Shown: one piece after another, positions 1-32,669 of the stretch | Layout: each line of letters opens with the position of its first letter | Position numbering within the stretch: the stretch's first letter is position 1 | Assembly (NCBI GenBank): GCA_004322275.1 | Contig: SCTA01000017.1 | Coordinates: 75,595-108,263 of the forward strand | Length of the DNA stretch: 32,669 bases | Reading direction: 5' to 3' | Source: a bacterium | GTDB taxonomy: Bacteria; Desulfobacterota; Deferrisomatia; Deferrisomatales; BM512 | Notes under the pieces: generated by a model | The model's input: the letters and a program-made list of their open reading frames with translations, nothing else | Told to the model about the DNA's origin: nothing | The model's database searches: none | Program-made: the position numbers and the translations under genes

Positions 1-17
1 GGGAGTGAAACGAAATA

Positions 18-1349
18 ATGAATATCCTCTGGAGCGAGGTTCTCTTTGATCTTGAAAGGGAGGTTCCCGCCCAAACCTTCGCCACCTGGATTAAACCTCT
101 GGAGGCATCAAGGGTTGAGAGAGACGTCTTTTTCATAACGGCGCCCAACCGGTTTTTCGCGGACTGGCTCAAGGACAACGGGCTTTCCTCGCTGATCGAG
201 GGGATCCTGGAGCGCCGCCTCGGGACCAGGGTCCGCGTCGAATTCACGATCTCAAAAAAACCCCAGCGCCAGCCTCCTTCCGGCGAGACGGCTAAAAAAG
301 AAAAGAGCGAGTGGCGCGAAAGATCGGTGCGCATAGGCCTTAACCCAAGGCACACCTTTGAATCCTTCGTAGTGGGCCCCTGCAACGAATTCGCGCAGGC
401 GGCCAGCAAGGCGGTCGCGGGCGGCTCCCACCACAATTACAACCCTCTCTTCATCTACGGGGGAGTCGGTCTCGGGAAGACCCACCTCCTTAACGCCATA
501 GGCAACCAGAAGCTGATGGAAAACCCTCAGCTGAAGATTTGCTTCGTCACCTCCGAATCCTTCACGAACGAACTGATTCAGGCTCTCACCAACGACCGGA
601 TGAACGAGTTTCGGGCCAAGTACCGGTCGATGGACGTTCTTCTGGTGGACGACATCCAGTTCCTGAAAAAGAAGGAGCGCACGCAGGAGGAGTTTTTCCA
701 CACCTTCAACGCCCTCTACGAGAGACAAAAATCCATAGTCCTTTCGAGCGACAAGTTCCCCAAGGAGATTCCCGAGATCGAGGACCGCCTCCGCTCCCGC
801 TTTGAATGGGGGCTCATAGCAGACATCCAGCCGCCGGATATGGAGACCAAGGTCGCGATACTTAACAAGAAGGCGCAGATCGAGTCGATAGAGATGCCCG
901 GCGAAGTCTCCATGTTTCTGGCTTCCCGGGTCTTGTCCAACATAAGAGAGCTGGAAGGCTCCCTTACCCGCGTGGCCGCTTTCGCGAACCTTACCCACAC
1001 CAGCATAAACATAGAGTTGGCCAAGAAGGTTCTGCAGGGGTCCTCGCAGGGGCCGGAATCCTCCCTGAGCGTGGAGGACGTGCTGAAGGCCGTTTCCGCT
1101 CACTGCAAGATAAAGATCTCCGACATAAAGGGAAAGAGGCGCACGAAGGTCATAGCCTGGGCGAGGCAGCTCTCCATGTATCTGTCAAGAGAGCTTACCG
1201 ACAGCTCCTTTCCGGAGATAGGAAACCGTCTGGGGGGAAAGGACCATTCAACCGTTATGTACGCCTGCGACAAGATAGCCGAAATGGCCGAAAAGGACCG
1301 CGACGTGGCCCGGCAGATAAACTCGATAAAGTCCACCCTCGGCAAATGA
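18..1349 (+). CDS. dnaA: Chromosomal replication initiator protein DnaA
   Basis: AAA+ ATPase that binds DnaA boxes at oriC, melts the origin and loads the helicase. The 443-residue protein has the normal bacterial length and all four domains: an N-terminal interaction domain (about 1-75), a short charged linker (about 76-105), the AAA+ core with Walker A GGVGLGKT (148-155), Walker B LLVDDIQF (208-215) and an arginine-finger region RLRSRFEWGL (257-266), and a C-terminal helix-turn-helix domain ending in the DnaA signature GGKDHSTVMYAC (406-417). The ATG at 18 follows a GGGAG Shine-Dalgarno-like stretch at the window edge. dnaN, recF and gyrB follow, the classical origin order, and the downstream gap contains the probable oriC. 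Family assignment is certain from motifs and context. Confidence 0.98.
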   Translation: MNILWSEVLFDLEREVPAQTFATWIKPLEASRVERDVFFITAPNRFFADWLKDNGLSSLIEGILERRLGTRVRVEFTISKKPQRQPPSGETAKKEKSEWRERSVRIGLNPRHTFESFVVGPCNEFAQAASKAVAGGSHHNYNPLFIYGGVGLGKTHLLNAIGNQKLMENPQLKICFVTSESFTNELIQALTNDRMNEFRAKYRSMDVLLVDDIQFLKKKERTQEEFFHTFNALYERQKSIVLSSDKFPKEIPEIEDRLRSRFEWGLIADIQPPDMETKVAILNKKAQIESIEMPGEVSMFLASRVLSNIRELEGSLTRVAAFANLTHTSINIELAKKVLQGSSQGPESSLSVEDVLKAVSAHCKIKISDIKGKRRTKVIAWARQLSMYLSRELTDSSFPEIGNRLGGKDHSTVMYACDKIAEMAEKDRDVARQINSIKSTLGK

Positions 1350-1391
1350 GGCCGAAGTGAAAAACAATAAAAGAAATCTTGTGGAGCGTCC

Positions 1392-1400
1392 TGTGGATAA
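1392..1400 (-). promoter_or_regulatory. DnaA box, perfect consensus (TTATCCACA on the minus strand)
   Basis: The plus strand reads TGTGGATAA, the exact complement of the consensus DnaA box. A weaker site sharing only the TCCACA core lies 11 bp upstream (1380-1388, minus strand). Confidence 0.85.
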
Positions 1401-1503
1401 GATGTCGATGAATCCGAACCTTCCCGGAACTGTCTAAAACCGGTTTTTTCATCAACATCTTCTGGACAGCAAAAAACTTTCGCTTCAAAAGGGAAAAGAT
1501 GAG

Positions 1504-1512
1504 TTTTCCACA
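1504..1512 (+). promoter_or_regulatory. DnaA box, one mismatch (TTTTCCACA), next to the unwinding region
   Basis: It differs from the consensus TTATCCACA at one position, sits 13 bp before the triplet run at 1526-1540 and points toward it, as the boxes flanking the unwinding region do in Bacillus subtilis. A degenerate second box (1513-1521, 5 of 9 matches) fills the intervening stretch. Confidence 0.75.
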
Positions 1513-1525
1513 ATTTCTGCAGGGC

Positions 1526-1540
1526 CTATTACTACTACTT
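1526..1540 (+). promoter_or_regulatory. DnaA-trio element of the origin unwinding region
   Basis: Five consecutive triplets CTA-TTA-CTA-CTA-CTT directly follow a GC patch and precede the AT-rich tract. On the complementary strand these read 3'-GAT-type repeats, the published DnaA-trio signature for single-strand DnaA filament assembly. The match in order and spacing is clear by eye; the function is inferred. Confidence 0.75.
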
Positions 1541-1587
1541 TATAAAGGTAATTAATTTAATAAAAGAAGATAGACGGGAGAAAGACG

Positions 1588-2709
1588 ATGCGGATTGAAA
1601 TCAGCCAGGAAGCTTTTTCGGAGATCATTTCCCGCGCTCAATCCACTCTGGAAAGAAAGAGCACGAGGCCCATTCTGGAGAACGTACTCCTTCGGGCGCA
1701 GGGAGAAGAGCTTGTCCTGTCGGCGACGGACCTTCGGATAAGCCTCATTCAAAAATCCGTCTGCAAGGTAAATGAAGCCGGTTCAATCTCCATACCCGGC
1801 AGAAAGCTCAACGAAATCGTAAAGGAAATTCCCAGAGGGACGGTCGCTGTAGAAACCAGGGAAAACAACTGGGTTACGATCTCTGCCGGAAACTCCACCT
1901 TTCACATACCGGGGACGCCGGCTGAGGAGTTTCCTACTTTTCCCACTCCTCCCGACAATTTTCAAAAGATCAATCCCGCTTCTTTCGACCGCATACTCAC
2001 AAAAACGGTCTTCGCCGCCTCCAGCGACGAAACCCGGATTTACCTTTGCGGCGTCTTTTTCAAGGAGTGGGTGGACCAGAAGGGAAAATCCTTCCTCAAA
2101 ATGGTCGCCACCGACGGACACAGGCTCAGCCTTATGGACGAACCCCTCGAAAAGGGGCTCGGCCTGTTTTCTTCGGGAATAATTGTTCCTAAAAAGGGAG
2201 TTGCGGAACTGAAATCCCTTCTTGCGATGGGAAAGGAAGTTTTTGAAATAGCCTGCGCCGACGGACGTCTTTACGCGCGGACGGGGGACATTCTTCTCAG
2301 CGTTACCCTTATCGACGCGAGTTTTCCCAATTACCAGCAGGTAATTCCCGAGATATCGGGAAACGGGGTCCTCATCTCCTGCGATCATTTCAGAGACGCC
2401 ATCAAGAGAGTATCCATCCTCAGCGATCAGGAGACGAGATCGGTCCTGACGGAGATAGAGGGAAACCTCATGACCCTGGTTTCCGACAACCCCGGCATGG
2501 GAGACGCAAAAGAGACCCTTCCAGTGGAATACGCCGGAGCCCCGGTCAAGGTGGCCTTTAACGCCAACTACCTCATGGACATACTCAAAGTCATGGATGA
2601 CGAGACCCTCCGGATGGAGATAAAGGACTCCCTCTCCCCGGCGCTGTTTCTCGGAACCGACAAGGATGCGAGGTTCATGTCGGTGGTAATGCCGATGCGC
2701 GTTGACTGA
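1588..2709 (+). CDS. dnaN: DNA polymerase III subunit beta (sliding clamp)
   Basis: The homodimeric ring clamp tethers DNA polymerase III to the template and is a docking platform for replication and repair proteins. At 373 residues it has the usual length for three repeated clamp folds. It starts MRIEISQEAFSEII, contains the domain-1 stretch STRPILENV, and ends with the family-typical VVMPMRVD, the C-terminal strand bordering the protein-binding pocket. The ATG is preceded by GGGAG (1576-1580) at normal spacing. It lies directly downstream of oriC and its stop region runs into recF, so the two are probably cotranscribed and translationally coupled. Nothing unusual was seen. Confidence 0.97.
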   Translation: MRIEISQEAFSEIISRAQSTLERKSTRPILENVLLRAQGEELVLSATDLRISLIQKSVCKVNEAGSISIPGRKLNEIVKEIPRGTVAVETRENNWVTISAGNSTFHIPGTPAEEFPTFPTPPDNFQKINPASFDRILTKTVFAASSDETRIYLCGVFFKEWVDQKGKSFLKMVATDGHRLSLMDEPLEKGLGLFSSGIIVPKKGVAELKSLLAMGKEVFEIACADGRLYARTGDILLSVTLIDASFPNYQQVIPEISGNGVLISCDHFRDAIKRVSILSDQETRSVLTEIEGNLMTLVSDNPGMGDAKETLPVEYAGAPVKVAFNANYLMDILKVMDDETLRMEIKDSLSPALFLGTDKDARFMSVVMPMRVD

Positions 2710-2713
2710 GGGA

Positions 2714-3811
2714 ATGGTTCTAAAAAGGATTTTGTACAGGGGTTTCAGAAATCTTTCGCCGGAGCCCCTTGAACCCGGGCCCGCTCTGAACGTCTTTTGC
2801 GGCCCCAACGCTCAGGGAAAGACCAACATACTCGAAGCCGTCTACCTTCTTTCCACTCTCGGCAGTTTCAGAACCAGAAGAGTGAGGGATCTCATAACGG
2901 TGGGGGAGAACGAGGCGGAAGTAGAAGGGATAGTCAGCGACGGCTACGGAACAGCCCGGCTTGGCGTCCACCTGTCGAAGGAAGGCAAAAAAGCCTTCGT
3001 GGACAGAAAACAGCCTTTTTCGGCCGCCGGATACCTGAAGGTCTTTCCCACGGTTTTTTTCGGGCCGGGGGACATGGAAATGGCGAAGGGGGACCAGTCC
3101 CTAAGAAGAAAATATCTCGACAGGGCCTCTTTCTCGGCCGATCCCTCGTACGTCGAGAAGATGAAAAACTACCGGCGGGCTCTGGCGCAGCGAAACGAGG
3201 CTCTCCAGAGTAACCAGCAGGACCTCGAGCCCTGGACAACCTTTCTTTCACAGGCCGGTTGGGAGATATGCAGGCAAAGGAGCCTGTCTCTGGGGGAACT
3301 GAAAGAGACGGTAGCGCGCATACACAGGGATATTTCCGGCGGAACCGAGGAGATAGAGATATCCTACAAGCCCTCCTGGAAGATGGAAGAGGGGGCGGAG
3401 GGGCTCAGAAACATTCTTCTGGAGAGCGACGCCGAGGACCGGAAAAGGGGGTTTACCCACCACGGGCCGCACAGGGACAAGGTAAAGGTAAAACTTGGGG
3501 GAAGAGAGATATCCGAGCACGGCTCGCAGGGTCAGCACAGGACTCTGGTTCTTTCGATGAAACTGGCGCTTCTCTTGTGGGCGAAGGAGAAGACGGGCTC
3601 TTCTCCCGCCTTTCTCCTTGACGACCCCGGCAGCGAACTGGACAAAAAGCGCCTCGGCTATCTGGGAGAGTTTCTCACCGGCTGGAAGGGGCAGGTTTTC
3701 GTTTCCTCGGTGGGGAGCGACGACATACCCGTAAACGCCGGCAGCGTTAAAAACGTTTACAATATAGAGTCCGGAAGGGTCGCGAAGACCGGAACCGTTT
3801 CAAAAAACTGA
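2714..3811 (+). CDS. recF: DNA replication and repair protein RecF
   Basis: SMC-like ATPase that binds gapped DNA and, with RecO and RecR, helps load RecA. With the ATG at 2714 the protein is 365 residues and opens MVLKRILYRGFRNL, which aligns with the family N-terminus from residue 1. Walker A is GPNAQGKT (30-37), the ABC-signature equivalent is SQGQHR, and Walker B/D-loop is AFLLDDPGSELD. An in-frame TTG at 2702 would add four residues and overlap the dnaN stop; I prefer the ATG because of the N-terminal alignment, although a GAGGGA stretch directly abuts it and coupling to dnaN is likely. Third gene of the origin cluster. Confidence 0.95.
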   Translation: MVLKRILYRGFRNLSPEPLEPGPALNVFCGPNAQGKTNILEAVYLLSTLGSFRTRRVRDLITVGENEAEVEGIVSDGYGTARLGVHLSKEGKKAFVDRKQPFSAAGYLKVFPTVFFGPGDMEMAKGDQSLRRKYLDRASFSADPSYVEKMKNYRRALAQRNEALQSNQQDLEPWTTFLSQAGWEICRQRSLSLGELKETVARIHRDISGGTEEIEISYKPSWKMEEGAEGLRNILLESDAEDRKRGFTHHGPHRDKVKVKLGGREISEHGSQGQHRTLVLSMKLALLLWAKEKTGSSPAFLLDDPGSELDKKRLGYLGEFLTGWKGQVFVSSVGSDDIPVNAGSVKNVYNIESGRVAKTGTVSKN

Positions 3812-3819
3812 GAGCGTAA

Positions 3820-6225
<2,406 letters not shown>

Positions 6226-6275
6226 TCCGTTGCATATTATAAAAACCGTGGTAAAAAGACATTCTTTGACAGTTT

Positions 6276-6332
6276 GTGTCATGAAGTGACAAAAATCGTC
6301 ACTGTTAAAAGATATTCCCGGCCGTCCGTGTC
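6276..6332 (+). promoter_or_regulatory. Candidate upstream activator sites for an NtrC-family regulator (PilR-like)
   Basis: Two GTGTC motifs occur at 6276-6280 and 6328-6332, about 75-130 bp upstream of the sigma-54 promoter. The first belongs to an inverted repeat, TGTCA at 6277-6281 and TGACA at 6287-6291, followed by a second inversion (AGTGA...TCACT). Pseudomonas PilR recognises (C/G)TGTC motifs at comparable distances. The identity of the regulator is inference. The remainder of the gap between gyrB and the pilin (6226-6506) shows no gene and no clear gyrB terminator. Confidence 0.4.
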
Positions 6333-6405
6333 TACAGGTTGATTGCTTTCAAATCACAAGCCCCATATGTGGTTTGTCCGGGAGCGAGGGCGATATTTTT
6401 ACAAC

Positions 6406-6421
6406 TGGCATGGCTATTGCA
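6406..6421 (+). promoter_or_regulatory. Sigma-54 (-24/-12) promoter of the major pilin gene
   Basis: TGGCATGGCTATTGCA carries the invariant GG and GC dinucleotides at the correct 10-bp separation and matches the TGGCAC-N5-TTGCA consensus almost fully. A start about 12 nt downstream (near 6432) gives a leader of roughly 75 nt before the ATG at 6507. Sigma-54 control of pilA is established in Pseudomonas, Myxococcus and Geobacter. Confidence 0.85.
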
Positions 6422-6506
6422 TTTTACCCAGTCAGGTCTTTTTAAAAACGAGAAGTCAATTAACAAAAGACTTCCTCAAAAACACGCACACTTCAGGAGG
6501 TGCAAC

Positions 6507-6953
6507 ATGTTTAAGAAACTTCAGAGCAAAAAAGGCTTCACACTGATCGAGCTCATGATCGTCGTGGCAATTCTGGGCGTCCTCGCCGCCGTCGCGATCC
6601 CCCAGTACCTCGACTACATCGCGGCTTCCAAGACCCGCGCCTCGATGTCCAACTACGACACCGCCATCAAGTCCGTCAAGGGCGAATTCGCCAAGAGAAC
6701 CGCCGGCAAGGGCGCTTCCGCCGACTTAGTGGCCATGCTGAACGACGCAGGCCGCAACGTGAACCCCTACGAGCCCAGCCAGGCCGCTTATCTGTCCGGC
6801 ACCTCCCCCGCACTCGGCCAGGTCGGCATCGACCCCATTGACGCCAGCGCGGCCACCGGTATCGCCCAGGGCGAAACCATCACCGTCACCGGCAATTACC
6901 TCGACATGGCCGGAACGGCTCAGACCAAGACCATGATCCTCACCTACGAATAA
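6507..6953 (+). CDS. pilA: Type IV major pilin (PilA-like prepilin)
   Basis: Structural subunit of a type IV pilus, processed by prepilin peptidase and assembled through the inner membrane. The ATG at 6507 has a strong AGGAGG at 6496-6500 with ideal spacing; the open frame extends upstream but without translation signals. The 148-residue preprotein has the leader [10 protein letters not shown], cleavage before Phe11, and the class IVa N-terminal helix [20 protein letters not shown] with Glu at mature position 5. The mature chain (138 residues) has no cysteines, so there is no C-terminal disulfide loop, and it is far longer than the roughly 60-residue Geobacter nanowire pilin. All 11 Ile codons are ATC or ATT, unlike its neighbours, indicating high expression. 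A sigma-54 promoter precedes it and a terminator follows. Confidence 0.93.
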
Positions 6954-6974
6954 GCTGCAAAATCATTAAGTCAA

Positions 6975-7010
6975 AGGGGAGGAGCCAGACGGCCCCTCCC
7001 CTTTTTTTTT
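6975..7010 (+). terminator. Rho-independent terminator after the first pilin gene
   Basis: A GC-rich 12-bp stem with one mismatch (6975-6986 pairing with 6991-7002) is followed by nine T residues (7002-7010). The T tract ends directly before the ribosome-binding site of the second pilin, so it probably reduces rather than abolishes its expression from the pilA promoter. Confidence 0.85.
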
Positions 7011-7024
7011 GAAAGGGATCGCAG

Positions 7025-7453
7025 GTGAGAAAAAGAGGCGGCTTTACGCTCATCGAGCTGATGATAGTTGTCTCGATCCTCGGAGTATTATCGGCGGTGG
7101 CCATACCGCAGTATCTCTCCTACGTCGAGATATCCAAAAGAGGCGTCACGATTTCCAATTTCAGAACCGCCATAAAAGCCGTCCAGGGAGAGATATCGAA
7201 AAAGACGACCGGAAAACCGGTTGCCTCGGACATGGTCCTGACCCTCAACGATCTCCAGAGAAGAAACAAGGACCCCTACGACAGCAGTCTCGACGCCTTT
7301 ACCGACTTCGGGGCTACACAATTGGGGCAGGTAGGAATATCCGTAAGGGATTTTCGGCCCCTGAACCCGGGAGATACCATCGATTTAAGCGTCTCCTACG
7401 TGGAAAACGACGGGACCGTCGCCAGCAGAACGGAGACGGTAACGGTGAGATAG
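7025..7453 (+). CDS. Type IV pilin-like protein, paralogue of the upstream major pilin
   Basis: A 142-residue prepilin from a GTG start, preceded by AAAGGGA (7012-7018). The short leader MRKRGG is followed by the helix [21 protein letters not shown] with Glu at mature position 5. Alignment by eye shows it is a tandem paralogue of the upstream pilin: YLxY after the helix, conserved AIK, KGEF/QGEI, MVLTLND against LVAMLND, a shared LGQVGI and a similar beta-strand ending. Codon use differs: 6 of 10 Ile codons are ATA, none in the upstream gene. It is therefore probably a low-abundance minor pilin or an alternative subunit. A strong terminator separates the two genes. Confident as a pilin-family protein; its role in the fibre is unknown. 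Confidence 0.88.
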   Translation: MRKRGGFTLIELMIVVSILGVLSAVAIPQYLSYVEISKRGVTISNFRTAIKAVQGEISKKTTGKPVASDMVLTLNDLQRRNKDPYDSSLDAFTDFGATQLGQVGISVRDFRPLNPGDTIDLSVSYVENDGTVASRTETVTVR

Positions 7454-7536
7454 ACCGGCGGGAGGCGAAGAACCCCCCGCTTGCCATATTCCGGCTTTTT
7501 CGCTATTTTGTTTTTATGCGAATCGGGAGGCTTGCC

Positions 7537-7956
7537 ATGGTTGCCAAAAGAGCGAAAAAAGGCTTTACCCTTGTCGAACTGATGATAGTCGTGGCGATAT
7601 TGGGTGTGCTCGCCGCCATTGCCGTTCCCCTCTACACCGGATACGTCGAGGATGCGAGACAATCCGAGGCGACGGCCAACCTGCAGGTGATAAGAACCCT
7701 CGAAGAGCAGTATATCGCCGACGAAGGAACTTACGTTGCGGGCAGCTATACGGAGTCCTCGACCACCCTTCAGACCGCCCTTGAGGGGTTCCAGCCGGGA
7801 GCCGCCACGGGCCTGAGCTACGACTACGTGGTCACGGTGACAGCCCCGCCTAATCCAACCTTCCTTGCCAAGGCGACCCGGAAGTCCGACACCTCGAAGT
7901 GGTTTTCGATTACTGAGGCTAACGTTAAGGTCGATCAGAGCGGTACCGGCTGGTAG
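7537..7956 (+). CDS. Type IV pilin-like protein (third, divergent paralogue)
   Basis: A 139-residue prepilin. The ATG at 7537 has GGGAGG (7525-7530) six bases upstream; an in-frame ATG at 7516 lacks one. Leader MVAKRAKKG, then [20 protein letters not shown] with the conserved Glu at mature position 5, followed by YTGYVEDARQSEATANLQVIRTLEE, which resembles the PilE/minor-pilin type more than the two upstream genes. The C-terminal domain (TYVAGSYTESSTTLQTAL... SKWFSITEANVKV) is unrelated by eye to its neighbours and has no cysteines. It lies 83 bp after the second pilin. A pseudopilin of a secretion system is an alternative, but no secretion genes are nearby. Confidence 0.85.
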   Translation: MVAKRAKKGFTLVELMIVVAILGVLAAIAVPLYTGYVEDARQSEATANLQVIRTLEEQYIADEGTYVAGSYTESSTTLQTALEGFQPGAATGLSYDYVVTVTAPPNPTFLAKATRKSDTSKWFSITEANVKVDQSGTGW

Positions 7957-8169
7957 ACGGCTTCGGCTTTTGCCGTTACTCGGCGCATCCTTTTCGTCCC
8001 CGGCTTCGTCATGTCCTCGCTCAAAGGCTCGCCGTAGCGCTGCTACTGCCTCGCCCTTTCACTGCGCGGCTCCTCGCCTGCGGGCCGCTCGCTGGTTTTC
8101 CGGGAGTTTCTTGTAACTGCGACCGCGCTCCCTGCGGGCTCCTCGCCCGGCGACAAAATCCAAAGCCGT
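7957..8169. repeat. Inverted-repeat-bounded intergenic element, family 2, long copy
   Basis: It begins immediately after the stop codon of the third pilin with ACGGCTTCGGCTTTTGCCG (7957-7975) and ends with the inverted copy CGACAAAATCCAAAGCCGT (8151-8169). The last 42 bp (8128-8169) nearly match the end of the element after uvrD (32073-32114). Inside, 7998-8073 closely matches the reverse complement of the family-1 repeat near 11.8 kb, suggesting nesting or shared ancestry. No convincing reading frame is present. Confidence 0.7.
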
Positions 8170-8182
8170 TTGTAAAAGCTCC

Positions 8183-8212
8183 GTCATTCTCGCCCGGAGG
8201 GCGGGAATCCAG
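8183..8212. repeat. REP-like hairpin repeat (CATTC...GAATCC type)
   Basis: A 10-bp stem (8186-8195 with 8199-8208, one G-T pair) and a three-base loop, within a sequence of the widespread bacterial form CATTC-GC-rich-GAATCCAG. It lies in the convergent gap between the third pilin and rdgB. Confidence 0.55.
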
Positions 8213-8245
8213 AAATATAAAACGCACCTTTCCTCAGTCGCGTAG

Positions 8246-8271
8246 GTCGGATTGAGGTACGAAAATCCGAC
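8246..8271. repeat. REP-like hairpin (GTCGGATT...AATCCGAC) just past the rdgB stop
   Basis: A perfect 8-bp inverted repeat (8246-8253 and 8264-8271) with a 10-base loop, of the common GGTCGGATT-type dispersed repeat. It sits one base beyond the rdgB stop codon and could terminate or protect the minus-strand transcript. Confidence 0.5.
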
Positions 8272-8272
8272 A

Positions 8273-8881
8273 TTATCGATTTGCTTTAAACTTACTTCGC
8301 GTTCGGAGAGATTTGGCCAGCTGATCCAGCGCTTTTCTCCGGTGGCTTATAAGGTTTTTCTCTGAAAGCTCCATATCCGCGAGGGTCTTTGTTTCTCCTT
8401 CGGGCACGAAGAGGGGGTCGTAGCCGAAGCCTCCGCTCCCTCTTTTCTCCTCCAGTATCTTCCCTTTTAGAACTCCCTCCGCATGAAGCTCCGTTCCCCC
8501 TTCGCCGATGAAGACCATGTGGCAGATGAAGGCGGCGGTTCGCTTTTCGGCCGGTACGCCCTTAAGCTCTTCGAGGAGCTTTTCGTTGTTGTCGGCGTCG
8601 GTGGCTTTTTCCCCGGCGTAGCGCGCCGAACGGACGCCGGGAAACCCTCCGAGGGAGTCCACCGAAAGCCCCGTGTCGTCGGCCAGCACCGGCAGGTGCG
8701 ACAATTTGTTCAGTTCGCGCGCCTTCTTGAGGGCGTTTTCGGTGAAGGTGGCTCCGTCCTCGACGACTTCGACGCAGAGCCCCGCTTCCCGAAGGCCGAC
8801 GACCTCGAAACCCAGCGGGCCGAGTATGCCTTTCACTTCCTTCAGCTTACCTGCATTGTTGGTGGCGAAGAGAAGTTTCAT
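8273..8881 (-). CDS. rdgB: XTP/dITP diphosphatase (non-canonical purine NTP pyrophosphatase)
   Basis: Hydrolyses dITP, ITP and XTP to monophosphates plus pyrophosphate, keeping deaminated purines out of DNA and RNA. The 202-residue protein has the HAM1 family layout: N-terminal LLFATNNAGKLKEVKGIL, the metal/catalytic region VLADDTGLSVDSLGGFPGVRS, and the substrate-pocket motifs GSGGFGYDPLFVPE and SHRRKAL near the end. The ATG directly abuts the rph stop (TAAATG), with GGGTGA just upstream inside rph, so translation is coupled. The rph-rdgB pairing is common in bacteria, which supports the assignment. Last gene of a minus-strand unit. Confidence 0.95.
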   Translation of the reverse strand: MKLLFATNNAGKLKEVKGILGPLGFEVVGLREAGLCVEVVEDGATFTENALKKARELNKLSHLPVLADDTGLSVDSLGGFPGVRSARYAGEKATDADNNEKLLEELKGVPAEKRTAAFICHMVFIGEGGTELHAEGVLKGKILEEKRGSGGFGYDPLFVPEGETKTLADMELSEKNLISHRRKALDQLAKSLRTRSKFKANR

Positions 8882-9598
8882 TTATTCACCCAGAGTCTCT
8901 TTCTGGATTTCAATCAGCCTGGCTATCCCCGCAGTGGCGAGTTCGAGAAGGTCGGCGAGGTCTTTTTTCGAGAAGGGACGGTCTTCGCCGGTGCCCTGCA
9001 GCTCGACGAACTCCCCCTCTCCCGTCATGACGACGTTGAGGTCCACGAAGGCGCTGGAATCCTCCTCGTAGCAGAGGTCGAGCACCGGCCTGCCGCCGAT
9101 TATTCCGGCGCTCACCGCCGCGACCGGAGTCTTTATCGGCAGGCGGCTTATGAGGTTTTTCTGCTTCATTTTCCGCAGCGCTTCGACGAGGGCGACGTAG
9201 GAGCCGGTGACGGAGGCGACGCGGGTGCCGCCGTCGGCCTGTATCACGTCGCAGTCGATCTTTATCGTCCTCTCGCCGAGGCAATTCATGTCGATTACGC
9301 TCCGAAGGCTCCTTCCGATCAGCCTCTGTATCTCCAGAGTCCTTCCGCTCTGCTTTCCCTTTGCGGCCTCCCTTGCCGAACGGGTGAGGGTCGCCCTGGG
9401 AAGCATCCCGTACTCGGCGGTGATCCAGCCGGAGCCGGTGTTCTTCAGAAAGGAGGGAACGCCCTCCTCGATGGAGGCTGTGCAGATGACCTTCGTATTT
9501 CCCATTTCGACGAGGGCGCTTCCCTCGGCGTATTTGAGGAAGCTTTTAACTATGCGCACGGGGCGCAGCTCGTCAGCCTTCCGGCCGTCAATTCGCAT
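8882..9598 (-). CDS. rph: Ribonuclease PH
   Basis: Phosphorolytic 3'-5' exoribonuclease that trims tRNA 3' ends and forms a hexameric ring. The 238 residues match the family length. Visible motifs are RPVRI near the N-terminus, [10 protein letters not shown], the conserved [14 protein letters not shown], the arginine-rich [15 protein letters not shown], and [11 protein letters not shown], which contributes to the active site. The start overlaps the end of the upstream amidase gene by 11 bp and the stop touches the rdgB start, so the three genes form one tightly coupled minus-strand operon. Nothing unusual was noted in the protein. Confidence 0.96.
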
Positions 9599-10319
9599 TC
9601 TTTTTCTCCGTTTCCTTCGGTTTTTGAGTGAAAAAATCCTTTACCGCCGAGACTAAGGCCCTTGCGAGAGCCTGTTTACCGGCGTCTTCGGTCAAAAAAT
9701 CAGCCTCCTGCGACCAGGAGATGTTTCCGAGGGTGACCAGCACCGCCGGAGAGGTTACCGCGCCCAGAAGCGGGCTGGGTATCAGGGTCTTTCCCCTGTA
9801 CTCAAGTCCGAGAGACCGAAGGGAACCTTCAAGTGAATCCGCCAGCCGAAGGCTCTTTTCGTAGGCCCTGGCCTGTCCCGCTCTCCAGAACCCCGGGTCC
9901 GCGCCCTCCGCCGGAGGGGCGGAGAAGAATATCTCTAGGCCCCTTACCTCGCGAAGCTCCGAGCCGTTTACTTCTATCGATATGAATACGGCGGGCTGTA
10001 CCCGGTTTGCCGCCGCCGCCCTCTCCTCGGGAGTCATCTCCTTGTCCGAGTCGCGGGTGAGGCGGGGCTCGAAACCGGCTTCGTCCAGCTTCGCCGCCAG
10101 AAAGAGGGCCAAAGAGAGGTTCACGTCCTTTTCCTTGAGAGAGTTTACCCCGTGCGCCCCCTCGTCGGCGCCGCCGTGGGCCGGGTCGAGCATGACGCGA
10201 AGGTTTCCCGTTTCCGATTTGGTGCTGGAAAAGACCGTGGCCGCCGCGTGCGCGGAGGCGGCGAAATAAAAAAGGCACAAAAGAAGAGGTGCCAGAGTGC
10301 GTAATTTCAAAATTCTCAT
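9588..10319 (-). CDS. Amidase_3-type N-acetylmuramoyl-L-alanine amidase homologue, probably catalytically dead
   Basis: A 243-residue exported protein of the zinc-dependent peptidoglycan amidase family. I place the start at the ATG at 10319, which has AGGGTGA eight bases upstream and gives a typical signal peptide ([20 protein letters not shown], cleavage near SAHA); an ATG nine codons upstream lacks a ribosome-binding site. The first zinc ligands are present: His48 in LDPAHGG and Glu63 in EKDVNL. The canonical SIHAN motif reads SIEVN (Glu116 replaces the third ligand His), and the catalytic Glu of the LVE-x-G motif is Thr196 in LVTLG. Active family members need both, so this is probably a peptidoglycan-binding or regulatory pseudoenzyme. 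It overlaps rph by 11 bp. Confidence 0.82.
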
Positions 10320-10363
10320 AAGCGCTTTCACCCTTTTTATTTTCATGCGAAAATCACGGGTCC

Positions 10364-10392
10364 AGAGTATCCCACAGCGCCGAACGGTTCAA
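10364..10392 (-). promoter_or_regulatory. Putative sigma-70 promoter of the amidase-rph-rdgB operon
   Basis: On the minus strand TTGAAC (10387-10392) and TACTCT (10364-10369) are separated by 17 bp. The expected start near 10357 lies about 40 nt before the preferred ATG. Confidence 0.45.
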
Positions 10393-10456
10393 CCCCCGTG
10401 CGCGAATGGCGGGGGAAACGTTGACAAGGGTGCAAAGGGAGTTTAGCTTCTCACCT

Positions 10457-10637
10457 AGGGCTTGTCCGTAAATAGGCCTTTCGTAGATCGCGCCGGATTT
10501 TGAGAGCGGTTTTGTCGCTAGACTCCGCAAAACCGCAGGCGTAGTTGTTCTACGGCGAGGTTTTGCGATTGATGAGCGGCAAAAGCGGGCCAAAAAGCCG
10601 TATGCGAGAACGAAGGTTTTATTTACGGATAAGCCCT
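10457..10637. mobile_element. MITE-like element with 18-bp terminal inverted repeats
   Basis: AGGGCTTGTCCGTAAATA (10457-10474) and the complement of 10620-10637 agree at 17 of 18 positions and bound 181 bp. The interior has no credible coding sequence but contains further GC-rich partial inversions. The arrangement is that of a miniature inverted-repeat transposable element; no transposase is in the window. It lies between the divergent amidase operon and dnaJ, ending 30 bp before the dnaJ ATG, and may carry or disturb dnaJ promoter signals. Confidence 0.65.
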
Positions 10638-10667
10638 TTATTCTAATTGAATCCCGAGAGGATGAGT

Positions 10668-11720
10668 ATGAGCCGCAAGGACTATTATGAACTTCTGGGC
10701 GTCCAAAAGGGCGCGACCGAAGACGAGATAAAGAAAGCTTTCAGGAAACTCGCCCGCAAGCACCACCCCGACGTAAACCCCGGCAACAAGGCCAGCGAAG
10801 AGAAATTCAAGGAGGTTTCCGAGGCTTACGAGGTGCTCTCGGACAAGGAAAAGAGGGAGAAATACGACCGCTTCGGCCCCGAGGGGTTCGAGCCCGGTCA
10901 GGGAGGACCCGGAGGGGGAGGTTTTCACTGGACGGGAGGGCAGGGGCAGGGGTTCGATTTTTCCGACATCTTCGGCGATCTTTTCGGCGGCGGGGGCGGG
11001 GCCACCGCGAGGCGTTCGAGGGGGGAGGACCACGAATACGACCTCGAAATACCCTTTAGCGAGTCTATCCTCGGCGCGGAAAAGGAGATTTCGATACAGA
11101 GGAACGTCTCCTGCGGAGTTTGCGGGGGCAGCGGCTACCTCTCCACCGGAAACGGGCAGGTCTGCCCCGACTGCGGCGGCCGCGGAAGCGTGGAGATGCG
11201 CATCGGGCCTATGGTCACCCGCCAGCCCTGCCACAGGTGTAAAGGGAAGGGGCGTTTGCCCGGCCCCACCTGCAAGGAGTGCGCGGGAAGGGGCACGGTG
11301 CCGAAAAAGGAGCGTCTCCGGGTCAGGATTCCTCCGGGAGTCGAAAGCGGCTCGAAGGTGAGGGTGCCGGGCCACGGCGAGCCGGGACTTAGCGGCGGCC
11401 CCTCCGGCGACCTCTTTCTGGCGATACGGGTTCGCCCGGACGAGCGCTTCCACCGTGAAGGGGACGACATCGTCACCAGAGTGCGGATACCTCTTCCGGA
11501 CGCTCTCCTCGGCGGCTTTGCGCTTGTGCCCACTCTCGGGGAGGCGGTGCGGATGAAGGTGCCGCCGGGCATTCAGAACGGCCAGAGACTCCGCATAAAG
11601 GACAAGGGCGTCCCCGGCAGGGGCCACCTCTACGCCGAGGTCTTCGTGGAGATACCAAAAAAACTTTCGCCGGAGACAATCGAGGCGCTTGAAAAGATTC
11701 GGGATCAGCTGAAAGGTTGA
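10668..11720 (+). CDS. dnaJ: Chaperone DnaJ (type I Hsp40)
   Basis: Co-chaperone that stimulates DnaK ATPase and delivers unfolded substrates. The ATG at 10668 has GAGAGG six bases upstream, giving a 350-residue protein starting [11 protein letters not shown], the standard DnaJ N-terminus; upstream in-frame ATG and TTG codons have poorer spacing. The J domain has HPD at 33-35, followed by a Gly/Phe-rich stretch, a zinc region with four CxxCxGxG-type motifs ([32 protein letters not shown]) and the two-lobed C-terminal substrate domain. It is slightly shorter than the E. coli protein. dnaK and grpE are not adjacent, so it may be a second or stand-alone DnaJ. Confidence 0.94.
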
Positions 11721-11768
11721 AGTTTCTCTGGAAATCCGGCTAACAGTTTTTTTTAAGAGGGTGGTCAG

Positions 11769-11890
11769 AAAAACGTCGCGAGAAGCCCCGGATTCAAGGA
11801 GACGCGGAGTGATGGGGCGAGGCGGTAGCAGCGCTACGGCGAGCCCCTGAGCGAGCACGCGACGACGAAGCCGGGGCTCGCAGCAGTTTT
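11769..11890. repeat. Dispersed palindromic repeat, family 1, copy between dnaJ and comEC
   Basis: This 122-bp unit matches the reverse complement of 24023-24166 at both ends and in the middle: AAAACGTCGCGAGAAG then TTCAAGGAGACGCG on one side, GAGCGAGCACGCGACG internally, and CGGGGCTCGCAGCAGTTTT on the other. The two ends are themselves partly complementary. It has no coding capacity and ends 24 bp before comEC. The rest of the gap (11721-11914) contains a T8 stretch at 11747-11754 without a clear stem. Confidence 0.75.
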
Positions 11891-11914
11891 CCAAGCCTGG
11901 GGGGGCTTAAAAGG

Positions 11915-14323
11915 ATGCTACAGACGGGGGGAATACTGGCGCTGGCCTCCGGCGTCTACTGGAGCCAGAGCGTGTTTTATGCTTCGCTCATGGCGTTTCT
12001 GGCCCTTTGCGCGGTTTTGGGCGCGGCCGCCCCCTCGCGTCATAAAATTCTCGCCTCTCTTTCCCTCCTCCTGCTCTTTGCCGCCGGTTTCCTCTCGCTG
12101 AACCGGCCCCCGCCCTCGACTCTTCCCTTTTACGAGGAAAAGAGATTCTACGGGACCGTCGCGAAGGACCCCCGCGCGGTGACCGGCGGAGTCAGCGTAG
12201 AAATAGACCTTCGCGGCTTCGCCGGGCCGGAGCCGTCCGGGGAATGGTCTCCTCTTTCGGGCAGGATTCTGCTGAACCTGCGGGGTGAACCGGCGAAACC
12301 GCCCTCTCCCGGCGAGGCGGTTTTTTTCAGGTCTGCGCTGAAACCTCCGGAGGGGTTTAGAAACCCCGGCTCCGAGTGGCGGCCCTTTTATTTCCGGCGC
12401 GCCGGTATCGTCGCCAGAGCTTCCGCCGGGTATCCGGGAGAGGTCTTTTTCGCCTCGCCCAAGGAGGAGGGAGCGGCCCTCGGAGCGAGAAGGGTTCTTG
12501 GCGACGCAATCGGCGAAACATTGCCCGGAGAGGAGGGGGCGGTCCTTCGCGCCCTTACCCTGGGCGACTGGTCGAGGGTCTCGCCGGGAGTCCTTGCCGA
12601 GTTTAGAAAATGCGGGACCACTCATCTCCTTTCGGTCTCCGGTTTTCACCTCGGCATTGTGGCGCTGGGCGCGATGGCGCTGGCGACTTTCCTGTGGTCG
12701 CGCACTTTCGCTCTGGCCCTTCGTTTTCCCGCTCCCCTCGCGGCGAAACTTCTGGTCTTCCCACTCCTCATAGCCTATACCCTCCTCACCGGCTCACAGG
12801 TAGCCACCCTTCGCTCCCTCGTCATGGTGCTTATCGTCCTTGCGGGGAACCTTATCTGCCGCAGGGTCTCCCCCTTCGTCTCCATCGCATCGGCGGTGCT
12901 TTTTCTGGGACTTTGCGACCCCTCCATCCTCTTCGACCCCGGCCTTCATCTCTCTGTCGCCGCCCTCGCCGGTCTCTTCTGGCTCGCCCCGGCGCTACGC
13001 GAAGTTCTTGGGAGGGAGAAAGAAGAGGACGGGGTTGAAAAGCTCCTGCCGAAGAGCCGGGCAAGGAAGCTTTGGGATTTCGTCTACGGCAAAGGCAGGG
13101 ATATTTTCATCCTGAGCGCTTCCGCGACTCTTGCCACCATGCCCCTAAGCGCTTATTACTTCGGGGGGGCGAGCTGGATGGGACTTCTTGCGAACCCCGC
13201 CGGAGTGCCGATTGCGGGTGCGCTCGCTTTGCCGCTTGGAATTCTCGGGGCCTTCGTTTTTCCGCTGTGGGAGGGGGGCGCAAGACTGGCTTGGGAGGGC
13301 GCGGGGGCTTCGATCTCCCTCCTTTTGTGGATTCAGGGGAGGCTCGCGCCGTTAGCGTCGGAGATAACCGGGCCTTTCACAACCTTTTTGCCGGTCGCGG
13401 GGGCGTGGCTCCTCCTTTTTTCCTTCGTCCTCTTCAGGAAGGAGAGGAGCAGCGCTCGAAAGAGGCTGGCGGTTGCCGGTCTCGGCGCGCTCCTGCTGGC
13501 CGGGCCGCCGCTCGCCAAGGCCCTGGAAGAACGCTTCGACCAAAGCGGGCATATCTGGATGATCGAAGCGGGCCATGGGGAGTCGGTGATCCTCAGACTG
13601 CCGCGCAAGGGGTTTAGGCCGCCCCTGTGGATTGTCGCGGACGGAGGGGGTTTCCCCGCCTCTACCTTTGACGTGGGCGAAAACATAGTCCTTCCCGCCC
13701 TCCGGACGCTGGGCTGCGAAAGACCCGAAATCGTCATGTCGACCCATCCCCACCCGGATCACGTTCTGGGCCTCACGGCTGTAATCAGGGAGGGAAAGCC
13801 AAAATACCTCTGGCTTCCGGCTTCCTTTTACGGGGATTTCCGCTACCAGCCCGCCCTTGCGGCGGCGAAGGAGGCGAATACCGAAGTCGTCTGGATTGGC
13901 CCGGGGGGGTACGACCGGGAGGACGCGGGAGTGTCGCTTGCCGTTTATCCGGCCAAGGGGCCCGAGGAAAACGACAGGTCGATCGCCCTCGTGGCGCGCT
14001 TTGGGGGCGCGGCGGTCCTCATACCGGGAGACGTTGAAAAGGAGGGGCAAAATTCCCTTCTTGAGCAGGGTCTCTCGGGTCACTTCGCTTTCGCGGCCGC
14101 TCCCCACCACGGCTCGGCGAACGCCGTCAATGAAAGGTTTTTCTCGAACGTGGAGGTGGATTTTTACCTTGTAGCGGCTGGAAAGGGGGAGTCTTTGCCC
14201 TCGAAGAAGTTTTGCGAAACCGTGGACAAACTCGGCAGGGCGTATCTGATTACCGGAAAGGAGGGGGCGCTGCACGGGGTTTTCGGCCCTTCCCCGCCCA
14301 GAATTGTTGAAGGCGCGCGTTGA
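11915..14323 (+). CDS. comEC: ComEC/Rec2 DNA-uptake channel protein
   Basis: Inner-membrane channel that passes one DNA strand into the cytoplasm during transformation. The 802-residue protein has the full family order: two N-terminal membrane segments and a DUF4131-type domain (about 1-170), a multi-spanning Competence domain (about 200-500, with CGTTHLLSVSGFHLGIVALG at its start), and a C-terminal metallo-beta-lactamase-like domain with THPHPDHVLGL near 610 and PHHGSANAVN near 730, which may be a nuclease. Translation start is reasonable, with AAAAGG directly before the ATG, but the spacing is short. With the pilins 5 kb upstream it suggests, but does not prove, natural competence. Confidence 0.93.
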   Translation: MLQTGGILALASGVYWSQSVFYASLMAFLALCAVLGAAAPSRHKILASLSLLLLFAAGFLSLNRPPPSTLPFYEEKRFYGTVAKDPRAVTGGVSVEIDLRGFAGPEPSGEWSPLSGRILLNLRGEPAKPPSPGEAVFFRSALKPPEGFRNPGSEWRPFYFRRAGIVARASAGYPGEVFFASPKEEGAALGARRVLGDAIGETLPGEEGAVLRALTLGDWSRVSPGVLAEFRKCGTTHLLSVSGFHLGIVALGAMALATFLWSRTFALALRFPAPLAAKLLVFPLLIAYTLLTGSQVATLRSLVMVLIVLAGNLICRRVSPFVSIASAVLFLGLCDPSILFDPGLHLSVAALAGLFWLAPALREVLGREKEEDGVEKLLPKSRARKLWDFVYGKGRDIFILSASATLATMPLSAYYFGGASWMGLLANPAGVPIAGALALPLGILGAFVFPLWEGGARLAWEGAGASISLLLWIQGRLAPLASEITGPFTTFLPVAGAWLLLFSFVLFRKERSSARKRLAVAGLGALLLAGPPLAKALEERFDQSGHIWMIEAGHGESVILRLPRKGFRPPLWIVADGGGFPASTFDVGENIVLPALRTLGCERPEIVMSTHPHPDHVLGLTAVIREGKPKYLWLPASFYGDFRYQPALAAAKEANTEVVWIGPGGYDREDAGVSLAVYPAKGPEENDRSIALVARFGGAAVLIPGDVEKEGQNSLLEQGLSGHFAFAAAPHHGSANAVNERFFSNVEVDFYLVAAGKGESLPSKKFCETVDKLGRAYLITGKEGALHGVFGPSPPRIVEGAR

Positions 14324-14348
14324 CACAAACCCGGCTGCGTATGTTACT
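14320..14348 (+). promoter_or_regulatory. Possible sigma-70 promoter for the GGDEF-hisS-cytochrome genes
   Basis: TTGACA (14320-14325) overlaps the comEC stop codon; a weak -10 (GTTACT, 14343-14348) follows at 17 bp. The -35 is perfect but the -10 is poor. Confidence 0.3.
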
Positions 14349-14378
14349 CTCTGATACTTAACTTAAAAGCGGTGGTGG

Positions 14379-15404
14379 ATGAAAAAGAAACCCGGACTTC
14401 CCGACAAAAGAAAGCTCTTCCTCTACGAGCTGACCGACGCGCTCTTCACTCTGGAGCACCCGAAGACCGTCGGCGAAAAGGGGCTTGAAGCCCTTGCGGA
14501 AGCGCTCTGCGCGAAGGCCGGGGTCTGCATTCTGAAAACCTCGCTCACCCAGTCCTTTGAGCTTATCGCGAAGATCGGCCCTTTCCCCGAGGAGGAGGAC
14601 GCCCTCCTCTGGCAGGAGTTCTGCGAAAGGCCGGAGCTTTTGAAGGTCGATTCGCCGAAGTTCATCGGGAAGGACCGGTTTCCGGCCTATTTCGGAGAGG
14701 CTATCCCGCCGGACTTTAACACGGCGCTTATCATCCCGCTCCAAAACGGCGGGGAGCTTTACGGTTTTTACATCGTGCTGGACATCTCTTCCTGCGCGGA
14801 GGGAGAAGACCTGCTCCATCACGACGCGAATTTCATGGTCGCCAGAATCTTTGCCTGTTACCGCGCCGCGATACGTTTTCAGGAAGCCCTCGGCCTCGCC
14901 TACGTCGATTCCCTGACAAATCTCTACAATGCCCGCTACCTCCCGATGATTATGGAAAGGAGGCTTTTGGAGGCGAAAAAGAGCCGCAAGCCGATGAGCT
15001 TTCTCTTTCTGGACATGGACAACTTCCGGGAGGTCAACACCCGGTTCGGCCATCAGGCCGGAGGCAAGGCCCTCGTCGAGGTCGGCTGGATTCTGGAGCG
15101 GTTCGTCCGGGCCAACGACACCGTCATCCGCTACGGCGGAGACGAATTCACGGTAGTGCTTCCCACCGCTTCCCATCAGTCGGCCAGGGAGATAGCCGAA
15201 AGGATAAGGTGCGCGATAAAGGAGCACGTTTTTCTGCGCCGCGACGGGCGAAGGGTTAATCTCACGGTGAGCATCGGCGTCGCGACTTACCCCGACGACG
15301 CCAAGACGGCGGAAGAGCTTTTGCACCTGGCCGATCAGGCGATGTACCGGGGCAAGGAAACCACCAAGGACGCGGTATATTCAGCCGCCGGGCATATGAA
15401 ATAG
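14379..15404 (+). CDS. Diguanylate cyclase with an N-terminal GAF-like sensor domain
   Basis: Predicted to make the second messenger cyclic di-GMP from two GTP. The 341-residue protein has no signal peptide or membrane segment. Residues about 15-165 form an alpha/beta region resembling a GAF domain (AGVCILKT, ALIIPLQNGGELYGFYIVLD), and about 175-335 a complete GGDEF domain: DSLTNLYNARYL, FLFLDMDNFREVN, the active site YGGDEF (Gly253-Phe257) and SIGVATYPDD. The product-inhibition site RxxD is present as RAND, five residues before GGDEF, so feedback control is likely. A catalytically active enzyme is expected. The stop codon immediately precedes the hisS ATG. The sensed signal is unknown; cyclic di-GMP often controls pili. 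Confidence 0.9.
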   Translation: MKKKPGLPDKRKLFLYELTDALFTLEHPKTVGEKGLEALAEALCAKAGVCILKTSLTQSFELIAKIGPFPEEEDALLWQEFCERPELLKVDSPKFIGKDRFPAYFGEAIPPDFNTALIIPLQNGGELYGFYIVLDISSCAEGEDLLHHDANFMVARIFACYRAAIRFQEALGLAYVDSLTNLYNARYLPMIMERRLLEAKKSRKPMSFLFLDMDNFREVNTRFGHQAGGKALVEVGWILERFVRANDTVIRYGGDEFTVVLPTASHQSAREIAERIRCAIKEHVFLRRDGRRVNLTVSIGVATYPDDAKTAEELLHLADQAMYRGKETTKDAVYSAAGHMK

Positions 15405-16684
<1,280 letters not shown>

Positions 16685-16688
<4 letters not shown>

Positions 16689-17056
16689 AGAATGTAAAGG
16701 GTGCCCTGCTGATTTGCACCGCAATCGTTTTCTCATTCGCGGGAACGGCATTTTCCGGGACCTGCATCGAGAGTGGATGCCACAGTGACAAGGTGAACTA
16801 CAAGTACCTTCACGGCCCCATCGCCACGGAAGAAGCCGGAGGAAAGGGGTGTGTATCCTGCCATGTTCCCAAGGGCGCCGCGTGTTCCGCTTCGGAGGGA
16901 GGCGTCTTCGAGCTCGTTGCTTCCAAAGACGGCCTGTGCTTTTACTGCCATGAAAAGGACACCGGCACCGAGCACTCGGCGCGCACGACGGGTTGCCTCT
17001 ACTGCCATTCCCCCCATGGCTCCAATACAGATCCGAAGCTTGTTCGGAAAAAGTAA
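16685..17056 (+). CDS. Small periplasmic tetrahaem c-type cytochrome
   Basis: A 123-residue protein with a Sec signal peptide (residues 1 to about 24, ending AGTAFSG) and four haem-attachment motifs: an unusual CX4CH (CIESGCH, 27-33) and three CXXCH (CVSCH 56-60, CFYCH 85-89, CLYCH 104-108), plus several histidines (43, 97, 111) able to act as distal ligands. The spacing resembles the 'doubled CXXCH' cytochromes of anaerobic respirers. It should carry electrons in the periplasm; its partners are unknown. The ATG overlaps the hisS stop as ATGA, so translation is coupled to a synthetase gene, an odd pairing. A terminator follows. Confidence 0.9.
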
Positions 17057-17075
17057 TATCCCTCTTTAAAAAGGC

Positions 17076-17107
17076 AGGGGGGCCCCCCACCGGCGGCCCC
17101 TCTTTTA
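17076..17107 (+). terminator. Rho-independent terminator after the cytochrome gene
   Basis: A 9-bp stem (AGGGGGGCC at 17076-17084 with GGCCCCTCT at 17095-17103, one wobble pair) is followed by a short T run. It separates the hisS-cytochrome unit from aspS. Confidence 0.75.
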
Positions 17108-17133
17108 GTTTATTACGCTGAAAGGAATTTTTT

Positions 17134-18921
17134 ATGGAAGGCTGGAAGAGAACACACCACCTGGGCGCGCTTCGCAAGTCCGACGCCGGCAAAACGGTCA
17201 CCCTGATGGGATGGGTGCACAGAAGGCGCGACCATGGAGGGCTTGTATTCCTGGACCTTCGCGACCGCGAGGGAATCACGCAGGTGGTGCTTTACCCCGA
17301 CCTTTCCGGCGAATCCCACGATCTCGCCCATCAGGTTAGAAGCGAATACGTCGTGGCCATCGAGGGCGTCGTCGTCGAGCGGCCCGCTGAAACCGCCAAC
17401 AAGGATCTTCCCACCGGGGATATCGAGGTCCGGGCGAAGAGGCTGGCGATTCTCAACAGGGCAAAGACCCCTCCCTTCCAGATCGCCGACGAAAAAACCG
17501 ACGTGGGCGAGGACCTTCGCCTCAAGTACCGCTATCTCGACCTTCGCAGACCCGAGCTTCAGAACAACCTTCGCATGCGCCACAAGGTCACCAGCGCCGC
17601 CCGCCGCTTCCTGGAGGCCGAAGGGTTCTGGGACGTGGAGACCCCGGTGCTTACCAAGTCCACTCCCGAGGGGGCGCGCGACTTTCTGGTGCCGAGCCGC
17701 CTTTCGCAGACCAATTTCTACGCCCTTCCCCAGTCCCCCCAGCTCTTCAAGCAGCTTTTGATGGTCGCCGGGGTAGACCGCTATTACCAGATAGTCAAAT
17801 GCTTCCGCGACGAAGACCTTCGCGCCGACAGGCAGCCGGAGTTCACCCAGATCGACCTTGAGATGAGCTTTGTCGATCAGGACGACGTGATGGAGCTCAT
17901 GGAGAAGATGGTAAAGGTAATCTGGAAAGAGGCGGTAGACATAGCCGTTGAGGGCAAGTTTCCCCGCCTCGGCTACGCGGACGCCCTTTCGCGCTACGGC
18001 TGCGACGCGCCCGACATCCGCTTCGGGCTGGAGCTGGCCGAGATTACCGAAGTGGTCGCCGACAGCGATTTCAAGGTCTTCGCGCAGGTGGCCGCTTCCG
18101 GCGGAGCCGTGAAGGGGCTTAACGCGAAGGGGGCCGGAGAGGCCCTCACCCGAAAAGAGATCGACGATCTCGCCGGTTTCGTGGCTCCCTTCGGCGCGAA
18201 GGGGCTCGCCTGGATACGCATACAGCCCGACGGGCAGTGGCAGTCGCCTATAGCCAAGTTCCTCGGCGACAAGGCGCGCGAGGGCATCGTAAAGGCCTTC
18301 TCGCCGGTCCCCGGCGACATAATGTTTTTCGTCGCCGACAAGAGGGAGGTCGCCAACCTTTCCCTCGCCCGCCTTCGCGTCCATCTCGGCCGCAGGCTCG
18401 GCCTCATAGACGACTCGGTTCTCGGCTTTTGCTGGATTACGGATTTCCCCCTCGTCGAATGGAACGAGGAGGACAAGCGCTACTACGCCCTCCACCACCC
18501 CTTCACCAGCCCCCGGCTCGACGAGGCGCACCTCATGGAGAGCGAGCCCCTCAAGGTGCGCGCCAAGGCCTACGATCTGGTCCTCAACGGCACCGAGGTC
18601 GGCGGCGGCTCCATCCGCATCCACGACCGCGACATCCAGAACGCCCTCTTCAAGGTTCTGGGCATCGGCGAGGAAGAGGCGATGGAAAAATTCGGCTTTC
18701 TGCTGGAAGGGCTCTCCTACGGCGCGCCGCCCCACGGCGGCATCGCCTTCGGCCTCGACCGGCTCTGCATGTTCCTTTGCAAGGCGGATTCGATTCGCGA
18801 CGTCATCGCCTTCCCGAAGACGCAGAAAGGCACCTGCCTCATGACCGACGCCCCCTCGGCGGTCGACGATAAACAACTGCGGGAACTGGGAATACGGCTT
18901 CGGGCTACAGCACAGGCGTGA
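17134..18921 (+). CDS. aspS: Aspartate--tRNA ligase (bacterial type)
   Basis: Class IIb synthetase charging tRNA-Asp. At 595 residues it has the long bacterial form with an N-terminal OB-fold anticodon domain (about 1-105, GWVHRRRDHGGLVFLDLRD), the catalytic core with motif 2 (FRDEDLRADRQPEFTQID) and motif 3 (GIAFGLDRL), and the bacterial GAD insertion (about 290-420). AAAGGAA lies upstream of the ATG with a slightly long spacing. Whether it is discriminating or also makes Asp-tRNA-Asn cannot be settled here because gatCAB and asnS are not in the window. hisS and aspS are often neighbours; here a cytochrome gene and a terminator separate them. Confidence 0.96.
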   Translation: MEGWKRTHHLGALRKSDAGKTVTLMGWVHRRRDHGGLVFLDLRDREGITQVVLYPDLSGESHDLAHQVRSEYVVAIEGVVVERPAETANKDLPTGDIEVRAKRLAILNRAKTPPFQIADEKTDVGEDLRLKYRYLDLRRPELQNNLRMRHKVTSAARRFLEAEGFWDVETPVLTKSTPEGARDFLVPSRLSQTNFYALPQSPQLFKQLLMVAGVDRYYQIVKCFRDEDLRADRQPEFTQIDLEMSFVDQDDVMELMEKMVKVIWKEAVDIAVEGKFPRLGYADALSRYGCDAPDIRFGLELAEITEVVADSDFKVFAQVAASGGAVKGLNAKGAGEALTRKEIDDLAGFVAPFGAKGLAWIRIQPDGQWQSPIAKFLGDKAREGIVKAFSPVPGDIMFFVADKREVANLSLARLRVHLGRRLGLIDDSVLGFCWITDFPLVEWNEEDKRYYALHHPFTSPRLDEAHLMESEPLKVRAKAYDLVLNGTEVGGGSIRIHDRDIQNALFKVLGIGEEEAMEKFGFLLEGLSYGAPPHGGIAFGLDRLCMFLCKADSIRDVIAFPKTQKGTCLMTDAPSAVDDKQLRELGIRLRATAQA

Positions 18922-18941
18922 GGAATTAAATTCGGGGTTTG

Positions 18942-18970
18942 TTGACACGTTTGACGTTGAATGATATTTT
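18942..18970 (+). promoter_or_regulatory. Sigma-70 promoter of the Rrf2-family regulator gene
   Basis: A perfect TTGACA (18942-18947), 17-bp spacer and TATTTT (18965-18970) precede the ATG at 19010 by about 40 bp. The direct repeat GTTGACACG/GTTTGACG overlapping the -35 could be an operator for self-repression, as is usual for this family. Confidence 0.7.
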
Positions 18971-19009
18971 TCGAGGAGTCTTACGGTCTTCCACAGCCAC
19001 GGAGAGAAA

Positions 19010-19486
19010 ATGAAGCTCACTACGAAAAGCCGCTACGGCGTACGAGCGATGTTCGACATTGCCTACAATGCGGGAGGGCTTCCGGCGCAGATAAAGGATA
19101 TCTCCGAAAGGCAGCGGATAAGCCCCCGCTATCTGGAGCAGATATTCCAGAAGCTAAAGAAGGTCGGCATTCTCGGCAGCAAGAGGGGCCCCAAGGGCGG
19201 CTACTACCTCAAGAAAGCTCCCTCCGAGATCACCCTCTACGAGATAATAACCGCTACGGAAGGCCCAATAGAACTCGTCTTCTGCGTCGGGACGGACGAG
19301 GAGGGAGTTTCCTGCGGGGCTGTCTGCGAGATGAAGGGCGAGTGCGTGGCCAGCGAGCTCTGGAAGGACATAGGCGACAAGATCGCCGACATCTTCAAGG
19401 AGACCACCATTCAGACCCTTTGCGACAGGGCCGAGCAGTTGGGGATTGAGAGGAAGCTGGACGCGAGGTTCATGTACTTCATCTGA
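19010..19486 (+). CDS. Rrf2/IscR-family transcriptional regulator
   Basis: A 158-residue winged-helix repressor of the Rrf2 family, which senses iron-sulfur status, redox state or related signals. The N-terminus MKLTTKSRYGVRAMFDIA and the recognition region ISPRYLEQIFQKLKKVGILGSKRGPKGGY are diagnostic. Four cysteines lie in the usual cluster-binding loop: Cys92, Cys102, Cys106 and Cys112 (CX9CX3CX5C), unlike the CX5CX5C of E. coli IscR, so a cluster is plausible but with different ligands. It has its own strong promoter and is not next to isc or suf genes, so the target is unknown. The stop codon runs directly into a repeat. Confidence 0.88.
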   Translation: MKLTTKSRYGVRAMFDIAYNAGGLPAQIKDISERQRISPRYLEQIFQKLKKVGILGSKRGPKGGYYLKKAPSEITLYEIITATEGPIELVFCVGTDEEGVSCGAVCEMKGECVASELWKDIGDKIADIFKETTIQTLCDRAEQLGIERKLDARFMYFI

Positions 19487-19571
19487 AAACCGCTGCGAGC
19501 CCCGGCTTCCTATTTCGGCTATGCCTGCCCCCGGAAGCCTCTAGCGGACTCCTTGCCCTCCACCGAAATAG
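19486..19571. repeat. Degenerate family-1 repeat fragment with a 9-bp inverted repeat
   Basis: The first 24 bp (19486-19509), beginning at the last base of the upstream stop codon, match the terminus of the repeat at 11769-11890 (reverse complement) at 23 of 24 positions. The rest diverges, but CTATTTCGG (19510-19518) and CCGAAATAG (19563-19571) form a perfect inverted repeat. No gene lies between 19487 and 19709. Confidence 0.55.
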
Positions 19572-19654
19572 TTTGCCGGAGAGAAGAAAATCTTTCACGG
19601 CTCGGGCAAGGACAGGTACTTGCGACCGGCGCTTGACTGACTATGATTTAGGCT

Positions 19655-19688
19655 GCGCCCCGGCATGAACTCCGGGGCGCGGTTTTTT
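19655..19688 (+). terminator. Strong terminator-like hairpin directly upstream of gap
   Basis: A perfect 9-bp GC-rich stem (GCGCCCCGG at 19655-19663 with CCGGGGCGC at 19672-19680) is followed by GG and six T residues. It ends about 20 bp before the gap ATG. It may terminate the regulator transcript, or act on a gap leader if the weak promoter-like pair at 19620-19625 (TTGCGA) and 19642-19647 (TATGAT) is used. Confidence 0.75.
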
Positions 19689-19709
19689 GAATTCCACAGG
19701 GAGTAGTGA

Positions 19710-20708
19710 ATGAGCATCCGCGTTGCAATTAACGGCTTCGGAAGGATCGGCCGCACGTTATTTCGCCTCTTGCTCGAAAATCCCGAGGTGGAAGTCGTAG
19801 CCATAAACGACCTCCATGAGGAGCGGATTCTGGCCCACCTTTTCCGCTTCGACTCGGTCCACGGCCCCTGGAGCGGCAAGGTTGAATACGGCCCAGGCTG
19901 GATGAAGGTCAACCAGCATAAAGTCCCGATGATCCGCCAGCCCCATCCCGAAGGATTGCCGTGGGCAAAGCACTCCGTGGACCTCGTCATTGAATCGACC
20001 GGGGTCTTCGCGCACCGCAAGGATGCGCGCGGCCACCTTCTCGCCGGAGCGAAGAAAGTCCTGATAACCGCCTATTGCGACGACGCCGACGTAACCGTCG
20101 TCCTCGGGGTGAATCAGGAGCTTTACGACCCCGGCAAGCACGCGATCATCAGCGCCGCCTCCTGCACCACCAACTGCCTCGCCCCCGTCGTAAAAGTACT
20201 CAACGAGACCTTTGGGGTGGAAAAAGGGCTCGTCACGACGGTTCACTCCTACACCAACGATCAGAAACTCCTCGACAGCGCCCATCAGGACCTCAGAAGG
20301 GCGCGCGCCGCGGCTCTTTCCATAATCCCCACCACAACGGGGGCCGCCCGTGCCGTGGAAAAGGTGCTGCCGGAGCTTGCGGGCAAGCTCGACGGGGTTT
20401 CGGTGCGAGTGCCCACCGCCGACATCTCTCTGGCCGACATCACCCTCCTGATGAAGCGTGAGGTTTCGGCCAAAGAGGTTAACGAGGCCCTCCATGCGGC
20501 GGCCCATACAAGACTTTCCGGCATTCTGGGTTACAGCGAAGACCCTCTGGTATCGATGGATTATCGCGGATGCCCCTTCTCGGCGGTCGTGGACGCCCTT
20601 CAAACCCGCGTCGTCGATGGCAATCTTATCAAGGTGTCGGCGTGGTACGACAACGAGACCGGGTACGCCAACCGGCTTTCGGAGCTTACCGGCCTGATTT
20701 TCATTTGA
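19710..20708 (+). CDS. gap: Glyceraldehyde-3-phosphate dehydrogenase
   Basis: Oxidises and phosphorylates glyceraldehyde 3-phosphate using NAD(P). The 332 residues have the family length: Rossmann motif INGFGRIGR (8-16), the coenzyme-selecting INDL near 32-35 that favours NAD, catalytic Cys152 in ASCTTNCLAP, and catalytic His179 in TVHSYT. WYDNETGYANR near the C-terminus is diagnostic. AGGGAGT precedes the ATG. It is the first gene of a gap-pgk-tpiA-secG run, 19 bp before pgk. Direction of flux (glycolysis or gluconeogenesis) cannot be told from the sequence. Confidence 0.96.
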   Translation: MSIRVAINGFGRIGRTLFRLLLENPEVEVVAINDLHEERILAHLFRFDSVHGPWSGKVEYGPGWMKVNQHKVPMIRQPHPEGLPWAKHSVDLVIESTGVFAHRKDARGHLLAGAKKVLITAYCDDADVTVVLGVNQELYDPGKHAIISAASCTTNCLAPVVKVLNETFGVEKGLVTTVHSYTNDQKLLDSAHQDLRRARAAALSIIPTTTGAARAVEKVLPELAGKLDGVSVRVPTADISLADITLLMKREVSAKEVNEALHAAAHTRLSGILGYSEDPLVSMDYRGCPFSAVVDALQTRVVDGNLIKVSAWYDNETGYANRLSELTGLIFI

Positions 20709-20727
20709 AAACTTAAGGGAGGCTGTC

Positions 20728-21921
20728 ATGGCAATAAATTCCATCGACGATATCGCCCTCAAGGGAAAGCGCGTCTTCGTCCGGGTAGACTTCAACGTGC
20801 CCATGAAGGAGGGAGTCATCTCCGACGATACCCGCATACGCGCCGCCGTGCCTACCTTCGAGAAGATTCTCTCGGAAGGGGGGTCGATTATTGCGGCGAG
20901 CCATCTAGGGCGGCCCAAGGGAGGCCCTGACCCGGCCTTCAGCCTGCTTCCGGTCGCAAAAAAACTTCAGGAGATTATGGGCGTGAAGGTGCTCATGTCG
21001 CCGGAGGTGATCGGCGAGACTACGACCCGGCTGGCGCGGGAGCTTAAGCCCGGAGAGATACTCCTCCTCGAAAACGTCCGTTTTGCGGCTGGCGAAACCA
21101 AAAACGACCCGGCCCTCTCGAAGGAGCTGTCCGCCCTCGCCGAGGCCTACGTCAACGACGCCTTCGGCTCCTGCCACCGCGCACACTCCTCGACCGCCGG
21201 GATGGCCGGGTACTTCCCGAGGGAGGCGCGGGGAGCCGGATACCTGATGCAAAAGGAGATAAAGGCCTTTGAAAGGGTGCTCCGAAACCCCGAACGGCCC
21301 TTCGTGGCGATTCTCGGCGGCGCGAAGGTCTCCGACAAGATCTCCGTCATCGAAAACCTTTTGCCGAAGGTAGACAGGATGCTGATCGGGGGCGCGATGG
21401 CCTACACCTTCCTCGCGGCGCAGGGGATAGCCGTCGGCGGTTCCCTCGTCGAGGGCGACAGGATCGAACTGGCCGCTTCCCTCCTCAAGGCTGCGAAGGG
21501 GCTCGGCGTTGAGTTTCTCCTCCCCTCCGATCACCTTGTCGCGAGCGAGCTTGCGGAAGGGGGCACCCCCTCCGTGACGCCGGACGCCTCCGTCCCGGCG
21601 GGGATGAAGGCTTTCGACATCGGGCCCGTCACCGTCGAGAGGTACAAAAAGGCGCTGGAGGGCGCGAAGACCGTAGTCTGGAACGGACCGATGGGGGTCT
21701 TTGAAAATCCGGCTTTCGCTCGGGGGACCTTCGCGGTCGCCGAGGCTGTAGCGAACTGCGGGGGGTACACGGTGGTCGGAGGAGGCGACAGCGTTTCGGC
21801 CGTCAAAAAATCCGGCAACGCAAAGAAGATATCCCACGTTTCCACCGGCGGCGGCGCTTCCCTGGAACTTCTTGAGGGAAAAGTCCTTCCGGGAATTGCC
21901 GCCCTGGGAGGTGATAGATGA
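20728..21921 (+). CDS. pgk: Phosphoglycerate kinase
   Basis: Transfers phosphate from 1,3-bisphosphoglycerate to ADP. The 397 residues have the usual two-domain layout: RVDFNVPMKEG in the N-terminal substrate domain, SHLGRPKG, the hinge region, and the nucleotide site GPMGVFENPAFARGT followed by GGGDSVSAV and STGGGASLELLEG. GGGAGG lies well spaced upstream of the ATG. The last codons overlap the tpiA start by four bases. Nothing unusual was noted. Confidence 0.97.
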   Translation: MAINSIDDIALKGKRVFVRVDFNVPMKEGVISDDTRIRAAVPTFEKILSEGGSIIAASHLGRPKGGPDPAFSLLPVAKKLQEIMGVKVLMSPEVIGETTTRLARELKPGEILLLENVRFAAGETKNDPALSKELSALAEAYVNDAFGSCHRAHSSTAGMAGYFPREARGAGYLMQKEIKAFERVLRNPERPFVAILGGAKVSDKISVIENLLPKVDRMLIGGAMAYTFLAAQGIAVGGSLVEGDRIELAASLLKAAKGLGVEFLLPSDHLVASELAEGGTPSVTPDASVPAGMKAFDIGPVTVERYKKALEGAKTVVWNGPMGVFENPAFARGTFAVAEAVANCGGYTVVGGGDSVSAVKKSGNAKKISHVSTGGGASLELLEGKVLPGIAALGGDR

Positions 21922-22673
21922 GAACTCCGCTGATACTCGGCAACTGGAAGATGAACAAGACTTCCGAAGAAACCATAAGTTTCATCGAGGAGTTAAAACC
22001 GCTTCTTGAGGATCTGTCCGGCGTCGAGGTGGGCGTCGCGCCGCCCTACACCCTCCTTCACCTCGCGGGAAGCCTTCTGGCGGACACGAAGGTGCTTCTT
22101 GGGGCGCAAAATTGCCACTGGGCTCCCCACGGAGCCTTTACCGGGGAGATATCTTCCTCCATGCTCCTTGAGGCGGGGTGCGCTTTCGCCATCCTCGGAC
22201 ATTCCGAAAGGCGGCAGCTCTTTGGGGAGAGCGACGCAAGGGTCGCCCAAAGAGCGCGCGCCGCCCTCGAAGCGGGCCTTTTGCCGGTGGTCTGCGTAGG
22301 CGAAACCCTCGCCGAGAGGGACGCGGGGCGTCACTTCGACGTGGTGGCGGCCCAACTCGCGGGGTCTCTGGCCGGCTTTTCGCCGGAGGAGCTTGCCGGA
22401 ATGGTAATCGCCTACGAGCCGGTCTGGGCCATCGGCACCGGGAGAACCGCCTCGGTTGAGCAGGCGCAGGAGATGCACGGATTCATAAGAGGACTCATAG
22501 GGAAAATGGGGGGGGAGGCCGCCGGGTCGCGGACGAGAATTCTCTACGGGGGCTCGGTAACGCCGCAAAACGCCGCGTCATTGCTGGAACAAACCGACGT
22601 TGACGGGGCGCTCGTGGGAGGCGCGAGCCTCGACTCACAAAAATTTGCATCCATTGCTCGTTTTCGTGTATAA
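21918..22673 (+). CDS. tpiA: Triosephosphate isomerase
   Basis: Interconverts dihydroxyacetone phosphate and glyceraldehyde 3-phosphate. The 251 residues form one TIM barrel with the N-terminal GNWKMNKT (catalytic Lys), the electrophile His in ILGHSERRQLF, the catalytic Glu in VIAYEPVWAIGTGR and the phosphate-binding YGGSVTPQNA. The ATG lies inside an ATGA overlap with the pgk stop, preceded by GGGAGGTGAT within pgk, so translation is coupled. Confidence 0.97.
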   Translation: MRTPLILGNWKMNKTSEETISFIEELKPLLEDLSGVEVGVAPPYTLLHLAGSLLADTKVLLGAQNCHWAPHGAFTGEISSSMLLEAGCAFAILGHSERRQLFGESDARVAQRARAALEAGLLPVVCVGETLAERDAGRHFDVVAAQLAGSLAGFSPEELAGMVIAYEPVWAIGTGRTASVEQAQEMHGFIRGLIGKMGGEAAGSRTRILYGGSVTPQNAASLLEQTDVDGALVGGASLDSQKFASIARFRV

Positions 22674-22711
22674 AGCGTTTTCTCGAAAATGTTCGGAAGG
22701 TTTGGTTTGAG

Positions 22712-23059
22712 ATGGCAACTTTCGTAACGATAATTCACGTACTTGTCTGCTTCGCCCTCATCGGCATCGTCCTCCTTCAAAGAGGCAAGGGCGCCGACAT
22801 GGGCGCGGCCTTCGGCGGTTCGAGCCAGACGATCTTCGGCTCCAGCGGCGGCGCGACCTTCATGAGCAAGCTCACGACCACGGCCGCTATCGTCTTCATG
22901 CTCACCTCGATAGGGCTCGGGCTTCTTTACAAGTCCAGCGCGAGCAGCATCGATTCGAGCTTTTTTACCGAACAGCCCCAGAGCGCCCCCGCGGAAGCCG
23001 TGCCCTCCATGCCGGTTACGCCCGCCCCTCCGGCCCCGGCGCCCGAAGAGAAAAAATAG
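22712..23059 (+). CDS. secG: Protein-export membrane protein SecG
   Basis: Auxiliary subunit of the SecYEG translocon. The 115 residues show two membrane segments (about 3-22 and 52-72) joined by the characteristic Gly/Ser-rich loop with RGKGADMGAAFGGSSQTIFG. The C-terminal tail is rich in Pro and Ala and ends in EEKK, more extended than in short SecG proteins but common in this lineage. It follows tpiA by 38 bp, an arrangement seen in many bacteria, and is followed by tRNA-Leu. Confidence 0.93.
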   Translation: MATFVTIIHVLVCFALIGIVLLQRGKGADMGAAFGGSSQTIFGSSGGATFMSKLTTTAAIVFMLTSIGLGLLYKSSASSIDSSFFTEQPQSAPAEAVPSMPVTPAPPAPAPEEKK

Positions 23060-23066
23060 GTTTTGT

Positions 23067-23151
23067 GCCCAAGTGGTGGAATTGGTAGACACGCTATCTT
23101 GAGGGGGTAGTGGGTATTCCCGTGCCGGTTCGAATCCGGCCTTGGGCACCA
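23067..23151 (+). tRNA. tRNA-Leu, anticodon GAG
   Basis: The 85-nt sequence folds as a class II tRNA: acceptor GCCCAAG/CTTGGGC, leucine-type D-arm GGTGGAATTGGTAGACAC, anticodon stem CTATC/GGTAG with loop TTGAGGG (anticodon 23101-23103), a long variable arm, T-arm GCCGG-TTCGAAT-CCGGC, and an encoded CCA. It reads CUC and CUU codons. Confidence 0.97.
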
Positions 23152-23161
23152 TAAGTTCAGC

Positions 23162-23190
23162 AAAGAGCGCACCCGCAAGGTGCGCTCTTT
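23162..23190 (+). terminator. Terminator hairpin after tRNA-Leu
   Basis: A perfect 12-bp stem (AAAGAGCGCACC at 23162-23173, GGTGCGCTCTTT at 23179-23190) with a five-base loop, ending in TTT. It probably ends the gap-to-tRNA-Leu transcript. The remaining gap to 23327 shows nothing I recognise. Confidence 0.75.
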
Positions 23191-23327
23191 CGTTATGGGA
23201 AACTCCATCTTCCTTGATGGGTAACGCCGTTTGTGGTACTTCTGTAACGTTGCAATTGAAAGCCGCTGTGCTTCCTTTCAGGCCGGGCGGCGTTGCCTTA
23301 CAGCCCATCGGGAAGAGGTCGATGCAC

Positions 23328-23843
23328 ATGAGAAGGGTATCTTTTTCGCTGCTGGCGTTGGCGTTTATCCTCCTGTTTGTTCCGAAGATGTCTTTTGCCG
23401 GAATGGGCGGCGGAAACATCCTGCCCGTTGGAGTCGCCGCGCCAGACTTCGAGTACACCGACCTCGACGGACAAAAATCCTCCCTTTACGAGACCGACAA
23501 GGGAAAGCCCCTTCTTCTGGTCTTCATACAGCGCACTTGTAGATCCTGCCAGAGAGAGATGGAGTTTCTAAAGGAACTGAAGGCAAGAAATAGCGACCTG
23601 AACATCCTCGGCGTCTTCATTGACGCGGTTGAGAAAAACTTTAACGGCTTCAAGAAGGAGATGGGACTTCCCTTCCGCTTTTTCTGGGATGGCAATCTGG
23701 AAGTGGCCGACGGTTACGGCGTCTCCTTCGCCCCCACCAGCTTTCTGCTGGACAAAGACCGCGTAATTTCAAAGGTTTACCGGGGCTGGTCAAGGCAGGA
23801 CGACCAGCTGGAGAACGACTACAAGGTACTTTCCACCCGTTAG
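23328..23843 (+). CDS. Exported thioredoxin-fold protein (TlpA/ResA or AhpC-TSA type)
   Basis: A 171-residue protein with a signal peptide (RRVSFSLLALAFILLF, cleavage near SFA-G) and a thioredoxin-like domain: VAAPDFEYTDLDGQKSSLYE, then VFIQRTCRSCQREMEFL with a CRSC redox pair, FIDAVEKNF, and the conserved cis-Pro region FAPTSFLLDKD. It should act outside the cytoplasm as a disulfide reductase or peroxide-linked thiol protein. The open frame extends upstream to 23142 but crosses the tRNA and terminator. Of two in-frame ATGs (23322, 23328) I prefer 23328, nine bases after AGAGG. A small gene follows after 8 bp. Confidence 0.82.
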   Translation: MRRVSFSLLALAFILLFVPKMSFAGMGGGNILPVGVAAPDFEYTDLDGQKSSLYETDKGKPLLLVFIQRTCRSCQREMEFLKELKARNSDLNILGVFIDAVEKNFNGFKKEMGLPFRFFWDGNLEVADGYGVSFAPTSFLLDKDRVISKVYRGWSRQDDQLENDYKVLSTR

Positions 23844-23851
23844 GGGAAATC

Positions 23852-24025
23852 ATGGCCGAGGGCATAAGGGCGGAAGTCGAAAAGAGGGCGCGGGAAGGCA
23901 AAATATCCTGCAAGGAAGCCTTAAGGCTGGCTAACGAGCTGGGGGTTTCTCCCGCCGAGGTGGGCAAGGCGGCGGACGAGCTGAAAATCAAGATAGCAGG
24001 ATGTCAGCTGGGCTGTTTTAAATGA
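23852..24025 (+). CDS. 57-residue protein of unknown function with a C-terminal CQLGCF motif
   Basis: ATG after AGGGGAAA, eight bases past the upstream stop, encoding 57 residues, rich in Ala, Lys and Glu. The pattern KISCKEALRLANELGVSPAEVGKAADELKIKI reads like a helix-turn-helix or small helical bundle, with one Cys (20), then GCQLGCFK at the end with two more Cys. I have a recollection of similar short proteins with this ending in deltaproteobacteria, but cannot name a function. Possible roles are metal binding through the three cysteines or a small regulator for the upstream thiol protein, both inference. Its stop TGA is the first three bases of an inverted repeat element. Confidence 0.7.
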   Translation: MAEGIRAEVEKRAREGKISCKEALRLANELGVSPAEVGKAADELKIKIAGCQLGCFK

Positions 24026-24166
24026 GGCTGCCCAAAAACTGCTGCGAGCCCCGTTTTCTGCGTCGCGTGCTCGCTCGAAAGCTCGCCTAACACCCGGTTA
24101 TGTCTCGCTTCTCGCTGCGCGTCTCCTTGAAACCGGGTCTTCTCGCGACGTTTTAGGACAGCCTCA
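24023..24166. repeat. Family-1 palindromic element, full copy with terminal inverted repeats
   Basis: 144 bp, starting TGAGGCTGCCCAAAAAC and ending with the complement of TGAGGCTGTCCTAAAAC, so the 17-bp ends differ at about two positions. The ends resemble the GAGGCTGTCCCAAAA-type termini of some insertion sequences (from memory). The interior matches 11769-11890 in inverted orientation. Its two terminal TGA triplets are the stop codons of the small gene on the plus strand and of pth on the minus strand. No reading frame is inside. It may also act as a two-way terminator. Confidence 0.75.
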
Positions 24167-24724
24167 AGCCAAATATCTGATACAAAGGCTCCGCGCTTTC
24201 GCGGGGCCTTTTTCAGTCCCCTCTTCGATGATGCTTATCACTGCGCTTGCGGCGCGCTCCAGAAACGGGGGCAGAGCGGCTGCTTCGCCGGGGGAAAACT
24301 CTGCGAGGACGTGATCGGGGGGCGAAACTCCCTCGGGCGGCCTGCCTACGCCTATCTTCACGCGGCAAAATTCCGCCGTCCCAAGCTCCTCTATTATCGA
24401 ACGGATGCCGTTGTGGCCCCCGTGGCCGCCGGAAACCCTTATGCGAAGGGTCCCGAAAGGGAGGTCGAGGTCGTCGTGGACGACGATGAGCGAAGACGCC
24501 CGCTCCCTAAGGGGTGCGACGGCGATTCCGCTTCTGTTCATGTAAGTGAGGGGTTTTAAAAGGAGGATGGATTTCGGGCCCAGCCCGGCTTTTGCCGCCA
24601 GACCGGGCCCGATTGTATTCCACTTGTCCGCCCCGAGCCGAAGCCCGAGTAGATCCACTACCATAAAGCCTGCGTTGTGGCGGGTGCGGGAGTACTTCTC
24701 CCCGGGGTTTCCAAGCCCCGCCAC
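24164..24724 (-). CDS. pth: Peptidyl-tRNA hydrolase
   Basis: Releases tRNA from prematurely dropped peptidyl-tRNA. Key residues are present: Asn in GLGNPG, catalytic His in RTRHNAGF, Asn in LTYMNRSG, and Asp in VVHDDLDLPFG, with GGHGGHNGIRSI typical of the family. The only standard start is the GTG at 24724, giving 186 residues beginning MAGLGNPG, which cuts part of the first strand and has no ribosome-binding site. In-frame sequence upstream (APLSPFDFLVAGLGNPG) matches the family better and would start at ATA (24754) or ATC (24757), seven or four bases after AGAGG. The true start may be non-canonical. It follows rplY by 32 bp from the GTG. Its stop lies in a repeat. Confidence 0.92.
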   Translation of the reverse strand: MAGLGNPGEKYSRTRHNAGFMVVDLLGLRLGADKWNTIGPGLAAKAGLGPKSILLLKPLTYMNRSGIAVAPLRERASSLIVVHDDLDLPFGTLRIRVSGGHGGHNGIRSIIEELGTAEFCRVKIGVGRPPEGVSPPDHVLAEFSPGEAAALPPFLERAASAVISIIEEGTEKGPAKARSLCIRYLA

Positions 24725-24756
24725 GAGAAAGTCGAAGGGTGAAAGAGGGGCTATGA

Positions 24757-25374
24757 TTAAGCCTCTGCGGTTCCTTCGGCGGTTTCCTTGGCCGCTCCCT
24801 CTTCCTCGGAGGAGGGGGAGATGACCGCGCAGATCGCGACCTTCACGTTTTCGAGCAGGGTGACTCCCTCGGGCGGCGTGATGTCGCTCAGGTGGAGGGA
24901 GTGTCCGAGGCGAAGCTCCGTAACGTCCAGCACTATCGCTTCCGGGAGGTTGTCCGGCAGGCAGGAGACTTCGAGGTTGCGGCGGGCGATCTGGAGAATT
25001 CCGCCGAGCTTGACGCCGACGGCCGTGCCCACGATGCGCACAGGAACGGAGGCGTGGATCGGGCGGTTGGGATCGAGCATGTAAAAATCGGCGTGGAGGA
25101 AGCGGCGGCGCAGGGGGTGAACCTGCAACTCCTTGATGAGCGCCCTCTTGCCGTTGATCTTTTCGTCATCGCACTTGAAGCGGATGAAGACGTTTCTGCC
25201 CGCGGAGGTGGAGAGGGCCTTTATAAGCTCGCGCTCGGAGCAGTTAAGCATGGTGGGGGAGACGTCGCAGCCGTAAAGGATGCCGGGAATGTTTCCCACG
25301 GCGCGCACCTTGCGCGCAGCGCCTTTGCCGGAACCGGGCTTCACGGCGACTGAGAGTTCAACTTCGCTATGCAT
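24757..25374 (-). CDS. rplY: 50S ribosomal protein bL25, CTC (general stress) form
   Basis: Binds the 5S rRNA region of the large subunit. At 205 residues it is the two-domain CTC/TL5 form: an N-terminal L25 domain (about 1-95, RKVRAVGNIPGILYG and HPLRRRFLHADFYML at its end) and a C-terminal beta domain (about 100-190, VPVRIVGTAVGVKLGGIL, HSLHLSDI), then an acidic Glu/Ala tail. AGAGGAAAG precedes the ATG. It lies between prs and pth on the minus strand, a conserved neighbourhood that supports coexpression of the three. Confidence 0.94.
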   Translation of the reverse strand: MHSEVELSVAVKPGSGKGAARKVRAVGNIPGILYGCDVSPTMLNCSERELIKALSTSAGRNVFIRFKCDDEKINGKRALIKELQVHPLRRRFLHADFYMLDPNRPIHASVPVRIVGTAVGVKLGGILQIARRNLEVSCLPDNLPEAIVLDVTELRLGHSLHLSDITPPEGVTLLENVKVAICAVISPSSEEEGAAKETAEGTAEA

Positions 25375-25423
25375 TGTTCTTTCCTCTTAAACGTTAGGTA
25401 AAACGCGTTAAATCGACACTTGA

Positions 25424-26365
25424 TTAAACGAAAAGCGAGCTTACCGAGCCGCGGTCCTGGATCCTGCGAATCGCATGGGCCAGCAGCGGCGCTACGGACA
25501 GAACCTTTACTTTCGGACACTCCATGGTCGCGCCGCTGAGGGCTATCGTGTCGGAGGTGATAAGCTCCTCTATCGGCGAATCCATTATCCTCGAAACGGC
25601 GGGGCCGGAGAGCACTGCGTGCGTGGCGACGGCGTAGACCGAGCGAGCGCCGTTCTCTTTTAAGGCCTTGGCGGCGTTGGTCAGGGTTCCGGCGGTATCG
25701 ACCATGTCGTCGAGGAGGACGGTGTCCTTGCCGGAGACGTCGCCGATGATGTTCATCACCTCGCAGACGTTGGCCCGCTCGCGCCTCTTGTCGATAATCG
25801 CCAGCCCGGCGTCAAGCCTACGGGCGAAGGCCCTGGCTCTCTCGACGCCGCCCGCGTCGGGGCTGACCATAACCAGCTCGTCTCCCTTGAAGCGGCGCTT
25901 GAGCTCCTCGATGAGAACCGGCGTGGCGAAGAGATTATCGACCGGAATGTTGAAAAACCCCTGAATCTGGCCGGCGTGGAGGTCAACCGTCATCACCCTG
26001 TCGGCGCCCGCCTGCGTTATCAGGTCGGCGACAAGCTTGGCGGTAATCGGGACGCGGGGTAAAACCTTGCGGTCCTGCCTCGCATAGCCGTAGTAGGGTA
26101 TGACGGCGGAGATCGAGGTGGCGCTGGCCCTCTTGAGGGCGTCCATTATTATCAGGAGCTCCATGAGGTTGTGGTTCACGGGAGTGGAGGTCGACTGTAT
26201 GACGAAGACATCGTAGCCCCTCACGCTCTCCTGAATTTCAACGCTTATCTCCCCGTCGCTGAAGGTCTTTATGGTCGCTGGGGCGAGAGGGCAGCCAAGC
26301 TCGCGGCTTATCGCCTGCGCGAGCGGAATGTTGGCTGTGCCGCTTATTATCCTGATATTGTCCAT
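25424..26365 (-). CDS. prs: Ribose-phosphate pyrophosphokinase (PRPP synthetase)
   Basis: Makes PRPP from ribose 5-phosphate and ATP for purine, pyrimidine, histidine and NAD synthesis. The ATG at 26365 gives 313 residues starting [17 protein letters not shown], the usual class I N-terminus; a TTG seven codons earlier has no better ribosome-binding site. Motifs are [32 protein letters not shown], and the PRPP-binding [13 protein letters not shown]. 49 bp separate it from rplY downstream, and tRNA-Gln lies just upstream. Nothing unusual was seen. Confidence 0.95.
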
Positions 26366-26411
26366 CTGCCTGTCCGATTCTTTCAATTTATATCGTATCC
26401 CATGATGAAAA

Positions 26412-26486
26412 TGGCTGGGGCGGCAGGATTCGAACCTGCGATTACCGGAATCAAAACCCGGTGGCTTACCGCTTGCCGACGCCCCA
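26412..26486 (-). tRNA. tRNA-Gln, anticodon TTG
   Basis: On the minus strand the 75-nt sequence begins TGGGGCGTCGGCAAGCGGTA, has anticodon loop TTTTGAT (anticodon at 26452-26454 on the plus strand as CAA), a T-arm GCAGG-TTCGAAT-CCTGC and ends CGCCCCA-GCCA with encoded CCA. It closely resembles E. coli tRNA-Gln(UUG). It lies between ispE and prs, probably in one transcript. Confidence 0.97.
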
Positions 26487-26497
26487 GTGCATCGGAA

Positions 26498-27376
26498 CTA
26501 GAAAAGCGAAACCTCGCCGAGCGTGCACGCGGTCAGAATTGCCCACTTCGCCGGAGCGCTTTTAGAGACGGTTTTTCTCGCGCGTTCGGCCTCGCCGCGG
26601 CTGGGGAAGAGGGCAAAAACGGCGCTTCCCGAGCCGGTCATCGCCGCCGCCTCGCCACCCGCTTTCCGGAGTGCGTCGAGAGCTTCGCCAATCTCGGGCG
26701 AAAGCTCCATTGCCGGGCGCTCCAGATCGTTACGAAGAACTCCGGCGACGCCACGAAAGTCAAGCTGCGCTATGTTAGGGAGCAAAGGGTCTGATGTCAA
26801 TACCTTAGTGTGCCGGGAAAACACAGACGCGGTAGACAGAAAAACGCCGGGATGGATGACGGTCAGCCACAGCGTCTCCACTGCTTTGACGGGGCGCACT
26901 ATCTCGCCGACCCCTTCGACCCACGCCCACCCCCTCGCGAAGAAAAAGGGAACGTCCGCCCCCACGCCGAAGGCCGAACGGATAACCCCTTCCGGCGAAA
27001 GGGTTTTTACGTAAAGCTTTTCGAGGCCCATGATTACGCTGGCCGCGTCGCTGGACCCTCCGCCCATCCCCGCACCCACCGGTATCTTCTTTTTGACGCG
27101 AATTCTGACCCCCCCGGACGCCCCGGTTTCCTGAAAATAAAATCCGGCGGCGCGGTGGCAGATGTTGGCTTCCCCAGAGGCTACGAAGGGCGACCCCTCG
27201 GCGAAGACCTCTATCCTGCCGTCCTCCTCCAGCTTCTCAAGCGTCAGCTCGTCATAGATAGACACCGGAGCCATGAGCATTTTGAGCCCGTGGTAGCCGT
27301 CGGGCCGCTTTCCCGTGACTTCGAGGTAGAAGTTCACCTTCGCCGGGGCTTTTATTTTGAGGAGTTCCTCGTCCAT
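26498..27376 (-). CDS. ispE: 4-diphosphocytidyl-2-C-methyl-D-erythritol kinase
   Basis: GHMP-family kinase of the methylerythritol phosphate route to isoprenoids. With the ATG at 27376 the protein has 292 residues and starts MDEELLKIKAPAKVNFYLEV, the standard opening; the ATP-binding glycine-rich motif is PVGAGMGGGSSDAAS, with GADVPFFFARG and MTGSGSAVFALF further on. An in-frame ATG at 27421 would add MAARIDPVG..., but that stretch coincides with the end of an inverted repeat element and AAGGTGG lies just before 27376, so the shorter start is preferred. First gene of the ispE-tRNA-Gln-prs-rplY-pth neighbourhood. Confidence 0.95.
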   Translation of the reverse strand: MDEELLKIKAPAKVNFYLEVTGKRPDGYHGLKMLMAPVSIYDELTLEKLEEDGRIEVFAEGSPFVASGEANICHRAAGFYFQETGASGGVRIRVKKKIPVGAGMGGGSSDAASVIMGLEKLYVKTLSPEGVIRSAFGVGADVPFFFARGWAWVEGVGEIVRPVKAVETLWLTVIHPGVFLSTASVFSRHTKVLTSDPLLPNIAQLDFRGVAGVLRNDLERPAMELSPEIGEALDALRKAGGEAAAMTGSGSAVFALFPSRGEAERARKTVSKSAPAKWAILTACTLGEVSLF

Positions 27377-27395
27377 CTTCCACCTTGAAACCAGG

Positions 27396-27672
27396 CCGAC
27401 CGGGTCGATCCGGGCGGCCATATTGCTGACAAACTTCGTCTTTTCTCCGATTTACTTCGTCAGGCTCAAAAAACGATCCTCAAAATACAACGAGTATTCC
27501 TCCGGTCGTTTTTCTCGCCTTCCTTGTTCTCGAAGAAAATACTGTGTTTGTCGCAATCTTAAGTCTGTTGACCTGATGTCCCCTTTTGTTCTGTTTTTCT
27601 GTGCGGAAAACTTCTCTTTTCGCCACAAATGACTTTGTCAACAGCCAAGCCGCCCGGGTCGATCCGGGCGGC
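27396..27672. mobile_element. MITE-like inverted-repeat element between ispE and the flavo-diiron gene
   Basis: The left end (27396-27440) and the complement of the right end (27625-27672) align over about 36 bp, including GGGTCGATCCGGGCGGC and TTGCTGACAAA/GTTGACAAA. The right tip is a perfect 9-bp hairpin (GCCGCCCGG at 27649-27657, CCGGGCGGC at 27664-27672) and the left tip a similar hairpin with one mismatch. The 180-bp interior is less GC-rich than the genes and has no credible coding sequence. It covers the gap between fprA and ispE and reaches the ispE leader. Confidence 0.65.
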
Positions 27673-27707
27673 GCAGGACTTCGGTTAATTTCCGGGCAGG
27701 AGATATA

Positions 27708-28898
27708 TCAGGATTTCATCGACTCGGCAAGTTTTGCCCCGAAAGCCTCGCACCCCTTGAGGTCTTCCCCGGTGGGGACCAGCCTCGCGCGCAGGGGCTC
27801 GGAGGGAACCTTGAAGCGAAGCCCCTTTATTCTCTCGCTCAGCATGACGGGCCCTTCGCCGCTCCAGCCGTAGGAGCCGAAGGCCCCCCCGGTCATCCCT
27901 TTGGTCTTTACGGTTATCAGGGAGGCGAGAAACCCCCAGGCGTGGGGAAGGGCGTCGCTGTTTATGGTGCAGGAGCCTATGGCGATGCCGCCGGCCTTCT
28001 CAACTTCGTCGAGGAGCGGGTCGATATCGGTTGCGGTGAGGTCGAAGAGGGAGGCCTCCACCCCCGCCGCCGCCGCGCCGGCGGCTATCGCCTCGGCCAT
28101 CTTCGCGGTGTTGCCGTAGGCGCTGGCGTAAAGCACCAGAAGGAGTTTTTTGTCGCCCTTTTTCGGCTCCAGCGCCCAGGCGCGGTATTCCTCCAGCCGT
28201 TTTTTTATGCTGCTCCGAAGCATGGGGCCGTGGCTGGGGCATACGAGGAGGGGCGAGAGCTTTTCGACCCGGGCGACGGCGCGGAGGACGTGCTCCTTGA
28301 AGGGGCGCATTATCGCCTGAAAATAGTAGCGGAAGGCGTAATCGTAGTTGCTCACCAGATCGTCGAAGAGCCTGTCGTCGCAGTAGTGGGCGCCCAGAAA
28401 ATCGCAGGGGAAGAGTATCTTCTCCTCAGGAAGCCAGGTGAACATCGTGTCCGGCCAGTGGAGGTAGGGCTCGATAAGAAATTCGAGGGTCTTTCCGCCG
28501 AGGTCGATCTTGTCGCCCTCGGCGACCACCATTGAGTTATCCAGAACCCTGTTTACGATGTTTTCCGCGAAGGACTTGCCGGGGCGGGTGAAGACGAGGG
28601 TGGCGTTTACCGCCTCCTTCAGGAGGTCGGAGAGCGCCCCGGAGTGGTCTGGTTCGAGGTGGTTCAGGACAAGGTAGTCGATCTTGGCCGGGTCTATCGC
28701 TTTTTTAAGGTTTTCGATGTACTGCGCCGAAAATTTCCCTTTGTTCGTCTCGATGAGGGCGGTCTTTTGCGCTCCCCGGACGAGGTAGGAGTTATAGGTC
28801 GTGCCGTTCTCAGCCTTCATCACCACGTCAAAGACGCGGAGCTGAGGGTCCAGAATTCCGACCCACTGGACGCCGGGCGCAATATCTATCGTTCCCAT
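27708..28898 (-). CDS. fprA: Flavo-diiron protein (A-type flavoprotein, oxygen/NO reductase)
   Basis: Reduces oxygen to water or NO to nitrous oxide with electrons from rubredoxin, protecting anaerobic metabolism. The 396 residues comprise a metallo-beta-lactamase-like diiron domain (about 1-245) with all ligands visible: His80, Glu82, Asp84 and His85 in NHLEPDH, His147 in LHWPD, Asp166 in CDFLGAH and His223 in PSHGP, followed by a flavodoxin domain with the FMN phosphate loop SAYGNTAKMAEAI and GSYGWSGEGP. The rubredoxin gene ends three bases upstream, and no ribosome-binding site is evident, so translation is coupled. Substrate preference cannot be read from sequence. Confidence 0.94.
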   Translation of the reverse strand: MGTIDIAPGVQWVGILDPQLRVFDVVMKAENGTTYNSYLVRGAQKTALIETNKGKFSAQYIENLKKAIDPAKIDYLVLNHLEPDHSGALSDLLKEAVNATLVFTRPGKSFAENIVNRVLDNSMVVAEGDKIDLGGKTLEFLIEPYLHWPDTMFTWLPEEKILFPCDFLGAHYCDDRLFDDLVSNYDYAFRYYFQAIMRPFKEHVLRAVARVEKLSPLLVCPSHGPMLRSSIKKRLEEYRAWALEPKKGDKKLLLVLYASAYGNTAKMAEAIAAGAAAAGVEASLFDLTATDIDPLLDEVEKAGGIAIGSCTINSDALPHAWGFLASLITVKTKGMTGGAFGSYGWSGEGPVMLSERIKGLRFKVPSEPLRARLVPTGEDLKGCEAFGAKLAESMKS

Positions 28899-28901
28899 CG
28901 G

Positions 28902-29060
28902 CTACATCGCTTCAAACATGTCTTTGGTCGCGCCGCAGTCCGGGCAGACCCAGTTGTCGGGCAGCTTGTCAAAGGGGGTTCCGGGGGGGACGTTCGCGTC
29001 CGGGTCGCCCTTTGCCGGGTCGTAGATGTAACCGCAGATGGTGCAGACGTACTTTGTCAT
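28902..29060 (-). CDS. Rubredoxin
   Basis: A 52-residue cytoplasmic iron protein with one Fe bound by four cysteines: CTICGY near the N-terminus and CPDCGA near the C-terminus, with [21 protein letters not shown] between, the classic rubredoxin pattern. The ATG at 29060 has GGGAG seven bases upstream; an in-frame extension to 29090 has no start signals. It is the first gene of a minus-strand pair with the flavo-diiron protein, its probable electron acceptor. About 115 bp separate it from the divergent protease gene. Confidence 0.95.
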
Positions 29061-29175
29061 CCGTTGCTCCCTGGCATCAATAAGCCTCAATGAAATTTGT
29101 CGAGCATTAATCCTGACTGTTAGAATATATTACCAGATATTGCAAGTTTTGCTGAAAACCAGCGGAGGATGCGCC

Positions 29176-29730
29176 TTGAGGATATCAGGGATATTGGCCC
29201 TGTTCGTTTTCCTGTTCTGCACGGAAGCTTTTTGCGCGGAGACCTACAAGTGGGTCGACGAGAAGGGCAACGTTCATTTCACCGACAACCTCTTCAACGT
29301 CCCCGGCAGGGAGCTTGAGACCGTTAAGATTTACCGGGAAGTCGGCAGCGACCGCGATTCGGTCATCCCTCTGCAAAAGACCGGGGCGGGTTACCTGGTG
29401 GGCGCGATGGTTAACGGGCAGGCGAAGGCGAACCTCGTCGTGGACACCGGCGCCTCCTCAACCGTCATCTCTCCCTCGATACTGACGGGTCTCGGCATCG
29501 TTATCCGTAACGACCCGGCGGTCGAGATGAAAACCGCCGGAGGCATCGTCACCGTAGGCTGGGCGATGGTGGAAAAGATCTCGGTGGACGGAAAAGAGAA
29601 GAAGAACATGAGGGTGATCGCCCACGACGCCGTGCCCGGCGCGGACGGGCTTCTGGGCATGGATTTTCTCGGCGATTACCGGGTGGAGATACTCTCCTCC
29701 GGCCCCAGCCTTAAACTCACCCCTCCCTGA
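29176..29730 (+). CDS. Exported DUF4124 and retropepsin-like aspartyl protease protein
   Basis: A 184-residue protein with a TTG start at 29176, seven bases after a strong GGAGG (29164-29168); the open frame reaches 29038 but only the TTG has a ribosome-binding site and opens directly onto a signal peptide (RISGILALFVFLFCTEAFCA). A DUF4124-like segment follows (ETYKWVDEKGNVHFTDNL, about 20-45), then a single-domain retropepsin fold (about 75-182) with the catalytic VVDTGASSTVIS and a GADGLLGMDFLGDYRV flap/core motif. As a homodimer it could be an active protease. Substrate unknown. uvrD starts four bases later, so the genes are probably cotranscribed without an evident functional link. Confidence 0.85.
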   Translation: MRISGILALFVFLFCTEAFCAETYKWVDEKGNVHFTDNLFNVPGRELETVKIYREVGSDRDSVIPLQKTGAGYLVGAMVNGQAKANLVVDTGASSTVISPSILTGLGIVIRNDPAVEMKTAGGIVTVGWAMVEKISVDGKEKKNMRVIAHDAVPGADGLLGMDFLGDYRVEILSSGPSLKLTPP

Positions 29731-29734
29731 TCCC

Positions 29735-31993
29735 ATGAACGAGACTGAAAACGACCCCATCCTAGCGGCGCTGAACCCGCCGCAGAGAGAGGCCGTCACC
29801 TTCGGGGACGGACCGCTCCTCATACTCGCCGGGGCGGGAAGCGGAAAGACGCGGGTGCTTGCCCACCGCATAGCCTATCTCGTCGAGCGCAGAAACGTTC
29901 CGCCCTCCTCGATCATCTCCCTTACCTTTACCAACAAGGCCGCCGGAGAAATGAAGGAGCGGGTGGCCGGGCTACTCGGCGGGAGCCTCCACGGCGCGTG
30001 GCTCGGCACCTTCCACTCGATCGCGCTGAGAATCCTGCGGACCCACGGCGAGCTGACGAAGTGGGGGGCCTCCTTTTCCGTTTACGACTCCGACGACCAG
30101 AAAAGACTGGCGAAGGACGTAGCGGCTTCTCTTTCGCTCGACACGAAAAAATACAAACCGGCGTCCCTGCTGGCCGGGGTCTCCCGCGCGAAGGACGACG
30201 GGCGGGGGTTTTCCGACTTCGAGGTGCCGGGGGTTTCCGCCTCCCCCCACGCGAAGGTCTTTTACTCCTTTTACAAGCTCTACACCCTCCGGCTCCAGAA
30301 CGCCCGCGCCCTCGATTTCGGCGACCTTCTCCTCGAAACCCTGCGCCTCTTCGAGGAGCGCCCGGAGATCGCCCGCCGATACGCCGAAAAGTTCCGGCAC
30401 GTTCTCATTGACGAGTATCAGGACACAAACCGGGTGCAGTACCTCCTCGCGGGCCATCTATCCAGCGTCTGGGGGAACATCTGCGCCGTCGGCGACGACG
30501 ACCAGTCGATCTACGGCTGGCGCGGCGCGGACCTTCGCAACATCCTCGATTTCGAGAAGGATTTCCCCGGCACGAAGATAATAAAGCTGGAGCAGAACTA
30601 CCGCTCCACCGCCGCGATTCTGGAGGCCGCCGCCTCGGTCATCTCCCACAACGTCGGCCGCCACAAAAAGACCCTCTGGACCTCCCGAAAGGGGGGCGTC
30701 CCGGTGGTTTGCCACACCGCCTCGACCGAGGAGGAAGAGGCGCAGTGGATAGTCGAGAAGATAATTTCGCTCCTCAAGGAAGGGCAAAAGTTAAAGGATA
30801 TCGCCATCCTCTACCGCACCCACGCTCTCTCCCGCCCGGTCGAAGAGGCGCTGATGGACAGGGAGCTTCGCTACGTGGTCTACGGGGGGCTGCGCTTCTA
30901 CGAGCGCAGGGAGATAAAGGACGCGATGGCGTGCCTGCGGCTTGTGGCCCAGCCTTACGACCCCGTAGCCCTGAAGAGGGTGATAAACGAACCCCCTAGA
31001 GGCATCGGCGACAAGACCGTCGCGGCTATTTTCAGTGAATCCGAGGCGAGGGAGCTGGACCTTTTCGCCACGATGAGGCTGATGGTGGAGGAGGGAGTCC
31101 TTCCTCCCCGCGCCTCCCGCGCCGTGGCCGGTTTCATAGAGCTTGTCGAGGGGTGGCGGATAGCCCACGCCGAAGGCGAGCGCCTCGGCGACCTTCTTTC
31201 GCGGATACTCCGGGAGAGCGGCCTTAGGGGCGCGCTGGAGAGGGCGAAGGAGGACGAGAAAGAGGCGGAGAGGCTTGAAAACCTCGAGGAACTCCTCAAC
31301 GCCGCCGACGTTCACGCGGCCGAGGGCGGCACCGTGCTCTCCTTTCTGGACAGGGCCGCGCTCATAAGCGATCAGGAGAGCGGCAAGCCGGGGTGGGACG
31401 GAATGACCCTGATGACCATCCACTCCGCCAAGGGTCTCGAATTCCCCTGCGTCTTCATCGCCGGGATGGAGGAGGAGGTCTTTCCCCACGCCCTCAGCAG
31501 CAGCTCGAAGGAGGAGGTGGAGGAGGAGCGAAGGCTCTGCTACGTGGCCATGACGCGGGCGAAGGACAGGCTCTTCCTCACGAGGGCGAGGGTAAGGCGG
31601 GTCTTCGGCGCGGAAGGGCTCTTCCGTCCGCCGAGCAGGTTTCTCTTCGAGCTTCCCGAAAAGATATGCCCCAGGGATTATCCCACCGCCCGTCCCTGCC
31701 CCGAGAAGAGGGGCTTTACCGTTCCTCCCCGCATCCCGCCGAAAAGCGAGGCCGCGCCGCAGAAAGAATACGCTCCCGAGGCGAAAACAAACGGCCGCTC
31801 CCTCAGCGTCGATCCCGAGAACTGCGACTACAAGAAGGGGATGAAGGTGCGCCACCCGAAGTATGGCGACGGCGTGGTGACGGCGACGGACGGAAGGGGG
31901 CCGACGGCGAGGGTTTCGGTGGATTTCCGAAGGGGTGAAAAGAAAAAATTCGTTGCCGGACTTTCGGGTTTAGAAATTTTAATCGACGACTGA
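29735..31993 (+). CDS. uvrD: ATP-dependent DNA helicase UvrD/PcrA
   Basis: SF1A 3'-5' helicase for excision and mismatch repair and clearing of replication. The 752 residues have all the motifs: Q/Ia region LNPPQREAV, Walker A AGAGSGKT (32-39), TFTNKAAGEM, LIDEYQDTN (motif II), VGDDDQSIYGWRGAD (III), LEQNYRS (IV), MTIHSAKGLEF (V) and YVAMTRAKDRLFLTRA (VI). The C-terminal 55 residues (VRHPKYGDGVV ... GLEILI) form the Tudor-like domain known to bind RNA polymerase in PcrA/UvrD, which favours this over Rep. The ATG lacks a clear ribosome-binding site. Its stop TGA is the first part of a repeat element. Confidence 0.95.
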   Translation: MNETENDPILAALNPPQREAVTFGDGPLLILAGAGSGKTRVLAHRIAYLVERRNVPPSSIISLTFTNKAAGEMKERVAGLLGGSLHGAWLGTFHSIALRILRTHGELTKWGASFSVYDSDDQKRLAKDVAASLSLDTKKYKPASLLAGVSRAKDDGRGFSDFEVPGVSASPHAKVFYSFYKLYTLRLQNARALDFGDLLLETLRLFEERPEIARRYAEKFRHVLIDEYQDTNRVQYLLAGHLSSVWGNICAVGDDDQSIYGWRGADLRNILDFEKDFPGTKIIKLEQNYRSTAAILEAAASVISHNVGRHKKTLWTSRKGGVPVVCHTASTEEEEAQWIVEKIISLLKEGQKLKDIAILYRTHALSRPVEEALMDRELRYVVYGGLRFYERREIKDAMACLRLVAQPYDPVALKRVINEPPRGIGDKTVAAIFSESEARELDLFATMRLMVEEGVLPPRASRAVAGFIELVEGWRIAHAEGERLGDLLSRILRESGLRGALERAKEDEKEAERLENLEELLNAADVHAAEGGTVLSFLDRAALISDQESGKPGWDGMTLMTIHSAKGLEFPCVFIAGMEEEVFPHALSSSSKEEVEEERRLCYVAMTRAKDRLFLTRARVRRVFGAEGLFRPPSRFLFELPEKICPRDYPTARPCPEKRGFTVPPRIPPKSEAAPQKEYAPEAKTNGRSLSVDPENCDYKKGMKVRHPKYGDGVVTATDGRGPTARVSVDFRRGEKKKFVAGLSGLEILIDD

Positions 31994-32114
31994 CGGCTTC
32001 GGCTTTTGCCGCGGGGCTTTGTCGCTTCTCGCTCGCGCTCCTTGCCGTAGGCACGCTACTGTCTGCGTCGCGCTCGCTGCGGGCTCCTCGCCCGGCGGCA
32101 AAATCCTTTGCCGT
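31993..32114. repeat. Inverted-repeat-bounded intergenic element, family 2, short copy after uvrD
   Basis: ACGGCTTCGGCTTTTGCCG (31993-32011), overlapping the uvrD stop codon by one base, is identical to 7957-7975. It ends with the inverted CGGCAAAATCCTTTGCCGT (32096-32114); the last 42 bp closely match 8128-8169. The 122-bp unit has no coding content and is rich in GCGAG-type motifs. Confidence 0.7.
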
Positions 32115-32149
32115 ATATAATAAAAAAATTCTGCTTTCAGCCATGTAGG

Positions 32150-32164
32150 GTGGGCACGGCCCAC
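32150..32164. repeat. Small hairpin repeat (GTGGGC-ACG-GCCCAC)
   Basis: A perfect 6-bp stem with a three-base loop in a sequence of the common GTAGGGTGGGCACGGCCCACC type found dispersed in many bacterial genomes. Confidence 0.5.
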
Positions 32165-32219
32165 CAATATATAAACCTTAATGTAATTCTATGCTTGCGG
32201 GCTGCCCGCCCGCGCCCGG

Positions 32220-32253
32220 CCCCATTTCTTTTGAGCGACCAAAAGAAATGGGG
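32220..32253. repeat. Perfect 14-bp palindromic hairpin
   Basis: CCCCATTTCTTTTG (32220-32233), a six-base loop AGCGAC, then CAAAAGAAATGGGG (32240-32253). The stem is perfect. It resembles the TTTCTTTTG-loop-CAAAAGAAA dispersed repeats of other proteobacteria. Confidence 0.8.
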
Positions 32254-32404
32254 GAAAGAAAAGTCGCGCTCCCTTTGTGCCCAAAGCTCGCTCGTTCGTC
32301 GCTCGGCGAGCGCGCAAATCGCCACCGGCTCATGGCGCGCCCGGAACACCCTCGCTCTCTCACTCGCTGGGCACCGGAGAGCGTGGGGAACGAAAAGAAG
32401 GCTC

Positions 32405-32436
32405 GCAAATGAGCAAGGTAATTGTTGCTCATTTGC
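32405..32436. repeat. Perfect 12-bp inverted repeat
   Basis: GCAAATGAGCAA (32405-32416) and TTGCTCATTTGC (32425-32436) are separated by eight bases. It lies in the gene-free 3' block. Confidence 0.75.
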
Positions 32437-32492
32437 TCGAAGGTAGTTTGTTTACAGCTATTAAGAGATATGTGTAGACAATCTACCTCCGA

Positions 32493-32525
32493 GGCCAAAA
32501 ACTTTTTGTTACTTTGTTTTTGGCC
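32493..32525. repeat. Perfect 10-bp inverted repeat
   Basis: GGCCAAAAAC (32493-32502) and GTTTTTGGCC (32516-32525) with a 13-base T-rich spacer. Confidence 0.65.
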
Positions 32526-32585
32526 GAGCCTTCACTTCGTCTCCCTCGTGGCCCGTAGGTGACGCAGGGAGCGGAGGCGGAAAGG

Positions 32586-32642
32586 GCGGCGGGGGGGTCT
32601 TAGTGAGCGCAGCGAACGGGTGCCCCCTCACGCCCCCGCCGC
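32586..32642. repeat. GC-rich inverted repeat at the window end
   Basis: GCGGCGGGGG (32586-32595) and CCCCCGCCGC (32633-32642) form a perfect 10-bp stem around 37 bases. A further GCTCG...CGAGC inversion begins before the window ends, so the block probably continues. Confidence 0.5.
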
Positions 32643-32669
32643 AGCGACCGGTCGCTCGTAGAGCGAGCG

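Follow-up and report, generated by a model that had tools for sequence, protein, structure and literature searches.

Does the gap between dnaA and dnaN in this bacterium hold a basal unwinding system (BUS) like that of Bacillus subtilis, and how much of such a site is shared with the origins of its relatives? The DNA that we analysed, called the window here, is a stretch of 32,669 nucleotides (bases 75595-108263 of contig C17, which is 108,263 bases long) from a 2.88-Mb draft genome in 45 contigs. It begins with dnaA, the gene for the chromosomal replication initiator (18-1349, plus strand; TIGR00362 at 546.6 bits against a cut-off of 343.9, and an alignment with PDB 8btg). A gap of 238 bases follows, and then dnaN, the gene for the DNA polymerase III beta subunit (1588-2709, plus strand; TIGR00663 at 278.4 bits, cut-off 137.65), recF (2702-3811) and gyrB (3823-6225). 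The host had been taken for a deltaproteobacterium, correctly so in the old sense of that name, since NCBI puts Deferrisomatales under Deferrisomatia in the Thermodesulfobacteriota. Our reading, to which we assign a probability of roughly 0.9, is that 1350-1587 is a predicted oriC, or at least its unwinding half, and that 1504-1565 is its putative BUS. The order dnaA-gap-dnaN-recF-gyrB is one argument for it. The others start from what we can read directly, namely the sequence of the site, its position, its conservation, the register of its distal boxes and the kept residues of DnaA.

The plus strand at 1504-1512 carries the first DnaA box (box 1), TTTTCCACA, with one mismatch to TTATCCACA. 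The spacer between this box and the trios, ATTTCTGCAGGGC, is 13 nt long (1513-1525) and contains a degenerate second box, ATTTCTGCA (1513-1521, plus strand, four mismatches to TTATCCACA), as well as a GC patch, GGGC (1522-1525, plus strand), at a place where relatives are likewise G/C-rich. The DnaA-trios occupy 1526-1540; here the plus strand reads CTA TTA CTA CTA CTT, and the trio strand, which is the minus strand, reads 3'-GAT AAT GAT GAT GAA-5'. Beyond them lies an AT tract, TATAAAGGTAATTAATTTAATAAAA (1541-1565), which by its sequence is the presumed DNA unwinding element. The original prediction had named this order of box, GC patch, triplets and AT-rich DNA, together with a 13-bp distance from box to trios and a degenerate second box in between, and direct reading bears out both. 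Its GGGCC patch has to be shortened to GGGC, because the last C already belongs to the first trio. A BUS is defined here by a box with at most two mismatches lying 0-16 bp from the trios, by at least three consecutive NAN triplets on the trio strand with 3'-GAT-5' favoured beside the box, and optionally by a co-oriented second box with at most four mismatches. We find one mismatch and 13 bp, the run GAT AAT GAT GAT GAA, and a borderline second box with exactly four.

The likeness to the unwinding region of B. subtilis, claimed at the outset, is real: both have the same order of box, box, GC patch, trios and AT tract, in the same orientation and in the dnaA-dnaN gap. The B. subtilis incC BUS (DnaA-boxes 6/7 plus trios) contains the run CTACTATTACTTCTACTA, according to the accessible text of PMC10201434, and 11 of its 15 letters are identical to those in the window. 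Boxes 1 and 2 are 9 apart in the window and 8 apart in most Firmicutes loci, which makes for a spacer of 13 as against 12; unlike incC, the window has a box 1 that departs from the perfect consensus, in a genome without DnaD. In the available portion of their paper, Pelliciari et al. (2021, PMC8287927) predict a BUS in 1755 of 2070 bacterial oriCs, with 13 bp as the commonest spacer and tandem boxes in 57% of predictions. The window site conforms to their search rule and has their most common spacer length, and the surprise that was implied at finding a BUS conserved over a large distance falls away, such wide conservation having been published in 2021. In oriC2 of Clostridioides difficile (PMC7561715, available text) the dnaA-dnaN gap likewise has a run of trios with the unwinding region behind it; that origin is from a Firmicute and its unwinding was shown by P1 nuclease, while the window site is a predicted one. 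No paper containing both "DnaA-trio" and "deltaproteobacteria" was found among the main texts searched. Very probably the site is a well-formed BUS of an ordinary kind, from a class in which none is described in the literature searched. It adds one more prediction to a large set, and its relatives matter more.

The class sample consisted of 12 Deferrisomatia genomes, the window's own counted in. The site is in place in all 12, box 1 starting 68-86 bases before dnaN with box 2, the patch and the triplet zone behind it, and the distance from the start of box 1 to the trio zone is constant throughout. Canonical (YTW) trios stand three or more in a row in nine of the genomes (L001-L006, L008, L010, L012); box 1 of L005 is weak, with three mismatches. 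Mean pairwise identity over ungapped columns of the 12 sequences is 0.85 in box 1 and 0.94 in the ACA tail of box 2. It is 0.86, 0.69 and 0.86 in trios 1-3, falls to 0.49 in trio 4, and amounts to 0.26-0.37 in the DNA between the boxes. The three other genomes (L007, L009, L011) belong to genus g6 of the same order, and read CTA TGA CTT ACG after a box 1 without mismatches and a good box 2; the trio-strand middles are A, C, A and G, an arrangement kept in three species despite failing the NAN rule. Loss of the trios in relatives, which the original prediction had said would speak against it, is therefore not what we see in the class, where they are conserved, although in this one genus they are deviant.

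How far does the BUS extend beyond the class? We ran a published-style BUS search over dnaA-dnaN gaps, with a score of at least 9 as success and shuffled gaps as control. This score was reached by 8 of 12 class gaps (0.42% of shuffles), by 38 of the 56 named loci that could be used, most of them from Firmicutes (1.2% of shuffles), and by 4 of 16 gaps from the remainder of the phylum (1.75% of shuffles). The BUS is thus strong in Deferrisomatia and in Firmicutes, but in the rest of its own phylum it is patchy, many gaps outside the class having no recognisable BUS. The gap counts in this work cover loci with at least 60 bases of gap on the dnaN side, which removed, among others, Gammaproteobacteria and Nitrospira from the score search and 22 regions without a dnaN match from another set. 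L031 has the same gap sequence as L012 on a contig of equal length; it was taken to be the same contig and dropped, though it still stands within the 56 named loci and the 41-locus set. We consider that the presence of the site in 12/12 class genomes, the excess of scores over shuffles, and the conservation peaks in box 1, the box-2 tail and trios 1-3 support the BUS reading. Counted against it are the 3 of 12 class genomes (g6) without a canonical trio run and the weak showing of the phylum outside the class. Separately, loci L251, L255, L257, L259, L260, L262 and L265 (families f22, f68, f72 and f74) carry AAT/AAC/AGT-like plus-strand runs, such as CCTAATAACAACAAG, which sit at the end of the dnaA-dnaN gap in place of the CTA runs, and which are perhaps trios shifted to the opposite strand.

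The DnaA of the window aligns end to end with that of PDB 8btg, a chain which we identify as B. subtilis DnaA from the accessible text of PMC10721633 and from the residue numbers. N187, I190, R202, E228 and R264 (Bacillus numbering) are kept in the window DnaA and in 12/12 class DnaAs; in the parts of PMC8287927 and PMC10721633 available, I190 is described as binding single-stranded DNA, N187, R202 and E228 as forming the trio pocket, and R264 as the arginine finger. A search that detects DnaD in the B. subtilis and L. lactis controls found no DnaD-domain match in the window's genome, which does have DciA. These results bear on a different account of the triplets, according to which the CTA/TTA run on the plus strand owes its conservation to a reader of the opposite strand, for instance DnaD on a TnnT element (DRE), and not to DnaA. 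The account has in its favour that DnaD uses the strand opposite the trios as a site in B. subtilis (PMC10201434, accessible text) and that the plus strand of the window has matching T spacing. Against it, the class conserves the run although the window's genome has DciA and, with positive controls, no DnaD-domain match. With DnaD missing from this genome, the use that it makes of the opposite strand in B. subtilis is unlikely to be why the run persists here, and we give the account very little weight. The kept DnaA residues and the presence of DciA without DnaD favour instead a BUS read by DnaA.

The GC skew of the window's own contig has to be counted against the BUS reading, though it carries no real information: it is weak, its cumulative curve being nearly flat, and on this 108-kb contig of a draft genome its minimum, at 85,641, falls about 8.5 kb from the gap. 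A relative, G007, is assembled in one contig of 4,236,551 bases, which we sampled in 20 stretches of 20 kb. Its skew is negative from 1.05 Mb to the dnaA stretch (3.116 Mb) and positive from 3.22 Mb round to 0.84 Mb; in the sampled stretches it thus turns from minus to plus at dnaA, which speaks for the BUS reading, and turns back roughly opposite. Since G007 belongs to g6, the genus with deviant trios too has a skew turn at dnaA. On contig C1 of G094 the skew near dnaA is mixed.

Three further DnaA boxes (plus, minus, minus) lie upstream of the window's dnaA, at 75559-75590 of C17, with offsets of -53, -42 and -30. They are spaced by 11 and 12 bp, a spacing that recurs at one mismatch or fewer in 10 of 12 class genomes, and they possibly serve autoregulation or form the second half of a bipartite origin. 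Boxes at -53, -42 and -30 before dnaA are in a typical place for autoregulation, and one may ask whether the boxes in the gap, too, are mainly those of a DnaA-controlled dnaN promoter, the triplets being incidental AT-rich promoter DNA. Such a promoter would leave unexplained the three-base periodicity, the box-to-trio distance that is fixed in 12/12 genomes, and the drop in conservation after trio 4, and we find it a most improbable explanation of the site.

The pattern TTWTCCACA-N13-(YTW)x5 occurs a single time in the 108,263-base contig, both strands searched, and neither strand has a run of five or more YTW triplets other than that at 1526-1540. Under the less strict rule in print (box with at most two mismatches, spacer of 0-16, three or more NTN) the contig yields 60 candidates, and the BUS site tops them with a score of 13, the runner-up having 10. 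There are two perfect DnaA boxes in the 108 kb, one 30 bases before dnaA and the other at window position 1392. That the pattern is unique and that the contig's only perfect boxes lie at this locus are further reasons for the BUS reading. Chance triplets beside a chance box, an idea that the 60 candidates might encourage, can be set aside as next to impossible, since the site is the best of the 60 and the sole five-trio match, since 88 of 167 gaps could be anchored where 0.2 were expected from shuffles, and since the conservation of the site already contradicts it.

If the site works as in B. subtilis, from which we infer binding, filament formation, unwinding, looping and helicase loading, ATP-DnaA would bind box 1 (1504-1512) and a second protomer would settle on the weak box 2 (1513-1521). 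A filament of AAA+ domains would then grow over the minus strand of 1526-1540 with a protomer for every trio; each pair of protomers would capture two bases of a trio with a pocket in contact with the amino group of the middle base. By stretching the minus strand the filament would open 1541-1565, the AT tract, for loading of the helicase, in a genome with DciA and without DnaD. Looping of the DNA would probably bring the upstream boxes, at their fixed helical offsets, to the BUS complex, in line with a proposal for the distal boxes of B. subtilis incC.

These upstream boxes we describe by their offsets, start to start, from box 1 of the BUS. A perfect TTATCCACA stands at -112 (1392-1400, minus strand), in a register shared with relatives, and a weak box with two mismatches, TCATCGACA, at -101 (1403-1411, minus). 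The box at -55 (1449-1457, plus) is a weak one, TCATCAACA, with two mismatches, recognised by sequence match and from relatives. Very weak boxes with three mismatches each, TTTTAGACA at -73 (1431-1439, minus) and TTCTGGACA at -44 (1460-1468, plus), were called solely from good boxes in relatives; that these two and box 2 are poor matches counts against the BUS reading.

Over the 12 anchored class genomes we find rightward boxes at -43 to -45 in 9 and at -54 to -56 in 10, and leftward boxes at -72 to -75 in 10 and at -110 to -113 in 10. The half-turn positions tested (-48 to -50 and -60 to -62, rightward) and the opposite orientations gave 0, and random rotation of the upstream DNA equalled the observed value in 0 of 500 trials for all four bins. 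In 33 anchored Firmicutes the same bins hold 24, 21, 10 and 5 boxes (equalled by 0, 0, 0 and 3 of 500 rotations), the half-turn controls again being 0; the remainder of the phylum (15 anchored) is weak, with 2, 3, 1 and 1, and with 2 in one half-turn control bin. All these counts are in bins picked after the offsets had been seen and in groups of related genomes, from which 12 second fetches of the same genomes were dropped. The distal boxes hold a fixed register of -44, -55, -73 and about -112, of which -44, -55 and -73 are common to Firmicutes. A register with empty half-turn controls agrees with the phasing experiment of PMC6669920, in whose accessible text a rightward distal box functions at distances of 44 bp or more if it is in helical phase. 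This agreement is another argument for the BUS reading; B. subtilis box 3, at 44 bp upstream of box 6 in the same source, matches the -44 offset seen here. Conservation of origin organisation in Firmicutes is stated in general terms in the available text of PMC7561715, and no report of the shared register was found in the literature searched, largely without subscription papers.

What do natural origins place in the middle of a trio? According to the accessible text of PMC10721633, cytosine can stand in for the middle adenine whereas G and T do poorly, and that of PMC8287927 suspects deviant trios in some origins, as is now seen in the g6 and f55 relatives, which break the NAN rule. Our anchor fixes only the boxes, the patch and the first trio; L266 and L002 fail it in its strict form though the site is visible. 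In trios 2-4 of the 88 anchored gaps the trio-strand middles are A 223, C 26, G 8 and T 7. Five further anchored gaps, found after the test had been fixed in writing, give A 10, C 4, G 0 and T 1, which makes A 233, C 30, G 8 and T 8 for 93 gaps. Over these 93, C among non-A middles exceeds one third with p = 1e-5 and exceeds G with p = 2e-4, both values treating as independent sites that are not. Rows not inspected before the idea arose, without family f55, give C in 9 of 17 (p 0.076), and together with the new rows 11 of 19 (p 0.024; C versus G p 0.06), so that held-out support for a preference for C is modest.

The clearest case is f55, a GC-rich family (L194, L261, L263, L264, L266, L288) in which GCT trios replace GAT. 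Four of its genera read CTA CGG CGA CGA CGG, CTA CGA TGA CAA CGA, TTA CGA CGG TGA CGG and CTA CGA CGA CAA CGA, the last run occurring also in the unanchored L266, and a fifth genus reads CTA CGC CGT GAG. In f73, C-middle trios are found in L305, and the genus g132 of that family (L302 and L303, unanchored) is canonical by eye. Against a preference for C stand the G-middle and T-middle trios that exist and the concentration of non-A middles in GC-rich genomes, and in single cases frame slips may lie behind a deviant trio.

We looked for correlates of these middles. Firmicutes as a group have DnaD. They show fewer non-A middles (3/32 versus 23/61 in others, Fisher p 0.004), a difference that is gone within GC strata (p 0.40 and 0.50). 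R202K, considered as a partner of C-middle trios, is present in all five f55 DnaAs read, yet also in many relatives with canonical trios. N187D was seen in L162 and, within f55, in genus g99. All 85 anchored genomes with DnaA read have N (83) or D (2) at position 187, and 23 of 74 unanchored genomes, these 23 being mostly Gammaproteobacteria, have another residue there, a comparison confounded by descent.

As far as the sequences go, the shift to C agrees with the published model of base capture through an amino group. The literature searched, including the accessible texts of PMC10225481 and PMC13220808, yielded no survey of the trio middle base in natural origins, and the distal register and the C-middle trios look less familiar than the BUS itself, of whose study they are by-products. 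We propose that origins giving up the middle A take mostly C, a base with an amino group, f55 having gone largely to GCT, and that the -44/-55/-73 register, common to Deferrisomatia and Firmicutes, may represent an ancestral element of oriC that lies outside the BUS and forms a loop; on this joint proposal we consider the odds even. A class with a rigid register and C-middle lineages in the same phylum would offer tests, by natural sequences, of the looping and base-capture models built on B. subtilis. To judge from these lineages, genuine origins may also escape a search by the NAN rule, and some of the 15% for which no BUS was called in 2021 are perhaps among them.

Some observations lie to the side of these questions. 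Two full-length dnaA genes per genome are found in G094, G126, G131, G138, G139, G146, G147 and others, and among the second copies examined all but one are without an adjoining dnaN. At the start of contig C17 (L111, 1-4000) the GC content is 0.379, compared with about 0.60 over the remaining contig, and this stretch is likely to be foreign or mobile DNA. The window also contains a tRNA-Leu(GAG) gene at 23067-23151 on the plus strand and a tRNA-Gln(TTG) gene at 26412-26486 on the minus strand.

Follow-up and report, generated by a model that had tools for sequence, protein, structure and literature searches.

A high-copy hairpin repeat of a Deferrisomatales bacterium with a structured core shared across phyla

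Many small bacterial repeats are limited to one species or genus. Among the closest described systems, 24 dispersed, intergenic "predicted short RNA elements" with the central palindrome GRCGTAGCGCTGCTACGCC were reported in Geobacter metallireducens, with similar sequences in other Geobacter and in Desulfotalea; the portions of that paper on which we draw do not propose mobility for them (Aklujkar et al. 2009, PMC2700814). Further multicopy sequences have been listed in Geobacter bemidjiensis and Pelobacter (PMC2996986, PMC3543383). MITEs, such as the 127-bp RU-1 units (PMC2759123), are intergenic, gene-free, high-copy sequences with imperfect terminal inverted repeats. REP and REPIN sequences, which are moved by RAYT (PMC3733652, PMC3116915), are palindromic and high-copy and form single-strand hairpins; REPs are 20-40 nt long and carry a GTAG or CGTC tag (PMC3733652).

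The element described here resembles each of these systems in part. Genomes of the phylum with GRCGTAGCGCTGCTACGCC have it in hairpins of the same part order (AAGGYG ... GGAGGCGTAGC-GCTACGCCG ... AACGCAG), and two of the genomes with this palindrome (G106 and G159) also matched the core model described below. However, the core and arm sequences of the Geobacter family (Gmet_R1005 group) differ from those of the present element, and the exact palindrome was absent from the host genome. Judged by palindrome and layout, the Geobacter family is probably a distant relative. The present element is similar to MITEs in size, position, terminal repeats, lack of genes and copy number, but differs from them in its cross-phylum structural core and variable outer ends, and neither a parent insertion sequence nor a consistent target duplication was found for it. 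Its strand asymmetry would suit a single-stranded DNA mechanism of the REP/REPIN kind, whereas its length (~145 nt), a layout unlike that of tagged REPs and the absence of a Y1/RAYT gene from the host set it apart. In the Rfam search of the window (the whole stretch of 32,669 nt that was analyzed) only tRNAs reached the gathering score, and permissive searches of 24 loci gave nothing near any gathering score on the element. Plasmid and phage BLAST gave no matches, one viral contig found by pattern scored weakly with the core model (24 bits), and a literature search by core sequence gave no match. The view that the family is uncatalogued was thus borne out for Rfam, plasmids and phages, and has to be qualified by the related Geobacter repeat (PMC2700814).

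The window contained four cores that matched our covariance model R1. The features are as follows.

11757..11903, + strand: copy 1 in full, outer arms included; its neighbors are a dnaJ-like gene that ends at 11720 and a comEC-like gene that starts at 11915
11770..11890, + strand: body of copy 1, AAAAC...GTTTT (host contig C17:87364-87484)
11794..11867, + strand: conserved structured core of copy 1 (R1 match C17:87388-87461, 77.6 bits, E 3.5e-16)
24022..24166, - strand: copy 2 in full, outer arms (GAGGCTGYCC / GGRCAGCCTC) included; it lies between convergent genes, and the pth-like one ends at 24164
24058..24130, - strand: conserved structured core of copy 2 (R1 match C17:99652-99724, 91.2 bits, E 1.2e-19)
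8004..8077, - strand: sister-subfamily core whose arms differ (GAGCGAGGACATGACG variant); a longer repeat at 7956-8175 apparently encloses it (R1 match C17:83598-83671, 72.1 bits)
19485..19509, - strand: only the right terminus, joined to a different hairpin (CTATTTCGG...CCGAAATAG)
31992..32120, - strand: type-2 relative with ACGGCAAAGGATTTTGCCG / CGGCAAAAGCCGAAGCCGTC arms; core at 32017-32091 (R1 match C17:107611-107685, 47.8 bits, E 1.5e-8)

An earlier note on this DNA had reported two full copies in opposite orientation, and both were present, with AAAAC...GTTTT bodies at 11770-11890 (+) and 24035-24154 (-); with its outer arms, copy 2 spans 24022-24166, which bears out the extent given in the note (24023-24166). 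Its list of two copies and two fragments in 33 kb needs correction: the core at 32017-32091 had been missed, and the supposed fragment at 7998-8073 has an entire core (8004-8077) whose outer arms are different and which is apparently nested in the repeat at 7956-8175. The second fragment (19486-19509) is indeed partial, being right-terminal only, and is also joined to a different hairpin. The note's description of conserved ends around a variable center holds only in part: AAAAC and the unpaired letters of the core are conserved, the helices vary compensatorily, and variability is greatest in the outermost ~13 nt. The arms of the inverted repeats in the window were complementary at 91% (43 nt), 85% (53 nt) and 82% (79 nt).

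Other repeats were observed in the same window. A second repeat family (GACGGCTTCGGCTTTTGCCG ... CGGCAAAATCCTTTGCCG) at 7956-8175 and 31992-32120 has the core architecture in common with the first; its copy at 7956-8175 is longer and seems to contain another nested element. At 19485-19600, a third hairpin type (CTATTTCGG...CCGAAATAG) is fused to a type-1 right end, and similar fusions at two further loci (L049 and L057) suggest recombination among subfamilies. Two short palindromes at 8186-8272 (TCTCGCCCGGAGGGCGGGAATCCAG and GTAGGTCGGATTGAGGTACGAAAATCCGAC) look like further dispersed repeats, and a short palindrome at 32147-32167 (GGGTGGGCACGGCCCACC) is also repeat-like. Three tandem type IV pilin-like genes at 6507-7956 resemble one another where they encode the N terminus, with 67-74% DNA identity across 97 nt.

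In the host genome (2,882,786 bases, or 2.88 Mb, in 45 contigs), copy 1 gave at least 42 BLAST matches, and at least 40 places had E ≤ 1e-21, with 40 of 149 candidates scored. The end AAAACTGCTGCGAG occurred 119 times in the host at no more than two mismatches, against 27 times for the reversed control. The earlier note had proposed building a covariance model and searching the genome with it; model R1, which covers the ~73-nt core, found at least 146 host places at E ≤ 1e-4, a lower bound with 150 candidates scored. The repeat family is far above chance level.

The full element is ~145 nt long and is written here in the orientation AAAACGTCGCGAG...CTCGCAGCAGTTTT. From the outside inward, it consists of an outer arm of ~13 nt, AAAAC/GTTTT, a GC-rich stem and the core, and the core is laid out as CAAGGAGMCGCGCAGCGA-stem-GAGRCA-hairpin-GRCGAG-stem-GAGCGAGCACGCGACGNAG. 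Full-length copies were aligned in A1 (57 sequences), and folding and placement were assessed on 54 copies; AAAAC/GTTTT was constant in nearly all of the 54. The element has no coding capacity, being too short and variable for a gene, and most copies, read by eye, had no intrinsic-terminator T run beyond either arm. Several copies have lost the core and retain only the arms (L039, L064, L072 and L075). Other host subfamilies combine the same core with other arms (window 8004-8077, window 31992-32120 and L057), which indicates that the parts are modular, with a constant core and exchangeable arms. Two tRNA genes at one locus (L083, host contig C2:9700-10200) enclose a full copy together with part of a second one, and the flank CCTGTGAATTT is repeated.

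Copy number was uneven among relatives. R1 cores in five genomes of the host's family numbered at least 146 in the host, 5 in a genome of the same genus (G001), and 26 (G003), 0 and 0 (G002 and G004) in other genomes of the family. When 297 genomes of the phylum were surveyed with stricter filters, 14 genomes in several families, each with arms of its own, had core-model matches; the same core was present in multiple copies, with different outer arms, in other Desulfobacterota. When GTDB genomes were scanned for the motif at the 3' side of the core (GAGCGAGCACGCGACGNAG), 88 stretches were obtained, of which approximately 25 scored 63-79 bits with R1. Three of these came from G003, and the other high-scoring stretches were from Gallionella, Sideroxydans, Guyparkeria, Chromatiales and other Beta/Gammaproteobacteria (E about 1e-13 to 1e-16 for core matches in Gallionella, Sideroxydans, Guyparkeria and a Chromatiales MAG); most of the remaining stretches are weak and probably chance matches. 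Among the genomes behind 14 loci, we counted 24 and 25 copies in Gallionella, 37 in Chromatiales USCg_Taylor and 7 in Guyparkeria. Two Gallionellaceae copies (L238 and L285) have another small hairpin inserted in the apical core, with both core halves intact.

The compensatory changes in stems that the earlier note had suggested looking for were found, with strong covariation, in two core alignments: A2 (44 sequences from the host genus and family) and A3 (32 sequences across phyla). In A2, 96.1% of the stem cells were paired, compared with 78.0% in shuffles, with 104 two-sided changes vs. 27.8 and a covariation score of 0.482 vs. 0.148. In A3, 96.2% of cells were paired, with 71 two-sided changes vs. 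24.6 and a score of 0.454 vs. 0.150. In neither alignment did any of 500 shuffles reach the observed values (for A2, on any of three measures), although these counts are not probabilities because the copies are related. When partners were shifted by 1-3 columns, the covariation signal was lost in both A2 and A3; the A3 structure was hand-drawn from the A3 sequences themselves, which favors it over the slid versions.

The helices of the core are interrupted by tandem G·A mismatches that were invariant in A3: 19·59, 20·58 and 28·49 were G·A in 32 of 32 sequences, and 27·50 in 31 of 32. Columns 24·55 and 25·54 were mostly Watson-Crick in the host group and formed another tandem G·A in the beta/gamma group. 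Non-Watson-Crick cells in the 23 stem pairs of A1 were G·T in 42 cases and A·C in 11, and without the largest-contributing pair (17 cells) the counts were 25 and 11, cells that are not independent given the shared ancestry of the copies. Of the two strands, the forward one had the more stable fold in 38 of 54 copies (Wilcoxon P = 2e-4). The excess of G·U over A·C in the stems indicates that one strand, as RNA or as single-stranded DNA, is the folded form, and such a bias is not expected under a double-stranded or strand-neutral function. The bias fits RNA and single-stranded DNA alike and does not discriminate between them.

Outer arms were specific to each copy. Over the outer 14 nt, the left and right arms matched far better within a copy than between copies (5.69 vs. 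3.01; z = 12.5, 2000 permutations), and the match ended past ~13 nt (z = 0.3 further out). Gallionella-type copies also showed a within-copy match (z = 7.2). The ends are therefore copy-specific yet complementary, a pattern that may come from compensatory change, from rectification between the arms or from copying of the target flank. Insertion into a common pre-existing hairpin is not supported, as only one arm-like empty hairpin was found in the host and one in G002.

The arm pattern is unlike a fixed transposase-binding end, and it bears on the possibility that the element is an ordinary MITE, that is, a deletion derivative of an insertion sequence whose DDE transposase reads the outer inverted repeats (RGAGGYTGTTGAAAAC), the inner structure being incidental or selected merely for hairpin formation. 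Terminal inverted repeats, lack of coding capacity, intergenic insertions and uneven copy number all agree with such an origin, and so do outer ends that are alike in several lineages (GGCTGTTGAAAAA-like). An element moved by a DDE enzyme should, however, have its outermost bases most conserved, and here they are the least conserved, whereas the inner core stays while arms change from lineage to lineage. No longer transposon or insertion sequence with these ends was found in the host at two or fewer mismatches, and the host places within two mismatches of GAGGCTGTTGAAAAAC paired over short distances only. For target duplication, the best result of the scan was a weak 4-nt excess at the arm edges, where 1.65 letters of 4 matched vs. 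1.07 (z 4.7 in a set of 3200 correlated tests), and no consistent target-site duplication was established. We regard an ordinary MITE as unlikely.

The search for a mobilizing enzyme covered the usual candidates. A RAYT/HUH (Y1) transposase (PF01797) was rejected, with no gene in the host or G001 and one each in the element-free G002 and in G003, and reverse transcriptase was rejected because it is missing in several element-rich genomes. No transposases were found between neighboring copies, where the intervening genes are ordinary host genes. With these candidates looked for and none found, our confidence in a mobile structured element is moderate.

Insertion polymorphism had been proposed in the earlier note as a further check, and the two host sites that were compared are empty in relatives; neither is one of the window's two copies, and the intergenic DNA is too diverged for base-level junctions. 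At the ffh-rpsP gap, the host has an element (L018) that the same-genus genome G001 lacks (L175). At the gap before yajC, the element of the host (L012) is missing from both G001 (L171) and G002 (L184), and on this sequence comparison the yajC-gap element is polarized as a gain in the host lineage. These empty sites, together with the 0 to 26 copies in sister genomes, indicate that copies have been gained, and the element thus appears to be mobile.

With genes predicted by a simple codon model for which the window served as training set, nearly all of the 54 host copies were intergenic. A gene boundary lay within 15 nt of the right end in 29 of 54 copies and of the left end in 7 of 54 (Fisher P = 1e-5), the usual neighbor at the right end being the stop codon of an opposite-strand gene. 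At the beta/gamma loci, the right arm mostly lay 0-4 nt from a same-strand start codon, with TAGAGG at the ribosome-site position, or from an opposite-strand stop codon. Orientations of elements within contigs agreed in 46 of 75 pairs, only slightly above chance (P = 0.048). A relation between orientation and replication was set aside, as GC skew was too weak for use (window mean 0.012).

An alternative that would agree with several of these observations is a cis-acting structured RNA that selection maintains in untranslated regions, where it might, for instance, mask a Shine-Dalgarno sequence. In Gallionella loci the right arm (TAGAGG...ATG) resembles a ribosome-binding site whose pairing partner is the left arm, in beta/gamma loci the start codon of a same-strand gene often follows the end of the right arm by 1-4 nt, and covarying helices, conserved non-canonical motifs and the excess of G·U over A·C on one strand would fit a folded RNA; the Geobacter relatives were, moreover, published as predicted short RNAs (PMC2700814). 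Host copies, however, had no fixed relation to transcription: the strands of the upstream and downstream genes relative to the element were opposite and opposite in 20 cases, same and same in 13, same and opposite in 13, and opposite and same in 7. The upstream gene was in the same orientation in 26 cases and in the opposite orientation in 27, which argues against a uniform role in that gene's transcript. Sites empty in relatives and widely different copy numbers within one family also weigh against a cis-acting RNA, which we consider improbable. Passive template switching at long imperfect palindromes during replication, which would keep the stems of old repeats complementary without selection and, as quasi-palindrome correction, would yield the copy-specific arms that match within each copy, is very improbable and disfavored as the whole explanation, since it should remove the tandem G·A mismatches as well, which are invariant across phyla, and since it predicts no strand asymmetry (G·T 42 vs. 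A·C 11), although it could contribute to the outer arms.

We return to a mobile structured element, as distinct from a simple terminator, which the earlier note had suggested and which the covariation, the uneven copy number and the two empty sites support. It seems somewhat probable that the element is a non-autonomous mobile hairpin of ~145 nt recognized in trans through its folded core on one strand. Mobility combined with a conserved one-strand fold suggests recognition of the folded strand by a trans-acting factor. The element would fold as one long hairpin, with a core in which the tandem G·A mismatches lie between short helices; the factor would most likely recognize the core as folded in one strand, either single-stranded DNA or RNA, and would insert copies into small intergenic gaps, often with the right end at a gene boundary. 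Both the movement by a factor that reads the folded strand and the nature of that factor are what we infer from these patterns, and conservation of the core across phyla could instead reflect a host function. More tentatively, and with considerable doubt, the element may represent a new class of mobile element across phyla, whose folded strand is read by a trans enzyme and whose ends are remade at each insertion; if the ends were, for example, copied from the target flank, each copy would acquire its own matching arms.

What is new here is the size of the family in the genome, the cross-phylum core, the ladder of G·A mismatches, the strand bias and the copy-specific arms. A structure of ~73 nt that is nearly letter-for-letter the same from Desulfobacterota to Beta/Gammaproteobacteria, at tens to more than 100 copies per genome, is unusual among small bacterial repeats. 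One covariance model may bring together scattered "multicopy sequences" and "predicted short RNAs," and it opens to experiment the question of how such elements move where neither RAYT nor a matching insertion sequence is present. Through insertion at stop codons and ribosome-binding sites, the element may also affect how genes are expressed in bacteria of the iron and sulfur cycles.
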